Assembly: GCA_018267955.1 (NCBI GenBank)
Contig: JAFDXL010000009.1
Coordinates: forward strand, 708,717 to 772,716
Direction: 5' to 3'
DNA: 64,000 nucleotides
Origin: Bacteroidota bacterium
GTDB taxonomy: Bacteria; Bacteroidota; Bacteroidia; Chitinophagales; Chitinophagaceae
Shown: piece after piece, positions 1 through 64,000 of the stretch
Layout: each line of letters begins with the position of its first letter
Numbering within the stretch: the stretch's first letter is position 1
The notes under the pieces: generated by a model
Database searches by the model: none
What the model was told of the DNA's origin: nothing
The model's input: the letters and a program-made list of their open reading frames with translations, nothing else
Made by a program: the position numbers and the translations under genes

Positions 1-1037
1 CGGCCACCTTCTGCCTTCACCGCGTTTGATTTACGGCTGTTATCAAACAGGGAATCCACAGCTTCCTGCAGCATACGTTTTTCGTTACGCAGGATCACTT
101 CCGGAGCCTTGATCTCTATCAGGCGTTTCAGACGGTTGTTACGGATAATAACACGGCGGTACAGATCGTTCAGGTCTGATGACGCAAAACGGCCACCATC
201 CAGTGGTACTAACGGGCGCAGTTCGGGTGGTATTACAGGGATGTATTGCATCACTGTCCACTCCAGCCTGTTCTCTACCCTTGTATTCGCATCGCGGAAA
301 GCTTCTACTACGCTCAGGCGTTTCAGGGCTTCCTGCTTACGTTGCTGTGATGTTTCGTTAGCAGCTGCATTACGCAGGTCGTAAGAAAGCTGATCCAAAT
401 CGATACGGCTCAACAGAGAGTGTACCGCCTCAGCCCCCATCTTGGCGATGAACTTGTTCGGATCATCATCAGGCAGGTATTGATTTTCTTTAGAGATGGT
501 ATCCAGTATTTCCAGGTACTCATCTTCTGTCAGCAGTTGCAGGTATGTATTTTCTGAATCTTTCAGGTTCAGTTTCTGGCGTATCAGGTCATCAGCTTCA
601 CCGGCTTGTACTACTACATAACGTTCGTAATACACGATGCTTTCCAGCTTTTTAGAGCTGCTACCCAGCAGGTAACCGATCTTGTTTGGCAAGCTCTTGA
701 AGTACCATATGTGTACGATAGGCACTACCAGCTTGATGTGGCCCAAACGCTCACGGCGTACTTTCTTTTCGGTAACTTCTACACCGCAACGGTCGCAGAC
801 GATACCCTTGTAACGGATACGCTTATACTTACCGCAATAGCATTCGTAATCCTTTACAGGACCGAAGATCTTTTCGCAGAACAAGCCATCACGTTCAGGC
901 TTGTAGGTACGATAGTTAATAGTTTCAGGCTTCAGCACCTCACCATACGAACGGTCCAGTATCGTATCAGGGGAAGCAAGACTGATGGTTATTTTATTGA
1001 ATCCCGCTTTCGGGCGGTTGTCTTTCTTTATTGCCAT
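1..1037 (-). CDS. rpoC: DNA-directed RNA polymerase subunit beta' (N-terminal part)
   Basis: This is the 5' portion of rpoC. The ATG is at 1037 (minus strand) and the gene runs off the left edge of the window, so only about 345 residues are visible. The start reads [20 protein letters not shown], typical of Bacteroidota beta'. The N-terminal zinc ribbon is visible around residues 65-85 (CYCGKYK followed by CDRCG), and the clamp region with [12 protein letters not shown] follows. The protein forms the largest subunit of RNA polymerase with RpoB. It lies 69 bp downstream of rpoB on the same strand, separated by a strong UUCG hairpin. I see no recognisable promoter of its own, so it is probably cotranscribed with rpoB. 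Identification is secure; the 3' end is not in the window. Confidence 0.97.
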
Positions 1038-1082
1038 ATCAAAAAAGAAGTATTTTAAATGTTTTTTTGTGAAAAATCCGGC

Positions 1083-1100
1083 TACCCTCCGAAGAGGGTA
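1083..1100 (-). terminator. rpoB-rpoC intergenic hairpin with UUCG loop
   Basis: On the minus strand TACCCTC, TTCG and GAGGGTA form a perfect 7-bp stem closed by a C(UUCG)G tetraloop. It lies directly after the rpoB stop, and an interrupted T-run (ATTTTTC) follows about 7 nt after the stem. It could be a partial terminator or a processing/stability hairpin that sets the rpoB:rpoC ratio. The structure is seen directly; the function is inferred. Confidence 0.6.
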
Positions 1101-1106
1101 ACAGGT

Positions 1107-4100
1107 TTATTCAAATTTCAGTTCCAGGCCAAGTCCGCGCAGCTCGTTCACCAATACGTTGAATGATTCCGGTATACCTGGCTTAGGTATGTTATCACCC
1201 TTAACAATGGCTTCGTAAGTCTTCGCACGGCCAACTATATCATCTGATTTCAGAGTCAGTAATTCCTGCAGGATGTTAGATGCACCATATGCTTCCAGTG
1301 CCCAAACCTCCATTTCACCAAAACGCTGACCACCGAACTGTGCTTTACCACCCAATGGCTGTTGCGTGATAAGACTGTATGGCCCGATAGAACGAGCGTG
1401 CATCTTATCATCCACCATGTGGTGCAGTTTGATCATATAGATAATACCAACGGTAGCTTTCTGGTGGAAGCGTTCACCGGTTTCACCATCATACAGGTGC
1501 GTATGGCCAAAGCCAGGTAAACCTGCCTGATCGATAAGGCCTGCAATTTCCTCAACGGCAGCACCATCAAATATTGGTGTAGCGAAACGAACTTCCAGTT
1601 TCTCACCTGCCCATCCTAACACGGTTTCGTAGATCTGTCCCAGGTTCATACGGGAAGGTACGCCCAGTGGGTTCAGAACGATGTCTACCGGAGTACCATC
1701 TTCCAGGAACGGCATATCTTCTGCACGTACTATCTTGGCAACGATACCTTTGTTACCGTGACGGCCCGCCATCTTATCACCCACTTTCAGTTTACGCTTG
1801 CTGGCAAGATATACTTTAGCAAGTTTCAGAACGCCTGCAGGTAATTCATCACCTATGCTCAGGTTGAACTTCTCACGCTTATAACGTCCCAGTTCTTCGT
1901 TGAATTTGATATTGTAGTTGTGCAACAGTTGGTTGATCAGTTCATCTGTTTCTTTATCGCCTGTCCAGTTTAACGGGTTAACGTTTTGGAAGTCGATAGA
2001 ACCCAGCGTTTTTGAATTGAACTTACCACCTTTGCTCAGTACCAGTTCACCGAAGTTGTTAGTGATGCCTGCAGAAGATTTATCTTTCAGCAGGGTCATC
2101 AGTTTATCCATCAGCAATGACTTGATATCTTCCAGGTTCTTTTCGTGAACCTTTTCGATTTTTTCCAGAGCTGCTTTTTCACGCACTTTAGAGTTTTTAT
2201 CCTTTTTAGCGCGTTGGAATAATTGCTTAGATATTACGATACCTTCTGTACCACTTGGTGCTTTCAGAGAAGCATCTTTTGCATCACCTGCTTTATCACC
2301 GAAGATGGCACGTAACAGTTTTTCTTCCGGAGTAGGGTCAGTTTCACCTTTTGGAGTGATCTTACCTATCAGGATGTCGCCCTCACCTACGTGAGCACCT
2401 ATGCGAATGATACCGTTCTCATCCAGGTCTTTTGTTGCTTCTTCAGATACGTTTGGTATATCCGGGGTCAGTTCTTCTTCACCCAGTTTAGTATCACGTA
2501 CTTCCAGTTCATATTCATCAATGTGTACTGATGTAAACAGGTCGTCGCGTACTACTTTTTCGTTGATAACGATGGCATCCTCGAAGTTGTAACCCTTCCA
2601 TGGCATGAACGCCACTTTCAGGTTACGACCCAGCGCCAGTTCACCATCCTTAGTAGCGTAACCTTCTGTAAGGAAGTCGCCTTCCTTCACTTTCTGGCCC
2701 ACTTTTACGCATGGCCTTAAAGTGATGCTGGTGCTTTGGTTGGTCTTCTTATATTTAGTAAGTGTATAAACTTTCAGATCATCTTCGAAAGATACAAGGC
2801 GGGCAGTTTCACCGCGCTCGTAGCGAACGTGGATCTCGTTAGCATCTACATACTCCACCACACCAGGGCCTTCTGCATGTATCTGGATACGCGCATCGCG
2901 TGCTGCCTTACCTTCCAGGCCGGTACCTACGATAGGTACTTGCGGACGTATCAGCGGTACTGCCTGGCGTTGCATGTTCGATCCCATCAGCGCACGGTTG
3001 GCGTCATCATGCTCCAGGAACGGAATCAGCGATGCACTCAAACCTACGATCTGGTTCGGAGCCACGTCCATGTATTCTACTTCTTCCCTGTCTAATATCG
3101 GGAAGTCGCCTGTTTGGCGGGATTTGATCTTTTCTTCTACGAAGTTGCCTTTGTCATCCAAAGGAATGTTCGCCTGGGCAATCTTAGCTTCATCTTCTTC
3201 TTCAGCACTCAGGTAGTGCTGATGTTTCAGATCTACCTTACCTTCTTTTACTTTACGGTAAGGGGTTTCGATGAAGCCCATATCGTTGATCTTAGCGTGT
3301 ACGCAAAGAGTAGATATCAGACCGATGTTCGGACCTTCCGGTGTTTCAATAGTACACAGGCGGCCGTAGTGGCTATAGTGTACGTCACGCACCTCAAAGC
3401 CTGCGCGCTCACGGCTCAGACCACCTGGTCCGAGGGCAGAAATACGACGTTTGTGCGTGATCTCTGACAACGGGTTGGTTTGATCTAAGAACTGCGAAAG
3501 CTGAGAAGTACCGAAGAATGAATTAATTACAGAAGATAACGTACGTGCATTGATTAGATCAATTGGCGTAAACACCTCATTATCACGCACATTCATACGC
3601 TCACGTATAGTACGCGCCATACGTGCAAGGCCTACCCCAAACTGAGCAAACAATTGCTCGCCTACGGTACGCACACGACGGTTGCTCAGGTGATCGATAT
3701 CATCGATTTCTGCTTTACCATTGGTTAAACGCACGAGGTATTTGATGATGGAAATGATATCCTGCTTGCTCAATACTTTCGTATCAAGGTCAATATCAAG
3801 ACCTAATTTCCTGTTGATCTTATAACGGCCTACTTCACCCAGGTCATAACGCTTATCGCTGAAGAACAGCTTTTCGATAATGCCGCGGGCTGTTTCATCA
3901 TCCGGTGCATCAGAACCACGCAATTGACGATAGATATGCTGAACCGCTTCTAATTCAGAGTTTGAAGTATCCTTATTTAAAGTGTTGTAAATGATAGAGA
4001 AATCACCACTTACTTCTTCTTTTTGCAGAAATACGGTAGGGATACCCATCTCGATGATCATCGCCAGGTTATCCTCATCCAGTACATTATCACGATCCAG

Positions 4101-4919
4101 AACTACTTCGTTACGTTCGATGGTTACTACCTCACCGGTATCTTCATCTACGAAGTCTTCTGTCCATGTACGTAGTACACGTGCAGCCAGGCGGCGGCCA
4201 ATGTGATTAGCAAGGCTCTTTTTATCCACCTTCACTTCATCAGCCATACCAAACAGTTCCAGGATATCCTTATCTGTTTCGTAGCCGATAGCACGTAGCA
4301 ATGTAGTTACAGGGAATTTTTTCTTACGGTCGATGTAAGCATACATCACGTTGTTGATATCCGTAGCAAATTCCATCCACGCACCTTTGAAAGGTATTAC
4401 GCGCGCACTGTATATTTTAGTTCCGTTCGGGTGAACACTCTGTCCGAAGAACACACCCGGAGAACGGTGAAGCTGAGATACAACTACACGTTCTGCACCG
4501 TTGATAACGAAAGTACCACGTGGTGTCATGTACGGTATGTTACCGAGGAACACATCCTGGATGATGGTTTCGAAATCTACGTGCTCTTCATCGTTACAGC
4601 TCAGTTTCAACTTAGCTTTCAGAGGTACAGAGTACGTAAGGCCGCGCTCCATACATTCGTCGATAGTGTAACGCGGTGGATCAATGAAATAATCCAGGAA
4701 CTCCAGAACGAAGATGTTGCGGGTGTCAGTGATCGGAAAGTTCTCCTTGAACACACGGAACAAACCTTCGTTATTACGCTTATCAGGAGTAGTTTCCAAT
4801 TGGAAAAAATCCTGGAAAGACTGCAACTGAATGCCTAACAGATCAGGCGTATCAGCTACATCGTGAATTTTACCAAAGTTTACGCGTCCCGTTGCTGTGC
4901 GTTTTTGTGGTATTGCCAT
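1107..4919 (-). CDS. rpoB: DNA-directed RNA polymerase subunit beta
   Basis: Complete beta subunit of 1270 residues, a usual length for Bacteroidota. It carries the catalytic-core signatures of RpoB. The rifampicin pocket lies around residues 465-500 ([20 protein letters not shown], then [21 protein letters not shown]) and shows the wild-type Q, D, H and S at the positions most often mutated to resistance, so the strain is predicted rifampicin-sensitive at this locus. Further on are the [12 protein letters not shown] motif and the C-terminal anchor with [20 protein letters not shown]. The gene is transcribed leftward with rpoC. In most Bacteroidota rplJ and rplL lie directly upstream; here the upstream neighbour is an unrelated gene on the opposite strand. 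Its own promoter and a structured leader lie at 4920-5090. Confidence 0.99.
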
Positions 4920-4958
4920 AGTATATTAAAAACTCCTTTTACAAAACAAAAAATCCCC

Positions 4959-4985
4959 GTACCCAAAGGCGATGCCTTTCAGTAC
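4959..4985 (-). promoter_or_regulatory. Hairpin in the rpoB leader, possible attenuator
   Basis: GTAC(CC)AAAGGC-GAT-GCCTTT(CA)GTAC forms a long interrupted hairpin. On the minus strand (rpoB sense) it is followed within about 10 nt by a T6 run in GGGGATTTTTTG, giving terminator-like geometry before the rpoB start. A second weaker stem TACAG/CTGTA lies at 4983-5001 and shares bases with the first, so the two are mutually exclusive. This arrangement would suit attenuation; the function is inferred. Confidence 0.45.
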
Positions 4986-5058
4986 AGGTTATAAAACTGT
5001 AACAAAAAAATTAGTCAAAATTAACTTGTGCACGTGCTAATTCCCCGAAGAGGGATTG

Positions 5059-5090
5059 CAAATATAAGAATTCCTGTTTTATTAATCAAA
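5059..5090 (-). promoter_or_regulatory. rpoBC promoter of Bacteroidota type
   Basis: On the minus strand TTTG (5087-5090) and TATATTTG (5059-5066) are separated by 20 bp. This matches the Bacteroidota primary-sigma consensus TTTG-N19/20-TAnnTTTG at every defined position. Transcription would begin near 5052, giving a leader of about 130 nt before the rpoB ATG. Confidence 0.75.
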
Positions 5091-5219
5091 AAATATTCCA
5101 AAAATAGCAAACCGTACTTTTTATTTTTAAAATGTGGAGAAAAGAACAAATATTATTGAATCACATAATTAATATTTAATCAGCGATAGCAATTCGCTGG
5201 TGTTTAAAACAGTAAAACA

Positions 5220-5275
5220 GATCATTCGTACGACGAAAAAGCCCTTTGGTTGATTCACAACGATCATTAGTACGA
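5220..5275. repeat. Pair of 14-bp direct repeats, candidate operator
   Basis: GATCATTCGTACGA (5220-5233) and GATCATTAGTACGA (5262-5275) differ at one base. Their starts are 42 bp apart, four helical turns, so both face the same side of the DNA. Each contains the palindromic core GTAC. They lie 64-119 bp upstream of the gene at 5339 and look like tandem binding sites for a regulator. Confidence 0.45.
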
Positions 5276-5338
5276 TCTCATCTCCGTAGCCGCTATTATA
5301 CCCTGACCTTTAAACCTAATCTTTAAAAATTAAAACTT

Positions 5339-6169
5339 ATGAAAAAGAACACCTTGAAACTTATTGCATTAGCAACAATCGCACTTACGTTTAACACGCA
5401 ATCGCATTTATTTGCTCAGGCGCAATGGATAGCAGCTCCTCCGGGAACAGGCAACACCGACCTGATAACAGATACTAAAACACAAAATGTAGGCATTGGT
5501 GATAATGCCCCCAGCGAAAAACTTACCATAAACGGTAGTCTGGGATTTACATCTCAAAGCAGCGTTTACAGGGAAATCAAAGCACAGGGATATAATACCG
5601 GCCTGGTATTACATGCAAATAATGGCTGGGGTGATGGAGCTGCTATTCTAATGAACGGAAATGGCACTGCATGGGACCAGGGTGGGATTGATGTATTATC
5701 TACCGTTCCGGTTACCACAAATGAATATGAACCCGCTTTCAGAATACGAAATGTAAAGACACCTGCAAACGGCTCTACCTGGTTAGATCCCTATTTTATA
5801 GTGTACAAAAATGGAAAAGTTTCTATCGGGGAAAACGTCGGTATAAGTACGGGTACAAACTACCGGCTGTATGTAAAGGACGGAATATTGACAGAAAGAA
5901 TTAAAGTAGCATTGCATTCTGACCCGGCCAACTGGTCTGATTTTGTATTTGCAGATGACTACAACCTCAGGCCCCTTAATGAAGTTGAAAACTACATTAA
6001 TAAACACAGACACTTACCTGAAATACCAAGCACTGAAGAAGTACATAAAGAAGGACTTGACCTTGCCCAAATAGATGCCAAACTATTACAGAAAATTGAA
6101 GAACTTACATTGTACGTAATACAACAGCAAAAAGAGATCAATCAGCTGAAAGGAAAGATGGGTAAATAA
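5339..6169 (+). CDS. Secreted surface protein with tail-fibre-like C-terminus
   Basis: A 276-residue exported protein. The N-terminus MKKNTLKLIALATIALTFNT followed by SHLFAQAQ is a clear signal peptide. The middle is a repeat-poor region with GVGIGDN-like motifs. The last ~70 residues (DFVFADDYNLRPLNEVENYI, then HLPEIPSTEEVHKEGLDLAQ and a coiled coil LLQKIEELTLYVIQQQKEIN) match a C-terminal module found on many Bacteroidota surface proteins that resembles phage tail-fibre endings. A trimeric coiled-coil stalk is plausible. No T9SS sorting domain is seen. It is followed 35 bp later by a T9SS-sorted protein in the same direction, which may be coexpressed. The biological role is unknown. Confidence 0.8.
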   Translation: MKKNTLKLIALATIALTFNTQSHLFAQAQWIAAPPGTGNTDLITDTKTQNVGIGDNAPSEKLTINGSLGFTSQSSVYREIKAQGYNTGLVLHANNGWGDGAAILMNGNGTAWDQGGIDVLSTVPVTTNEYEPAFRIRNVKTPANGSTWLDPYFIVYKNGKVSIGENVGISTGTNYRLYVKDGILTERIKVALHSDPANWSDFVFADDYNLRPLNEVENYINKHRHLPEIPSTEEVHKEGLDLAQIDAKLLQKIEELTLYVIQQQKEINQLKGKMGK

Positions 6170-6204
6170 TCCACAAACATTTATTCACTTTAAATTTTCA
6201 TGCT

Positions 6205-7401
6205 ATGAAAAAGAAAATTTTCTTTTTGCTTTCAGCCATAACGCTCAGCTATAATTTATTTGCTCAATTAACTAATAGCGATTTCGCTATAAATAACGGC
6301 AATGATGCCACACCCATATCATGTGGCTCTAATCCGGGTAATAGTTTTTTACCGGGGTCCTCATCAACGGGCCCAGGTAGTTTACAAGACTGGTATAGAT
6401 CTCACGGTACCCCAACAATTGTAAACAATTGCCAAAACCAGCCCGAAGCAGTTAGATTAATTGGGGAAGCCAAATCGCTCGGACAAGGAATAGCACATCA
6501 GTATCATTTCAGAGCCGGCAAAAAATATACAATTTGCTATAGAATTCTTAATTGGGATGCGTCTGGCGCTAGCCTGTCGTTTGCTTGCGGCAATGCATTA
6601 ACACAATCTATTTATCCAAGTTGTTATTGTGTTTGTTCTCTTCCGTTTACCAGTTTGAGTAGTTTTATGATGATACCGGGATATCTGCCTGCTAATGCCA
6701 GCGGGGGATGCGCCGAATTGTATGATAAACAGATTTCCTTTACCGCAAATAAGGATTATGATTTTTTCTATGTTGCATTTTCAAGTAATACTGAAACTGA
6801 TCATGAATACTTTATAGACCTCGAATATGTCAACGTAATAAGAGAGTGTGAAAGCATTTCAGATATCTACTTCGACGGAACTACGGGCGCTATACCAGGA
6901 GGCTATTATGATGCTTATAATAATATTTTCGCCGGATCAAGCTATGGAGCATCTTCAACTCCCGTAGCTACTACAGCAAGCCTTAATACCACATTTGAAG
7001 CGACCAGGAGTGTTACAATGACCCATAATTTTACTGCCCAGGTAAACTCAGGTCATTTTTTTCTTGCACAAATAAACCCTTATAGCTGTAGTGATTATTG
7101 CACAACTACAGGTGGTAAATCCGGCACTACCACTATAAAAGAAGCATCGCAACCTCTCAATTCCTCAATCAGTATCCATCCTAATCCAAGCAATGGCAGT
7201 TTCACAATAGATTTGCCTCCTGATGGCGATTACGATATCCGTGTTGCGAATATGATGGGTGCAACTGTCTATACTGCTAAAACCTACTCGCAACGGGTAC
7301 TAAATGTACAACTTGACAACAAGTTGCCTCCTGGCAATTACTCTGTTCATATAACAGGGAAAAACATAAACTATGTAGAAAAAATAATAATAGCTAAATG
7401 A
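6205..7401 (+). CDS. T9SS type A sorting-domain secreted protein
   Basis: A 398-residue secreted protein. The signal peptide is MKKKIFFLLSAITLSYNLFA, with cleavage near AQ. The C-terminal ~75 residues (SISIHPNPSNGSFTIDLPPD ... LPPGNYSVHI ... KIIIAK) form a type A T9SS sorting domain, the signal for export and surface attachment or release by the type IX machinery. The body contains many cysteines and several NFTA/ATRSVTMTHNFTAQV-like beta-rich stretches, but I recognise no catalytic domain. It is followed immediately by a strong terminator, so this gene and the preceding one probably form a transcription unit. Function beyond surface localisation is unknown. Confidence 0.85.
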   Translation: MKKKIFFLLSAITLSYNLFAQLTNSDFAINNGNDATPISCGSNPGNSFLPGSSSTGPGSLQDWYRSHGTPTIVNNCQNQPEAVRLIGEAKSLGQGIAHQYHFRAGKKYTICYRILNWDASGASLSFACGNALTQSIYPSCYCVCSLPFTSLSSFMMIPGYLPANASGGCAELYDKQISFTANKDYDFFYVAFSSNTETDHEYFIDLEYVNVIRECESISDIYFDGTTGAIPGGYYDAYNNIFAGSSYGASSTPVATTASLNTTFEATRSVTMTHNFTAQVNSGHFFLAQINPYSCSDYCTTTGGKSGTTTIKEASQPLNSSISIHPNPSNGSFTIDLPPDGDYDIRVANMMGATVYTAKTYSQRVLNVQLDNKLPPGNYSVHITGKNINYVEKIIIAK

Positions 7402-7407
7402 TAAAAG

Positions 7408-7435
7408 AGCTCCGATACTATCGGAGCTATTTTTT
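7408..7435 (+). terminator. Rho-independent terminator
   Basis: AGCTCCGATA-C-TATCGGAGCT is a perfect inverted repeat, followed by A and T6. It lies 6 nt after the stop codon of the T9SS-sorted protein gene. Confidence 0.88.
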
Positions 7436-7513
7436 ATATGGCTCTCTCCATTCATTCTTTCCGCTATTAATAATTTCCGTAATTATGCGCTGTTGTACTG
7501 CTAGAAAATATAC

Positions 7514-8443
7514 ATGAAGAAATTATTCTTATCTACCCTTCTCTTTTATGGTCTTCAAGCCAATGCCCAAAACGGTTATGGAGACCTGAGCTATGATGGT
7601 TATAAACTAGTATTTTCAGAAGATTTCAATTACAATCCTGCAAACTTCAAAGAAGATCCTGCGTTCCGGCAAAACTGGCGGCTGCACCCCAATGAAGATT
7701 GCACGAATAAAGGAGCCTGCGTAGGATGGGGATACGAGATATACAGACCATCAATGGTGGATATGCCAGAACCGGGCATTATCAGGCTAAGGGATAGTGC
7801 AACCTCACCTGCCGACTGTATCAATAACATGGGTGGCCACCCTGTAAAACATATATCAGGTATACTGAACCTGACCAGGGCTGATAGCCAGGGTGTAATA
7901 AGTATGGGCATTATTGAGGCAAGCATTAAAATACCACCCTACCAGGGCGATAAAAGCACATCGGCGTGGCCGGCTTTTTGGGTAGCCTGGGGCCATAACG
8001 GCGATTGTAAAGGGCCTAATGCAACCGGCGGCGGACAAACGGAAATAGATATTATAGATAATTCAGACGGAGCAGACAGGTCCGTGCAAAACAATATCTT
8101 CTTCAGGGGCGGATGGAAAGGCGCCGAAGGCGAAAACACGCAGAACACTAAGGTACCCACCCTCCTTTCTGCTGATTTCCATACCTATTCCTGCCTGTGG
8201 GAACCATACAGCGCTACCTTTTACCTGGATGGCATCTTCCTGAAACGTATAGAATTTACGGAAGAAAAGACATTTAGTGATTTTCAGAGCCTTTACATCA
8301 CGCTACAAACCAACGAGCGCACAACAAATGGCCTGGAAATGAAGGTGGACTGGGTACGCTACTGGGTGCCGGAAAAGTCATTAGGGGCGTATCTCTCGCA
8401 CAGCTACACATCACCTGCATTTGTAAGCCCTGCGAACAAATAG
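7514..8443 (+). CDS. Glycoside hydrolase family 16-like protein
   Basis: A 309-residue exported protein with signal peptide MKKLFLSTLLFYGLQANA. The body has the GH16 jelly-roll layout: YKLVFSEDFNY near the N-terminus, W-rich carbohydrate-cleft segments (SAWPAFWVAWGHNGDCKG), HTYSCLWEP and FYLDGIFLKRIEF, then a terminal VDWVRYWVP strand. GH16 enzymes cleave beta-1,3/1,4 glucans, agar, carrageenan and similar polysaccharides. The catalytic stretch reads E177-I-D179-I-I-D182, where the family motif is ExDxxE: nucleophile and helper are present but the acid/base Glu is replaced by Asp. Activity may therefore be reduced or altered. No sorting domain follows. It sits alone between a terminator and the small lipoprotein genes. 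Confidence 0.85.
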   Translation: MKKLFLSTLLFYGLQANAQNGYGDLSYDGYKLVFSEDFNYNPANFKEDPAFRQNWRLHPNEDCTNKGACVGWGYEIYRPSMVDMPEPGIIRLRDSATSPADCINNMGGHPVKHISGILNLTRADSQGVISMGIIEASIKIPPYQGDKSTSAWPAFWVAWGHNGDCKGPNATGGGQTEIDIIDNSDGADRSVQNNIFFRGGWKGAEGENTQNTKVPTLLSADFHTYSCLWEPYSATFYLDGIFLKRIEFTEEKTFSDFQSLYITLQTNERTTNGLEMKVDWVRYWVPEKSLGAYLSHSYTSPAFVSPANK

Positions 8444-8517
8444 TCCGTATGATATCCGTGCTACTACGCAGATGGAATTACCATATGTATGGTATATAGC
8501 AGGCCTAGTGTTCATTC

Positions 8518-8525
8518 TACTTTTG
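8518..8525 (+). promoter_or_regulatory. -7 box of the first small lipoprotein gene
   Basis: TACTTTTG matches TAnnTTTG exactly and lies 40 nt upstream of the ATG at 8565. No clear -33 TTG was seen at the expected distance. Confidence 0.5.
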
Positions 8526-8564
8526 CTTTCATAAACAAATTACTTCATTTAAAAGCAATTATTT

Positions 8565-8771
8565 ATGAAAAAGCTCGCCCCGATCGTTGCATTATCCCTG
8601 ATGGTAGCCGCCTTCAGTTCCTGCAAAAAAGATTACACATGCTCCTGCAAAAGTGGAACAGGTACGCCATTTACCTACCAGTTTAACAAAGTGAAGAAAA
8701 AAGACGCTAAAGCAGCCTGCGATACATGGAATAATACTTACCAGATATCCGGCGGCAGCTGCTCACTATAA
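8565..8771 (+). CDS. Small cysteine-rich lipoprotein (paralogue 1)
   Basis: A 68-residue protein. MKKLAPIVALSLMVAAFSSC is a lipoprotein signal peptide with lipobox FSSC (modified Cys20). The mature part starts KKDYTCSCKSG and ends ISGGSCSL, with a KKKDAKAACDTWN segment between. The same architecture is repeated in the next gene (8906), so the pair arose by tandem duplication. The conserved DYTCxC and KKxAKxAC cysteines suggest a small disulfide-stabilised fold. Function unknown; I know of no named domain. The gene is bounded by its own promoter box and terminator. Confidence 0.82.
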   Translation: MKKLAPIVALSLMVAAFSSCKKDYTCSCKSGTGTPFTYQFNKVKKKDAKAACDTWNNTYQISGGSCSL

Positions 8772-8793
8772 TGGGTAAGGCGGTTTTGTATGA

Positions 8794-8820
8794 AAAAAGA
8801 GAGCTTTTCAGGCTCTCTTT
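8794..8820 (+). terminator. Rho-independent terminator
   Basis: AAAAGAGAGC-TTTTCAG-GCTCTCTTTT forms a 10-bp stem ending in a T-run, 23 bp after the first small lipoprotein gene. Confidence 0.88.
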
Positions 8821-8905
8821 TGTAGTTAATTATATTTTTTTTTGCGAAAACATTATGATAATTACATGACAATCTATAGTTTCGGGCTACTAAAACTATA
8901 ACGTT

Positions 8906-9133
8906 ATGAAAAAAATCGCCCCACTAGCAGCGGCCCTGTTGCTTACTTTCGCATTTACTTCTTGCAAAAAAGACTACACGTGCACATGTACAATTAGCGC
9001 AGGTGGTATAACTAGTACTGCAACCCCTGCAACCATCCATGACACGAAGAAAAAAGCTAAAGATGCTTGTGAAAAAGACAATGGTACACAAACAGTCAAT
9101 GGAGTTGCCGTAACAAGGGATTGCAAAATTTAA
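8906..9133 (+). CDS. Small cysteine-rich lipoprotein (paralogue 2)
   Basis: A 75-residue paralogue of the gene at 8565. The lipoprotein signal is MKKIAPLAAALLLTFAFTSC, with lipobox FTSC. The mature N-terminus KKDYTCTC is shared, as is KKKAKDACEKDNG. The body between is diverged (ISAGGITSTATPATIHD) and the protein ends VTRDCKI. The two copies are clearly related but not recent. Each has its own terminator, so they are separate transcription units. Function unknown. Confidence 0.82.
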   Translation: MKKIAPLAAALLLTFAFTSCKKDYTCTCTISAGGITSTATPATIHDTKKKAKDACEKDNGTQTVNGVAVTRDCKI

Positions 9134-9156
9134 TTAATAACATTTACCGTTATTAG

Positions 9157-9180
9157 AAAGGCGCCTTAACGGTGCCTTTT
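9157..9180 (+). terminator. Rho-independent terminator
   Basis: AAAGGCGCC-TTAAC-GGTGCCTTT forms a 9-bp stem with one G-T pair, followed by TCTTATTTTT. It closes the second small lipoprotein gene. Confidence 0.82.
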
Positions 9181-9232
9181 CTTATTTTTATTCAAGCTTC
9201 CTTAATTCGGCATTAGCCTTTATTTTGCAAAC

Positions 9233-10171
9233 ATGTCCATAGTACGCCGCATAATACTTTCATTACTCTCCCTTGCTATTGGTGCCTTATTCCTTTTTTC
9301 AGCATTCACTAAGATATATGACCTCGAAAGCTTTGAAGGTTTTCAGTACACCATTGTAGAATATGTACACGTACCATGGATACTGGCAACTTTGGGAGCA
9401 CGTATCCTGATAGGCATGGAGGCTGCGTTGGGTTTATTAATGGCCATACAGTTTTATGGCAGGAAAAAGTGGATATTAAAGCTTGCTATCTTTTTGCTGA
9501 TCATTTTCAGCATTTACCTTGTTTATCTATGGGCTGCTGTCGGCAATAATGTTGATTGTGGTTGCTTCGGAGACTATCTGAAAATGAGCCCGGCAGTATC
9601 TCTATTAAAAAATGCCGCCTTGCTGATAGGCATCTATCTCCTGATCAGGTTTTGTAATGGGATAAAATTCAAAAGGCAGGAATGGATTACCTGGATTACA
9701 TTCATAGGATTGACCACTGCCCCTTTCTTTATATACCCGTTACCAAACACCCAGCCCGACTGGCTAAATAAGGATAAATATAAAATCAACCTATCGTCCC
9801 TTTATACACCTGGAAAAACCGATGCGCCTAAAGAAGACTTATATAAAGGAAAGCATGTGATCGCATTCTTTAGCCTCAAGTGCCCGCACTGCCGCATGGC
9901 CGCTAAAAAAATGCATATTATGAAAGAGAAGAACCCCTCACTACCCTTTTATATGGTAGTTGCCGGCAATGATAAATACCTGGCGCCGTTCTTTGAAGAT
10001 ACACACGCTCAAAACATACCTTATACTAAATTAAAGAGTGAAGAATTTACCGCCATTGCAGGTTTTAGCTGGCCGGCTATATTCCTGGTAAATAATGGTA
10101 TGGTAGAAGCACAAACCAATTATATAAATATGAACCAGGCAGAGATAGAAGACTGGCTGCAAAAACCTTGA
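9233..10171 (+). CDS. MauE/DoxX-like membrane protein fused to a thioredoxin-like domain
   Basis: A 312-residue inner-membrane protein. Residues 1-145 hold four predicted membrane helices of the MauE/DoxX type, with the VDCGCFGD motif between helices that is typical of MauE-like quinone-linked redox proteins. A fifth hydrophobic stretch lies around residues 160-175. The C-terminal domain (from about residue 205) is thioredoxin-like, with a CPHC active site near residues 217-220 and the WPAIFLVNNG cis-Pro-like segment. Membrane helices with vicinal cysteines plus a periplasmic thioredoxin fold suggest transfer of reducing or oxidising equivalents across the membrane. Similar two-domain proteins are common in Bacteroidota (BT_3928-type). 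A terminator follows directly, so it is monocistronic. Confidence 0.78.
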   Translation: MSIVRRIILSLLSLAIGALFLFSAFTKIYDLESFEGFQYTIVEYVHVPWILATLGARILIGMEAALGLLMAIQFYGRKKWILKLAIFLLIIFSIYLVYLWAAVGNNVDCGCFGDYLKMSPAVSLLKNAALLIGIYLLIRFCNGIKFKRQEWITWITFIGLTTAPFFIYPLPNTQPDWLNKDKYKINLSSLYTPGKTDAPKEDLYKGKHVIAFFSLKCPHCRMAAKKMHIMKEKNPSLPFYMVVAGNDKYLAPFFEDTHAQNIPYTKLKSEEFTAIAGFSWPAIFLVNNGMVEAQTNYINMNQAEIEDWLQKP

Positions 10172-10176
10172 TAATG

Positions 10177-10200
10177 AAAGACACCGAAAGGTGTCTTTTT
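10177..10200 (+). terminator. Rho-independent terminator
   Basis: AAAGACACC-GAAA-GGTGTCTTT forms a perfect 9-bp stem with a GNRA tetraloop, running into T6. It lies 5 nt past the MauE-like gene. Confidence 0.9.
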
Positions 10201-10261
10201 TATTTCTGAAATATTCCTGCGTTTTATTGTAACTTTTCTTTTACAACAACGATATACTATT

Positions 10262-11083
10262 ATGTCATTCGCAGGCAAGACTATTTTTATTACCGGTGCC
10301 AGCCGCGGCATCGGCCGTGCTATTGCTTTAAAACTTGCCAAAGACGGCGCTAATATTGCCGTAGTTGCCAAATCGACCACAGAGAACCCAAAGCTGGGCG
10401 GTACTATTTATTCTGTTGCAGAGGAGATCATAGCAGCAGGGGGCAAGGCGCTTGCCGTACACTGCGATATACGCGACGAGGAGCAGATAATAGAAGCAGT
10501 ACAAAAAACCGTTTCCGTTTTTGGGGGCATAGGTGTACTCATCAACAATGCTTCTGCCATCAGCCTCACCAATACAGAGCAAACAGAAACAAAACGCTAT
10601 GATTTAATGTATGACATCAATGTGCGTGGCACCTTCCTGGTTACCAAACATTGTATCCCTTTTTTAAAGAATGGAAGTAATCCACATATACTCACCTTAT
10701 CGCCCCCACCCGATATGCAACCTAAATGGTTCGGCATGTCAGTTGCTTATACCATCAGCAAGTATAATATGAGTATGATGACGATAGGCTGGGCGGTAGA
10801 ACTGAAACAATATGGGATAGCAGCTAACTCGTTATGGCCCGCTACTACGATTGCAACCGCAGCTGTACAAAACCTGCTGGGCGGCGATGCATTGGTGCAG
10901 CGCAGCCGCAAACCTGATATAGTTGCCGAAGCTGCTTATTATATATTATCTAAAGCATCTGCCACTTGCACAGGCAATCATTTTATTGATGAGCAGGTGC
11001 TTACCTCTGAAGGCATAACGGATATGGACCAATATGCGGTAGTGCCAGGAAGCAAATTACAAAAAGACCTTTTTCTCGATTAA
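10262..11083 (+). CDS. Short-chain dehydrogenase/reductase (HSDL2-like)
   Basis: A 273-residue SDR oxidoreductase. The NAD(P)-binding glycine motif TGASRGIG lies at residues 10-17, the structural NNAS motif near residue 98, and the catalytic YxxxK (YTISK) near residue 162. The sequence AVVAKSTTENPKLGGTIYSV after strand 2 and the long insert following LSPPPD are typical of the hydroxysteroid-dehydrogenase-like 2 (HSDL2) subgroup, often linked to fatty-acid or lipid metabolism. The C-terminal SCP2 domain of animal HSDL2 is absent. The ABC transporter gene starts 21 bp downstream, so the two may be cotranscribed. The substrate cannot be told from sequence. Confidence 0.85.
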   Translation: MSFAGKTIFITGASRGIGRAIALKLAKDGANIAVVAKSTTENPKLGGTIYSVAEEIIAAGGKALAVHCDIRDEEQIIEAVQKTVSVFGGIGVLINNASAISLTNTEQTETKRYDLMYDINVRGTFLVTKHCIPFLKNGSNPHILTLSPPPDMQPKWFGMSVAYTISKYNMSMMTIGWAVELKQYGIAANSLWPATTIATAAVQNLLGGDALVQRSRKPDIVAEAAYYILSKASATCTGNHFIDEQVLTSEGITDMDQYAVVPGSKLQKDLFLD

Positions 11084-11104
11084 CCATAACAAAACACATA
11101 TACT

Positions 11105-11995
11105 TTGGAAAACATTCTCTCTATCAACAACATATCGAAGTCGTATGGCCCCGTGCGGGCATTGAACGATGTGTCTTTTGAAGTGCCGCCGGGCTCTGTA
11201 TTTGGCATACTGGGACCTAACGGCAGTGGTAAGACCACACTGCTGGGCATCCTTTTGGATGTACTGCAGGCCGATGCCGGCACTTATAGCTGGTTCAATA
11301 ACCCGGCATCCAGCGAATCGAGAAGGCAGATCGGTTCCTTACTGGAAACACCTAACTTCTACCATTACTTGTCTGCAGTAGATAATCTTAAAATCGCGGC
11401 TGCCATCAAACAACGCGGGCACAACGATATTAATAATGTACTGGAAAAGGTAAACCTGTTGCAACGCAAAGACAGTAAGTTCCAGACCTACTCCCTGGGT
11501 ATGAAACAAAGGCTGGCAATTGCATCGGCCCTGCTGGGCAACCCAAGGGTACTGGTGTTTGATGAGCCTACAAATGGACTGGACCCTGCTGGTATCGCTG
11601 AAATACGGGACCTGATACGTCAGCTAAACAGTGAAGGCATAACCATAGTAATGGCCAGCCACTTGCTGGATGAGGTAGAAAAAGTATGTACCCACGTAGC
11701 AATTCTAAAACGCGGACAGTTATTGCTAAGCGGACCGGTTAATGAAACGCTGCGCAGTGAAGACCAGATAGAAGTATCTGCAATGAACCTGGATCACCTG
11801 AAACAGGTGATTGCTTCTATGCCGGGCATTAAAGATATCAAGCCTGTTAATGGCAGCTTACTGTTATCATGCGATAATAATATCCTGCCCGAGCAGGTGA
11901 ATAAATATTGCATAGACAATAGCATAGTCCTCTCTCACCTGGCAATGAAGAAAAAAAGCCTCGAAACCAAATTCATGGAACTCACCAACAACTAA
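11105..11995 (+). CDS. ABC transporter ATP-binding protein
   Basis: A 296-residue ATPase of an ABC-2-type exporter. Walker A is GPNGSGKT (residues 37-44), the signature is YSLGMKQRLA, and Walker B is VLVFDEPTNGLDP, followed by the H-loop (ASHLLDE). A ~90-residue C-terminal extension ends in MKKKSLETKFMEL, typical of DrrA/CcmA-like ATPases. Translation most likely begins at the TTG at 11105, the only start that gives the standard N-terminus MENILSINNISKSYG. The permease gene follows 5 bp later, so the two form one exporter. The substrate is unknown. Confidence 0.9.
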   Translation: MENILSINNISKSYGPVRALNDVSFEVPPGSVFGILGPNGSGKTTLLGILLDVLQADAGTYSWFNNPASSESRRQIGSLLETPNFYHYLSAVDNLKIAAAIKQRGHNDINNVLEKVNLLQRKDSKFQTYSLGMKQRLAIASALLGNPRVLVFDEPTNGLDPAGIAEIRDLIRQLNSEGITIVMASHLLDEVEKVCTHVAILKRGQLLLSGPVNETLRSEDQIEVSAMNLDHLKQVIASMPGIKDIKPVNGSLLLSCDNNILPEQVNKYCIDNSIVLSHLAMKKKSLETKFMELTNN

Positions 11996-12000
11996 AAACT

Positions 12001-12789
12001 ATGCAAGCAATACTCTCTATAGAATGGATGAAGGTTAAAAAGTACCGTACCTTCTGGATATTATCGGCACTGTTCCTGTTTATGCTGCCTGCATGGAACT
12101 ACGGGTTGAAAAACGGCGTACTTAAAGTTGGCGGCAATGGTGTGAACATCCTCAACCAGGTATATAGCTACAGCTATGTATGGGAAAATATCGGCTACTG
12201 GACCAGCCTCTTTGTTGTATTCCTCTCGGTATTGGTAATTATTCTTACCACAAATGAGTATCAATTTAAAACCAATCGCCAGAACGTAATAGATGGATGG
12301 AGCCGCCTGCAGTTCTTCCATGCAAAATGGGGTATGGTTGTAGTACTAAGCCTGCTCACTACACTGTACGTTTTTATCAATGGTGTGGTATTTGCAGCGG
12401 CCGGCGGTTCTATGAGTGGTTTCCCCGGCCATATAGAAAAGCTGTTTTACACTTTTGTTCTCACGCTTAATTATTTCAGCTTTAGCCTGCTGCTGGCATT
12501 CATATTTAAGCGCAGCGGTATTACTATTGGTATATTCTTCCTCTACAGTATGTTTGTAGAAACCCTGCTAAAGTCGCTGCTCAACTGGAAGCTATCTTCT
12601 AACCCCGGCAACTTCCTGCCATTACAATGCAGTGATGAACTTCTCCCCTTTCCACTGATGGATATGCTGAAGACCATTGCCAAAATGCAATCAGAAACCA
12701 ACAATGCCTATTATGTAATAGCCTCCTTTGTATGGATAATTATCTATTACTTAATAAGTCGCCGGTTATTACTGAAATCTGATTGGTAA
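12001..12789 (+). CDS. ABC transporter permease (ABC-2 type)
   Basis: A 262-residue integral membrane protein with about six predicted helices: a first helix after the WMKVKKYRTFWILSALF start, a pair in the middle, and a terminal WIIIYYLISRRLLLKSDW. The EWMKVKKYRTFW opening and the TNEYQFKTNRQNVIDGWSR cytoplasmic loop are typical of Bacteroidota ABC-2 permeases. It pairs with the ATPase encoded 5 bp upstream. surE follows 9 bp later, so the three genes are probably one operon although surE is functionally unrelated. Confidence 0.85.
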   Translation: MQAILSIEWMKVKKYRTFWILSALFLFMLPAWNYGLKNGVLKVGGNGVNILNQVYSYSYVWENIGYWTSLFVVFLSVLVIILTTNEYQFKTNRQNVIDGWSRLQFFHAKWGMVVVLSLLTTLYVFINGVVFAAAGGSMSGFPGHIEKLFYTFVLTLNYFSFSLLLAFIFKRSGITIGIFFLYSMFVETLLKSLLNWKLSSNPGNFLPLQCSDELLPFPLMDMLKTIAKMQSETNNAYYVIASFVWIIIYYLISRRLLLKSDW

Positions 12790-12798
12790 ATTTACCTC

Positions 12799-13587
12799 AT
12801 GAAACATGAGGGCAGACCTGTAATACTGATAACAAATGATGATGGCATTACTGCACCGGGCATACGCAACCTGGTAGATGCGGTAAAAGACCTGGGGGAA
12901 GTAATTGTGGTAGCGCCAGACAGTCCACAGTCGGGTATGGGGCATGCTATTACTATTGGCGAACCTTTGAGGTTGCATAAATCCAATGTTTTTGACGGTA
13001 TAGATTCCTGGGAATGTAGCGGCACGCCGGTAGATTGCGTAAAGCTGGCAAGAGATAAAATACTGCACCGAAAACCAGACCTGTGCCTGAGTGGCATCAA
13101 CCACGGGGCCAATCACTCTATTAATATTATATATAGCGGTACCATGAGCGCTGCCATGGAGGCTGCCATAGAAGGCATCCCCTCTGTCGGCTTTTCTCTT
13201 TTAGATTTCAGCTACGATGCCGATTTTAGCATTGCCGGTCATGTTGCACGTACCATTGCTGCCCAAATGCTGCAAACTGCCATGCCTGCGCACACATTAC
13301 TAAATGTAAATATTCCCAAAGTGTATGGAGAAGAGTTTAGGGGCATCCGTATATGCAGGCAGGCTTATGCCAAATGGCAGGAAGAATTTGACCATCGGGT
13401 TGACCCGCGTGGAAAGGATTATTACTGGATGACGGGTAAATTCATGAATATGGACGAGCGGGAAGATACAGATGTGCAGGCGCTGCAAAATGGTTTCGCC
13501 TCTGTAGTACCGGTAAAATTCGACTTTACCGACGAGCGTATGAAGCAAAACTTACAGCAACAATGGGCCCACATTACCAATCATTAA
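12799..13587 (+). CDS. surE: 5'/3'-nucleotidase SurE
   Basis: A 262-residue member of the SurE family. These are metal-dependent acid phosphatases that dephosphorylate nucleoside monophosphates and help survival in stationary phase. The N-terminal metal-binding motif ILITNDDG (residues 9-16) is intact. The family hallmarks VVAPDSPQSGMGHAIT, the SGTPVDCVKLA segment and SGINHGANHSINIIYSGTMSAAMEAAI follow in order. Length and motif spacing are normal. It follows the ABC exporter genes closely (9 bp). Confidence 0.96.
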   Translation: MKHEGRPVILITNDDGITAPGIRNLVDAVKDLGEVIVVAPDSPQSGMGHAITIGEPLRLHKSNVFDGIDSWECSGTPVDCVKLARDKILHRKPDLCLSGINHGANHSINIIYSGTMSAAMEAAIEGIPSVGFSLLDFSYDADFSIAGHVARTIAAQMLQTAMPAHTLLNVNIPKVYGEEFRGIRICRQAYAKWQEEFDHRVDPRGKDYYWMTGKFMNMDEREDTDVQALQNGFASVVPVKFDFTDERMKQNLQQQWAHITNH

Positions 13588-13688
13588 CCGCTAATTCCTA
13601 ACAATTAAGCATAATAATAATATCTGCCTAAACCCAACTAAATAAATATTGTAGCTTGTCTTTGCAATAAACCTAAATTCCACTCTCT

Positions 13689-15656
13689 ATGCAAAGACTG
13701 CTCATTTTGCCGGTATTGTTATGCCTGGCGCTCTGCACTTCTTTTATTGCTAACGCATCAGTAAGTGTTGCCGCCGGTGAAATTACTTACGAGTGGCAAA
13801 GTGATTCTACCTACCGCTTTATGTTTACCCTCTACCGCGATTGCTCAGGTGGCCCGGAGCCGGATAGTGTACAATTATGTTTTCATGATCCCTGCGATAA
13901 TACTTTAAGCTTTAGCACCTACCTCATGAAACTATCCGGAACAACTATCCTGAAGGATTGTTCTGAGGCAAAATCTCAGTGTGATAGCCCTGCTTCTACC
14001 CTTCCGGGCTTTAAGCAATACACCTACACGGCATTAGCTACTTTACCGGGCAGGTGTAATTCCTGGCATATTTTCACGCATGTAGATTACAGGAATAATA
14101 TGATCAACCTGCAAAGCCCCACCTCTAAACAATATTACGCAGAGGCCCGCTTTAATAATACAGGAAGTTTTATTACCAATTCATCCCCAAGTTTTGGCAA
14201 TGCGCCTGTGCACTTCGCATACACGGGAAACTTTTCTGGTTATGATTGTAAGGCTACCGATGTTAACGGCGATTCCATTGTTTACGAAACTATCTCCCCT
14301 CTTACCAATGTAAGTTCCTGCTCAGATACGGTTGCTTCAGTTGCACCGTATATAACAACTTCTCCTGCTTTAAATAATTTCAACAATCCATTTCAGAGCA
14401 ATAGCAGCTATTATCTGAATACTACATACCCTGCAACTAATACTTTCGCATGTACCCCAGGCACAACTGGCTCACAAAACGTTGCACTAAAGGTTAAAGA
14501 ATATAGAAGAGGTGTTCTGATTGGCTATGTAACAAGAGAGGTGCAAGTTGTTGTATTCACACCACCACCAAATATTGGTAGTTATTTTAAATTTACTCCA
14601 GCAGTTTTACCTAATCACATTTGCGAAGGCGACACATTTGATTTTGACTTTGATGCAATAGCTTACGACAGTAATGCAAGGATTGTTATGGAAGACAACC
14701 ACATCTACAGATTTCCAGGTGCAACTCTTACCTACACATCTCAATATTCAGATTCAGTACATGGACATTTTCATTGGGTACCAACGTCTTCAGGTAAGAT
14801 GAGTTTTATTATCACCGCATTTGATTCTACCTGCAGAACACCGGGAGTAATCGTATACAATACACAAACGACAGCTTTCTATGTAGATGCAAGGCAAAAA
14901 CCATTAAAAGATACCACTATCTGCCTTGGCGACACAGCAAAATATGGCCTCCTTTATTCTGGTAGCTGGTCTGTATTTTCCGGAACGCCGAATAGCATCA
15001 ACTGCACAACCTGCCAGTTTGCAAATATGTACCCAACCGCAACATCACAATACACGGTGTACATGTCGCCTGCAGGTGCATGCCCTGCTTTTCATGATAC
15101 CGTACAGGTAAATGTTAATACCAACATTACACATCCTTCCGTAACTATAACGGCAAGCCCTGATACCAATATAGCACCGCTAACCACAGTTACATTCATA
15201 GCACACGTTGTTAACTGCGCTCATCCCGCTTACCAATGGTATAGAAATGGAGTAGCAATAGCAGGGGCTGTAAGAGATTCATTCGTCCTTGCCAGTCTTA
15301 ATAATAATGATGTGATAACCTGCAAAGTAAATTGCGGAGATGCTTGCCCAAGGCCATCTGATACTGCCAGCAATCCAATCACCATACATGTCAGCAGCGG
15401 TATAAACACAATCAAAACCCCATCTCCGTTCAGCATCTACCCTAACCCTAATAATGGCAGCTTTACGATCGTGGGCAAAGTGCAGACAAACAACACTACG
15501 ATAGAATTACTGGATATAACAGGTAAACAGATGTACAGGAAGCAAATAGCTACCGGGAATGGTGAAATCAATGAACAGTTGCAGTTGGATCTGCGACCCG
15601 GCATCTATATATTAAAGATCGATAACCAAGCCATGCAGCTGGTAATAAGCAGATAG
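13689..15656 (+). CDS. Large T9SS-sorted surface protein, array copy 1
   Basis: A 655-residue secreted protein and the first of three tandem paralogues. The signal peptide is MQRLLILPVLLCLALCTSFI, with cleavage near ANA. The shared N-terminal domain begins AAGEITYEWQSDSTYRF with YRDCSGG and many paired cysteines; such domains occur in large Bacteroidota surface proteins of unknown role. The centre contains beta-rich, PKD/Ig-like stretches (TVTFIAHVVNCAHPAYQWYR). The last ~80 residues (SPFSIYPNPNNGSFTIVGK ... LRPGIYILKIDNQAMQLVIS) are a type A T9SS sorting domain. The 3' end is nearly identical in DNA to the next copy. I propose a cell-surface or adhesive role, not an enzyme. Confidence 0.82.
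   Translation: MQRLLILPVLLCLALCTSFIANASVSVAAGEITYEWQSDSTYRFMFTLYRDCSGGPEPDSVQLCFHDPCDNTLSFSTYLMKLSGTTILKDCSEAKSQCDSPASTLPGFKQYTYTALATLPGRCNSWHIFTHVDYRNNMINLQSPTSKQYYAEARFNNTGSFITNSSPSFGNAPVHFAYTGNFSGYDCKATDVNGDSIVYETISPLTNVSSCSDTVASVAPYITTSPALNNFNNPFQSNSSYYLNTTYPATNTFACTPGTTGSQNVALKVKEYRRGVLIGYVTREVQVVVFTPPPNIGSYFKFTPAVLPNHICEGDTFDFDFDAIAYDSNARIVMEDNHIYRFPGATLTYTSQYSDSVHGHFHWVPTSSGKMSFIITAFDSTCRTPGVIVYNTQTTAFYVDARQKPLKDTTICLGDTAKYGLLYSGSWSVFSGTPNSINCTTCQFANMYPTATSQYTVYMSPAGACPAFHDTVQVNVNTNITHPSVTITASPDTNIAPLTTVTFIAHVVNCAHPAYQWYRNGVAIAGAVRDSFVLASLNNNDVITCKVNCGDACPRPSDTASNPITIHVSSGINTIKTPSPFSIYPNPNNGSFTIVGKVQTNNTTIELLDITGKQMYRKQIATGNGEINEQLQLDLRPGIYILKIDNQAMQLVISR
15387..15642 (+). repeat. Near-identical 3' segment shared with array copy 2 (first copy)
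   Basis: This segment encodes the T9SS sorting domain of array copy 1 and matches 17388-17645 in copy 2. The first ~120 bp differ at only one or two positions, after which scattered third-position changes appear. The upstream parts of the two genes are far more diverged. Confidence 0.8.
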
Positions 15657-15683
15657 TATAAGATCAATATTAAAACCTAATCA

Positions 15684-17654
15684 ATGAAAATTGCTTATAA
15701 ATTATTATTCATTTTATTGCTACTTGCTGTCAACCGTTATAGCAATGCGCAAACCGCAGCAGGAGGCGATATTACTTATGAGTGGGTAAGTGATTCTACT
15801 TACCGCATATACGTAACTATTTACAGAGATTGTGCCGGGGGAAGGGAACCTGCCAGTGTACCTGTATGTTTTTATAATCCCTGTAACCCGTCAATGAACT
15901 TTAGCATAACTGCATCCAAATCGCCACGTACGGATACCAACACATACTTCGGCTGCGCCAGGATAAAGACGCAATGCGACAGCATTAATTCTGCATTGCC
16001 GGGGTTTAGAAAATGGATCTATCTTCAGACCACCACACTGCCGGGCAGGTGCGATTCTTGGCATATTTATACCTATTTAAATTACAGAAGTAATAGTAAT
16101 AATATCGTCAATGCTACTGCCAAACCTTTTTATTTAGAAACAAGATTTAATAATACAGGTAGTTATAAAGAAAACTCATCACCTTTTTTCTCAATATCGC
16201 CGTTGATCTACTGGTATCCCAATGCACCAATCTCTGTTAACAATGCGGCGTTAGATGCGGATGGCGATTCTGTTGTAACAGAAATTGTATCGCCGTTAAC
16301 CGATGTTTCAAGTTGTAGCGACACAGTGCCCTCCAATACTAGTTTCCCATCCACTACCCCGGCTTTATCGATCCCGTCAAACCCACTTCAAACCAATAAT
16401 ACACTCACGATAAACAACCATACAGGCCAGATAAATTTCACACCAACCGCCGTCGGAAGAAACACACTCACTATAAAAGTTAAGGAATACAGAAATGGCG
16501 TTTTGATTGGTAGTGTGATGCGTGAAAACATGATTGTACTCTATGGTAAAAAGCCAGATACACCGAAATTCAAAATTTCTCCTGCAATCCCTTCCGCCGG
16601 TTACTTTCAAACCTGTGTAAATTCCCCCATAAGTTTCTCCTGGGATGTTGTAGCTATCGATACTAATACAACTTTGGCCTTGTCTGATAATCATATATTC
16701 ACTATGCCGGGGGCAACTATTACCTATTCTGCCCAAGGCAAAGATTCTATAAGGGGTACGCTCACATGGACACCCGCTATCGGTGATACAGGAACGCGGA
16801 ATTTCATTTCGGTAACATTAGACTCAACCTGTTCCACAGCCGGATTTTATTCCCGTTATCTGAACCGAGTTCCAGTTGTCGTATACGGTCCACCTGCTTC
16901 TATGAAAGACTCGTCAATATGTCCGGGAGATACTGCCGGCTATACATTAAGTAATACGGGGAGCTATACCTGGTCTATATTACCGGGAGGAACACCGGGC
17001 AGTATCAGTTGCACCGGCTGTAATAATCCTAAGATGTATCCGGCCGTAAGCACACAGTATGTTGCTACCAGCACGTACAATGCTCTTTGCCCTACCTATT
17101 TCGATACCGTACAAGTAAGTGTAAGAACCAATATTTCCTATCCTTCCATTCATATTACAGCCACTCCTGATACCAATATCACACCTGGCTTGCAGGTAAC
17201 GTTTACTGCTACCTCAGCCAACTGTACCAATTCCAAATATCAATGGAAAATAAACAATGTGAACGCAGCAATGGGGCCTTCTCTCACAACCACAACCCTG
17301 CAGGACGGAGACATCGTTACCTGCCAGCTTATCTGTAACGATACCTGCCCCAGCCCTAAAGACACAATAAGCAATCCACTTACTATTCATGTCAGCAGCG
17401 GTATAAACACAATCAAAACCTCATCTCCGTTCAGCATCTACCCTAACCCTAATAATGGCAGCTTTACGATCGTGGGCAAAGTGCAGACAAACAATACTAC
17501 AATAGAATTATTGGATATAACGGGCAAACAGATGTATACAAAGCAAATAGCCACCCGAAATGGAGAAATCAATGAACAGTTGCAGCTGGATCTGCGACCC
17601 GGCATCTATATATTAAAGATCGATAACCAAGCAATGCGGCTGGTTATAGAATAG
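15684..17654 (+). CDS. Large T9SS-sorted surface protein, array copy 2
   Basis: A 656-residue paralogue of the preceding gene, 27 bp downstream. The signal peptide is MKIAYKLLFILLLLAVNRYS, with cleavage near NAQ. The N-terminal AAGGDITYEWVSDSTYRIYV and YRDCAGG match copy 1, and cysteine positions are largely conserved. An Ig-like segment (QVTFTATSANCTNSKYQWKI) precedes the type A sorting domain, which is almost the same as in copy 1 at protein and DNA level. It ends in a strong terminator, so copies 1 and 2 are probably one transcription unit. Function unknown; surface-exposed by inference from T9SS sorting. Confidence 0.82.
   Translation: MKIAYKLLFILLLLAVNRYSNAQTAAGGDITYEWVSDSTYRIYVTIYRDCAGGREPASVPVCFYNPCNPSMNFSITASKSPRTDTNTYFGCARIKTQCDSINSALPGFRKWIYLQTTTLPGRCDSWHIYTYLNYRSNSNNIVNATAKPFYLETRFNNTGSYKENSSPFFSISPLIYWYPNAPISVNNAALDADGDSVVTEIVSPLTDVSSCSDTVPSNTSFPSTTPALSIPSNPLQTNNTLTINNHTGQINFTPTAVGRNTLTIKVKEYRNGVLIGSVMRENMIVLYGKKPDTPKFKISPAIPSAGYFQTCVNSPISFSWDVVAIDTNTTLALSDNHIFTMPGATITYSAQGKDSIRGTLTWTPAIGDTGTRNFISVTLDSTCSTAGFYSRYLNRVPVVVYGPPASMKDSSICPGDTAGYTLSNTGSYTWSILPGGTPGSISCTGCNNPKMYPAVSTQYVATSTYNALCPTYFDTVQVSVRTNISYPSIHITATPDTNITPGLQVTFTATSANCTNSKYQWKINNVNAAMGPSLTTTTLQDGDIVTCQLICNDTCPSPKDTISNPLTIHVSSGINTIKTSSPFSIYPNPNNGSFTIVGKVQTNNTTIELLDITGKQMYTKQIATRNGEINEQLQLDLRPGIYILKIDNQAMRLVIE
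17388..17645 (+). repeat. Near-identical 3' segment shared with array copy 1 (second copy)
   Basis: Second copy of the T9SS sorting-domain coding segment; see 15387-15642. Array copy 3 has a related but clearly diverged C-terminus, so the homogenised pair is copies 1 and 2 only. Confidence 0.8.
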
Positions 17655-17665
17655 CAACGCACATC

Positions 17666-17690
17666 AATCCGGCATGAATGCCGGATTTTT
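17666..17690 (+). terminator. Rho-independent terminator
   Basis: AATCCGGCAT-GA-ATGCCGGATT forms a perfect 10-bp stem followed by T-rich sequence. It closes array copy 2. An ATG inside this hairpin (17678) is in frame with array copy 3 but cannot reasonably be its start. Confidence 0.9.
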
Positions 17691-17719
17691 ATTGTATTTA
17701 TATACCAATAAACTACACA

Positions 17720-19669
17720 ATGAAGCTTTGTAAACTTATCATCCTGTTTACGCTGATGATTATGTCCCGGCAACATGCCAATGCCAATAGCATAGCAGCC
17801 GGAGATTTTTATTACGAATGGCAAAGCGACTCTACCTATAGATTTTTTCTTAAACTATACATTGATTGTAGCGGAAACTCAGAACCAGCATCAGTGCCTA
17901 TGTGTCTGCAAAACCCATGTAACAGCAGCTTGAATTTCAGCACTACTCTCTCAAAATATTCAGGCCCCGGTAGCATTAGCATCAGTTGCAGCAAGGTGAA
18001 AACAATATGCGACAGCCCGGCATCCAACATTCCCGGCTACCGCGAATGGATATATACTGCTACCGTAACCTTTCCGGCGCAATGCAATGCCTGGCGCATT
18101 TTCGCCTATGCCCCGTCCAGGAACAACAGCATCAACATATCTAATCCTACATCCGGCTCTTTTTACACGGAGATCAGTTTCAATAACACAGGAAGTTTGC
18201 AAGGCAATTCGTCCGTACACTTCAACGACAAGCCTGTTTATTATGCAGGCCGGTTCATGCCGTTTGGTACAATACCCGGCATCACTAATACCGATGGAGA
18301 TTCCATAACGGTAGAACTTGTGCGGCCACAAACCGGTGTCTCATCCTGCTCCGGTGTTCCAACCAATGTTGTTTATGTCACCACTTCACCTGCAATTGCA
18401 CTTCCCTCAAATCCTTTCCAGACAAACAACAGCTTTACCCTTAACGACAGCGGCATTGTTACGTTCAATGGTACTGCACTTGGTAAAAATACCGCATGCT
18501 TTAAGATAAAAGAGTACCGTAACAATACCCTGATAGGCTATACCATGCGGGAGGCTCAATATTATGTTATGCAGCCTTATAGATTATCTCCTACGGCAAC
18601 TTCTACTGCTAATATTTTAGGCTGCATTGGCAAACCTTTTGATCTCGTATTTACTGCACGAAATGACCCTAATACCAACCTCGTAATGCATACGGACAGT
18701 CTCCCAACAGGCGCCTTCATATCATATTACGGACAACATAGCGATTCTGTATCGGCAATACTTTCTTATACACCACAACCGGGCGATGGTCCGGTTAAAG
18801 TGTTCGTGGTTACAGCAATAGACTCCACTTGCTACCCACCGGGAATAATACCGTATTACCCAATATCAAATTATGTACCGATAGCTGGCCCCATGATCGC
18901 TTCTGACGATACGACGATCTGTCTTGGCGATACAGTGAGCCTGTGGGCACAGTATGGAGAATATCACTACCAATGGCAACTATTAAGCGGATCGGGGAAT
19001 AACGACGGGTGCTGGAATTGCGCTGCGTTAAGTGTATTTCTCAATACAACCTCCACCTATATAGTTACATCAACCGGCGATACTTGCGGCACAAACTATG
19101 TAGATACTGTAACTGTACAGGTAAGAACCAGTAATCAACACCCAACAATATCCGTTGCAGCTTATCCAGATTCGGTCATCTCATTCGGGCAGCAGGTAAT
19201 GTTTATTGCTACAACAACAAATTGCTTACAATCCCGCTACCAATGGCAGGTAAATGGTGTTGATATACCGGGTGAAACATCTGACACTCTTTTAACTACT
19301 AAACTTCTGGATGCCGATATTGTATCTTGCCGGTTACTTTGCGCAGATACCTGTCCCCAACCAAGATATAGTACCAGCGCAGGCATACAAATGTCAGTCG
19401 GCATTAAAAGTATTCTCAAAAACGCGGAGGGACATTTTCACGTCTACCCAAACCCTAATAACGGCAACTTTACGATCGCTGGCAATGTCAACAGCTCATT
19501 CGCGGCGTTAGAGATATTTAATACTCTCGACAGATCTGTTTATAAAAACACATTTACAACAAGCAACAACTCACTTAACCTGGTACTTGATCTGAACCTA
19601 ACCCCGGGATTGTACCTGCTGCGCATCAATGGCCAAACTCAGACTTTCGTCGTCACATCCGGCAAATAA
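17720..19669 (+). CDS. Large T9SS-sorted surface protein, array copy 3
   Basis: Third paralogue, 649 residues from the ATG at 17720. I chose this start because it begins a proper signal peptide (MKLCKLIILFTLMIMSRQHA, then NA), whereas an earlier in-frame ATG lies within the terminator of copy 2. The N-terminal domain AAGDFYYEWQSDSTYRFFL with LYIDCSG matches the other copies. An Ig-like segment (QVMFIATTTNCLQSRYQWQV) and a type A sorting domain (HVYPNPNNGNFTIAGN ... LTPGLYLLRINGQTQTFVV) follow. Overall it is more diverged than copies 1 and 2 are from each other. Confidence 0.82.
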   Translation: MKLCKLIILFTLMIMSRQHANANSIAAGDFYYEWQSDSTYRFFLKLYIDCSGNSEPASVPMCLQNPCNSSLNFSTTLSKYSGPGSISISCSKVKTICDSPASNIPGYREWIYTATVTFPAQCNAWRIFAYAPSRNNSINISNPTSGSFYTEISFNNTGSLQGNSSVHFNDKPVYYAGRFMPFGTIPGITNTDGDSITVELVRPQTGVSSCSGVPTNVVYVTTSPAIALPSNPFQTNNSFTLNDSGIVTFNGTALGKNTACFKIKEYRNNTLIGYTMREAQYYVMQPYRLSPTATSTANILGCIGKPFDLVFTARNDPNTNLVMHTDSLPTGAFISYYGQHSDSVSAILSYTPQPGDGPVKVFVVTAIDSTCYPPGIIPYYPISNYVPIAGPMIASDDTTICLGDTVSLWAQYGEYHYQWQLLSGSGNNDGCWNCAALSVFLNTTSTYIVTSTGDTCGTNYVDTVTVQVRTSNQHPTISVAAYPDSVISFGQQVMFIATTTNCLQSRYQWQVNGVDIPGETSDTLLTTKLLDADIVSCRLLCADTCPQPRYSTSAGIQMSVGIKSILKNAEGHFHVYPNPNNGNFTIAGNVNSSFAALEIFNTLDRSVYKNTFTTSNNSLNLVLDLNLTPGLYLLRINGQTQTFVVTSGK

Positions 19670-19774
19670 ACATTAAAATATTATAAAATACGAAAGAAGT
19701 ATTTGCATCCTGTTAATTAACAAGTCAGGCAATCAACTTATCTTGCAGCTTCAATTAATTACAGGACCCAAAGA

Positions 19775-21865
19775 ATGGATTTTAAACGATTATTGGTTAC
19801 GGCAGCGCTCCCTTATGCCAATGGCCCGGTTCACATAGGCCACCTGGCAGGATGCTATTTGCCGGCAGATATATATGTAAGGTATCAGCGTGCCCAAAAA
19901 AGGGATATAAAATTTGTATGCGGCAGTGATGAACATGGGGTGCCTATCACTATCCGTGCAATGAAGGAAGGCATTACCCCGCAGCAGGTGGTAGATAAGT
20001 ACAATGCGCTGATAAAGGAAAGCTTTGAACAAATGGGCATTTCCTTTGATATATATTCCCGTACCAGTAATAAGATACACCACGAAACATCGCAGGCGTT
20101 CTTTAAAAAGCTGTATGACGATGGCCTTTTTGAAGAACGCGAAAGCGAGCAATATTTTGATGAAGAGAAACAGGTGTTTCTTGCTGACCGCTATATAGTG
20201 GGCACCTGTCCTGTTTGTTCTAATCCCAATGCGTATGGCGACCAATGCGAACGTTGCGGAAGCTCTTTATCTCCCGAGCAATTGATCAATCCGCATAGTG
20301 CATTAAGTAATGCGGTACCTGTAAAGAAGAAGACCAAACATTGGTATTTCCCGCTTAATAAATATGAACAATGGCTGAGCGAATGGATCGTGGAAGGCAA
20401 AAAGGACGAGTGGAAGGCAAATGTATATGGCCAATGCAAAAGCTGGCTGGATAGTGGTCTGCAACCACGTGCTATGACACGCGATAGCAGTTGGGGCGTT
20501 CCCGTTCCCCTGCCCGATGCACAAGGCAAGGTACTGTATGTTTGGTTCGATGCACCGATAGGCTATATCAGTGCTACCAAAGAGCTGACCAATCAATGGT
20601 CGGATTACTGGCAACAGGAAGATACCAAGCTGGTACACTTTATAGGCAAGGATAATATCGTATTCCACTGTATCATATTCCCGGCCATGCTGAAGGCGCA
20701 TGGCGGCTATGTATTACCCGATAACGTACCTGCTAATGAGTTTCTGAATATTGAGGGTGAGAAGGTATCTACATCGCGCAACTGGGCAGTATGGGTGCAT
20801 GACTACATTAAAGACTTCCCCGATCAGCAGGATGTGCTGAGGTATGTACTTTGCTCCAACGCCCCGGAAACAAAAGACAATGACTTTACCTGGAAGGACT
20901 TCCAGGAAAGGACCAACAGTGAGCTGGTTTCCATATTCGGCAATTTTGTGAACCGTGCTTTTGTGCTCATGCATAAGCTGTGTGGCGGCCGTGTACCAAA
21001 GCTCCACACCGATGTAATGGATGAAGCAGACCATGCACTGATACAAGCAATACAGAATACCAAAACACTGGTAGAATCTGACATCGAGAATTACAAATTT
21101 CGCGATGGCTTGTTTGAGGTCATAGACCTTGCACGTAAGGGCAATAAATACATGCAGGATAAAGAGCCATGGATAGTGGCCAAATCACTTACAGAAAATC
21201 CTGACAACCAAAAGCTGATAGATAACTGCCTGCATCTTTGCCTGCAACTGACAGCTAACCTGGCTATACTCATTAACCCCTTCCTGCCATTTACAGCAAG
21301 GAAAATGTGCGGTATGATGAAAGTAGTAGACCGTATGCTGGAATGGGAAAATGCCGGTAAGATGAACTTGCTGAATGTTGGCTATCCTTTAAAAGCACCT
21401 GAACTATTGTTTAGGAAGATAGAGGACGAAGAGATCAAAACACAAGTAGAAAAGCTGCATGCCAACATGGTGAAACCGAACACTGCTGCAACTGAAACGG
21501 CAAGTACGGAAGTGAAAGTGGAACATACAGACTTGAAGCCGGAGATATCAATAGATGATTTTGCCAAGATAGACCTGCGTGCAGGTGTAATATTAAGCGC
21601 CGAGAAGGTGGAGAAAGCGGATAAGCTCTTGAAGCTGGAAATAGACCTTGGCTTTGAAAAGCGTACGGTTTTATCAGGCATCGCACAGCATTTTAGCCCG
21701 GAAGAGATCGTAGGTAAACAAGTAACTGTGGTTGCTAACCTCGCCCCTCGCAAAATGCGCGGCATTGAAAGCAAAGGCATGATACTGATGGCTCAAAACG
21801 CAGAAGGAAAGCTTATATTCGTGTCTCCGCTGGAACAGGCAACTGCCGGCAGCGAAGTAAAATAA
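19775..21865 (+). CDS. metG: Methionyl-tRNA synthetase
   Basis: A 696-residue class I aminoacyl-tRNA synthetase that charges tRNA-Met. The HIGH motif is intact at residues 20-23. A knuckle with CPVC and CERCG near residues 148-168 matches the zinc-binding insert. The KMSKS loop reads KVSTS (near residue 330), the variant usual in Bacteroidota MetRS. The C-terminal ~110 residues ([20 protein letters not shown] onward) form an EMAP/Trbp111-type tRNA-binding domain that supports dimerisation. Length and domain order are normal. The downstream adaptor gene begins within 26 bp and may be cotranscribed. Confidence 0.98.
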
Positions 21866-21890
21866 CTTGAAAGCACAACACAGATCACAA

Positions 21891-23228
21891 ATGAAAAAGA
21901 AGACAGTCTGGTGGTTGGTAATTGGCGGTATTGTGCTGCTGATCGTCCTTATTGCCATTGCTAAAGCCAATGGTGATAAAGGAACCAAAGTAGCCATAGA
22001 GAAAGCTGCATCCCACACCATCACAGAAACAGTTACGGCAAGCGGTAAGATCTATCCTGAAACGGAGGTTAAGATCAGCCCGGAAGTAAGCGGTGAGATC
22101 ATAGAGTTGAATGTGAAGGAAGGAGATAGTGTAAAGCAAGGTGATCTGTTAGTGCGTATTAACCCGGCCATTTATAGTTCTATAGTATCACAATCAGAAG
22201 CGAATGTCGCAGAAACAAGATCGCGAGCTGCTAATTCTACACAAATGATGCAGCAGGCAAAGGCCAACTTCGACCAGGCACAGTCTAACTATAACCGCAA
22301 TAAGAAGCTTTACAATGATAAGGTAATATCTGCCATGGAGTTTGAACAGGCGCAGGCTACCTTTCTAAGCGCAAAAGCAAGCTATGAAGCAGCTAAAGCC
22401 AGTGTATCGGGCGGAGGATACAGCATACAGGCTGCTAGTGCAGGGCTTACCCAATCTCGCGAGAACCTGCGTAAGACGACTATAGTGGCACCACGCTCAG
22501 GTGTGGTATCTGCATTGAATGTAAAGCTGGGTGAACGCGTAGTAGGTACTGCCCAGATGGCCGGTACCGAAATGCTGACCATTGCAGACATGAGCAGGAT
22601 AGAAGTGCGTGTAGATGTAAGCGAAACAGACATTGCCAAAGTAAAGATTGGTGATACAACATTAATAGAAGCAGACGCATACCGCAACAGGAAATTTACA
22701 GGTGTAGTATCTAAAGTGAGCGTCTCCAGCAAAAGCGCTTCTTCTATAACATCTACTACAGACCAGGTTACCAACTATACCGTATACATCTGGATATTAC
22801 CATCGAGTTATGCAGATATTAGTGCTACACTTGCAAAAGGCAACTTCGTATTCAAACCCGGTATGAGTGCATCTGTAGAGATACAGACACGCAGGGAACG
22901 CAACATACTGTCTGTACCGGTGAATGCCGTTACCACACGCGACTGGCCAGATAGCGTGAAGAAGAAGAACAAGGAAACTACAGGTGCAGATATAGATGAT
23001 GTACGCCAGGTAGTGTTTGTATATGATAAGAAGCAAAGCAAAGTGATGTTGCGCGACGTAAAAACAGGGATACAGGACAATCAATACATACAGATAACCA
23101 ACGGGCTGAAGGAAGGCGAAGAAGTTGTGATAGCACCTTATGGTGCTATAGCTCGTACTCTGAAGGACAAATCATCTGTTACCGTCACCGATAAAGACAA
23201 GCTTTTCGAAGCTAAGAAGGAAGACTAA
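21891..23228 (+). CDS. HlyD/AcrA-type periplasmic adaptor of an efflux or export pump
   Basis: A 445-residue membrane-fusion protein. I chose the ATG at 21891 (MKKKTVWWLVIGGIVLLIV); a TTG 24 bp earlier would only add residues before a good N-terminal anchor helix. The lipoyl-like half-domains (GKIYPETEVKISPEVSGEII and RSGVVSALNVKLGERVVG) flank an alpha-helical hairpin (residues ~95-185, rich in A, Q and N). The beta-barrel domain follows. Such adaptors link an inner-membrane transporter (MacB-like ABC or RND) to a TolC-like channel. Neither partner is encoded next to it, so it is an orphan adaptor or works with pump genes elsewhere. Confidence 0.88.
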   Translation: MKKKTVWWLVIGGIVLLIVLIAIAKANGDKGTKVAIEKAASHTITETVTASGKIYPETEVKISPEVSGEIIELNVKEGDSVKQGDLLVRINPAIYSSIVSQSEANVAETRSRAANSTQMMQQAKANFDQAQSNYNRNKKLYNDKVISAMEFEQAQATFLSAKASYEAAKASVSGGGYSIQAASAGLTQSRENLRKTTIVAPRSGVVSALNVKLGERVVGTAQMAGTEMLTIADMSRIEVRVDVSETDIAKVKIGDTTLIEADAYRNRKFTGVVSKVSVSSKSASSITSTTDQVTNYTVYIWILPSSYADISATLAKGNFVFKPGMSASVEIQTRRERNILSVPVNAVTTRDWPDSVKKKNKETTGADIDDVRQVVFVYDKKQSKVMLRDVKTGIQDNQYIQITNGLKEGEEVVIAPYGAIARTLKDKSSVTVTDKDKLFEAKKED

Positions 23229-23234
23229 GTGAAG

Positions 23235-23253
23235 GCAGCTAACCTATAGCTGC
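23235..23253 (+). other. Short hairpin between the adaptor gene and gpsA
   Basis: GCAGCTA-ACCTA-TAGCTGC is a perfect 7-bp stem. No T-run follows, so it is not a standard terminator; it may affect mRNA stability. Confidence 0.4.
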
Positions 23254-23279
23254 TATGGTATAACTTAACAGTATAAGCA

Positions 23280-24302
23280 TTGAGCGATAGCATTCTTGGA
23301 AATATAGGCATTGTTGGTAATGGAAGCTGGGGAACAGCGCTTGCCAAGATACTTACAGACAACGGGCATAAGATACACTGGTGGGTAAGGAACAAGGAGG
23401 CCATGAACCACCTTGCAACAAGACACAACAATCCTCACTACCTTACATCAGTACGCTTTGCACCGCAGAGCATCATGCCAACGGACAACCTGCAGGAACT
23501 ATTGATGCATTGCAATACAGTGATCGTTGCTGTACCATCTGCATACGCTCAATCTGTGATAGAAAGCGTGGACAGAAGTCTATGGCATGGCAAATACATC
23601 GTGTCTGCAATCAAAGGTATCCTACCCGACTCTAACCTATTGCTTAATGATTACCTAGCAAAAGACACATCGTTCGACCTAAAGAGCTACGTTGCTATAA
23701 CCGGTCCTTGTCATGCAGAAGAGGTGGCACAGGAACGACTGTCCTATCTTACATTTTCAGGCTTAGACGACAATCTTACCAGTCAAGTAGCCAAGGCATT
23801 TTATACAAGCTATATCCATACCACGCATAACCACGATATATGGGGCGCGCAGTTTGCCGCTGTACTAAAGAACATCTACGCCATCGGTGCCGGTATGGCA
23901 CATGGCCTTGATTATGGTGATAACTTCCTGAGTGTATATATCACCAACTGCTACAGGGAAATGTACCGTTTCCTGGAGGCACATTTTGAGAAAGTGCATC
24001 CATCAAACGACCGGCCGGATTTCCATACAAGTGCCTACCTGGGCGATCTTTTGGTAACCTGCTATTCGTTACATAGCCGCAACCGTATGTTTGGTAACAT
24101 GCTGGGTAAAGGCTACTCCGTGAAAAATGCACAACTGGAAATGAACATGGTTGCTGAAGGTTATTATGCTTCACGTGGTATGGAAACCATATCTACACAG
24201 TTAGGCATAGATCACCCTATAGCGAGCCTTATCTATAGTGCTCTATGGGGTGATAGAACGCCTGCTGAAATTTTCAAAGAACTGGAAACAATGCTATCGT
24301 AG
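23280..24302 (+). CDS. gpsA: NAD(P)H-dependent glycerol-3-phosphate dehydrogenase
   Basis: A 340-residue enzyme that reduces dihydroxyacetone phosphate to sn-glycerol-3-phosphate for phospholipid synthesis. The dinucleotide-binding motif IGIVGNGSWGTALA lies at the N-terminus (residues 9-22). The catalytic-lysine region FAAVLKNIYAIGAGMAHGLD is near residue 195, and GPCHAEEVAQ near residue 142. The most credible start is the TTG at 23280, giving MSDSILGNIGIVGNG; no ATG precedes the nucleotide-binding motif. It follows the adaptor gene with a 51-bp gap containing a short hairpin. Confidence 0.93.
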   Translation: MSDSILGNIGIVGNGSWGTALAKILTDNGHKIHWWVRNKEAMNHLATRHNNPHYLTSVRFAPQSIMPTDNLQELLMHCNTVIVAVPSAYAQSVIESVDRSLWHGKYIVSAIKGILPDSNLLLNDYLAKDTSFDLKSYVAITGPCHAEEVAQERLSYLTFSGLDDNLTSQVAKAFYTSYIHTTHNHDIWGAQFAAVLKNIYAIGAGMAHGLDYGDNFLSVYITNCYREMYRFLEAHFEKVHPSNDRPDFHTSAYLGDLLVTCYSLHSRNRMFGNMLGKGYSVKNAQLEMNMVAEGYYASRGMETISTQLGIDHPIASLIYSALWGDRTPAEIFKELETMLS

Positions 24303-24304
24303 CA

Positions 24305-24880
24305 TCAAGCCTGTTTAGCTAACAGGTAGTTGCATGCTATAATCGACTTGGCATCTTTAATATCGTTATGCTTCAATGCGGCCTTTAATTCATCAAGGCT
24401 GTAGTGGAGTATCTCTATATTTTCTGACTCTTCTTCAAGGCCGCCGCCATTGGTTTTGCGGCCGGTGTCATTGACCTCTACGTAGTATAAGAACACCCGT
24501 TCAGAAGAGCCACCCGGTGAGGCATAGCATGTAGTAATGTGCTCGATGGTAGCCGTCTCGTAGCCAATCTCCTCCAGCACCTCACGTTTCATCTCGTCGA
24601 CAGGGTCATGTCCTTCTTTGAGCATACCAGCTACCACTTCTGTGATCCACCCATCGCCATGAGCATAACCCGGATAACGAAACTGCCTAACCATTATAGC
24701 CTGCCTGGTATCAGTATTCCATACTGCACACGCAACACTATCGCCTCTATGAAAACAGAGCCTCGTTTGAGGCTCTGTCATCTTTCCATCAGGTAGTTCG
24801 TATTGAAATGTAGCCTCTTCGAGTTTGTAAAAATCATCGAAGACGATCTTGCTGCTTTCTACTATTACCTTCCTGTTCAT
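24305..24880 (-). CDS. NUDIX hydrolase (ADP-sugar-pyrophosphatase-like)
   Basis: A 191-residue NUDIX hydrolase, of the length and layout of ADP-ribose or nucleoside-diphosphate-sugar pyrophosphatases. The Nudix box is at residues ~82-104: GMLKEGH then DPVDEMKREVLEEIGYE. The REVLEEIG part that binds the catalytic metal is intact, but the first conserved Glu (GX5E) is His. The preceding VRQFRYPGYAHGDGWITEVV segment is typical of the ADP-ribose-pyrophosphatase group. The ATG overlaps the stop of the S46 peptidase gene by one base (TAATG), indicating translational coupling. The physiological substrate is not determined. Confidence 0.88.
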   Translation of the reverse strand: MNRKVIVESSKIVFDDFYKLEEATFQYELPDGKMTEPQTRLCFHRGDSVACAVWNTDTRQAIMVRQFRYPGYAHGDGWITEVVAGMLKEGHDPVDEMKREVLEEIGYETATIEHITTCYASPGGSSERVFLYYVEVNDTGRKTNGGGLEEESENIEILHYSLDELKAALKHNDIKDAKSIIACNYLLAKQA

Positions 24881-27033
24881 TATTTCCTGATTTCCATTTC
24901 TTCAATGAGGTTATGCGCTTTACCTAATTTGTCGATCAGGAAAAGGATGAACCTTGCGTCTGTGCAAATGGTACGTTTATAATTCTTGTCAAAAGCTATA
25001 TCACCACTCATGGCTTCCCAGTTGCCATCGAAGGCAATACCAATCCACTCACCATTACCGTTGATAATAGGGCTACCGGAATTACCACCAGTGATGTCGT
25101 TGTTAGTAATGAAGTCTGTATGTAATGTACCATCTGCATCTACGTACATACCATAGTCTTTCTTCTTATACAGATCAACCAATTCTTTCGGAGAATCAAA
25201 CTCATCATCTCCCGGCTTGATCTTAGCCACATAACCATCCAATGTAGTAAAGTAGTCGTAATGCACTGCGTCTTGCGGGCTATAGCTCAACACCTTACCA
25301 TAAGTGATGCGCATAGTAGAGTTAGCATCGGGGTAGAACAGTTTGTTCTTGTTCATTTCCATCAGGCCACGTACATACTCTTTAGCCAGCTCTTTTTTGC
25401 GTTTGGCAAAAGCATCAACCTTAGGCTCGTAGTAGGTAGTGTAGTTATAAACAAAGCTTAATGCGTATACGATAACAGGATCTTCATCCATTTTCTCTAA
25501 AGTAGGATGTGCACAGAAGGCATTGAATTTATTGCTATCGAGGAACATGTTATTGTCCATCAGGTAGGCAGCATAATTCCTGAACGTCTTGTCCATATCA
25601 TCGCCACCAAATTTTTTGAAGATAACGCGCTCGTACACACTTGGGTGCTGGCTCTTAGGAATATCCTGGTAGAACATTTTGAGCATCTCTGCAGTAAGTT
25701 CTGTTTCCGTACCCTTATCAAAAATCTTCATTATAGACTTACGTGCAGATTTGATCGCATCCACATGTTTCTTAATAGTATCCTGGTTAGGATTCTCCTT
25801 ATCCAACTCTTCATATAGCTTTTCTGTGCTGGCACCCAGTTTTGCCAATGCCGGAGCTTTGAAACATTCGGAATAGTACACCGCATGTTTGGCATAGGTA
25901 TTATAACCATTGTAGATTTTACTAAAGTCGCGCATTAAGCCCTTGTACTCAGGCGCATTTTTATAGGCCCATTTGGTAAATGCAGCTTCGTTATCCATTT
26001 TTTGATCTACTACATGCAGCCTTTTCAACTGTTCTGTTTGCCCAATGAAGTATTTCCAATAGTTGGCGATGCTGGCATACATAGAAGTCAGTTTCAGGTA
26101 CACCGTTTTATCCTTATCCATGTGCGCCTTCATTATATCCAGGCGCTTACCACGGATCTTTACGATAGAAGGATTCACATCCTTAATAGCCACTTCCACA
26201 CCATAAGAAACCTCATAACGGTTGGTGCGGCCGGGGTAACCAAAGATCATGGTATAATCACCTTCTTTGGGCCCTTTTATATTGATAGGCAGGTATTTTT
26301 TGGGTTTGTACGGAACATTGTCTGTAGCGTACTCGGCAGGCTCGTTGTCTTTGCCCGCATATACACGGAACATAGAGAAGTCTGCTGTATGGCGAGGCCA
26401 CATCCAGTTGTCTGTATCGCCACCGAATTTACCAATCGATTTAGGAGGATTGCCTACCAGGCGGACGTCTGTATATTTCTTATATACCAATAGCAGGTAC
26501 TGATTACCGTTGAAGTATTCCTTTACATTAGCTACATACTTCTTGTTTTCAGCAGCTTTTTCTTCGATCTTCTTTATTACTTCTTCCAGCTTTTTTGCCT
26601 GCTTGTCTCCTTTATAACGACGTGTTGCCGCATTGATCTGCGCTGTTACGTCCTCTACTCTTTCCAGGAATATCACACTCAGATCTTTGGCAGGTAGTTC
26701 CTGTTCTTTGCTGTATGCCCAGAAACCATTATCCAGGTAATTGTGCTCAATGGTACTAAGACCGGCAATGGCCCCATAACCGCAATGGTGGTTGGTAATC
26801 AACAATCCATTTGCAGAGATCATCTCGGCAGTGCAACCACCACCAAACTGAACCACGGCATCTTTAAGGCTGCTATGGTTGATGCTGTACAGGTCATCCT
26901 TAGACAGCTTCAGGCCCATGCGCACCATTTCATCATAGTTCTTGCCAATGAGGCTTGGTATCCACATACCCTCATCTGCTTTTACCTGCAAGAAGGTAAC
27001 AGCCGCAAGGAATGATAACAGTAATTTTTTCAT
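24880..27033 (-). CDS. S46-family dipeptidyl-peptidase (DPP7-like)
   Basis: A 717-residue periplasmic serine exopeptidase, the family that removes dipeptides from oligopeptides in asaccharolytic Bacteroidota. The ATG at 27033 gives a good signal peptide (MKKLLLSFLAAVTFLQVKA); longer in-frame starts do not. The chymotrypsin-like halves are visible: ITNHHCGYG near residue 82 carries the catalytic His, and GGNSGSP near residue 650 the catalytic Ser. Eighteen residues after that Ser is a Gly (AFDGNWEA). In the characterised family, Gly there goes with DPP7-type hydrophobic P1 preference and Arg with DPP11-type acidic preference, so this is predicted DPP7-like. It is coupled to the NUDIX gene. Confidence 0.93.
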   Translation of the reverse strand: MKKLLLSFLAAVTFLQVKADEGMWIPSLIGKNYDEMVRMGLKLSKDDLYSINHSSLKDAVVQFGGGCTAEMISANGLLITNHHCGYGAIAGLSTIEHNYLDNGFWAYSKEQELPAKDLSVIFLERVEDVTAQINAATRRYKGDKQAKKLEEVIKKIEEKAAENKKYVANVKEYFNGNQYLLLVYKKYTDVRLVGNPPKSIGKFGGDTDNWMWPRHTADFSMFRVYAGKDNEPAEYATDNVPYKPKKYLPINIKGPKEGDYTMIFGYPGRTNRYEVSYGVEVAIKDVNPSIVKIRGKRLDIMKAHMDKDKTVYLKLTSMYASIANYWKYFIGQTEQLKRLHVVDQKMDNEAAFTKWAYKNAPEYKGLMRDFSKIYNGYNTYAKHAVYYSECFKAPALAKLGASTEKLYEELDKENPNQDTIKKHVDAIKSARKSIMKIFDKGTETELTAEMLKMFYQDIPKSQHPSVYERVIFKKFGGDDMDKTFRNYAAYLMDNNMFLDSNKFNAFCAHPTLEKMDEDPVIVYALSFVYNYTTYYEPKVDAFAKRKKELAKEYVRGLMEMNKNKLFYPDANSTMRITYGKVLSYSPQDAVHYDYFTTLDGYVAKIKPGDDEFDSPKELVDLYKKKDYGMYVDADGTLHTDFITNNDITGGNSGSPIINGNGEWIGIAFDGNWEAMSGDIAFDKNYKRTICTDARFILFLIDKLGKAHNLIEEMEIRK

Positions 27034-27071
27034 CCGTTTGTAATTGAGTCCTTTTAAGAAAATATGAGCCG

Positions 27072-27079
27072 CAAATTTA
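27072..27079 (-). promoter_or_regulatory. -7 box of the S46 peptidase-NUDIX operon
   Basis: On the minus strand the sequence is TAAATTTG, an exact TAnnTTTG match 38 nt upstream of the ATG at 27033. A -33 TTG at the usual distance is not evident. Confidence 0.5.
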
Positions 27080-27302
27080 ATCATTGCCGGCAAAGGACGA
27101 AGGGTTATATTATGAGTGATTTACAGGCTACAAAGCCATAAATGTTAGAAAATGCTAGTTTTTGCTAGTCTTTTTGACGTTTTGGACTGCAACCCCGCAT
27201 ACCGAATGGAAATATAGGCATCTGCCGAAAAGGGATAAAAACATATTGTTTCATAGTATAGTGTTACTGCAAAATTACGAAAAACAGTGGCTGTATACTA
27301 TT

Positions 27303-29042
27303 TTAGTTCTTAGTTGTAGCATATAACTTATCGAGCCGCTTTTTCTCTTCTTCTACTTTTTGCAGGTAGGCTTCGTAACGTTTAATATCCATCATCTGGT
27401 AAGTGGCTTTGGTGACCTTTTTACCTTTTGCAGTTACCTCGTCGCGTAGTGTAACCACCGCTTTTTTATTTCCCTTTACCCATGTATAGTTCCGTGTGTG
27501 CAACATCAGTACGTATTTCTTATCCAACGGGTATGGAATAGTGTCTGTCGTCTTCGTTACAGCAGTAGGAGTACCGATGTATTTTATCATGGTTTTATAG
27601 AAAACAGTATCTACACCGGCGGTCAAATGAATGAGCGAACTATCCGAATCGTATAGCTGTTCTATATCCCAAAAATAGCCAAAATAAAATCCATACCCAT
27701 TATCTATTAAAATACGGTAACCGGGAACAAAACGGGCGGCATTACTACGACCAGAATCTGTCTTTAAATTCTCAGTAGGGTCTGCGATCATCTCTCCACA
27801 ATAGACAAACCCTACCGTACGATTACGATTTTTCCATGCTTTACGAGTTACTTTTCCAGGTGCATATTCTTTGTAATTGTGGTTATACTTATACAATTTA
27901 TCAGACAAGCCTTTTTCACCAATAACAAAATCATCTGACATAATACCTATATCAAATCGTTCTGGCCCAGGCTTCACAAATTTCTGATTAAAAACAGAAG
28001 GCTTTCTAAGTGCGTACTTCCCATTTATTGAAAACCATTTTTCAAAATTCTCTTCTTTTGAAATTTCCAATGTAGCCCATGTTGGATTCAACCAATATTT
28101 ATGAAATACAGACTTCTTATCATTCCCTTTATTTCTCAATTCGATCTTCCTTCTTACATCATCCAAAGATTCCAATCCTATTTTTGCGCGGTCCTCATTT
28201 ATCCTTTTTTCAGAAGCTTCATCCCAAAAACCAGTGTAACAGACATTCTGATATTCTGCACCTTTAATATTTAAAGGAAAGTGAAGTGTAAGAGTGCCAT
28301 ACACAAACTCTGGACTCGGCGCATTTTTTTCCAACGTCTCAAGAAAATCTCTTGGGTCGAAATCAAAAAAGAACAAAGCTTTGTATAGCAGAGTATCAAA
28401 AAGATGTGAAGGCCTGCCACCCAATGCTGCCGATGCGTTATGAAACACAATAATATCGTAGTGTGAAAACTTCAAAACCGACTCTGAAGGAACGCCGCTT
28501 GTTTGAAATATCTTAAGTAATTCGTTTGAATTGATAAAATCCATTGTGTAGGTAGAATCTACCATATAAGCACCATTATACATATTAGCAAAATACTCAC
28601 GAACGCCCTGATCCCGATCATATATTTTCCTTAACTTTTTTACCAGTGGATCTGAATCAAGCCTATGATTAGGATGCTTTGCAAGCATCTTGCTTACATA
28701 CATCCACTGATCTCCTGAATAGGCTTTAGTAATATGCTTTAAAGATTCTGTATCTAGTCCGCGATGAAGCAATTGTGCAAGGTATTTCTCGGCAAGCGTA
28801 TATTCTGCCTGATCCATAGCTACAAAAAAAGCATTAGTAAGATCCCTGTACATAGATTTCTTTGGATTGATGGCAAAGGCAGTTTTGTAATATTCTGTCG
28901 CTTTTACAAAATCACTATCACAAATGGCGAGCTCGGCAAGGTTGGTATTGCGGTAATAATCAAAAAAACGGGCATCCTGGGCGGTTGCTGAATGGATATA
29001 ACAAACACAAAACAGGATAATAGTGAATAGGTAAGTTTTCAT
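27303..29042 (-). CDS. Exported protein of unknown function with N-terminal TPR-like helices
   Basis: A 579-residue protein with signal peptide MKTYLFTIILFCVCYIHSAT, with cleavage near AQ. The first ~120 residues are helical with a TPR-like pattern (FVKATEYYKTAFAINPKKSM, YTLAEKYLAQLLHRG). The remainder has no domain I recognise. It contains a beta-rich segment with GYGFYFGYFWDIEQLYDSDS and ends in a short basic coiled coil (EAYLQKVEEEKKRLDKLYAT). It lies 51 bp downstream of lptC on the same strand and may be the last gene of the coaX-lptC operon. No function is assigned. Confidence 0.7.
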   Translation of the reverse strand: MKTYLFTIILFCVCYIHSATAQDARFFDYYRNTNLAELAICDSDFVKATEYYKTAFAINPKKSMYRDLTNAFFVAMDQAEYTLAEKYLAQLLHRGLDTESLKHITKAYSGDQWMYVSKMLAKHPNHRLDSDPLVKKLRKIYDRDQGVREYFANMYNGAYMVDSTYTMDFINSNELLKIFQTSGVPSESVLKFSHYDIIVFHNASAALGGRPSHLFDTLLYKALFFFDFDPRDFLETLEKNAPSPEFVYGTLTLHFPLNIKGAEYQNVCYTGFWDEASEKRINEDRAKIGLESLDDVRRKIELRNKGNDKKSVFHKYWLNPTWATLEISKEENFEKWFSINGKYALRKPSVFNQKFVKPGPERFDIGIMSDDFVIGEKGLSDKLYKYNHNYKEYAPGKVTRKAWKNRNRTVGFVYCGEMIADPTENLKTDSGRSNAARFVPGYRILIDNGYGFYFGYFWDIEQLYDSDSSLIHLTAGVDTVFYKTMIKYIGTPTAVTKTTDTIPYPLDKKYVLMLHTRNYTWVKGNKKAVVTLRDEVTAKGKKVTKATYQMMDIKRYEAYLQKVEEEKKRLDKLYATTKN

Positions 29043-29093
29043 ACAAGAAAACTACCTAATATTCTATATAAAAGCAAGATGATTTAATACTTA

Positions 29094-29684
29094 CTATGGC
29101 ACATCGGTCTTGTTGACCTGTACAATGCCTTTGGGATGGATGATGCGATACCAGGAAAAATCTTCATTGGCCTCCAGCCCGTCGCCATACATTATCTGCG
29201 TAGGTGTGGTAATACGCACAAACTTCTCGGTGAATATTTTGCGGATGCTCTGATTCCAAACAAGTTCCTCTGTGTTCAATCGTTCGCCCTTTTTATTTAC
29301 CATCACCACACTATCGCGCACCAATACATTACCCTGCTTATCGTAATAGCGGGCGTAGCGTGCCGTGAGTGTGCTTTCTATACCGAGGCTATCATTATAA
29401 AAATCTACGTTCACACCCTTGCGCATGTCGGTATATGGTGGCTTTGCCACTTCGTTCTTTACAAACTCTTTGGTATAGATCTTAGCCTTAACATGCCCGT
29501 TTTCGCTAAACAGCATGGTTACATCAGTAGCCTTGTCTTCCTGCATATTGCCTTTGTTCACAAGGGCATCTATCTCCTTAGGATCATTACGGCAACCGGT
29601 TAACAAGTACATACTAAACAAAATACCCGGAATAAGCATCCGGGTGGTTTGTATGAATAATATGCGGAAACGGCTGTTAATCAT
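29094..29684 (-). CDS. lptC: LPS export protein LptC (lipoprotein form)
   Basis: A 197-residue protein from the ATG at 29684. A hydrophobic N-terminal segment ends at a lipobox-like LLTGC, so it is probably lipid-anchored, as Bacteroidota LptC often is. The body (VTMLFSENGHVKAKIYTKEF ... LTARYARYYDKQGNVLVRD ... EELVWNQSIRKIFTEKFVRI ... GDGLEANEDFSWY) is the LptC/OstA beta-jellyroll that passes lipopolysaccharide from LptB2FG to LptA. The start overlaps the end of the outer-membrane barrel gene by 8 bp, supporting cotranscription. An earlier in-frame ATG (29732) lies well inside the previous gene and is less likely. Confidence 0.85.
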   Translation of the reverse strand: MINSRFRILFIQTTRMLIPGILFSMYLLTGCRNDPKEIDALVNKGNMQEDKATDVTMLFSENGHVKAKIYTKEFVKNEVAKPPYTDMRKGVNVDFYNDSLGIESTLTARYARYYDKQGNVLVRDSVVMVNKKGERLNTEELVWNQSIRKIFTEKFVRITTPTQIMYGDGLEANEDFSWYRIIHPKGIVQVNKTDVP

Positions 29685-30945
29685 ATTTACGTTTGATAAA
29701 CCACTTATCATTGAACGAGAAACCAAGGCCAAATTTCACAAAATTTTCGCGGATGAGGCCGTTAGCCGTTGTACCCCTGCTACCCACCTCTAATGATGTG
29801 TGTATGCGGGCAATATTTTTACGGAACGGTATAGACATACCTGCTGTGAGCGCGTAATAGTTTAACTGTGTATTGCGCAGTATCACAGGGTCGGTACCAT
29901 AATAACCACCTAAGCGGTAAGTAATGCGGCTGACCAACTTCTTACCTTCAGGATCGGGCGTGTACTCTACGCCTCCACTCATTTTATATGCGCTCGATGC
30001 AAGAGAATCTGTAAGGCCGTAGGTGCGGTATTGAGACCAGCTTGCCGCGGAATAATCTAAACCGGCATTCCAGTTATGCGTACTGATGAGCATCAGGCCG
30101 ATGCTGTATTTTGTAGGCAGTGTGATCTTTCCTTTTTCCCCCTCCAGTTTATAAGCGGTATCTGCCTCGTATTTGTAGCCGATCCAATATTCGCTGCGAT
30201 TGGCATTCAGTTCCTGGGAGGCTGTAAATGTACCACCTATGCGGAAACCCAATGTTTTGCTGAGTTTGTGCTCATACATAGCGCCTGCATTCCAATAGAT
30301 GCCACCCATCCTTGTGTTTGTGTAGAAACGAGAACTGATAACATTACTGGTAATATCCAGCGGCTCCAGCGAGCTGGTGCGTTCTATGCCGCCAAACACA
30401 TAACCTACATTGAAACCAAGGCTAATGCCCTTTACCTTACCCGCAAAGCCTACAAAGCCCTCTGTAAGCGCGCCATTACCGAGATAGCTTTTAACACCTG
30501 TGCCGAAGGTATCAAGAGCGGAAGTATCATTCATCTGGTAGAAAACCCGTGAAAAAGGTTTCATACCTAATGCCATACCTGCATGTTTGCCCAATGGGAT
30601 ACCGATATCCATATAAGAAACGGTAGCCATCCCCACCTTGTATTTATCCACGCCGGAATTGAGCGTTGTCGAAGTACCCTCGCCGGCGCCTTCATAAGTA
30701 GTTAACTGCAAGGAAGCATACGATGCGGGATTATCTGTATTTACATTCAGCCCATTGCTATATGCAGATGAAATGGAACCCATGCCCTTGAGCGATGTGT
30801 TTACACCATTTCTAAGCTCGCCAATACCAAACCTGGAATAAGGGGAATTTTCCTTATTGGAATAGTTATAGGGCTGCGCTGTACCCGATACTGCTGATAA
30901 TAATATGGTAGAAAATAAAAGGTACTTAGCGTATGTGTGGCGCAT
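29677..30945 (-). CDS. Outer-membrane beta-barrel protein
   Basis: A 422-residue protein with signal peptide MRHTYAKYLLFSTILLSAVS, with cleavage near GTAQ. The mature sequence (SPYSRFGIGELRNGVNTSLK, then MGSISSAYSN and NPASYASLQ) and the alternating aromatic strands ending in FGLGFSFNDKWFIKRKYD are those of a FadL/PorV-like outer-membrane barrel conserved in Bacteroidota next to coaX. The N-terminus of the gene overlaps coaX by 20 bp and its 3' end overlaps lptC, so the three genes are tightly coupled. The transported substrate is unknown; the LPS-export neighbour suggests a role in the cell envelope. Confidence 0.78.
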   Translation of the reverse strand: MRHTYAKYLLFSTILLSAVSGTAQPYNYSNKENSPYSRFGIGELRNGVNTSLKGMGSISSAYSNGLNVNTDNPASYASLQLTTYEGAGEGTSTTLNSGVDKYKVGMATVSYMDIGIPLGKHAGMALGMKPFSRVFYQMNDTSALDTFGTGVKSYLGNGALTEGFVGFAGKVKGISLGFNVGYVFGGIERTSSLEPLDITSNVISSRFYTNTRMGGIYWNAGAMYEHKLSKTLGFRIGGTFTASQELNANRSEYWIGYKYEADTAYKLEGEKGKITLPTKYSIGLMLISTHNWNAGLDYSAASWSQYRTYGLTDSLASSAYKMSGGVEYTPDPEGKKLVSRITYRLGGYYGTDPVILRNTQLNYYALTAGMSIPFRKNIARIHTSLEVGSRGTTANGLIRENFVKFGLGFSFNDKWFIKRKYD

Positions 30946-31672
30946 TATGCTTTAAGATTATATTTAGGCCCTTCATTAACAGATTAGGGTCAGCAAATAT
31001 CTTACTTTTAAGCTTTCCTTCAAAAAAAGGAGCATCACCACCAGTTAATACAGCGTTAAAATCGGGGTATTGAGCAGCATATTCTGATATCATTCCATCT
31101 ACTTCTGCAGCAATACCAAAGATGGTGCCGCTACGCATACAGGTTTCCGTATCATAGCCCAACAGCAACAAATCGCCTTCAGGACTAACATCGGGCAGCC
31201 TGTCTGTGAAATGGTGCATTGCCTTCAGGCGCATATACATACCCGGGGAAATGGCGCCGCCCCTGAATGTCTTATTCTTTTGTATAAAATTGTAAGTAAT
31301 GCAAGTGCCCATGCACACTACCAGGTTGTTCATACCCGGGTTGGCCATAAATACCCCTACAGCCATAGCTACACGATCTACCCCCAGCGTACCGGGAGAA
31401 GTATAAGCGTTCATAATAGGCAGCGGTGTGTTGTTGGTCATTACCACCAGCGCGCGCATGTTTTCCTTGAGCATAGGCTCTATAGCGGCAGATTTATCTG
31501 ATACAGAGCACAAAATACCCTTAACCGGCTTGTACTCTGATATCATTGCCAATATGCCTTCGCGGGAGTTATCTTCGGTAAAACGCCTTTGCTCGAGCAG
31601 TTCGTCATTGTCGCCAAACATGGCAGCCTTAACACTGCTATTACCCCAATCGATACAAAGATTTACAGACAT
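30926..31672 (-). CDS. coaX: Type III pantothenate kinase (variant)
   Basis: A 248-residue ASKHA-fold kinase that makes 4'-phosphopantothenate, the first step of coenzyme A synthesis. The phosphate-1 motif CIDWGNSSVKAAMF (residues 6-19) and GVDR (residues 97-100, with the Asp thought to be the catalytic base) are present, as is RGGAISPGMYMRLKAMHHF. However, the phosphate-binding loop that normally reads D-x-G-T...D reads C120-M-G-T-C-I-T-Y-N128, so two usually acidic positions are changed. It may be a clade-specific variant rather than a dead enzyme. It heads the coaX-barrel-lptC operon. Confidence 0.85.
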   Translation of the reverse strand: MSVNLCIDWGNSSVKAAMFGDNDELLEQRRFTEDNSREGILAMISEYKPVKGILCSVSDKSAAIEPMLKENMRALVVMTNNTPLPIMNAYTSPGTLGVDRVAMAVGVFMANPGMNNLVVCMGTCITYNFIQKNKTFRGGAISPGMYMRLKAMHHFTDRLPDVSPEGDLLLLGYDTETCMRSGTIFGIAAEVDGMISEYAAQYPDFNAVLTGGDAPFFEGKLKSKIFADPNLLMKGLNIILKHNAPHIR

Positions 31673-31764
31673 GCTACTATTAATTTGATGTGCGTGAGAC
31701 AGCCAAAATAATAAAAACTCTGCACAATTTTATGATGGCGGATAGAAAAAATGACGGACGGGTA

Positions 31765-33015
31765 TTAGGATGCAGCCGCAGGCTGCGATGCGATAGTTAA
31801 TGTGTGCCGCTGCCAAAGCAGGAAAAACAGGAATACAAAAACACCAAATTGAACCTCGAGCATGGGTTCTACCATTAATGCCAATAAAAGAGATAGCCAG
31901 GTAATGACAAGAAAAAAGCGCCCCTTCGCGCCCCTGCCCCAGGTTGCCGGGAAGAATGCCCATATTATAAATAAGATGAGCGCCGGTATGCCGCAACCGA
32001 GGCAAACAATAAGGAACTGATTGTGAGGAATAAGGCGGTACTCTGCCGGCACCTGCGGATACTTTGCCATGTATGCCTTCTCCATTTCCTGCTGCATATC
32101 GCCTGCGCCTACGCCGGCAAAAGGGTGCGCTTTGATAATATCAACGGCTAAGCGATAGGAAATAAGCCTGCCCATATCGCTGAGGCCGGACGTGGCGACG
32201 CCGCTTTGATATTGCCGGTATGTCTCCTTTACATACCAAACCCGCTTTTCGAGCGTGGGTATATAGCGACCGGCGAAAAAGCCTGCAGCGGCCAACGTTA
32301 TGAGCAGGGCAAGGCCGATCAATGGCTTTTTTGTGAATACCAGCCTGAAACAAAACAGCACCAGGAAAAGATACCATACTAAAAGGCCGGAACGCGCTGC
32401 CAATATATGCAGGTAAACACTTAATAAAATGACGGTGATGGCAACAAAAAACCGCAACCAGCGATAAAGTAACTGTGGCCAGATGTATACGCACCATACT
32501 ATAAATAAAGCCACTGCAAGACTATACCGGATATGATCTCCGTACACCAGCGTAGGAAGGATGTGCGAGTACACATACTGCTCGGAATAATAAACAGGAT
32601 CCTTAAAATAAAAAAAGAGGCTGTATGCCGCGCTGCATAGAAAAAGGATGGAAGCAATGAGCGCAAACCGGCGCAGTTGCTTTGCTGTAAATGCAGGGAG
32701 CAGTGTAAAGCTTAACGGTAATAATAAGATCGCCAGCTTCACCTCTACCCTTGTATGCCAGTTGCCGGCATCTGACGACCACAAGCCTGAGATAGCGTAC
32801 ATGGCCACCCATGCAAGGCCCCAGAGCCACCATTTATCGCGCAGCCAGTTTTTGGGATGCACATTCCATAAGGCTGTAGCGCCAAAACCCGCCATGCCCG
32901 CTGATAATAAGCTGCGGGACAAAAGAAAGCCCACCAACATCACCACGACAAAGAATAGTGCGAGATCAGTTTTGCTTAGCTTTTTGATAATAAATGAATT
33001 GGCCTGGCCTACCAA
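31765..33015 (-). CDS. O-antigen ligase / Wzy-C family membrane protein
   Basis: A 416-residue inner-membrane protein with about eleven predicted helices and the large periplasmic loop of the Wzy-C family (VWYVKETYRQYQSGVATSGL onward). The conserved HPFAGVGAGDM and IPHNQFLIVCLGCGI motifs match the loop and helix of O-antigen ligases and polymerases, which join undecaprenyl-linked sugar chains to lipid A core or polymerise them. With lptC nearby it fits envelope glycan assembly. The family is too broad to choose between ligase and polymerase from sequence alone. The start at 33015 gives MVGQANSFIIKKLSKTDLAL, just ahead of the first helix. Confidence 0.8.
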   Translation of the reverse strand: MVGQANSFIIKKLSKTDLALFFVVVMLVGFLLSRSLLSAGMAGFGATALWNVHPKNWLRDKWWLWGLAWVAMYAISGLWSSDAGNWHTRVEVKLAILLLPLSFTLLPAFTAKQLRRFALIASILFLCSAAYSLFFYFKDPVYYSEQYVYSHILPTLVYGDHIRYSLAVALFIVWCVYIWPQLLYRWLRFFVAITVILLSVYLHILAARSGLLVWYLFLVLFCFRLVFTKKPLIGLALLITLAAAGFFAGRYIPTLEKRVWYVKETYRQYQSGVATSGLSDMGRLISYRLAVDIIKAHPFAGVGAGDMQQEMEKAYMAKYPQVPAEYRLIPHNQFLIVCLGCGIPALILFIIWAFFPATWGRGAKGRFFLVITWLSLLLALMVEPMLEVQFGVFVFLFFLLWQRHTLTIASQPAAAS

Positions 33016-33166
33016 TGGGTAATTTTATCTTAATAACGCCCGAAGGGCAATTTTAGTGCAGGGCAAGATAAAACAAGTTAGCCTTATTCTAAACCCATCT
33101 CGCGGGCTATGCGCAGATGGTTCGTATTGATAGAAACTATTTTATAGCTTTAGTGCCTGATAACAG

Positions 33167-34108
33167 ATGAAAGAATTGGATAGGGCAACACAACTTTTAG
33201 AAGACATAAAACAAGGCAGCTATCGTGCGCTTGCCCAGGGTATATCGTGGGTGGAGAACAATCTTACCGGGTATGAAGAATTACTCATGCGCCTGGATGG
33301 CAACCAAAATGCAAAAGTAGTGGGCATTACCGGGCCACCGGGGGCCGGTAAAAGTACGCTGGTAAACAGCCTGCTGCATTACTGGACAAGTACCGGCAAA
33401 AAAGTAGCCGTTATAGCAGTTGACCCCTCCTCCCCTTTCAATTACGGTGCATTGCTTGGCGACAGGATACGCATGTCTGAATTCTATACCAACCCCAATG
33501 TATACATCAGGTCGCTGGCCACGCGAGGATCATTGGGTGGTTTAAACCCGAAGATCATAGAGATAACAGACATAGTGAGAAGCGCCCCTTTTGATTATAT
33601 ATTAATTGAAACAGTAGGTGTAGGACAAAGCGAAGTGGAAATAGCCGGGCTGGCAGATTGCACCATTGTAGCGCTGGTACCGGAAGCAGGTGATGAAGTG
33701 CAAACGCTAAAGGCAGGCATTATGGAGATAGCCGACATATTTGTTGTAAACAAAGCCGACCGCGAAGCAGCCGACACGCTATACCGAAACTTGCGCATCA
33801 TGGCCCATGAACGGGCCGGAGCAAAAACAGAAACGCCCGTTATAAAAACAATAGCCACGCAGAAACAAGGCATTGAAGAACTGGCAAGCACTATACAGAC
33901 CTTCCTGGATACACAAAATGAACTACCGGAAAAGCGGCTGCACCTGCTTACTGAAAAGAGCTGGCTGCTGATACAACAATATAAAATGCAGGGAATAGAC
34001 CGCAGATTACTGGCCAATGCTGTAAAAGATGCGCTAACCTTACCTGATTTCAACCTATACTCATTTACAAATTCCTATATACATAAGCTGGAGCAATATG
34101 GAGGTTAA
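33167..34108 (+). CDS. meaB: Methylmalonyl-CoA mutase-associated GTPase
   Basis: A 313-residue G3E-family GTPase that protects and reactivates the B12-dependent methylmalonyl-CoA mutase. Walker A is GPPGAGKST (residues 56-64), followed by VAVIAVDPSSPF and the switch region (DRIRMSEFYTNPNVYIRSLA, then TRGSLGG). The specificity motif NKAD is near residue 197. The C-terminal helical dimerisation arm is present. The mutase genes are not in the window. A near-consensus -7 box (TAGCTTTA, 33145-33152) precedes it by 14 nt. Confidence 0.95.
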   Translation: MKELDRATQLLEDIKQGSYRALAQGISWVENNLTGYEELLMRLDGNQNAKVVGITGPPGAGKSTLVNSLLHYWTSTGKKVAVIAVDPSSPFNYGALLGDRIRMSEFYTNPNVYIRSLATRGSLGGLNPKIIEITDIVRSAPFDYILIETVGVGQSEVEIAGLADCTIVALVPEAGDEVQTLKAGIMEIADIFVVNKADREAADTLYRNLRIMAHERAGAKTETPVIKTIATQKQGIEELASTIQTFLDTQNELPEKRLHLLTEKSWLLIQQYKMQGIDRRLLANAVKDALTLPDFNLYSFTNSYIHKLEQYGG

Positions 34109-34177
34109 TAAAAAATAACAACCATATCCGCAGCTTGAGTATATAAGAATGCAACGGATCGTTATATTTACAGTAAT

Positions 34178-35260
34178 ATGCTGGTGGACATTATCGCGGG
34201 AAACAGGCCGGATATGATGAGGATGGCTTCTGTGCTGGAAGCCATACAAAATGAGCAACGAAAAGGAGTAAGGATAGGCTATCGGCTGATATTTACCGGA
34301 AGAGAGCATGACCTTGCCGATGATAAACAACTCTATGAACAATTAGACATTGCCCTGCCCAACATATACCTGGACATTAACGAAACCAGCGAAGCGGCGC
34401 GTACCGCAGGCGTAATGCTGCGCTATGAACGATTGCTGGCTAATAATAAACCTGATATGGTGCTGGTCAGCGGGGAGAACACCGCCTCTATGGCCTGCGC
34501 GGTTACTGCCCGGAAGACAGAGGACATAAACCTGGCGGTGATCAATGCCGGGATACGCACCGGATATGAATCTATACAGGAAACCAACCGCATTGTAGCT
34601 GATTCGCTGGCGCATATCTATTTTACCAGTTCGCATTTTGCAAACGAACAACTAAGGAATAGTGGCGTGGTAGAAGAAAATATATTCTTCTACGGCAATA
34701 CAAGAATAGACACCTTACAAAAGGCGCTCAGCAAAGCCCAAAAACCTGCATTTTGGGACAGCCTGCAGTTAAAGCATGGTAATTTTTACCTCGTTTCCGT
34801 CAATAAGCCATTTAATGTGGGTTACCCGGCAACGTACCGGCACCTGCTGAATACCCTGGTACGCATAAGCAGGAATGCCCCCATCATAATGCTGCTGGAA
34901 GAACAGGGTGAAAAAAGCATACAGGCTATTGGCTTCAAAGCAAGCAACCTGTACACATTCAAAAGATCAGATTACCTGCAGGTTTGCTACCTGATGCAGC
35001 ATGCCAGGCTCATTATTACCGACAGCAGCAGCATGCAGGAAGATGCAGCCGTACTACAAACCCCGACCGCTACGTTATATCCCTATACCGATGTACCGGA
35101 CAGTATAGCCCTGAGCACCAATGTGCTGGCCACGACCGATACATTGGAACAATGCGTAAACATAGCAGAAGCAGGTAAATGGAAAAAGGGACAAATACCT
35201 TATTTATGGGATGGCCAGGCCGGAGAGCGGGTTGTAGCAGCACTCCGGAACCTTGTATAA
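34178..35260 (+). CDS. UDP-GlcNAc 2-epimerase-like protein lacking canonical catalytic residues
   Basis: A 360-residue protein with the fold signatures of WecB/GT-B UDP-N-acetylglucosamine 2-epimerase: AGNRPDMMRMASV (residues 7-19) aligns with the N-terminal GxRP..K motif, ETNRIVADSLA keeps the E.NR motif, and GNTRIDTL is typical. However, the GDTxS motif reads SGENTAS, the HVEAGLRTG motif reads VINAGIRTG (loss of the catalytic Glu and preceding His), and the HRREN motif appears as NKPFNVG. It therefore probably is not a standard epimerase. It precedes a WecA-like lipid-carrier sugar transferase (130-bp gap), suggesting a role in envelope glycan synthesis. Confidence 0.75.
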   Translation: MLVDIIAGNRPDMMRMASVLEAIQNEQRKGVRIGYRLIFTGREHDLADDKQLYEQLDIALPNIYLDINETSEAARTAGVMLRYERLLANNKPDMVLVSGENTASMACAVTARKTEDINLAVINAGIRTGYESIQETNRIVADSLAHIYFTSSHFANEQLRNSGVVEENIFFYGNTRIDTLQKALSKAQKPAFWDSLQLKHGNFYLVSVNKPFNVGYPATYRHLLNTLVRISRNAPIIMLLEEQGEKSIQAIGFKASNLYTFKRSDYLQVCYLMQHARLIITDSSSMQEDAAVLQTPTATLYPYTDVPDSIALSTNVLATTDTLEQCVNIAEAGKWKKGQIPYLWDGQAGERVVAALRNLV

Positions 35261-35391
35261 GGCCTAAATTGGTGTCAAATCAACAACAAATCATATATTC
35301 TGCATTAACAAGATGTTAATCGTGGCAGAATTCTTTATATTATTGGATTAACTTTACATCTTCGCTAATACAAAGCAAGACTATTGGTTGT

Positions 35392-36561
35392 ATGATGCCA
35401 TTGCCATCACATCTTATCTACCTGTTAACTTTTATAACATCGCTTATAATAAGTCTTGTTTCTATACCCCAAATTATAGATATATCAGCCAAAAAGCACC
35501 TATTCGACGTACCCGATAATGAGCGTAAGCTACATTTGAGGATCGTGCCCAACCTTGGAGGCGTAGGTATTTTCTTTGCATACATCACTACTTGCTCTAT
35601 GTTCCTGAACCCCGACAGCTTCAGGAAATGGAATTATATTATTGCTTCGTCCCTGCTACTGTTCCTTACCGGCATCATGGATGACCTGATATCGCTGAAT
35701 GCATCCAAAAAATTCTTTGCCCAGTTTATGGCCGCAGCGATTACGGTATGCTTTGCAGACATCAGGCTTACCAGCCTGCATGGCGTACTGGGTGTATATG
35801 AGCTGACGTACTGGTATAGTGTTGTATTCAGTATTGTGGGTATCATATTTATCACCAACGCCTTTAATCTGATAGATGGCATAGATGGCTTGGCAGGCTC
35901 CATAGGGCTGCTGTGCACCTTTGGGCTGGGTGTATGTCTTGCATTGTCTGGCAATGCGGGCGCCGCGAGCTTATCCTTCAGCCTGATGGGTGGTATTGCC
36001 GGTTTCCTAAGGTATAATGCACCACCCGCACGCATATTTATGGGTGATACGGGATCCCTGCTGCTTGGCTATACCATATCTGTATTGTGCATCATATTTG
36101 CCAGCTCTTATAACAGCGGCACTGAAATGGCCGAAGTTCTGCATTCTCCGCAAACAGCGCTGGTGTTGGGATTATCGATCCTTTTTGTACCGGTATTTGA
36201 TTCGTTCCGTGTGTTTACAACACGTTTGATAAAAGGCGGATCACCTTTTAAAGCAGACAGAACACACCTGCACCACTATTTGCTGGACCTGGGCTTTAAT
36301 CATTCTCGCACCGTACTGATACTGATAACGGCTAATGTGCTGATCATTACCGTATCGTTACTTATGCTGCTCCTGAACATCAATTGCAATATTATTATCC
36401 TTTGTATCCTGCTGCTATCATTTGGCTTATTTGTATTGCTCTATTATATGCGCAAACATAAAATGGCCAACCTGCCGGCTGATATAAAAAAACGCAACGT
36501 CGGCAATACTAAAATAAATCCTTCGGGAAACTTATATAAAAATGATGCGGTATCTATGTAA
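35392..36561 (+). CDS. WecA/TagO-type polyprenyl-phosphate sugar-1-phosphate transferase
   Basis: A 389-residue member of the MraY/WecA family with about eleven predicted membrane helices. It transfers a sugar 1-phosphate from a UDP-sugar to undecaprenyl phosphate, starting synthesis of surface polysaccharides. The family motifs are all present: GIMDDLISL near residue 93, NAFNLIDGIDGLAGS near residue 155, GDTGSLLLGY near residue 218, and the HxHH loop (THLHHYLLDLGF) near residue 293. The polar C-terminal tail (last ~40 residues) is cytoplasmic. It is probably WecA-like rather than MraY, because it lacks the peptide-sugar features and is next to an epimerase-like gene. Confidence 0.9.
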   Translation: MMPLPSHLIYLLTFITSLIISLVSIPQIIDISAKKHLFDVPDNERKLHLRIVPNLGGVGIFFAYITTCSMFLNPDSFRKWNYIIASSLLLFLTGIMDDLISLNASKKFFAQFMAAAITVCFADIRLTSLHGVLGVYELTYWYSVVFSIVGIIFITNAFNLIDGIDGLAGSIGLLCTFGLGVCLALSGNAGAASLSFSLMGGIAGFLRYNAPPARIFMGDTGSLLLGYTISVLCIIFASSYNSGTEMAEVLHSPQTALVLGLSILFVPVFDSFRVFTTRLIKGGSPFKADRTHLHHYLLDLGFNHSRTVLILITANVLIITVSLLMLLLNINCNIIILCILLLSFGLFVLLYYMRKHKMANLPADIKKRNVGNTKINPSGNLYKNDAVSM

Positions 36562-36573
36562 CCGATACCCGTT

Positions 36574-37851
36574 CTATTGCTCTACCATGTAGGAACTACT
36601 CTGATACCTGTAAAGGTAGATGTGCTCATTTTCCAGGTACATTATTTTGCCATCCTCATTTTTTTGCTGCCTGATATCGAAACGTGTAAATGGCGCAGCA
36701 GCATCGTCTTTGAATTTGGTATTGAACACCGTGCCGTATTTACTAAGCAGGTAGCTAAACCAATAAGTAGTTTCGTAACCGCGGAATACCATTTCTCCCA
36801 GTGTGCCGCCAATATCCTGTTTGTACATATTAGCAAGTGCCTGCCCCGGACCTGTGGACATATCAAAATAGAAAGGAGCCGTAATATAAACAGCAATATT
36901 GGGGAATGCCTCCGGCTTTTTTATAGATGGCATAGAACGCCACGAGGGCATACCATATACTACAAATTGATAATTGGGAAACCAGTTATTGAGTTGCAAT
37001 AATATCTTTTCGGCCTCAGAAACACTTAGGATAGGCATCACCACCAGGTTGGTACCCGTGCTATCAAGGTTTTTTGCCAGTTTTTCTTTTGTTGGGTAGT
37101 AATTAAATAATATCCTGGGAACCGATGAATCGGCATTCAGGGCGGCAAAGGCCTCACTATCTAAAGAACCAATAGTGCGATAAAGTATGAGGGGATCCTT
37201 ACCCTTGTATTTTTTGTCGATGTGATCCATGATCCAACTACAGTGCACATCTAACGATGGCTGGATCATTACAAAAAAAGGATTATCGGTGATGCCTGCA
37301 TCAGAAGGCGAATAAGCGGATATGAAATTGATATTCTTTTTGCGTGCAAAAGCAGCCAAAGCAGGTATCTTGTTATTATGCACACAACCGATGAACAAGT
37401 CTGACGAATCGAGCACCTTATGTGCGATGAGCCATTCAGGTGTTTCCTTTTCCTGCATAACATCGTGTGTATAGATATCAATACTATACCCCATTGCATT
37501 GAGTGTATCGGCTGCAAGCTTAACGCCCTCGTAGAAATCAAGGCCGGTCACCGCTTTCTCAGGCAGGCGACCTTTGTACACACTCTTGTTGTTTTTAATT
37601 AGCTCATCCAGATATAGTGGCGCGAAGAAATCGATGCGGTACCTGGTTTTCTTTACAGATGCGGGATATTCCCAAGCCGCAGGCTTTTTTACAGAAGGTT
37701 TAGGTTTGGCCTTAGTTGCCGGTTTATGAGCAGGATATCTCTTCGTTTCCTTCTTATGGAACCAATTCTTCCAGAATTGAGCATCTGCCCTATTACTGTG
37801 TAAGGTGGTTGCTGTGACAAGTAGTAAAACGAAGCATATCCTGTATCTCAT
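36574..37851 (-). CDS. Exported type 1 periplasmic-binding-fold protein
   Basis: A 425-residue protein with signal peptide MRYRICFVLLLVTATTLHSN, with cleavage near RADA. A Lys/Pro-rich linker (AHKPATKAKPKPSVKKPA) follows. The remaining ~350 residues show the two-lobed, type 1 periplasmic-binding fold of leucine/amino-acid receptors (GVKLAADTLNAMGYSIDIY, NNKIPALAAFARKKNINFIS, AFPNIAVYITAPFYFD, FRGYETTYWFSYLLSKYG). No ABC permease is nearby, so it may act as a receptor or structural envelope protein rather than a transporter subunit. It follows guaA by 15 bp on the same strand and is probably in its operon. Ligand unknown. Confidence 0.72.
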   Translation of the reverse strand: MRYRICFVLLLVTATTLHSNRADAQFWKNWFHKKETKRYPAHKPATKAKPKPSVKKPAAWEYPASVKKTRYRIDFFAPLYLDELIKNNKSVYKGRLPEKAVTGLDFYEGVKLAADTLNAMGYSIDIYTHDVMQEKETPEWLIAHKVLDSSDLFIGCVHNNKIPALAAFARKKNINFISAYSPSDAGITDNPFFVMIQPSLDVHCSWIMDHIDKKYKGKDPLILYRTIGSLDSEAFAALNADSSVPRILFNYYPTKEKLAKNLDSTGTNLVVMPILSVSEAEKILLQLNNWFPNYQFVVYGMPSWRSMPSIKKPEAFPNIAVYITAPFYFDMSTGPGQALANMYKQDIGGTLGEMVFRGYETTYWFSYLLSKYGTVFNTKFKDDAAAPFTRFDIRQQKNEDGKIMYLENEHIYLYRYQSSSYMVEQ

Positions 37852-37866
37852 AAAACGATCTGATAA

Positions 37867-39405
37867 CTATTCCCATTCTATAGTAGCAGGTGGCTTGGAA
37901 CTGATATCGTACACCACCCTGTTAATACCTTTTACCCTGTTGATGATATCATTAGACACCTTAGCAAGGAACTCATGCGGCAAATGCGCCCAATCGGCCG
38001 TCATGCCATCTACTGAAGTAACAGCACGCAGGGCAACGGTGAATTCATAAGTGCGTTCGTCGCCCATTACACCTACACTCTGCACCGGCAATAAAATAGT
38101 GCCTGCCTGCCATACTTTATCATATAATTCTGCATCGCGCAGGTGCTGTATGTATATAGCATCAGCTTCCTGCAGCATGTGTACTTTTTCCTCTGTAATA
38201 GCGCCCAGAACACGGATACCTAAGCCCGGGCCCGGGAAAGGATGACGTTGCAGGAATATGCTATCAATGCCCAGTTCTTTACCAACGCGGCGTACCTCAT
38301 CCTTGAACAGGAAGCGCAGTGGCTCTACCAGCGACATGTGCATTTTCTCGGGCAAACCACCCACATTGTGGTGAGATTTGATAGTAACCGAAGGGCCATG
38401 CACAGAAACTGATTCGATCACATCAGGATAAATAGTACCCTGGCCAAGGAAAGAAATATCTTTCAGATGCGTTGCTTCTTCCTGGAATACATCTATGAAT
38501 AAGCGGCCAATGATCTTACGTTTCTTTTCGGGATCGGTAACGCCATCGAGCTCTTTATAAAACATTTGTTTGGCATCTACACCTTTAGTATTCAAACCAA
38601 GATGCTTATAACCTTCGAGCACCTGCTCAAATTCATTTTTGCGCAGCAGGCCATTATCTACAAATATGCAATAAAGCCTATCGCCAATAGCCCTGTGAAT
38701 GAGCGTAGCAGCTACGGTAGAATCTACCCCACCACTCAGCGCCATTACCACTTTCTTATCGCCTACCTCGTTCTTAATACGTTCTACCGTATCGTGAATG
38801 AAAGAAGCCGGTGTCCAGTCTTGTTTACAGCCACAGATATCTGTTACAAAGTTCTTCAGCAACTGGCGGCCATCCGTACTATGTGTCACTTCGGGGTGAA
38901 ACTGGATAGCGTACAATGCATTCTTTGCATAGCTGGCAGGTGCCTTGAATGCGGCAACCGGTATGTTATGCGTTTGTGCTATTACCTCGAAGCCTTCAGG
39001 CAAGTGCTTGATCGTATCACTATGGCTCATCCAAACCTGTGAACCATCTGCAATCGTAGCCAAAAGCGGATCGTGCACGATATTGTGCAGGTGGGCACGG
39101 CCATACTCACGATGGGTAGATTTACCAACCTCTCCACCTGCCTGCTGTGCCAGCAATTGCGCACCATAGCACACTGCAAGCACCGGCAAATGATCGGCCA
39201 TAGCTTTGATATCCGGCTTTGGCGCGTTAGGATCATTTACGGAAAAAGGACTGCCGGAAAGAATAATACCCTTCAGGCCTTCTTCGTACTGAACCGGCTT
39301 TGTGCAAGGCTGGATCTCGCAATAAATATTCAGCTCCCTGATACCACGTGCTATCAGCTGTGTGTACTGAGAACCAAAGTCAAGTATTAAAATTTTATCG
39401 TTCAT
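37867..39405 (-). CDS. guaA: GMP synthase (glutamine-hydrolysing)
   Basis: A 512-residue bifunctional enzyme that converts XMP to GMP. The N-terminal class I glutamine amidotransferase has ILSGSPFSV, the nucleophile Cys in [10 protein letters not shown] (near residue 79) and the FHPEVTHS triad segment near residue 168. The ATP-pyrophosphatase domain begins with [16 protein letters not shown] near residue 222. The C-terminal dimerisation domain ends in the invariant PPATIEWE. Start and length are standard. It is in an apparent operon with a DUF3467 gene upstream (13-bp gap) and a periplasmic-binding-fold gene downstream (15-bp gap). Confidence 0.98.
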
Positions 39406-39418
39406 CTAAAGAGATTGT

Positions 39419-39730
39419 TTATGCTTGTCCTGCAGGGCCACCAAAATTAAATGGCATGGTTGCGGCCTCCTGTTCTTTTATAGGGCCATGCTGCGCCTCG
39501 AAACGCTTTACATTTTCTACCAATGCGCGCATCAGGCGTTTTGCATGTTGCGGCGTCATTACGATGCGGGATTTCACTTTGGCTTTAGGTACATTAGGCA
39601 TTACGTTTACAAAATCGAAAACGAATTCTGCAAAAGAATGGGTAATTACCACAAGGTTTGCATAGCTACCATCGGCCATTTCTTCACTCAGCTCTATATT
39701 TAATTGTTGTTCTGCCTGGGGATTTTCCAT
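39419..39730 (-). CDS. DUF3467-family protein
   Basis: A 103-residue protein of the DUF3467 family. The body (LNIELSEEMADGSYANLVVI, HSFAEFVFDFVNVMPNVPKA, IVMTPQHAKRLMRALVENVK) matches its standard length and pattern. The family is widespread but uncharacterised. A predicted -7 box lies 26 nt upstream and guaA starts 13 bp downstream, so it is the first gene of the guaA unit. Function unknown. Confidence 0.82.
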   Translation of the reverse strand: MENPQAEQQLNIELSEEMADGSYANLVVITHSFAEFVFDFVNVMPNVPKAKVKSRIVMTPQHAKRLMRALVENVKRFEAQHGPIKEQEAATMPFNFGGPAGQA

Positions 39731-39755
39731 TATACGGGATTTTAGAATTGAGCTG

Positions 39756-39763
39756 CAAAATTA
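39756..39763 (-). promoter_or_regulatory. -7 box for the DUF3467-guaA operon
   Basis: On the minus strand TAATTTTG matches TAnnTTTG exactly, 26 nt upstream of the DUF3467 ATG. It is 52 bp from the oppositely oriented gldD -7 box, so this 98-bp intergenic region is a divergent promoter region. Confidence 0.55.
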
Positions 39764-39793
39764 GCAAAAGATAAGGACAGGTTAAAGCACGCT

Positions 39794-39822
39794 TTGCAAT
39801 TAGCGATTTTATTATAGTTTTG
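39794..39822 (+). promoter_or_regulatory. gldD promoter
   Basis: TTG (39794-39796), an 18-bp spacer and TAGTTTTG (39815-39822) match the Bacteroidota promoter consensus. The -7 box includes the TTG at 39820 that could be mistaken for a start codon; the ATG at 39829 follows 6 nt after the box, so the message would be nearly leaderless. Confidence 0.6.
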
Positions 39823-39828
39823 GCGACA

Positions 39829-40422
39829 ATGCGATACATTACAGCCATATTAGCTATATTTTGCATGAGTGCATGCAGGCCTGAAGTATATACTCCCAAA
39901 CCGCGCGGGTATTATAAAGTAGAGTTACCTGCAAGGCAATACCAGCAATTTGAAAGGCCCGGATTTCCGTATAGCTTTGAATACCCCACGTATGGCAAGA
40001 TCGTAAATGATACCAGCTTTAGCGGTGCAAAAGAAGAAACACCTTACTGGATCAATATAGATTTCCCATCGCTTGGCGGCCGTATATACCTGAGTTATAA
40101 GCTAATAGAAGGCAGCAGGGACAGGCTGCAAAAGCTAATAGACGATGCGTATACCATGACCGTTACCGTACATGATAAACGCGCAGATAATATTGAAGAA
40201 TACGTGTTTCACAACGACAGCACCCATGTGCACGGGTTATTTTACAATGTATCGGGCAACGCGGCATCTGCATACCAGTTTTACGCTACCGACTCTGTAA
40301 AACACTTCCTGAGAGGAGCGTTGTACTTTGATGTATCGCCCAATGCAGATTCTTTAAAACCTGTAAATGAGTTTTTAAGAACGGATATAAAACATATACT
40401 GACGACATTACGCTGGCATTAA
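39829..40422 (+). CDS. gldD: Gliding-motility / T9SS lipoprotein GldD
   Basis: A 197-residue lipoprotein of the GldD family, needed for gliding motility and type IX secretion in Flavobacterium. The signal peptide ends at CMSAC, followed by RPEVYTPKPRGYYKVELPAR, the family hallmark. The remainder (PGFPYSFEYPTYGKIVNDTS, YWINIDFPSLGGRIYLSYK) is typical. I start at ATG 39829 since the TTG nine bases upstream falls inside the promoter -7 box. The presence of gldD agrees with the several T9SS-sorted proteins in this window. Other gld genes are not in view. Confidence 0.92.
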   Translation: MRYITAILAIFCMSACRPEVYTPKPRGYYKVELPARQYQQFERPGFPYSFEYPTYGKIVNDTSFSGAKEETPYWINIDFPSLGGRIYLSYKLIEGSRDRLQKLIDDAYTMTVTVHDKRADNIEEYVFHNDSTHVHGLFYNVSGNAASAYQFYATDSVKHFLRGALYFDVSPNADSLKPVNEFLRTDIKHILTTLRWH

Positions 40423-42473
40423 GCCAACGGTAAAAAGACGTGAAATGTAGTACCATGGCCGGGCTCACTCTCGAACCATATACGGCCATGATGCACTTCT
40501 ACTATCTGCCGTGTGATAGAAAGGCCCAGGCCGTAAGGCTGCTCGCCGGAGGTACCAAAACGCTTCGCCTCTGTGAATATGTCGAACACTTTATCCTGTA
40601 TCTCAGCAGGTATACCAATGCCCTGATCTTTAACCGTAATATTATACCCATCTGCAGCGGGGGCTCCCGAAACTAATATTTCACTACCGGAAGGGCTGAA
40701 TTTCATGGCATTGTTAACCAGGTTATTAATGACACGGGCTATCTTCTCGCGGTTGATATTAATTGCAAACGGTTCATCCGCTACATTCACCTCAATTACC
40801 TGGCTTTTCTCAGCAGCTTTGAATCTTAACAGCTCAATGGCATTCCTTATCAAAGCATTGATATCAACCGGGCTTTTGAAGAGCTTTTCATCGCTAAGTG
40901 TTGCCACCTCCAGCAGATCTGTTGTCAATGACAATGCGTTGCTGCAAGAGTCTCGCATCAGGTTCAGGTAAGCCAACTGATCTTCAGTGAGGTTATCTTT
41001 TTCCATTAGCAGTAAATCTATAAGCGCCATTGCAGAGTTGACGGGGCTGCGCATATCGTGCGATACGGCCTTGAGTATCCTGTCTTTTTCCTTTCCTACT
41101 TTGGCAACATCGTCTAATGCTTTTTGAAGGATGCTCTTTTGTTCAACAATCTGATCGTTCAATTCCTGCAGCTTGCGCACATTTTCTTTAGACTCTCTAT
41201 AGTTTTTATACACGAGGAAACTCACAGATACCGCGGAAACACATACAAAAGCCGCTATGACAAGATAGAGCTTTTTGGTCTCATCTTTCTTTTGCAGGAC
41301 ATTGATCTGATTTTGCTTTTCCAAGCCAGTAACCTTTTCATCGATATCAATAAACCGTAATTTTTTCTCGGCCTCATCAAGAGAATCTGTTAAGGTTTTG
41401 TAACGCAAAAGGTAAGTGAAAGCTTTGCTATCATTATGCTGCCGCGCCCAGTATTGCCACATGATATTGTTCCATCTCAGCGCTACTTTCTGACTGTAGT
41501 TAGAATCCTGCCATGCTTTTACCTGATCGAGCAATTGCAAGGCTTTCTCAAATTTATTTTCGGTAAGATACAGATCTGCAAGCCTGATACGGGTCAACTG
41601 TGCATCTTGATTATCATGATCCTTTTGTATGTTGATAACAATGCTTGCCAGCATTTCTTTTTCAGCAATATCTTTTTTACCCAAGGCAAAATAAGCTGCT
41701 CCTTTATTGCCCATAGCGACGGCTTCGGCCATATCAAAAAGCCTGTTTTTTGTCGCAGGGAAACTATCGCGAAACCTATGTGCTATGGAAAGCGCAGAAT
41801 CATAAAATATAATAGCTGTATCGTAATATCCCTCTTTAGCATAGCAAAGGCCGATATTATCGGTTATCTCCTGCAGCCTGTTTACTGCAGTGATATTCTT
41901 CTCGCAATTATTAAACAGAGTATATGCTTCCCTGAAATAAGGTATGGCTTTCCCGTATCGCTCTGCCCTGTAGAGAACAATGCCAATTTTATATACATAG
42001 TGACTGAGTGCACAAGAATCGTTGTTTTTCTGCGCAGAAGCCTTGGCCTTGTAATAATATTGATAGGCTTCATTGTAGTGTTTATCCTGCAACAGATAAT
42101 CCGCTTTCGCAAAATTTGCCATAGCGTATTCATCTGCCATGGTATCTTCTTCGTCCGCACTTTCTATCACATACACCATACTGTCTATATACTTCCTTTC
42201 GGGAGCGGAGCGGCCCATGTTACGGTTTACTTCATACAGGTAATGGTAATAGTAAAATTTGTCGCGGATAGTGATATCGTCTTTTGTCGCGAAAGCAGAG
42301 TCAAAGTATTTGATAGCCGCATCTCCATTACCGGCCTCATATAGATCTGTGGCATGATCTATTAAAGTATCTACGGGAATAGCGGATTTTTCCCGGGTTT
42401 GAAAACCGGAATTGCATGCCGCGATGATAACCATGCAGGCGGCAACAGTATATATAGGTATAGTCAGCTTAAT
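40419..42473 (-). CDS. TPR sensor histidine kinase, lipoprotein-like N-terminus
   Basis: A hybrid sensor: an N-terminal region of TPR repeats (residues ~20-320, e.g. NEAYQYYYKAKASAQKNNDS, KAIPYFREAYTLFNNCEKN), one membrane helix (LYLVIAAFVCVSAVSVSFLV), a coiled coil, then HisKA and HATPase domains. The H-box is LKAVSHDMRSPVN, the N-box VINNLVNNAMKFSPSG, the G1-box DQGIGIPAEI and the G2-box YGLGLSITRQI. There is no receiver domain and no adjacent response regulator. The first ATG (42434) gives only seven residues before the lipobox-like IIAAC. Thirteen codons upstream an ATT (42471-42473) begins IKLTIPIYTVAACMVIIAAC, a good lipoprotein signal, so translation may start there. Confidence 0.82.
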   Translation of the reverse strand: MKLTIPIYTVAACMVIIAACNSGFQTREKSAIPVDTLIDHATDLYEAGNGDAAIKYFDSAFATKDDITIRDKFYYYHYLYEVNRNMGRSAPERKYIDSMVYVIESADEEDTMADEYAMANFAKADYLLQDKHYNEAYQYYYKAKASAQKNNDSCALSHYVYKIGIVLYRAERYGKAIPYFREAYTLFNNCEKNITAVNRLQEITDNIGLCYAKEGYYDTAIIFYDSALSIAHRFRDSFPATKNRLFDMAEAVAMGNKGAAYFALGKKDIAEKEMLASIVINIQKDHDNQDAQLTRIRLADLYLTENKFEKALQLLDQVKAWQDSNYSQKVALRWNNIMWQYWARQHNDSKAFTYLLRYKTLTDSLDEAEKKLRFIDIDEKVTGLEKQNQINVLQKKDETKKLYLVIAAFVCVSAVSVSFLVYKNYRESKENVRKLQELNDQIVEQKSILQKALDDVAKVGKEKDRILKAVSHDMRSPVNSAMALIDLLLMEKDNLTEDQLAYLNLMRDSCSNALSLTTDLLEVATLSDEKLFKSPVDINALIRNAIELLRFKAAEKSQVIEVNVADEPFAININREKIARVINNLVNNAMKFSPSGSEILVSGAPAADGYNITVKDQGIGIPAEIQDKVFDIFTEAKRFGTSGEQPYGLGLSITRQIVEVHHGRIWFESEPGHGTTFHVFLPLA

Positions 42474-42612
42474 AAAGCAGAAAGTTTGTTGTCCTCTATT
42501 TGTGGGTGCTTACCCAAAAATGAGCTGCAAGTTACGATAAATCTATAGGCAAAAACCTCATAAGATAAAATATAAATATAAAAAGAGGTATGCTGATTAG
42601 GAAACAATTTCT

Positions 42613-42620
42613 TAGATTTG
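42613..42620 (+). promoter_or_regulatory. -7 box of tRNA-Arg
   Basis: TAGATTTG is an exact TAnnTTTG match ending 13 nt before the mature tRNA 5' end. Confidence 0.6.
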
Positions 42621-42633
42621 CTGCCCCAAAGGC

Positions 42634-42705
42634 GGCCCTGTAGTTCAATGGATAGAATAGAAGTTTCCTAAACTTTAGATACAAGTTCGATTCTTGTCGG
42701 GGCTA
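42634..42705 (+). tRNA. tRNA-Arg (anticodon CCT)
   Basis: A 72-nt cloverleaf can be folded by hand. Acceptor: GGCCCTG with CGGGGCT (two G-T pairs). D-arm: GTTC/GAAT. Anticodon stem: GAAGT/ACTTT with loop TTCCTAA, giving anticodon CCT (reads AGG). T-arm: ACAAG-TTCGATT-CTTGT. The discriminator base is A, and no CCA is encoded. An exact -7 box precedes it and a strong terminator follows. It marks the left edge of the lasso-peptide locus; I saw no copy of its 3' end at the other side of that locus. Confidence 0.93.
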
Positions 42706-42714
42706 CAAAAAACG

Positions 42715-42740
42715 AGGCATCCAATGTGATGCCTTTTTTT
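42715..42740 (+). terminator. Rho-independent terminator after tRNA-Arg
   Basis: AGGCATC-CAATGT-GATGCCT forms a 7-bp stem followed by T7. The T-run ends at 42740, only 2 nt before the ATG of the lasso B2 gene. Confidence 0.88.
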
Positions 42741-42742
42741 AT

Positions 42743-43177
42743 ATGATGAGCGATACAGCGCAAATACGATCAAAACATGGATGGGTACATACCTATTGTT
42801 TTATATGGTCGCTGATCATAAGGTTGTGTATGTCTTACCTGCCGTTTAAATACTACAGAAGGTTATTAGGCGAGCAACAGAAAAAAGCTATACAGGATGT
42901 GACTGATGAACAGTTGCAACAAGCGGAGCGTATAAAAGATATAGTGGAGGAAGTTTGCAAAGGCACGCCCTGGAAGAGCGAGTGTATGGCACAAGCTATC
43001 ATTTGCAAAAGATTGCTGAAGAAAAAAGGACTGCAAACCACCATCTACCTGGGTGTGGCTAAAGATGACAATAACCATCAGAAATTGAAAGCTCACGCCT
43101 GGCTAACACTTGGACAGCATGTATTGACGGGCGCTTACGGATATAAACAATACCAGGTTGCTAATTTCTATAGCTGA
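42743..43177 (+). CDS. Lasso peptide leader protease (B2, transglutaminase-like)
   Basis: A 144-residue member of the lasso-peptide B2 family (transglutaminase-like cysteine protease, Transglut_core3). It removes the leader from the precursor so that the cyclase can act. The catalytic Cys is C81 in WKSECMAQAI and the catalytic His H118 in KAHAWLTLG, with the family end pattern HVLTGAYGYKQYQVANF. The N-terminal hydrophobic part (RLCMSYLPFKYYRRLLG) is typical. Start is ATG 42743 or 42746. It is the only lasso gene at this end of the locus, on the plus strand, and its ATG lies 2 nt after a tRNA terminator. Its stop abuts the stop of the convergent sulfotransferase gene (TGATCA). Confidence 0.9.
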   Translation: MMSDTAQIRSKHGWVHTYCFIWSLIIRLCMSYLPFKYYRRLLGEQQKKAIQDVTDEQLQQAERIKDIVEEVCKGTPWKSECMAQAIICKRLLKKKGLQTTIYLGVAKDDNNHQKLKAHAWLTLGQHVLTGAYGYKQYQVANFYS

Positions 43178-44038
43178 TCACACCAGGATATTGCCGGCAT
43201 TATCTATATAACCATACTTTAAGAGAGCGTCATAATTACAATCGATGATCCGCGTGGCCTGATCGGTAGTTATTTCATTTCTCCAGCCCCCTACTTTACC
43301 TGACCGGAAAAACTGTTTTACATGAGGGGCCATTCGCAGTGCACTTTTCTGCTCCTGGTTTTGTAGTTTCTGAAACGCTGCATTTGCGATAGCCTGCGCT
43401 ACTTCAGCATCTGTATGAGGTATATTAATGTATGCAGCAATTCTGGAAAAGGCCTGCTGAGAATTATTAACCAGGTCTTCATATTTTACCAGCAACATAT
43501 TTTGATGATGCACATTTTCCCAGCTTTGCAGATGCTGGCTCCATGTGCCCATGTGCTGTGACACCTGGCTATTAAGTTTTGTCCGTCTATTTGCCAAAGC
43601 ATGGTCTGAACTGCAGATATAGTCCAACGCTTGTTCTATCGAAACATTATGATGATTTGCCGTAGAAGCAACCATATCGAAAGGGTTGCGTAATATATAT
43701 ACTGTGCCTCTTGTAATGGCGGGAGTAAATAATACCTTTCCTTTTAAGGTACAGGCATCATGCACTTTACAAAGAATATATTCCTGTTTGTGCGCCCTGG
43801 CATAGGCTTCATACATTTGGGTTCTATAAGGCAGATAATCATCGTCCGGAATATCTGATGAACTAAAGCCTAAAGTAGAATCTATGAGTTGCCTGTTTGA
43901 TATGATCAGATTCGTTTCCAGGTTATTGATATCAGGTTCTTTGCCTGTTAACAAGGCAGAAAGAAATATTCTCACCCAGGTATTACCCGATTTGGGATAA
44001 GACGCCAGCCAAATGAATTTTGCGTTGGTATTAAGCAT
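43178..44038 (-). CDS. Sulfotransferase in the lasso-peptide operon
   Basis: A 286-residue PAPS-dependent sulfotransferase. The 5'-phosphosulfate-binding loop YPKSGNTW is at residues 14-21 and the 3'-phosphate-binding segment RNPFDMVAS near residues 116-124, both intact. The C-terminal VGGWRNEIT matches the family's RKGxxGDWKN-like loop (here FRSGKVGGWRNEI). It transfers sulfate to a hydroxyl group. It is the last gene of the minus-strand precursor-cyclase-B1-kinase operon; its start overlaps the preceding kinase by 8 bp. The likely acceptor is the lasso peptide made here (core Tyr13 or a Thr) because a full PAPS pathway is encoded in the same locus. The acceptor is an inference. Confidence 0.88.
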   Translation of the reverse strand: MLNTNAKFIWLASYPKSGNTWVRIFLSALLTGKEPDINNLETNLIISNRQLIDSTLGFSSSDIPDDDYLPYRTQMYEAYARAHKQEYILCKVHDACTLKGKVLFTPAITRGTVYILRNPFDMVASTANHHNVSIEQALDYICSSDHALANRRTKLNSQVSQHMGTWSQHLQSWENVHHQNMLLVKYEDLVNNSQQAFSRIAAYINIPHTDAEVAQAIANAAFQKLQNQEQKSALRMAPHVKQFFRSGKVGGWRNEITTDQATRIIDCNYDALLKYGYIDNAGNILV

Positions 44039-44942
44039 GGCGCATTTTTTCGATAAACAATTCCGCCAATTCTTCTATGCTTTTTGTTTGATCGTTTCCT
44101 AACAACACAACATCAACAAGGCTTGCCATATTTAAAACCTGCGAAGCATAATAGCCGGATTTACCCATAGGGCCAAGCATCCAGGGATGAAAAAGATTGT
44201 CGCGCAGGTGAGTTGTTTTTTCTAAACCGGATAAAGTTTTAAATAAGCCACAACCTATAGAGCTTGCTAACGCGCAGACTGTATTAACCATTACCGGCTC
44301 ATGAAAAACGCTATCATTTACAGGATAAAAATATTTCTCCATGTCGGCCCTCAGCTTTTGTCGTTCTTCCGCGTCTAGCTTTAATTTCCGCAGGCTATCT
44401 TTCCACAGCATGATCCTCGGGAAGGAAGGAAAAGCTATCACTTTTTTATTTATAACCTTTATATAACTAATATCATCAGAAATAACCGGGCAACCTTTTT
44501 GGGAAAGCGCAGCAAGCAGCGCAGATTTGCCCATGGCAGAGATACCAGTAATTAACACACCCCGGCCATCTATCATTACAACACCACCATGCATCATAAT
44601 ATAATTGCGCTGGTAGCCGAGCATTGCAAGTACAGCAGTAAGTGATTGCTTTCTCACATCCTCTAATGCGGCGCCATTTTCCGGCTGAATTGTAATACGA
44701 TTCCCTCTGTTCACCAAATACCTACCAGCACGTGGAATCTTCAGCAGATAATTTTCTTCATTGGCTTCCACTATAGGAAAATCAGCCCTGTTATTATTAA
44801 GAGTTTCCGGAACATCTCCAAAGGCAAGCACAACTTCAGCACCTTCGAGGCTGTTATCTAAAATCAATTCAGGATAATGTATATCAGAAGCGATAGTAAT
44901 ACCACCAACCCGATATTTATATTTAAAGTTTGCCGTAGACAA
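44031..44942 (-). CDS. HPr-kinase-like lasso peptide kinase (K1)
   Basis: A 303-residue protein with the C-terminal HPr kinase/phosphorylase fold. The P-loop is GISAMGKSA (residues ~131-139), followed by VISDDISYIKV (metal-binding acids) and FPSFPRIMLWKDSLRKL. Kinases of this kind occur in lasso clusters; the paeninodin/ThcoK type phosphorylates the C-terminal serine side chain of its lasso precursor. The N-terminal ~110 residues (VGGITIASDIHYPELI onward) are beta-rich and also found in K2. A second kinase gene lies 22 bp upstream. Both core peptides here end in Thr rather than Ser. Confidence 0.85.
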   Translation of the reverse strand: MSTANFKYKYRVGGITIASDIHYPELILDNSLEGAEVVLAFGDVPETLNNNRADFPIVEANEENYLLKIPRAGRYLVNRGNRITIQPENGAALEDVRKQSLTAVLAMLGYQRNYIMMHGGVVMIDGRGVLITGISAMGKSALLAALSQKGCPVISDDISYIKVINKKVIAFPSFPRIMLWKDSLRKLKLDAEERQKLRADMEKYFYPVNDSVFHEPVMVNTVCALASSIGCGLFKTLSGLEKTTHLRDNLFHPWMLGPMGKSGYYASQVLNMASLVDVVLLGNDQTKSIEELAELFIEKMRHA

Positions 44943-44964
44943 AGCGGATTAAATTATTGGTTAA

Positions 44965-45864
44965 TCAGTTGTTCAATTTCGATTCGATAAAGTCCAGGCT
45001 TTCCCGCATCGTTGCCGTGTTGCGGGGCCTGTAAAAATAATACATCGGGATATGAGCCGCCAGGGCCAAAAACAATTCCCGTCGCGATGTGATAGAATAT
45101 AGCAGTTTTGCCAGCTTCTTTCTATACAAGTGTTGGGCAACCAGCAATTTATTCTGAAAGCCCGCAATCTGTTCTAACACGAAGTCGCCGTCTTTATATA
45201 AAGGAAAAATAATCGTGCTTAACTCGTATCCATCGCCACCAGCAATTTCGCTAATGGGCAGTATATATTTAAGCGTTTCAAAATTAATTTTCTGAAGACC
45301 GTTGCCCGATTTGCCAATCAACGCCAATGACGCATCTGAAAGTTTGATACGGGGAACCGAAGGATACGCCAGTATTTTTCCAGGCGCGGCAATCCGGAGA
45401 GTAGTTACATCATCAGACAGCACCTGGTAACCTTTTGAATAAAAATGAGCGGTAAGTGTTGATTTACCAACGCCTGACGCACCACAAAACAAAATAGCCT
45501 TATTATTTATAATAACGGAAGCAGCATGCAAGCTTATGAAACCAAGCGTGGCCGACATGATCATTGCTATTGTGCCCAGTAATTGTGTTGTAATACCGAT
45601 TTCATCGAGATGTGATGCCGGGGTGTATTCGATCTTGTTATTATCCCATATGGCAACAAACCCGAATTGTTCTTTTTGTATACAGGTAAGCTTTAAATCG
45701 GTGTTTGAATATGATTCTGCGGACAATGCATCGGCTGGTATCTTCGCTGATATGTCCGGCCGTACCAAAAGGGAACATTCCGGATCTTCATTCACTTCGA
45801 TGAGTTCCCGAATTGGAATATTCGTTTCAAAAGTATAACCAGAAAGCCTATACCTATAATTCAT
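44965..45864 (-). CDS. HPr-kinase-like lasso peptide kinase (K2)
   Basis: A 299-residue paralogue of the adjacent kinase. The P-loop is the classical GASGVGKST (residues ~127-135); VLSDDVTTLRI and YPSVPRIKLSDASLALI follow. The N-terminal domain starts YRLSGYTFETNIPIRELIE and resembles that of K1. K1 and K2 share architecture but are clearly diverged, suggesting different roles (two sites, or two steps) or a kinase plus a second nucleotide-dependent function. It follows the B1 gene by 20 bp in the same operon. Confidence 0.85.
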   Translation of the reverse strand: MNYRYRLSGYTFETNIPIRELIEVNEDPECSLLVRPDISAKIPADALSAESYSNTDLKLTCIQKEQFGFVAIWDNNKIEYTPASHLDEIGITTQLLGTIAMIMSATLGFISLHAASVIINNKAILFCGASGVGKSTLTAHFYSKGYQVLSDDVTTLRIAAPGKILAYPSVPRIKLSDASLALIGKSGNGLQKINFETLKYILPISEIAGGDGYELSTIIFPLYKDGDFVLEQIAGFQNKLLVAQHLYRKKLAKLLYSITSRRELFLALAAHIPMYYFYRPRNTATMRESLDFIESKLNN

Positions 45865-45884
45865 TGCAATGCCGGAATATGAGC

Positions 45885-46157
45885 TCAGGCCTTTATAGCA
45901 ATACCTCTTTCGAGAAGCTGTTCAATAAACGGAAGTACATCTTTTTCGCATTGCTCGCGTGTAACATTATACTCAACGGAAAGAGCGTCTACAACGGCGG
46001 ACAGAGGCTGAGGTTTCTCCAGCATATTCCATATTTGCTTAGCTGTCTCGTTCAAAGATACATACAGACCAGTTGTTATATTCATCATTACTATTTCACC
46101 ATCCACCTCATTAAAAATATACTGATCTCCTCTCGACAATTGTATGTTCAAATCCAT
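45885..46157 (-). CDS. PqqD-like RRE protein (lasso B1)
   Basis: A 90-residue PqqD-family protein. In lasso-peptide pathways this is the RiPP recognition element (B1) that binds the precursor leader and presents it to the protease B2. The sequence YIFNEVDGEIVMMNITTGLY (the three-strand beta region) and NETAKQIWNMLEKP with QCEKDVLPFIEQLLERGI (helices) are the standard PqqD pattern. It starts 1 bp after the cyclase stop, so expression is coupled. The B protein is split here: B1 in this operon, B2 at 42743 on the other strand. Confidence 0.93.
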   Translation of the reverse strand: MDLNIQLSRGDQYIFNEVDGEIVMMNITTGLYVSLNETAKQIWNMLEKPQPLSAVVDALSVEYNVTREQCEKDVLPFIEQLLERGIAIKA

Positions 46158-46158
46158 C

Positions 46159-47988
46159 TTATACTTGGGGTTGTTTTATCTTGTTGTATATATTGTTAAA
46201 TACAATTAATTTCAAATTCAGCCTGCTACCAGTGCGGCTAAGTTTATTTTCATCAAAATACTGCGTAAATCCGGATTCTAAAGATTCGCGTAGTTTTCTT
46301 ATTGAAAATTCGTTTCTCTTATAAAATGCTTTGATAAAAGGTGTTGTAGGTACAGTGCTCTTCCTGTTATCCCAAACAGCCTGTGGGATGTAATCTTTAA
46401 CTGCAAGCCTGTAAAACTCTCTTTGCGAACCAGGCTTTTTTTCTACGTAGGGCGCTATTGCCATTGTAAATTCCATGAGCCGAACATCTAAAAGCGGAAA
46501 TCTATATTCTATATTGAAGTGCTTACCGACCAGATCATGAGTAAACGCCCGTTTGGCGGTAGCGATGAACCGGATATTTCGAATATATTTATCAGCCAGG
46601 CTCGAAGCTGATAACAGATCAACTGCGGCAGGATTAGTATGCAGATTGTATTGTTCAATTACGCTTCTCTGCAAACCGCTATTTTGCGTACCCTGCAGAG
46701 TTTTTTTAGCTACTTCTTTAGTAATAGCAGTTACGTTAAACCCGCGAACAATATAATATGCAAACCGGGGAATACTACGCCAGGGGCCAAACTCGCGGTA
46801 AAGATTTCTCCAAAGCCTTGAATAATTTTTCGCAATGGCGTTTTGCATATAAAACCCTCTTGCCAAGTTGCTCGCTACATGATCTCCACCATGACCGGAA
46901 AGCATCACTCTAACACCTGCAGATCTTGCTGCAGGCAAAAAAGCACCTGTTATTAGTGGCACCTCTGTTGTATCTTCTTCGTCATATACGTTTAACAGTA
47001 TATCTTCTGCAATAGGCCAGGGATAGTCTGCTTCATTTACAATCTGCAAATAACCGGGTACATCGTATTTATTGCAAAACTCTCTTACAACATGTGTGTC
47101 ATCACCGTAAACATCGAAGCTATTATTCTGCGGTTTGCCGAAACAGAAGGAATGAAATGGTGTTCCTTTTCCTAATATTTCCATTGCCACAGCGGCAATA
47201 GAGGTAGAATCAAGCCCGCCACTGACTTCTGCACCAATGCCTTGCGATGAGCGCAGACGGCATTTTACCGACTCAAACAATAATTCCCTAAACCGATGTA
47301 AATATTCATCCTCGCCGCAGGCAACCGAGGGAACATTCTTGCCAAATTCCCAATAGCGGGATATTTTTAAATTTCCGGAATTCCATTGGAGGGAATGGCC
47401 GGGTGGTAACATTTGAATATTAGCAAAGGGCGTACTACTGGCAGAGGATTCATGAACGCCGCTAATACTGGAAACAACATACCGATCATCTATTTCGCCC
47501 TTAAACCCGGGATGAGCTAATATTCCCTTTATTTCGCTGGCGAATATAAACTGACCATTTATGGTAGTGTGATATAGCGTCTTGATGCCGATATGGTCCC
47601 TGGCAGCAAAAAGTATCTTACGGTTCTTATCCCATATAACAAAGGCAAAATCTCCGTATAAATGCTTAACACAATCAGCGCCCCATCTTTTATATGCAAA
47701 GGCAATAAAAAAAACATCTGCCACTTCAAGACGAGGTGACAGATCCATTTTTTTAGACAACTCTTCCCGATTATCTATACGACAATCTGCAACAACCACT
47801 ATATTTTCATATTCAAATGGCTGCCCGGTATATTTTGACTCTGAGGTATTAAATAATTCAAGAAATGCCAAGCTAACATCCTCGTCCTGATATTGCTCTT
47901 CCCTATCAGGCTGCCAATGCCTTAGCTTGTTCTGCATTAATACTAATACATCAGCATCGTTTCCTGTAAACCCGGCAATACTACTCAT
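46159..47988 (-). CDS. Lasso cyclase (asparagine-synthetase-like)
   Basis: A 609-residue ATP-dependent macrolactam synthetase that adenylates the ring-closing Asp/Glu side chain and joins it to the core N-terminus. The N-terminal half resembles the glutaminase domain of AsnB (YGDFAFVIWDKNRKILFAAR, DHIGIKTLYH) but begins MSSIAGFTG, with no Cys at position 2, so it lacks glutaminase activity, as expected for lasso cyclases. The PP-loop EVSGGLDSTS lies near residue 255. The C-terminal half carries YRFPLLDVRLMEF. It is preceded 55 bp upstream by precursor gene A2. Confidence 0.93.
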   Translation of the reverse strand: MSSIAGFTGNDADVLVLMQNKLRHWQPDREEQYQDEDVSLAFLELFNTSESKYTGQPFEYENIVVVADCRIDNREELSKKMDLSPRLEVADVFFIAFAYKRWGADCVKHLYGDFAFVIWDKNRKILFAARDHIGIKTLYHTTINGQFIFASEIKGILAHPGFKGEIDDRYVVSSISGVHESSASSTPFANIQMLPPGHSLQWNSGNLKISRYWEFGKNVPSVACGEDEYLHRFRELLFESVKCRLRSSQGIGAEVSGGLDSTSIAAVAMEILGKGTPFHSFCFGKPQNNSFDVYGDDTHVVREFCNKYDVPGYLQIVNEADYPWPIAEDILLNVYDEEDTTEVPLITGAFLPAARSAGVRVMLSGHGGDHVASNLARGFYMQNAIAKNYSRLWRNLYREFGPWRSIPRFAYYIVRGFNVTAITKEVAKKTLQGTQNSGLQRSVIEQYNLHTNPAAVDLLSASSLADKYIRNIRFIATAKRAFTHDLVGKHFNIEYRFPLLDVRLMEFTMAIAPYVEKKPGSQREFYRLAVKDYIPQAVWDNRKSTVPTTPFIKAFYKRNEFSIRKLRESLESGFTQYFDENKLSRTGSRLNLKLIVFNNIYNKIKQPQV

Positions 47989-47999
47989 TATACATCAAA

Positions 48000-48014
48000 A
48001 AGGATCAACTCCTT
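48000..48014 (-). other. Short hairpin between precursor A2 and the cyclase
   Basis: AAGGA-TCAAC-TCCTT (minus strand AAGGA-GTTGA-TCCTT) is followed on the minus strand by TTTG. It is weak (5 bp) but lies where lasso operons often have a partial terminator that raises precursor over enzyme expression. The function is inferred. Confidence 0.4.
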
Positions 48015-48043
48015 CTACCCTCAATATCTCTAAAATATAACTA

Positions 48044-48196
48044 TTAGGTATGGTAAAAACCATTCTCGATAATGTCAGTAATACCTCCACCTTTTGTTTC
48101 AGAAACTGATTCTTCTATTAATGCAGGTGCTATCCATGCCTTTTTTCCTGTGATATTCTCTTTTTCGCTATTGTAGCTTTGTTGTGTGTTGTCCAT
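48044..48196 (-). CDS. Lasso peptide precursor A2
   Basis: A 50-residue precursor. Leader (residues 1-35) and core (36-50) are clear: the leader has the B1-recognition motif W21-I-A-P24-A-L26 (the YxxPxL pattern) and ends E-T-K with Thr at position -2. The core is GGGITDIIENGFYHT. Gly1 and Glu9 would form a nine-residue macrolactam ring; Asp6 is too close for known lasso ring sizes (7-9). The six-residue tail NGFYHT carries bulky Phe12, Tyr13 and His14 as candidate plugs. It differs from A1 in the core only at position 8 (Ile for Leu). Tandem stop codons TAA TAG end the gene. Confidence 0.92.
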   Translation of the reverse strand: MDNTQQSYNSEKENITGKKAWIAPALIEESVSETKGGGITDIIENGFYHT

Positions 48197-48200
48197 TATT
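48044..48200 (-). repeat. Precursor gene tandem duplication, unit 2
   Basis: This unit, and 48326-48485, are highly similar through the whole precursor reading frame and about 10 bp upstream (ATATTC.ATAATGG). The rest of the spacer between them is not shared, so only the gene was duplicated. Differences in the leader are scattered, but the core differs at one codon. Confidence 0.85.
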
Positions 48201-48325
48201 GAATATTTTTAAAAAATCAATATCTTTTGCATCATAAAACAACCACCACAGATCAGAACGATAGATAATAACATATGCATTAAATCGAACGCATTTCCGT
48301 CGGGCTATTAGTTATTACGAATGCC

Positions 48326-48481
48326 TTACGTATGGTAAAAACCGTTCTCTAATATATCAGTTATACCTCCACCTTTTGTTTCAGAAACTGACTCTTCTAT
48401 TAATGCAGGTGCTATCCAAGCTTTTTTTTCTGTGATAATATTTTCCTTTGCGCTATTGTAGCTTTGTTGTGTATTGTCCAT
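48326..48481 (-). CDS. Lasso peptide precursor A1
   Basis: A 51-residue precursor, first gene of the minus-strand lasso operon. The true ATG is at 48481; a longer in-frame reading to 48562 lacks leader features. The leader (residues 1-36) carries W22-I-A-P25-A-L27 and ends E-T-K with Thr at -2. The core GGGITDILENGFYHT begins at Gly37. As in A2, the expected ring is Gly1 to Glu9 with tail NGFYHT. The calculated monoisotopic mass of the unmodified lasso form is 1574.74 Da, the same for A1 and A2 because Leu and Ile are isobaric. Confidence 0.92.
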   Translation of the reverse strand: MDNTQQSYNSAKENIITEKKAWIAPALIEESVSETKGGGITDILENGFYHT

Positions 48482-48485
48482 TATC
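48326..48485 (-). repeat. Precursor gene tandem duplication, unit 1
   Basis: See unit 2 (48044-48200). This is the promoter-proximal copy. Confidence 0.85.
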
Positions 48486-48534
48486 GAATATTTTAAAGGA
48501 TGGTCATAAACTATTAAAAATGTAATAATTGGAT

Positions 48535-48542
48535 CAAAAATA
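48535..48542 (-). promoter_or_regulatory. -7 box of the lasso precursor operon
   Basis: On the minus strand TATTTTTG matches TAnnTTTG exactly, 54 nt upstream of the A1 ATG. It drives A1, A2, cyclase, B1, K2, K1 and sulfotransferase in that order. A matching -7 box for the opposite strand lies 64 bp away (48606). Confidence 0.6.
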
Positions 48543-48605
48543 GCAAAAAAACAATGCAGCACTATAAATGTGAATAAATAGTCACAGGTATTTTCACCTA
48601 ATACC

Positions 48606-48613
48606 TATTTTTG
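48606..48613 (+). promoter_or_regulatory. -7 box of the cysD-cysN-exporter operon
   Basis: TATTTTTG matches TAnnTTTG exactly and lies 10 nt before the cysD ATG at 48624. This and the precursor promoter are divergent, so one intergenic region controls both arms of the locus. Confidence 0.6.
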
Positions 48614-48623
48614 AAGATAGGCA

Positions 48624-49517
48624 ATGAATTATTTACAAGAACTGGAGGCAGAAGCGATATATGTGTTCCGGGAAATAGCTGCCCAGTTTAAAAAACCGGT
48701 GTTACTTTTTTCGGGAGGCAAGGACTCTACCCTGCTGATACACCTTGCGGCCAAAGCTTTCTATCCAATGTCTATACCTTTCCCGGTAATGCATGTTGAC
48801 ACCGGGCATAATTTTGAAGAAGCGCTCCGCTTCCGGGATCAGTTGGTGCAACAGAAAGGGCTGAAATTAATCGTCAGAAAGGTAGAAGATTCCATCATAA
48901 AATATGGTATCGAAGAACCCGTAGAAAAATTGCCCAGCAGGAATGTGCTGCAATCTATCACCTTGATGGATGCCATCCGGGAATTTGGATTTGATGCCTG
49001 TATTGGGAGTGGGCGCCGGGATGAGGAAAAAGCAAGAGCAAAAGAACGCTTCTTTTCTGTAAGGGATAAAGAAGGTAAATGGCAGCCATATAATCAAAAG
49101 CCAGAGCTTTGGAATATATACAACGGGTATATTGACGAAGGCGAAAATATGCGGGTATTCCCCATAAGCAACTGGACGGAAATGGATGTATGGCAATATA
49201 TAAGGCAGGAAAACATTGCCCTGCCATCACTCTATTTTTCGCACGAGCGATCTTGTATTGTTCATAACGGCCGGTTGATAGCAGTATCAGAATACATAAA
49301 AATAGATGATGAAGATATACGCCTGACTGAAAATGTGCGATACCGTACCGTAGGCGATATGACCTGTACCGCTGCTATAAAATCGGACGCCAGAACCATT
49401 GATGAGGTCATAAGAGAAATAGAAACATCGAATATAAGCGAGCGTGGCGAAACACGCATTGACGATCAGCTATCGGACGCGGCAATGGAAGACAGAAAAT
49501 TACAGGGATATTTTTAA
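48624..49517 (+). CDS. cysD: Sulfate adenylyltransferase small subunit
   Basis: A 297-residue PP-loop ATPase that, with CysN, makes adenosine 5'-phosphosulfate (APS) from sulfate and ATP. The SGGKDS PP-loop is at residues 30-35, followed by VMHVDTGHNFEEAL, GRRDEEKARAKERFFSVRD, ISNWTEMDVWQYI and LYFSHERSC, all characteristic of CysD. Normal length. It stands first in a plus-strand operon with cysN (8-bp gap) and the lasso exporter. No sulfate-reduction genes (cysH, cysI, cysJ) are nearby, so APS here most likely serves sulfation. Confidence 0.95.
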   Translation: MNYLQELEAEAIYVFREIAAQFKKPVLLFSGGKDSTLLIHLAAKAFYPMSIPFPVMHVDTGHNFEEALRFRDQLVQQKGLKLIVRKVEDSIIKYGIEEPVEKLPSRNVLQSITLMDAIREFGFDACIGSGRRDEEKARAKERFFSVRDKEGKWQPYNQKPELWNIYNGYIDEGENMRVFPISNWTEMDVWQYIRQENIALPSLYFSHERSCIVHNGRLIAVSEYIKIDDEDIRLTENVRYRTVGDMTCTAAIKSDARTIDEVIREIETSNISERGETRIDDQLSDAAMEDRKLQGYF

Positions 49518-49525
49518 CAGGAGCA

Positions 49526-50740
49526 ATGGAGCTATTGAGATTTACGACAGCGGGCAGTATTGATGACGGGAAAAGCACCTTAACAGGCCGCCTACTATAC
49601 GACACGGGCAATATTAAAGACGATGTGCTGGAATCTGTAAGCAAAGTTGGGAATACCATAAACCTGGCGCATATTACAGACGGCCTGCGCTCTGAAAGAG
49701 CGGGAGGCATCACTATAGATATTGGTTACCGGTATTTTAAAACCAATAACAGAAAATACATCATATCTGACGCCCCGGGCCATTTTCAGTACACGAAAAA
49801 TATGGTCACCGGTGCATCGAATGTAGATGTAATGATCATATTGGTAGATGCAAGGAATGGCATCACCAGCCAAACAAGATTGCATAGCCTGGTGGCATCC
49901 TTCCTTAGAACCCGCTACGTTGTAGTAGCAATCAACAAAATGGATGCGCTGGCGTATGCTGAAGATGTATTTGAATCCACCAGGATCGAATACCGATCTA
50001 TTGCCGAAAAGCTACAACTGCGTGATGTAATATTCATTCCCATCAGCGCATTACACGGCGATAATGTATCTGCACATTCTGAAAATATGCCCTGGTATAA
50101 TGGGCCGGACTTGCTGAGCTTTTTAGAGCAATGTGATACACAAAAGACCGCAAACGGCCCCGGCCGGTTATCTATACAGTACACTGCCGAAGATGAATCG
50201 ACCGGGAGAACCCTTTATTTTGGGAAAGTCCTTAGCGTGGAAATTCATAAAGGTGAACGATTGACCGTGTTTCCTTCCGGAAATGAAGTGCTGATAGAAA
50301 AATACATTTCGGGGTACGAAGAATTAGAAACGGCTAAAGCCGGTGAAAATATATGCCTTGAGCTGAATACCAACGATGGAGTGAAGCGTGGTAGTATATT
50401 AGCTCCACTAACACATAGCCCCCAATGCACGAAACACCTCACTGCTGATATATGCTGGCTGGATCCTGAAATTGACTGCGATCAGAACAAAGAATTTATC
50501 TTACGTATTAACACACAGGAATCTATTTGCCGCTTCAGGGATATAGAATACAGGATAAATCCTTTTAGCTTTGATAAAGAAAGAGTTGCCGGCTTAAAGG
50601 TTAATGAAGTTGCAAGCGTTATTATAGAAACCGAAATACCGATTGCGTATGACAACTATGATGTGTGCCCGGAAAACGCCCGGGGCATTATAATAGACCC
50701 TGCAACTCATAATACGGTAGCGGCTATCATGATTCACTAA
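49526..50740 (+). CDS. cysN: Sulfate adenylyltransferase large subunit (GTPase)
   Basis: A 404-residue GTPase subunit that couples GTP hydrolysis to APS formation by CysD. G1 is GSIDDGKST (residues 10-18), G3 DAPGH (near residue 85) and G4 NKMD (near residue 138); GGITIDIGYRYF marks switch I. It lacks a fused APS-kinase domain; a separate cysC is encoded on the other strand at 52528. It overlaps nothing but is followed by an exporter whose reading frame is open well before any canonical start (see the exporter entry). Confidence 0.95.
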   Translation: MELLRFTTAGSIDDGKSTLTGRLLYDTGNIKDDVLESVSKVGNTINLAHITDGLRSERAGGITIDIGYRYFKTNNRKYIISDAPGHFQYTKNMVTGASNVDVMIILVDARNGITSQTRLHSLVASFLRTRYVVVAINKMDALAYAEDVFESTRIEYRSIAEKLQLRDVIFIPISALHGDNVSAHSENMPWYNGPDLLSFLEQCDTQKTANGPGRLSIQYTAEDESTGRTLYFGKVLSVEIHKGERLTVFPSGNEVLIEKYISGYEELETAKAGENICLELNTNDGVKRGSILAPLTHSPQCTKHLTADICWLDPEIDCDQNKEFILRINTQESICRFRDIEYRINPFSFDKERVAGLKVNEVASVIIETEIPIAYDNYDVCPENARGIIIDPATHNTVAAIMIH

Positions 50741-50757
50741 AGAAAAAAAATAATCAC

Positions 50758-52533
50758 CTGGATCTAAAAAAGCGCACGGCATCATTTATCAGGAACCTGG
50801 AAAGTATCTGGTCTATCACCTGGCAAACAGACAAGCGACTGGCTGTGACAAATATTGTGCTGCAAATAGTACAATCACTGTTGCCAGTAGTATCGTTATA
50901 TTATATCAAAGCCCTTATAGAATCGGTTACGGATAGCAACAGCAGCTTTGACCATACACTGCTTTTGATAGTTCTATTTAGCGGCGTACAGCTATTAACG
51001 GCAATAGCTGCACAATATTCTGGCTATATCACTAAGATACATCTGCAAAAAGTAACGGATCATTTATCTGAAAAGGTATTGCACAAAGCCACAGAAGTAG
51101 ATTATGAGTATTATGAAAATCCATCTTATCATGATACGCTACACCTGGCGCAGCAGCAAGCTATTTACAAAGCATCGGCCCTGCTCAACAGTTTTAACTC
51201 TATAATACTTAACAGTACATCCCTGCTATTTCTTACAGGTTTTTTCGTGGCGCTCCATTCATCCTTTGCCATACTGTTTCTTTGCATGTCTATACCTCTT
51301 GCTGTTGTAAAATGGTACCAGGGGCAATCTATAGCGAGGCAGGAAAGACAACTTGCGCCGATAGAACGCGAGGCAGGCTATATACACAATATGCTCACAG
51401 CAACAACAAGCGCCAAGGAGGTGAGGACTTTAGGATTTGGCGAATTCTATATTGAGAAGTTCAGGAAAATACGAGCATATATTTTCGGTGAAAAGAAATC
51501 ATTAGCAGCTAAACATGCAAGGCATAGCTTGCTGGCAGAAGGTGCGGAAGTGATTGTGATGTCGATACTTATTATTTTACTGGCAAAATCGGCATGGGAA
51601 AAGACGATCACACTGGGAACATTTGTAGTGTACCTTCAAGGCTTTCAACGACTGCAGAGTGCATCAAGAAATTTCCTGCAATCGATAGTACAGGTATTGC
51701 AACAAAACATCTTTTTGCGCGACCTGTTTGCTTTCCTGAATATACCAACTGCTGCTACCACCGATGCAGAACAGGCATTTCCGGAAACAAACAAGGGTCT
51801 GGTTGTGGATAAGGTTTCCTTTACTTATCCCGATGCCAATAAATACGCTTTGAAAGATATATCCATCGCATGCAGGCCAGGTAACATTATTGCTATTGTT
51901 GGTGAAAACGGATCGGGAAAATCTACGCTTGTAAAATTGCTGGCACGCCTGTATAACCTGCAAACAGGCAGTATATATATAAATGACACAGCGCTACAAT
52001 CAATATCTGCCAGTTCCTTTACCGCGAACTGCAATTTTATGTTCCAGGATTTTGAGAAGTATTTCCTTACTGTAGAAGAGAATATAAAATTGGGCAGCAG
52101 TGAAAAACAAAAAAACATCGACCAGCTAGAAAATGCGGCGACCTTATCCGGCGCCCACCCTTTTATTAAGCGATTGTCGAAAGAGTATAAAACCAGGCTG
52201 GGCAGGTATTTTGAAAGCAGTGAACAACTAAGCGGCGGACAATGGCAAAAGCTGGTACTATCGCGAGTATTTTATAAGGAGGCACAATTGATAGTGATAG
52301 ATGAACCTACCAGCGCTTTGGACCCGATATCGGAAGCAGAGGTATTTAACAACATAAAAGATATGCTTGCCGATAAAATGGCAATACTCATATCTCACAG
52401 ATTATATAACTTGAAATTTGCCGATATGATCTATGTGATGCATGAAGGAGAGATCATTGAGCAAGGTAGCTTCGAAGAATTAAAAGCGGTAAACGGTAAG
52501 TTTGCAGAGATGTTTGAAGCGCAAAGGCTATAA
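50758..52533 (+). CDS. Lasso-cluster ABC exporter (fused permease-ATPase)
   Basis: A type IV ABC exporter half-transporter of McjD type that exports the mature lasso peptide and usually gives self-immunity. The ATPase domain has Walker A GENGSGKST (coded near 51900), signature LSGGQWQK and Walker B LIVIDEPTSALDP. The N-terminal ~300 residues hold six membrane helices. The first conventional start is GTG 50845, but homologous-looking sequence continues upstream in frame: LDLKKRTASFIRNLE then SIWSITWQTDKRLA, back to at least 50758. No ATG, GTG or TTG exists there, so I propose CTG 50758 as a possible start. The 3' end overlaps cysC by 6 bp on the other strand. Confidence 0.85.
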   Translation: MDLKKRTASFIRNLESIWSITWQTDKRLAVTNIVLQIVQSLLPVVSLYYIKALIESVTDSNSSFDHTLLLIVLFSGVQLLTAIAAQYSGYITKIHLQKVTDHLSEKVLHKATEVDYEYYENPSYHDTLHLAQQQAIYKASALLNSFNSIILNSTSLLFLTGFFVALHSSFAILFLCMSIPLAVVKWYQGQSIARQERQLAPIEREAGYIHNMLTATTSAKEVRTLGFGEFYIEKFRKIRAYIFGEKKSLAAKHARHSLLAEGAEVIVMSILIILLAKSAWEKTITLGTFVVYLQGFQRLQSASRNFLQSIVQVLQQNIFLRDLFAFLNIPTAATTDAEQAFPETNKGLVVDKVSFTYPDANKYALKDISIACRPGNIIAIVGENGSGKSTLVKLLARLYNLQTGSIYINDTALQSISASSFTANCNFMFQDFEKYFLTVEENIKLGSSEKQKNIDQLENAATLSGAHPFIKRLSKEYKTRLGRYFESSEQLSGGQWQKLVLSRVFYKEAQLIVIDEPTSALDPISEAEVFNNIKDMLADKMAILISHRLYNLKFADMIYVMHEGEIIEQGSFEELKAVNGKFAEMFEAQRL

Positions 52534-53415
52534 TACTACCGCGGCTTCCCTACTCTTTATTAATCCTGATTTTTCTAATTCTGCGATGATGGTGGCAACG
52601 CTTTCCTTTATCGTGCTGTTATTTGCATCAATATGGATACCTGGTTTTATAGGGCGTTCATAAGGGCTATTGATACCGGTAAAATCTTTGATCTTTCCCT
52701 GCTCTGCCAGCGCATATAGCCCCTTCTTATCCCGCATCTTACAGGTATCGATGGTGGCATCTACAAATATTTCCATAAAGCTATCGTCACCAATAATGCT
52801 ACGCGCATTTTGCCTGTCTTCTGCAAACGGCGATATAAAGGCAGCAATAACTATAGTACCGGCATCATTAAATAATTTGCATATCTCTGCAACCCTGCGG
52901 ATATTCTCTTTCCTGTCTTCTTTTGAAAATGAAAGATCTGTATTGATGCCCAGCCTGGTATTATCACCATCCAGCACATAGCAGCTATACCCATGTTCAT
53001 GAAGCCAGGCATCCAATTCGGTTGCGATAGATGATTTGCCGGAAGCAGATAACCCTGTAAGCCAAAGTGTAACACTTTTGTGACCATTCCTATCTTCTCT
53101 CTGTTGCCTGTTGACCTTGGTCGTTTGTTTGAATAACTGCGGTTCTATTTTCTTCTTGTTCCTTTCCGCTACTTTCTCTTTGCTTTCACCTTTCAGTTTT
53201 ACTTTGTGCCAAACCCTTTCGTGCAAAAAGTAGAATAAGAACTTGGTGAATAATTCCAGGCCGCCAATCTTCAGACCGGTATTAATTTTGCCCGTAACTA
53301 ACCACCCAAGCAATGTAGTATCCAAAGAACCAACAATGCGCCAGGTAAGCGATTTAAACAGATGCCTGCGAAGCGAATAATCGTTCCTGATATTTTTAAT
53401 AAATAAGTCTATCAT
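52528..53415 (-). CDS. cysC: DUF2061-adenylylsulfate kinase fusion
   Basis: A 295-residue fusion. Residues ~12-75 are a DUF2061 membrane domain (SLTWRIVGSLDTTLLGWLVT, then ELFTKFLFYFLHERVW). Residues ~115-295 are an APS kinase, which phosphorylates APS to PAPS, the sulfate donor. The P-loop is GLSASGKSS (the usual form is GLSGSGKST), with LDGDNTRLGINTDLSFSKED and RIAEICKLFNDAG-type segments intact. The fusion would tether PAPS synthesis to the membrane. Its ATG overlaps the nucleotidyltransferase stop by one base (TAATG). With cysD/cysN, it completes a dedicated PAPS supply for the sulfotransferase at 43178. Confidence 0.88.
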   Translation of the reverse strand: MIDLFIKNIRNDYSLRRHLFKSLTWRIVGSLDTTLLGWLVTGKINTGLKIGGLELFTKFLFYFLHERVWHKVKLKGESKEKVAERNKKKIEPQLFKQTTKVNRQQREDRNGHKSVTLWLTGLSASGKSSIATELDAWLHEHGYSCYVLDGDNTRLGINTDLSFSKEDRKENIRRVAEICKLFNDAGTIVIAAFISPFAEDRQNARSIIGDDSFMEIFVDATIDTCKMRDKKGLYALAEQGKIKDFTGINSPYERPIKPGIHIDANNSTIKESVATIIAELEKSGLIKSREAAVVL

Positions 53416-54614
53416 TAACTAACCGCCATTTTTTTCTTGTCAGTTTTCGCAATAAAAATCCTGGTTAACTTTACAAAGAAATACAAAAAATGTAATCTTT
53501 CCGGAAGCCGGTAATACTGGATATCCTCAACGGAGGGTTGAAAGGCATATTTTATCAATTTAAAGGTCAGTTTTACCCTACCTATAATATCGTCAGTGTT
53601 CTTAAGAACCGATACTTGTTTTTGCCAGGGGGTTCTTTGCTTTTTCTTGCCTGATAATAATACGTCTATATAAGGTGTTGTATCTATTTGCGCGGCAGGC
53701 AACAAGCCGCCTCCAACGTCCAATAGTTCATTGAGTAGCTGAGAGCCTGAAAGAAGTACCTTATTAAACTTGTATTCCCCGGTTATAGCTGTCACAACTT
53801 TCATATCCGGCCGGCCATTTTGCAATATCATCGCCAGATCAAGCAGGTATTTCAGTGAATTCCAGTTTTCACGCAGCCCATGATGCAGAAGCATCGTTAC
53901 AAAATGAAACTCTGTATTCAGGGCTTTAATATCTGTATTCCTGAAGTTCAGCACAGCAGGATGCTGAAACAACTGTTGATTGGATAGTTTCTTATGCAGT
54001 TCGAATACCGGGTGGTGTGCCAGCCATTGTATCTCTACGTGAAACTTACGTTGCCCATTCACATACTTATCAAAATAAAACTCGCAAGTGTTCTCAAGAA
54101 TCACCCTTTTCATCCCAGGCACCAAGTTATACATAGGATGGTAACCCAAAGGAGTAATAATATCTATGATTTTTTGCAGATCCGGAGCGGTTGAGGGATC
54201 GATCAGCAGATCAATATCCACAAATTCTCTCAGTGTCTGGTCTTTGTAAAACGCAGAAGCGAATGCGGGCCCCTTGTAAGGAATGGCGTCTATGCCATGC
54301 TGTTTTAAAACATCCAGCAGCTTCAATAACTCTTGCTGTTGTTCTGCACAGTTTATCGCCAAAGACAGCCTGTCGTGCTTCAATCGCTGCTTCACATCCC
54401 CGGGCATATCTGCTGACTGTAATACATGATAGGCTAACGGGCGTATCCTATTTTTAACAATGACCCTGTACAAACCCCACCAGTCGACTGAATATTCTTT
54501 TAAAAAGGCATTTAGCTGTTCCGACGAGGCAGTGCCAACAAATACCCTGCAGATAAGCACAACTGCAGCCTGCTCCACACCGTACTTTTCACTGATTACA
54601 TTGACAGATAACAT
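53415..54614 (-). CDS. Nucleotidyltransferase-family protein in the lasso locus
   Basis: A 399-residue protein of the uncharacterised NTP_transf_5 nucleotidyltransferase family (PF14907). The metal-binding signature is YKGPAFASAFYKDQTLREFV, then DIDLLID, near residues 115-138. The surrounding helical parts are typical (RPLAYHVLQSADMPGDVK, LDVLKQHGIDAIPYKG). Homologues recur in lasso-peptide clusters that also carry an HPr-like kinase, where a role in tailoring (possibly nucleotidylation) is suspected but, to my knowledge, not proven. It is translationally coupled to cysC. A -7 box lies 41 nt upstream. Confidence 0.8.
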   Translation of the reverse strand: MLSVNVISEKYGVEQAAVVLICRVFVGTASSEQLNAFLKEYSVDWWGLYRVIVKNRIRPLAYHVLQSADMPGDVKQRLKHDRLSLAINCAEQQQELLKLLDVLKQHGIDAIPYKGPAFASAFYKDQTLREFVDIDLLIDPSTAPDLQKIIDIITPLGYHPMYNLVPGMKRVILENTCEFYFDKYVNGQRKFHVEIQWLAHHPVFELHKKLSNQQLFQHPAVLNFRNTDIKALNTEFHFVTMLLHHGLRENWNSLKYLLDLAMILQNGRPDMKVVTAITGEYKFNKVLLSGSQLLNELLDVGGGLLPAAQIDTTPYIDVLLSGKKKQRTPWQKQVSVLKNTDDIIGRVKLTFKLIKYAFQPSVEDIQYYRLPERLHFLYFFVKLTRIFIAKTDKKKMAVS

Positions 54615-54654
54615 TAAAAAAGAAAGATATTCTTAGGGAGCCTTTGACGAACGG

Positions 54655-54662
54655 CAAAGCTA
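54655..54662 (-). promoter_or_regulatory. -7 box of the nucleotidyltransferase-cysC operon
   Basis: On the minus strand TAGCTTTG matches TAnnTTTG exactly, 41 nt upstream of the ATG at 54614. It is just downstream of the erythromycin-esterase-like gene's stop. Confidence 0.5.
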
Positions 54663-54681
54663 AAAAATCTTTCCGGTGCTT

Positions 54682-56004
54682 TTACATTCCGAATGGATAA
54701 GTTTCCGGCGTTTGGTGGCCATCGGGCTTGATATGCAATGGATGCAGTGCCCTTGTATGATCCAAATAAATAAAAGCATCGTAGCGAAGTGGTAAAATAG
54801 TGGGCACATAATTGCCATATTGCTCATATGCCGAATTATATACAACACCTATGGCCCTGTGCCCTATATGGTGCTCCATAAACTGATCGTCCATAAAATC
54901 TTCCATCAGCAGTAGCTTGTTTTCCGGGCCTGCCTTATGTAGTAAATATTCCCAGCTTCCTTTGGCGGCTGAAGGCACTTCCACATCCCTCATCTCTGCA
55001 CCCCATTGCCTGCCGGCGACAACATTGCCTTTGTAAGAACCAAAACCAACCAGGAATACATCTTCTTTCTTATACTTTATCCTCGCAAGCTCGCCTATAT
55101 TGTACATACCATCAGCGACCATGTCAGTTGCACGGGCGTCTCCTATATGTGTATTGTGCGCCCAGACAATAGCTTTTGAATCCGGTCCATGAAATTGCAG
55201 CAGACGGTCGAGCGTATCCATCATGTGCTGGTCCCTTATATTCCATGAATGCGGCCCACCCTGCACCATTGCCCTGTAATACCGTTCTGCATTCACGGCT
55301 ACTAAAGCATTTTGTTGCGTACTAAACACATTTTCCGGATCAGAATCGTAACGGGTTATCTTATATTGGATCTCTTTCAGTAGATCTACCACTTCATTTT
55401 CGCATAACTCAGGTACCAGCCGGGATGCCATGGCATAATCCCGTCCTTCATGCTTGTAGGGTTCGAAACAGCGGAAGGCTTCCTGTGCAAGTTTTAATGC
55501 GGACGGATCATTTTTTTCCAAATAATTCATAATAGCCTCCATCGATTCCCACAGACTGTAAACATCAAGTCCGTAAAACCCGGCATTAGCTTTACTCTCC
55601 GTATTGTAATTCCGCATCCACTCCATCAGGGCCACTATTTCCCAGTTTGCCCACATCCATGTAGGCCACCTGTTGAAATCGCCTAACAGGCTTTTGGCAC
55701 CTTGTCCTTGTACGAGGTTTTTGATATACCTATTCAGTTTGTAACAATCGGGCCAGTCTCCTTCAACCGCAATAAAATTGAACTTCTTCTCTTTAATCAG
55801 CCGCCTGCTAATCATACTACGCCAGGTATAGTATTCATGAGTTCCGTGGGATGCTTCTCCAAGCATTACTATCCTTGCATCGCCAATACGTTCGATCAGC
55901 TTATCTATATCGCTTTGTTTCCACAATATAGTTGCACGTTCTTGTATGGTTGTGATCGCTTTAGCTTCATCAAGATTCGAGCTTTTTGTGAAATGAGACC
56001 GCAT
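54682..56004 (-). CDS. Erythromycin-esterase-like protein
   Basis: A 440-residue member of the erythromycin esterase family (EreA/EreB fold). The family's active-site segment LGEASHGTHEYYTWR lies near residues 47-61, with the His needed for catalysis, and FIAVEGDWPDCYKLN and VWAHNTHIGD follow. Members occur widely in soil bacteria and most are not known to hydrolyse macrolides; many are of unknown substrate. The neighbours suggest a broader stress or small-molecule role. It is transcribed leftward, away from the hydrolase gene at 56129, with an exact TATGTTTG -7 box on the minus strand at 56036-56043. Confidence 0.85.
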   Translation of the reverse strand: MRSHFTKSSNLDEAKAITTIQERATILWKQSDIDKLIERIGDARIVMLGEASHGTHEYYTWRSMISRRLIKEKKFNFIAVEGDWPDCYKLNRYIKNLVQGQGAKSLLGDFNRWPTWMWANWEIVALMEWMRNYNTESKANAGFYGLDVYSLWESMEAIMNYLEKNDPSALKLAQEAFRCFEPYKHEGRDYAMASRLVPELCENEVVDLLKEIQYKITRYDSDPENVFSTQQNALVAVNAERYYRAMVQGGPHSWNIRDQHMMDTLDRLLQFHGPDSKAIVWAHNTHIGDARATDMVADGMYNIGELARIKYKKEDVFLVGFGSYKGNVVAGRQWGAEMRDVEVPSAAKGSWEYLLHKAGPENKLLLMEDFMDDQFMEHHIGHRAIGVVYNSAYEQYGNYVPTILPLRYDAFIYLDHTRALHPLHIKPDGHQTPETYPFGM

Positions 56005-56035
56005 AAAAATTTTATTTCAAAATATCTCGTAAAAC

Positions 56036-56043
56036 CAAACATA
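56036..56043 (-). promoter_or_regulatory. -7 box of the erythromycin-esterase-like gene
   Basis: On the minus strand TATGTTTG matches TAnnTTTG exactly, 31 nt upstream of the ATG at 56004. Confidence 0.5.
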
Positions 56044-56128
56044 TATCTGATAAACATCATCTATATTCCTGACACTAGTCATTTCAATCCGGCGGCAGCA
56101 AGTATAAGTTTACCAAAAATATGTTGCC

Positions 56129-56788
56129 ATGGGTATAGCGTTTCGAAAAGAAATAGAGATTCCTTTACAAGGAATACAACTAAAGGGCGATCTGACAATA
56201 CCTGAAGACGCGGAAGCTATGGTCGTTTTTTCGCACGGAAGTGGCAGTAGCCGTTTCAGTCCACGCAACAGGCAGGTTGCTACCTATCTTAATCAGCACA
56301 AGCTGGGCACCCTGTTAATAGACCTTTTAACAGAAGATGAAGATACCCTGTATGCTAACAGGTTTGACATCAGCCTGCTGACGAAGCGTTTAGCCGGCGC
56401 TACAGAATTTTTAAAGGAATTGGTGATTACCCAGGATCTGCACATAGGCTATTTTGGCGCGAGTACGGGGGCGGCTTCAGCATTGCGGGCGGCAGCTATC
56501 CTACCCTATATCTGCGCAGTAGTTTCAAGAGGAGGCAGGCCGGACCTGGCGATGGAAGCCTTGCCGAAAGTGAACGCACCGACCCTGTTAATAGTAGGCA
56601 GCCTTGATTATACCGTGATAGAGCTAAACAGAGAGGCTTACAAGGTAATGACCTGCACAAAATCGATGGAGATAATAGATGGTGCTTCTCACCTTTTTGA
56701 AGAAAAAGGTACGCTGGACAAAGTAGCCGAGGCAGCAACACACTGGTTTCAAAAATATCTCACCACAGCTAAAGTAGCGCACCAATAA
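56129..56788 (+). CDS. Dienelactone-hydrolase-like alpha/beta hydrolase
   Basis: A 219-residue alpha/beta hydrolase. The oxyanion region FSHGSGSSRFSPRNRQVATY (near residue 34), the nucleophile elbow FGASTGAAS (GxSxG near residue 113), the late acidic residue in LLIVGSLDYTVIELN and the catalytic His in GASHLFEEKG are in the right order. It belongs to the small intracellular hydrolases of the dienelactone-hydrolase type; the substrate is unknown. A near-consensus -7 box (TAAGTTTA) lies 16 bp upstream. The phosphoribosyltransferase gene begins 10 bp downstream. Confidence 0.85.
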   Translation: MGIAFRKEIEIPLQGIQLKGDLTIPEDAEAMVVFSHGSGSSRFSPRNRQVATYLNQHKLGTLLIDLLTEDEDTLYANRFDISLLTKRLAGATEFLKELVITQDLHIGYFGASTGAASALRAAAILPYICAVVSRGGRPDLAMEALPKVNAPTLLIVGSLDYTVIELNREAYKVMTCTKSMEIIDGASHLFEEKGTLDKVAEAATHWFQKYLTTAKVAHQ

Positions 56789-56798
56789 ACATCATCTT

Positions 56799-57437
56799 AT
56801 GTACCAGGACAGATTCGACGCCGGCATGGCATTGGCAGAAAAATTAACGCAATACAAGAACGCTAACGGAATTGTGCTGGCTGTACCCAGAGGAGGTGTG
56901 CCGGTAGCTTATGTTGTAGCCAAAGAGCTGGGACTACCGATAGATGTTATTTACTCTAAAAAGATTGGACATCCTAAAAACAAAGAGTACGCCATTGGCG
57001 CATCCGGTATTGATGAAAGCTTTGTAGTGCCTCATGAAGATGTATCAGAATCCTATATCGTACAGGAAAAAGCGCGCATCAGAGCAAAGCTCCTGGAAAT
57101 GAAGAAAATGTACACCGGCGACAAAGAACCCTTACCAATTGCAGGGAAAATAGCTATAGTGATAGATGATGGTGTGGCAACAGGTAACACATTATTAGCT
57201 ACCATAAACATACTAAAGAAAAGCAAACCTCAAAAAATAGTGCTGGCCGTGCCTGTAGCTTCCAAAACAGCCCTGGAGCGGCTATCTAAAGTTGCCGACG
57301 AAGTAATTTGTCCACTGGTGCCAAATATATTCTGGGGCGTGGGAGAATTTTACAAAGAGTTTGAACAAGTAAGTGATGAAGAAGTAATACAATTTCTAAG
57401 GCTCCTCAGCAAGGCAAAAGCAGACCAGCACGGATAA
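56799..57437 (+). CDS. Phosphoribosyltransferase-family protein
   Basis: A 212-residue type I phosphoribosyltransferase. The PRPP-binding loop IVIDDGVATGNTL lies near residues 118-130, and the N-terminal GIVLAVPRGGVPVAYVVAKE is typical of the subgroup found beside alpha/beta hydrolases and erythromycin-esterase-like genes in many bacteria. The specific base substrate cannot be told. It follows the hydrolase by 10 bp and precedes the BON-domain gene by 63 bp. Confidence 0.88.
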   Translation: MYQDRFDAGMALAEKLTQYKNANGIVLAVPRGGVPVAYVVAKELGLPIDVIYSKKIGHPKNKEYAIGASGIDESFVVPHEDVSESYIVQEKARIRAKLLEMKKMYTGDKEPLPIAGKIAIVIDDGVATGNTLLATINILKKSKPQKIVLAVPVASKTALERLSKVADEVICPLVPNIFWGVGEFYKEFEQVSDEEVIQFLRLLSKAKADQHG

Positions 57438-57500
57438 TGTGTACAACATTTCTGTATGAAGTGCCAGCAATTATTAATTAACAACAAAACATACAACAAA

Positions 57501-58154
57501 ATGAAAACCGATCAACAATTACAACAAGATGTAATGGATGAACTCAAGTGGGATCCATTGCTGGCAGCGTCTGAAATTGGCGTATCTGTAAAGAACGGAG
57601 TCGTTACCTTAAGCGGCTATGTGAATAGTTTTTCTAAAAAATATGCTGCAGAAAACGCGGTGAAGCGCGTAAAGGGTGTACAAGCAGTAGCTGAAGACAT
57701 CCAGGTGCGCCTGGGCTTTGATGGCAAAAGAACGGACAGCGAAATAGCCGAAATGGCCCTGAATGCAATTAAATGGGATACAGAAGTGCCTGATGGCGAC
57801 CTGAGGCTGAAGGTAGAAAACGGCTGGATCAATTTGGAGGGATCTGTAGAATGGCAGTTTCAAAAAGATGCGGCTGTAAAAGCAGTTAGAAATATTGTTG
57901 GCGTTAAAGGAGTTACCAATACCATCAGCGTAAATCCAAAGATCAACAAAGCAGTAGTGGAAACAAAAATTAAAAACGCACTGGAACGCAGCGCCACCGT
58001 AGAAGCAGAAGGAATAAAAGTAGAAACTAAGGGGGGCAAAGTAATACTGCGTGGCAAAGTAAGATCCTGGGCGGAAAGACGTGATGCGGAAAGGGCAGCA
58101 TGGTCTTCGCCCGGAGTGAAAGAAGTCGAAGATGAACTATCCATTATGGCATAA
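57501..58154 (+). CDS. Triple BON-domain protein
   Basis: A 217-residue protein from ATG 57501 (MKTDQQLQQDVMDELKWD). It consists of three BON domains in tandem: residues ~4-70 (GVSVKNGVVTLSGYVNSFSK), ~78-145 (LRLKVENGWINLEGSVEWQF) and ~152-217 (IKVETKGGKVILRGKVRSWA). BON domains bind phospholipid membranes and occur in osmotic-shock proteins such as OsmY. There is no signal peptide, so it is predicted cytoplasmic. An in-frame ATG 45 bp earlier adds an unlike-family tail, and I reject it. A strong terminator follows. Confidence 0.9.
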   Translation: MKTDQQLQQDVMDELKWDPLLAASEIGVSVKNGVVTLSGYVNSFSKKYAAENAVKRVKGVQAVAEDIQVRLGFDGKRTDSEIAEMALNAIKWDTEVPDGDLRLKVENGWINLEGSVEWQFQKDAAVKAVRNIVGVKGVTNTISVNPKINKAVVETKIKNALERSATVEAEGIKVETKGGKVILRGKVRSWAERRDAERAAWSSPGVKEVEDELSIMA

Positions 58155-58170
58155 AGTAAAAGAGTAAAGG

Positions 58171-58195
58171 AGCCACCTTTTTAGGTGGCTATTTT
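58171..58195 (+). terminator. Rho-independent terminator
   Basis: AGCCACC-TTTTTA-GGTGGCT forms a 7-bp stem followed by ATTTTT. It lies between the BON gene and the convergent PepSY gene and may serve both strands. Confidence 0.85.
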
Positions 58196-58202
58196 TATGC
58201 AG

Positions 58203-59375
58203 CTAATATCCATTCTCTTTAATGAAAGGCCGGTATTTCTTTTTGCGTTTCCTGCCGATCCATATCAGCGTACCGGTGACAGGGAGACTGGCTGCAATGA
58301 GACTGGCAATGAAAGCCAATATCTTGCCGGGTAAGCCGAGAACTGCGCCAACATGTATATCGTAATTCATGCCAACAAGCTTTTCTCCTCTATTCTTCTC
58401 TTTATAATTTTGACGAGCGAGCAGCTTACCCGTGTACTGATCAAACTGTAACTGATCATAATTATAATAAGTCTCTTCACCGCGATAACCGTATGCGTAG
58501 ATAGTCTGCTCCTTGCCCACCGGATAAGATATTCCTATTCGCTTAGCATCAGAAAGGACATTTAGCGATTTTGCAAATGCTATATCTAAGGGAGCAGTAA
58601 CAGCACCAATATGGGTTTCCTGCGATTTTACAACCGGGTTAGCAGGAGGTGTAATGCTTAATGCAGCAGCCACATATACCAATTGCTGAAACCACTTGAA
58701 AGCCCAAACCAAACCCGTCAATGAGATAACAGTTGTAAACAGCAGCGCATAAAAACCGGGGACATTATGCAGGTCATAGTTTAATCGCTTGAACTTGGCG
58801 TCCCATTTTATTTTAAAACTCTTTTTATAATTAGCCCGATTCCATTTTTTTGGCCACCATAATATCATACCTGTGATGAGCATGATGACGAATATTAAAG
58901 TGGCGACACCAACTATTGGCTGACCATAAGGTGTGTTTAACAGCAAGCTCCAGTGCAACGACTTTACGAGATTAAAGAATTCATATTTATAGTCAATAAC
59001 ACCAGTTACCTTTCCTGTATAGGGATCTACATAAGCCACTTTATAATATGCCAGCGCATCAAAATAACTGATAGCTTTTTCATCACCTGCTTTGTACGCA
59101 GAGAACTCCCATGCTTTGCCGGGCTGCTTGTAGCAAACGGAAAAGTTGATTGGCTTGTCGCCACCAAGTGCTGCCTGTGCCTTTTGTTTCAGAACAGACA
59201 AGGGCTGAGAGCCGGTATTAGTGGGCGTTACAAACATTATATCCTTGCGGATGTATTCCTTTATTTCTTTTTGAAATACATAGATACAGCCGGTGATGCC
59301 TAATATAAACACCACCAGCCCGGACGATAGTCCAAGCCAGAGGTGTATTTTTCCGATAAGTTTTTTTAAAGCCAC
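58203..59375 (-). CDS. PepSY-associated TM-helix protein (siderophore-uptake neighbour)
   Basis: A 390-residue membrane protein of the PepSY_TM family. The opening KLIGKIHLWLGLSSGLVVFILGITGC is the family signature (first helix with His), and three further helices follow near residues 150, 205 and 355. The periplasmic PepSY segments lie between them. Such proteins accompany TonB siderophore receptors and some members act as ferric-siderophore reductases at the inner membrane. It starts 2 bp after the TonB receptor stop, so the two are one operon. Confidence 0.88.
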   Translation of the reverse strand: MALKKLIGKIHLWLGLSSGLVVFILGITGCIYVFQKEIKEYIRKDIMFVTPTNTGSQPLSVLKQKAQAALGGDKPINFSVCYKQPGKAWEFSAYKAGDEKAISYFDALAYYKVAYVDPYTGKVTGVIDYKYEFFNLVKSLHWSLLLNTPYGQPIVGVATLIFVIMLITGMILWWPKKWNRANYKKSFKIKWDAKFKRLNYDLHNVPGFYALLFTTVISLTGLVWAFKWFQQLVYVAAALSITPPANPVVKSQETHIGAVTAPLDIAFAKSLNVLSDAKRIGISYPVGKEQTIYAYGYRGEETYYNYDQLQFDQYTGKLLARQNYKEKNRGEKLVGMNYDIHVGAVLGLPGKILAFIASLIAASLPVTGTLIWIGRKRKKKYRPFIKENGY

Positions 59376-59377
59376 TA

Positions 59378-61783
59378 TTAAAACCTATAAGAGATACTTA
59401 GCCTGTAATTTCTTGGCGCTTCTGCCTGCCAGTAATAGAACTTGCCGTAACCGTAATAAGAACCGGTGTATAAATAAGTATTCAGGATGTTGAATACATT
59501 GGCAGTCACTTTTACTTTGTTTTGTTCCCAGGTAAGGCCGCCATCCATCCTGAAATAATCAGGCAGATTTAGTGTACCGTTTGTACCCCATGTCCATGTA
59601 TCCCTATCGGCCATGTAGCTGCAACCGGCATTGATACCAAAACCACGCAGGAAGCCGGATTTTACTTTATAGCTCAGCCATGCATTAGCATTATGCCGGG
59701 CAAAGCCAGGTATCCTGTCCCCTACTTTAATTGCCGTTATACCATCTGCTACTTCCGTTACTTTAGAGTCTGTATAAGCATAGTTTACAACGAGGTTAAG
59801 GCCCGATAAGATCTCACCTTTTACATCCAGTTCTACCCCTTGAGCAGTTTTTTGACCAAGTACGATAGAATAAGATTCTGAAGCGGCATTAGAGGGGTCG
59901 GCTGTCAATTCATTATTCTTCAGGATGCGGTATATAGAGGCAGTTGTATTCCAGCGGCCATCCATCCAGTCTTTCTTTACACCTACTTCCATATTGTTAC
60001 CTGTAAGAGGCTTAACGGTGCTGCCGTTACGGATAATGCCCGCTTGCGGTACAAAAGCCTGGTCGTACAATGCGTATACGGAAGTTGACTTATTGATAGA
60101 ACCGCTGACACCTATACGTGGCGTGATCCTGTCGGCCATCTTTGCAGGAGCACCGTAAGCAGACTGGCTTACAGACGTGTACCTGCCGGCAAGTGTTACG
60201 CGCAAAGCATTATCAAAAAAGCCAAGTTCATCTTGTAAATAGATGCCAGAGTAACGCTGATCGATAACACCACCTGTACTATTGGCACGCTCTACCAGGC
60301 TTTTGCTTCTATCAAACACCGGGTAACCGTTAACAGGATTTGTATAAGCAGGATGATAGATATTAAATTCGGCACCAGCAGAATCCAGGTCGTGACCCTG
60401 GCTCCAATCTGCGAGATAATTTTTAGTTCCCATATCGAGACCTGCAAGTATACGATGATGCACTTTACCTGTATTCAGATCCCCATTGAGGTATGCCTGC
60501 CCAAACTTCATAGTGCTGGATGCATCCCAGATAGACACATTACGGATCATATTACCATTAGAATCTACAGAGCTGGGCCACATAGAAGAACCCTGCTGGG
60601 AATAACTGAAATAAGCAGCCTGTACGGTAAGCTTCCAGTTCTTATTGATCTTGTGCTGCAGGTTGAAGAATGCACTGTGATCGTTGATAACGGTAGGATC
60701 TAAGCCAGGCAATGCAGTTGTAAATTCGGGAGGAGTTTCTGCATAACCTTTTGCAGAGTAAACATAGTAACTACCTACGTTTGACATCTTCGCGTGTTGC
60801 AAAGTGTATTCCAGTGTGATGGTAGTAGCATCGTTTACTTTATATGCTAAAACCGGGGCAATGCTAAACCTGTCGTTGTATTCGTAAGCACGGAAAGAAT
60901 TTCTCGTTTGATCCATCAGGTTGAGCCTATACAGCAATTTGCCATCTTTGCTCAACTTACCATCAAGATCCAGCGTAGCACGATAGAGATCGAAGCTACC
61001 GTACGTAAAACCGGCGGAGCCATTGAAAGAATTGCCGGTCGGCTTTTTGGTTACCACATTGTACATGCCACTTGGATCGCCGTTGGACATCATAAAGCCG
61101 GCAGGGCCTTTTACAAATTCTATATGATCTACAAAGCTCATATCTTCAGTAAGCGGGCCCCATGCAGAGTTGACCGCATTAACGCCATTCCTGAATGCAG
61201 CTATCTGTGATCCACGCATATTGATGCGGGTGTACATATCGCCCCAGTGTTCCAGGCGGGTGGCTCCGCTAACATTGCGGATAACGCCGTCACTCATACT
61301 GATAACCTGCTGATCGTTTAGCACAGCAGCCGGAACGACCTGGATATTCTGCGGTATTTCTATCAGAGGCTCGTTCAGGCGAAGGCTGGATGATATTTTA
61401 TCTACTTTATACCTGTTCTTTGAAGACTGTATCACCACTTCGTTTAGCAGCTGCTTTTCTGATAGTTTCAGTTGCATATCAACTGTTGTTATTTCATCGG
61501 CTGCAACATCTATCATTTTTGCTACCGGCGCAGCACCTATAACATGGGCAATAAGCTCATAGTGTCCCGGAGCAATACGATTAAGTGAAAAAGCCCCGTC
61601 AGCATCCGTCATGGTAGTCTTCTTCAAAACCTTGATTGTAACGATCACGTTCTCAGCAGGTTTATTATCTGCTGTAGTAATGATTCCTTTAACAGAACCT
61701 GTTTTATCGGCCGCCATTGCAGCAAATGATATGAATAGTAAGAGTATGGGCTGGAAAATTCTAAAGAGTTGGTTTCGGTTCAT
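59378..61783 (-). CDS. TonB-dependent siderophore receptor
   Basis: An 801-residue outer-membrane receptor from ATG 61783. The signal peptide is MNRNQLFRIFQPILLLFISF with cleavage near AMAA. A carboxypeptidase-regulatory-like domain (GSVKGIITTADNKPAENVIV) comes first, then the TonB plug (LNDQQVISMSDGVIRNVSGA, YTRINMRGSQIAAFRNGVNA, FVKGPAGFMMSNGDPSGMYN) and a 22-strand barrel ending in the C-terminal Phe (YRLSISYRF). The plug pattern is that of ferric-siderophore receptors. An in-frame ATG at 61903 lies before the signal peptide and is not used. It is paired with the PepSY protein, so the substrate is probably an iron chelate. Confidence 0.93.
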   Translation of the reverse strand: MNRNQLFRIFQPILLLFISFAAMAADKTGSVKGIITTADNKPAENVIVTIKVLKKTTMTDADGAFSLNRIAPGHYELIAHVIGAAPVAKMIDVAADEITTVDMQLKLSEKQLLNEVVIQSSKNRYKVDKISSSLRLNEPLIEIPQNIQVVPAAVLNDQQVISMSDGVIRNVSGATRLEHWGDMYTRINMRGSQIAAFRNGVNAVNSAWGPLTEDMSFVDHIEFVKGPAGFMMSNGDPSGMYNVVTKKPTGNSFNGSAGFTYGSFDLYRATLDLDGKLSKDGKLLYRLNLMDQTRNSFRAYEYNDRFSIAPVLAYKVNDATTITLEYTLQHAKMSNVGSYYVYSAKGYAETPPEFTTALPGLDPTVINDHSAFFNLQHKINKNWKLTVQAAYFSYSQQGSSMWPSSVDSNGNMIRNVSIWDASSTMKFGQAYLNGDLNTGKVHHRILAGLDMGTKNYLADWSQGHDLDSAGAEFNIYHPAYTNPVNGYPVFDRSKSLVERANSTGGVIDQRYSGIYLQDELGFFDNALRVTLAGRYTSVSQSAYGAPAKMADRITPRIGVSGSINKSTSVYALYDQAFVPQAGIIRNGSTVKPLTGNNMEVGVKKDWMDGRWNTTASIYRILKNNELTADPSNAASESYSIVLGQKTAQGVELDVKGEILSGLNLVVNYAYTDSKVTEVADGITAIKVGDRIPGFARHNANAWLSYKVKSGFLRGFGINAGCSYMADRDTWTWGTNGTLNLPDYFRMDGGLTWEQNKVKVTANVFNILNTYLYTGSYYGYGKFYYWQAEAPRNYRLSISYRF

Positions 61784-62043
61784 TTGTATGTATTTTTTCG
61801 GACGCAAAATTCTGATTTCACACGGCAAGATGTTTTTACAATCAGGAATTAAGATAGTCCTCATCTGTACTTTTAACCGCGGGCAATATTGGCTATCAAT
61901 CAATACAGCAAAGGATCTCAGCCTATAGAAGCAACTACCCTGTTATACAATCGGGAAAAACTGATCGAACTAATTCCCGAATGACAATGACGTGACGAAG
62001 CCACGAGAACAGTCCATCATTTTTGCTTTAAAAGCACTACTCC

Positions 62044-62325
62044 ATGACCTTTGATGAAACACCAGAGATGGAAACCAATTATGAATTTTTCAGAGGCATT
62101 TCTATGCCTGATAAGTACTACCTATGCGATTTTCACAAAACGAAATACAAAGACGGGAGTGACGGTTACAGAGTGCTATTGCAGGCAACCGGGCATAAGG
62201 ACCTGGTAGCAGACCTGCAACTGATCAATAATTCTGAATGGAGGATGATGCACACCAGCGCCCCACTCGATGCAGCGCTACAATGGAAGATCATTACCGC
62301 GATATTGGAGCATAACAAAAAATAA
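62044..62325 (+). CDS. Small protein of unknown function
   Basis: A 93-residue cytoplasmic protein on the plus strand, flanked on both sides by minus-strand genes. MTFDETPEMETNYEFFRGIS is followed by a region with YLCDFHKTKYKDGSDGYRVL and EWRMMHTSAPLDAALQWKII. I recognise no domain. Reading-frame quality (acidic N-terminus, clear hydrophobic-polar alternation) suggests it is real. Its stop codon is inside the terminator hairpin at 62323. Confidence 0.55.
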   Translation: MTFDETPEMETNYEFFRGISMPDKYYLCDFHKTKYKDGSDGYRVLLQATGHKDLVADLQLINNSEWRMMHTSAPLDAALQWKIITAILEHNKK

Positions 62326-62350
62326 AGGATGGTGTAATTACCATCCTTTA
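62323..62350. terminator. Bidirectional terminator
   Basis: TAAAGGATGGT-GTAATT-ACCATCCTTTA forms an 11-bp perfect stem between the convergent small gene (plus) and hemL (minus). It contains the stop codon of the former. Confidence 0.85.
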
Positions 62351-62353
62351 TCA

Positions 62354-63634
62354 TTATATCGTTTCCAGGAACTTAGCGGTCAACGCTACCGTCTGTTCTA
62401 TATCAGCATATGAAAGAGCGGTGCTGATAAACCAGGTTTCGAATGCAGATGGTGGCAGGTAAACGCCATTATCGAGCATGAAATGGAAATACTTATTGAA
62501 CAATGCATTATTGGCAGAAGCCGCGGCAGCAAAATCATTTACAGGCTTATCACTAAAATGTATGCTGATCATAGACCCTAATCTATTGATAACATAAGGA
62601 ATGCCTTTTGCAGCTAAGGCAGCATCCAGCCCTATATGCAGTAATGCTGTCTTATCTTCTAACTGTGTATAAACCGCAGGTTGCTCCTTGAGAGCCTTCA
62701 GCATTGTATGACCAGCTATCATGGCTATCGGGTTACCACTTAAGGTGCCCGCCTGGTAAACATTACCCAGGGGTGCGATATGCTCCATAATAGCACGCTT
62801 ACCGCCAAATGCACCAACCGGCATTCCACCACCAATCACTTTCCCATAAGTAACAAGATCGGCATTGATGCCAAGGCGTTCCTGCGCACCACCCGCAGCC
62901 AGGCGGAAACCAGTCATCACTTCGTCGAATATAAATACGATGCCTTCTTTATCACACAAAGCCCTTAGCCCTTCAAGAAAACCGGGAGCAGGAGGAATAC
63001 AACCCATATTGCCTGCAACAGGCTCTATGATAATGGCTGCGATCTCGCCTTTATTATCATCCGCAAGCTTTTGCACAGCTGCAAGATCATTGTAAGGAGC
63101 AGTAAGGGTATCATTGTAAATACCAGAAGGAACCCCCGGAACTGTTTGAATATTGAATGTGGCTACACCGCTGCCAGCCTTTACCAGGAATGCATCGGCA
63201 TGGCCATGATAACAACCTTCAAATTTTACGATCTTATTTCTTCCCGTATAACCGCGGGCGAGGCGTATGGCACTCATGCAGGCCTCCGTACCGCTGTTGA
63301 CCATACGTACAAGATCTACATTAGGTACCATAGACCTGATCAGTTCCGCCATTTCTATTTCCAGCTCAGTCGGAGCACCGAAGGATGTGGAATCTGCCAC
63401 ACGTTGTTGAATAGCCTGTACAACAGGCTCATAAGCATGGCCAAGGATCATTGGCCCCCATGAATTGATATAGTCTATATATTGCTTGCCATCAGCATCA
63501 TATAAATATGCTCCTTTGGCGCGCTGCATAAATATTGGCGTGCCACCTACACTTTTAAAAGCCCTGACAGGTGAGTTAACACCACCGGGAATGCTTTGTT
63601 GTGCACGCTGAAAAAGTTGTTCGTTCTTAGTCAT
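62354..63634 (-). CDS. hemL: Glutamate-1-semialdehyde 2,1-aminomutase
   Basis: A 426-residue class III PLP aminotransferase that makes 5-aminolevulinate from glutamate-1-semialdehyde in haem synthesis. The PLP-binding Lys sits in [18 protein letters not shown] (near residue 264), preceded by the cofactor Asp motif [13 protein letters not shown]. The N-terminus [19 protein letters not shown] is diagnostic. Length is standard. hemB lies 10 bp upstream on the same strand, so the two are probably cotranscribed. Confidence 0.97.
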
Positions 63635-63644
63635 CTAATAATAA

Positions 63645-64000
<356 letters not shown>

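Follow-up and report, generated by a model that had tools for sequence, protein, structure and literature searches.

Lasso peptide clusters of the paeninodin/pseudomycoidin type encode a precursor, B1, B2, cyclase C, an exporter, an HprK-like kinase, and a nucleotidyltransferase, and some of them also carry a sulfotransferase (ST) (PMC8498205, PMC4289311). The presence of ST genes in lasso clusters was noted in 2014, when their role was called unclear (PMC4289311), and glycosylation by a kinase and a nucleotidyltransferase has a precedent in pseudomycoidin (PMC8498205). In the Bsf lasso pathway, which also includes an HprK-like kinase and a nucleotidyltransferase, the precursor was shown to be a substrate of the BsfK kinase; the gene list, as excerpted from that report, contains no ST (PMC10368454). 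The RaxX–RaxST system of Xanthomonas combines a ribosomal peptide with a PAPS-dependent ST, an exporter, and the PAPS genes raxP and raxQ; however, RaxX is not a lasso peptide, and the excerpted reports describe the PAPS enzymes as core housekeeping genes (PMC6637879, PMC9484694). The locus analyzed here, at positions 42743–54614 of the window (the whole stretch of 64,000 nucleotides), interleaves a complete set of lasso genes (two precursors, B1, B2, cyclase, exporter, two HprK-like kinases, and a nucleotidyltransferase) with a PAPS-type ST, cysD, cysN, and a DUF2061–CysC fusion. Unlike the Bsf pathway it has an ST, and in contrast to the paeninodin/pseudomycoidin type it has two kinases and a dedicated cysD–cysN–cysC set, PAPS genes not being mentioned in the excerpts of those reports. 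We consider it probable that the locus makes a sulfated lasso peptide and supplies its own sulfate donor, that is, the activation steps that its host lacks. The earlier note on this DNA regarded such a pathway as undescribed. Lasso clusters with ST and with HPr kinase genes have been published before (PMC4289311, PMC8498205), and the novelty therefore lies in how the donor is supplied and how widely this supply is distributed; neither a sulfated lasso product nor lasso-linked donor genes were found in the literature searched.

As the earlier note had claimed, the lasso machinery is complete and shares the locus with the ST and sulfate-activation genes: all named genes have intact frames, and profile searches returned a family match for each of the enzymes and the exporter. 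Genes for B1, B2, and the cyclase are all present. The transglutaminase-like B2 leader peptidase (42743–43177, plus strand) matches PF13471 (75.1 bits) and NF033537 (72.4 bits, cut-off 33), and the PqqD-like leader-recognition protein B1 (45885–46157, minus strand) matches PF05402 (73.1 bits) and lasso_PqqD_Bac (70.8 bits, cut-off 80). The asparagine-synthase-like macrolactam cyclase C (46159–47988, minus strand; PF00733, 106.9 bits) has as its best NCBIfam match NF033535, ahead of the asparagine synthase models, at 298.8 bits, below the cut-off of 525. The ABC exporter (50845–52533, plus strand; PF00005, 99.8 bits) lies in an open frame that extends back to 50713, and its true start may be upstream. 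The nucleotidyltransferase-like protein (NTP_transf_5; 53415–54614, minus strand; PF14907, 126.1 bits) is encoded by a gene whose stop codon has one base in common with the start of cysC.

Precursor 1 (48326–48481, minus strand), read from an ATG within a longer GTG frame, has the predicted core GGGITDILENGFYHT, and precursor 2 (48044–48196, minus strand) has the predicted core GGGITDIIENGFYHT. Both carry a W-x-x-P-x-L leader motif, which fits the W/Y-x-x-P leader pattern, together with Thr at position −2, Gly1, and an acidic residue within positions 7–9. The two precursors are isobaric, and recalculation of the earlier note's 1574.74 Da for the unmodified lasso form gave the same value: 1574.7365 Da, with 1654.6933 Da expected for the sulfated and 1654.7028 Da for the phosphorylated form.

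The ST (43178–44038, minus strand; PF00685, 99.8 bits) contains the motifs PKSGNT, KVH, and RNPFDMVAS. It displays the features listed for PAPS-dependent STs in PMC6637879, as excerpted, namely a first motif with a positively charged residue, a second with a Ser, and, between the two, a His/Glu base. An alignment of five lasso STs shows the PAPS-site residues K16, T20, H93, R117, and S125 to be invariant. Among the best PDB sequence matches are SULTs and, at low similarity, the glycopeptide-antibiotic STs TEG12, Teg14, and StaL. TEG12, Teg14, and StaL sulfate peptide antibiotics, and their substrates are nonribosomal. The ST gene closes a run of genes in the order precursors–C–B1–K1–K2–ST and overlaps the K2 gene by 8 bases. 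The two HPr-like kinases reported previously are indeed present, as is the nucleotidyltransferase: K2 (44031–44942, minus strand) matches PF07475 at 35.3 bits against a cut-off of 33.3, and K1 (44965–45864, minus strand), with the P-loop GASGVGKS, matches HprK_rel_A (E = 3.6e-11) and, below cut-off, PF07475 (23.8 bits). By eye, the BsfK-type motif H...GxxGxGKS...DD is present in K1, and K2 has GISAMGKS, which lacks the middle Gly. A kinase adjoins the ST in all 10 lasso loci with a window-type ST whose stretch was read (the window, L023, L065, L068, L072, L074, L099/L069, L144, L147, and the plasmid locus L130), and in L132 as well.

The locus holds a complete set for PAPS synthesis. The small subunit of ATP sulfurylase is encoded by cysD (48624–49517, plus strand; TIGR02039, 398.5 bits against a cut-off of 396.6, and tree placement), the large GTPase subunit by cysN (49526–50740, plus strand; TIGR02034, 384.9 against 336.1 bits), and APS kinase by the DUF2061–CysC fusion (52528–53415, minus strand; PF01583, 210 bits; TIGR00455, 226.2 against 138.7), the N terminus of which is a predicted membrane domain (PF09834 DUF2061, 67.6 bits). 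In the source genome (G000, 98% complete), CysC of the locus is the only APS kinase (PF01583), CysD the only PF01507 protein, and the ST the only match of both PF00685 and PF13469. Since the ST and the sulfate-activating enzymes are found nowhere else in this genome, the peptide is probably sulfated.

That cysD, cysN, and cysC instead serve ordinary sulfur assimilation by the host is highly improbable. The PF01507 search of the source genome found no CysH, its sole match being the CysD of the locus, and there were zero matches to the sulfite reductase family NIR_SIR (PF01077), so that neither of the two enzymes expected for reductive assimilation was found in the genome. The earlier note's statement that all three activation steps occur without reduction genes is thus borne out genome-wide, and the reductases and assimilation pathway that it allowed might lie elsewhere did not appear in the PF01507, NIR_SIR, and APS kinase searches. 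Moreover, no APS kinase was found in 11 of 15 genomes of the genus; in the other four it lies in a lasso locus each time, and PF01507 matches above 140 bits are confined to the same four. A tie to assimilation is seen in G068, where a cysD near lasso genes adjoins a cysH and the ST lacks its motifs. On the genome-wide searches, housekeeping assimilation was rejected. A defense function was likewise dropped, PADLOC having returned no match for the seven proteins submitted.

A scan of genome contigs returned one relative, Bacteroidetes bacterium 43-93 (L023; apparently the same genome as G298, and counted once with it), in which the gene order of the locus is identical and identity ranges from 73 to 95% by gene. 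Across nine measured locus genes (a set without B1, the nucleotidyltransferase, and the precursors, and with the exporter counted only from position 50878 on), dN/dS is 0.056–0.130, with values of 0.077 for the ST, 0.062 for cysD, and 0.056 for CysC. The shared order and low dN/dS indicate that the locus has been kept by more than chance. In one of the L023 precursors, position 6 is Ala and Glu9 is retained.

A search of lasso loci for co-occurrence of ST and PAPS genes, the check suggested in the earlier note, found that the link recurs, in other gene orders and with other PAPS modules. Among 23 lasso loci of the family, CysC lies near six of the seven with a window-type ST and near one of the 16 without (Fisher p = 4.6e-4, uncorrected for kinship). 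Two of the seven have a damaged ST: that of G068 is degenerate, and that of G248, on a 6.6-kb contig, is divided between two frames. For G248, neither a CysC nor a precursor was found. Most loci were read for ∼10 kb on each side of B2, with wider stretches for G138, G136, G323 (both loci), G350, G068, and G094. Because 10-kb stretches would miss a CysC such as those of G323 and G068, ∼11 kb from B2, genome-wide APS kinase positions were read for the ST-less loci; of the 15 other than G136, none has an APS kinase on its contig at a distance of 30 kb or less (the lasso contig of G351, only 11.4 kb long, limits its check). The ST candidate of G136 falls below threshold (Sulfotransfer_3, 19.6 against 27 bits, E = 0.0012) and has no PDB support. 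G397, found via its CysC, was left out of the Fisher table, and G204, G276, and a second G053 match, below the B2 cut-off, were left out of the counts.

All of cysD, cysN, and cysC are carried by G000, G298, G350, G397, and G136, none of which has a strong CysH-type match. In G323 and G138 the locus carries cysC only; cysH and cysD are on another contig, and there is no other APS kinase. In G629, from another family, a lasso-associated ST is paired with a different PAPS module, a cysN–cysC fusion. In a CysD tree, the window CysD belongs to a 100/100 group that excludes those of G350 and G629, suggesting separate recruitments of PAPS genes. G493 combines lasso genes with an ST, but PAPS genes are absent from the 60-kb stretch and the sole CysC of this genome is on another contig; G539, one of three other genomes of the phylum with ST matches, has no lasso gene. 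Together with the confinement of the PF00685, PF01583, and PF01507 proteins of the source genome to the locus, this recurrence supports the earlier reading of a product that is probably sulfated from a locus-supplied donor.

The chemistry, order of steps, and acceptor in the following scheme are what we infer from these genes. B1 would deliver the precursors, and one or both HprK-like kinases would, as in paeninodin and with BsfK, phosphorylate a hydroxyl. B2 would cleave on the C-terminal side of the Lys following Thr(−2), and cyclase C would close the ring between Gly1 and Glu9, leaving the tail NGFYHT. CysD/CysN would convert sulfate and ATP to APS, from which DUF2061–CysC, perhaps membrane-held, would make PAPS. 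The ST would transfer the sulfo group to a peptide hydroxyl (here Tyr13 or Thr15) or, alternatively, to a hydroxyl on a sugar attached by way of the nucleotidyltransferase, and the ABC protein would export the finished peptide.

It is unlikely, in our judgment, that the substrate of the ST is a surface glycan, a lipid, or another metabolite and that the PAPS/ST module merely sits inside a lasso locus. The overlap of the ST with a kinase gene at the end of the precursor-to-ST run, the constant kinase–ST adjacency, and the ST being the sole PF00685 protein of its genome all argue against this, even though CysC occurs with an ST away from lasso genes in 5 of 25 lasso genomes (G373 C77, G351 C26, G204 C38, G330 C1, and G354 C6; the 25 were searched with PF13469, which may miss other Sulfotransfer_1 proteins, PF00685 having been applied to the source genome only). 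Two of these nonlasso modules, G373 and G204, fall within the CysD group of the window, and a distant ST homolog (22% identity) on a Niveispirillum plasmid sits among glycosyltransferase genes. The PAPS of G350 could also be used by the second ST of that genome (PF13469, C66), whose 20-kb stretch shows no lasso gene.

Within the favored reading of a sulfated lasso peptide, two acceptors come into question. Sulfation of Tyr13, as RaxST modifies RaxX, has somewhat less than an even chance: the window and L023 have four precursors between them, each of which retains the FYHT tail, but the predicted cores of G323, G138, and G629 lack Tyr beside homologous, intact STs. Tyr as a general acceptor was rejected on these grounds; it could still serve in the window. 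We give about the same credence, a little short of even, to a sulfate on a sugar or phospho-sugar installed by the kinase and nucleotidyltransferase rather than on the peptide itself. This would fit the kinase found beside the ST throughout, the pseudomycoidin precedent, and the Tyr-less cores, and is harder to square with G323 C13 and G068, which have no nucleotidyltransferase match in 60 kb (the G068 ST is degenerate, though).

If the peptide is sulfated, sulfation would join phosphorylation and glycosylation among lasso modifications, and a biosynthetic locus would be shown to fill a gap in the primary metabolism of the host. The searches of the genome turned up no route of sulfate activation other than the donor supply encoded with the ST, which makes for a clean test, there being a single ST, a single donor pathway, and two precursors of equal, calculable mass. 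More speculatively, there might be a recurring family of doubly charged (phospho- and sulfo-) lasso peptides whose loci are portable sulfation cassettes carrying exactly the activation steps missing from the host, with kinase and ST jointly producing a phospho-(glyco-)sulfo tail; the completion of one ribosomal peptide might then be the sole evident reason why some bacteria activate sulfate. Nine plasmid records also have an ST match, and two of the five examined are lasso loci; on Tistrella pTM1 and pTM3, where a cyclase or B2 match is absent, a kinase again lies beside the ST.

The lasso locus at 42743–54614 and the sulfate-activation set that it carries are both intact, in agreement with the earlier note, which had described over this interval a lasso machinery together with a sulfotransferase (ST), cysD, cysN and a DUF2061–CysC fusion. 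On the minus strand, two precursor genes, the cyclase gene, the gene for the leader-recognition protein B1, the genes for two HprK-like kinases (K1 and K2) and the ST gene follow in succession from 48481 to 43178, the K2 and ST genes overlapping by 8 bases; the gene for the leader peptidase B2 abuts the ST gene on the opposite strand. cysD, cysN and an ABC exporter gene run along the plus strand from 48624 to 52533, and a second minus-strand pair, from 54614 to 52528, encodes a nucleotidyltransferase and a DUF2061–CysC fusion. The lasso and sulfate-activation genes are interleaved, rather than forming two adjoining blocks. The exporter frame, which overlaps the end of cysN, is open 5′ of its first ATG, GTG or TTG, and a run of A immediately follows the cysN stop (50713–50845); slippage or a non-standard start is possible. 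The DUF2061–CysC fusion (52528–53415), which suggests a membrane-held APS kinase, recurs in the lasso stretches L023, L072 and L118 and also in L081 and L120, in neither of which a lasso gene was seen.

Genome-wide profile searches of the window's own assembly (10 contigs totalling 4.18 Mb, 98% complete) returned one match each to PF00685 (Sulfotransfer_1), PF01583 (APS kinase) and PF01507 (the CysD/CysH family), all three within the lasso locus; the single PF13469 (Sulfotransfer_3) match is the same ST. Because the lone PF01507 match is the CysD of the locus, no CysH was found in this genome, nor was there a match to PF01077 (NIR_SIR). No further use for PAPS was found by the families searched, with about 2% of the genome possibly missing and enzymes of other families escaping such searches. 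At the genomic level, the analysis supports the earlier proposal that the lasso product would be sulfated and that the locus would supply its own sulfate donor.

The association between ST and PAPS genes in lasso loci is a more general pattern than the earlier note claimed. Among 15 genomes of the genus, four (G000, the window's own; G298, apparently the genome of Bacteroidetes bacterium 43-93; G350; and G397) encode an APS kinase, in every case within a lasso locus, and only these four have PF01507 matches above 140 bits, the family being absent or scoring at most 45 bits in the remainder. The genus member G094 has a lasso locus without a window-type ST, a PF01507 match of only 30 bits and, in the genus-wide search, no APS kinase. 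Across 394 genomes of the family, the B2 model matched 24, of which 22 exceeded the cut-off and yielded 23 loci. Seven of these 23 carry a window-type ST, and six of those seven also have CysC close by, as does 1 of the 16 without such an ST (Fisher p = 4.6e-4, kinship ignored). The sole ST-bearing locus without CysC nearby, that of G248, has its ST split over two frames and lies on a contig of only 6.6 kb, in a genome that is 65% complete. In G136, whose locus is the one with CysC but no window-type ST, a marginal sulfotransferase-like frame immediately precedes cysD. The ST of G068, counted among the seven, has lost its motifs: at L069 3–740, this lasso-linked protein lacks both PAPS and catalytic motifs beside a cysH–cysD–cysN–cysC run, possibly a case of lost sulfation. 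The G397 locus (L118 7252–13951) combines a Sulfotransfer_3 protein with radical SAM/SPASM, 2OG-Fe(II) oxygenase and PRMT-like methyltransferase genes near DUF2061–CysC, cysN and cysD.

The genes carried by a locus tend to match the steps missing in its host. G000, G298, G350, G397 and G136 have no strong CysH-type match (second PF01507 matches, in frames of ~440 residues, score 43 bits in G298 and 47 bits in G136), and their lasso loci hold cysD, cysN and cysC. In G323 and G138, cysH and cysD lie on another contig, there is no other APS kinase, and the lasso locus contains cysC only. This split is as expected if the locus must secure PAPS and the latter hosts can already make APS. Some genomes fit less neatly: in G068, cysH lies beside a cysD–cysN–cysC–kinase run adjoining the degenerate ST, and G350 encodes another ST outside its lasso locus. 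G493, with a lasso locus and ST and a single CysC on another contig, is compatible with step-matching and is no test of it.

A less probable reading is that the ST has a target other than the lasso peptide; it is supported mainly by CysC–ST pairs away from lasso genes in five genomes (G373, G351, G204, G330 and G354). The same pairs indicate that CysC–ST is a general module that lasso loci have taken up. A phylogeny built from 19 CysD sequences unites those of the window, G298, G136 and G397 (97/93); the surrounding 100/100 group takes in CysD from two ST modules without lasso genes (G373 and G204). G350 groups with two others (97/96) and G629 is very distant, both being long branches of unsure exact placement. 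By this count, the PAPS genes of lasso loci have at least three sources (window type, G350 and G629). An ST alignment search of 395 Bacteroidota genomes matched six (G000, G629, G493, G539, G586 and G590); apart from G000, the surroundings of three were read, and the STs of G629 and G493 lie within lasso loci, and no lasso gene was found in 20 kb around that of G539. In G629, from another family, a kinase–ST–B1–B2–cyclase run adjoins cysD, a cysN–cysC fusion that is the sole CysC found in the genome, and a gene for a TauE/SafE-type transporter; the transporter gene, directly before cysD (L147 2474–3442), possibly serves sulfate or sulfite.

The best solved-structure matches of the window ST are glycopeptide-antibiotic sulfotransferases and cytosolic SULTs. 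Tyr13, conserved in 4/4 precursors of the window and L023, is a possible acceptor in the window's peptide. The predicted cores of G323, G138 and G629 contain no Tyr and lie beside homologous STs. Wherever a precursor could be predicted in an ST-bearing lasso locus, its last residue is Ser or Thr; the core borders are themselves predicted, with least certainty in G323, G138 and G493. Together with the constant kinase–ST neighbourhood, these features point to a hydroxyl in the tail, or to a sugar attached there, as the putative common acceptor. Two papers describe sulfotransferases, their role unclear, in lasso clusters (PMC4289311, PMC8498205); the portions of the open-licence literature searched mention neither a sulfated lasso peptide nor a lasso-linked PAPS set, and earlier mention elsewhere is possible.

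Outside Bacteroidota, a tblastn search of plasmids with the window ST gave nine records, five of which were opened. A Thalassobaculum sp. OXR-137 plasmid has a kinase–ST pair, annotated B2 and PqqD and a cyclase match, and a Hyphomicrobiales UR115 plasmid has kinase–ST with B1 and cyclase matches and no B2 match in its 19 kb stretch. Since neither 19 kb stretch contains a cysD, cysN or cysC match, the lasso ST is more widely spread than its PAPS-carrying form. Phage Tail Collar domain genes, one called by PF07484 and the others by motif or by eye, occur in several lasso stretches: L060, L063, L065, L068, L072 and L122 have one motif match each, and L144 (2451–4209) and L147 (11813–13550) seemingly have three adjoining copies each.
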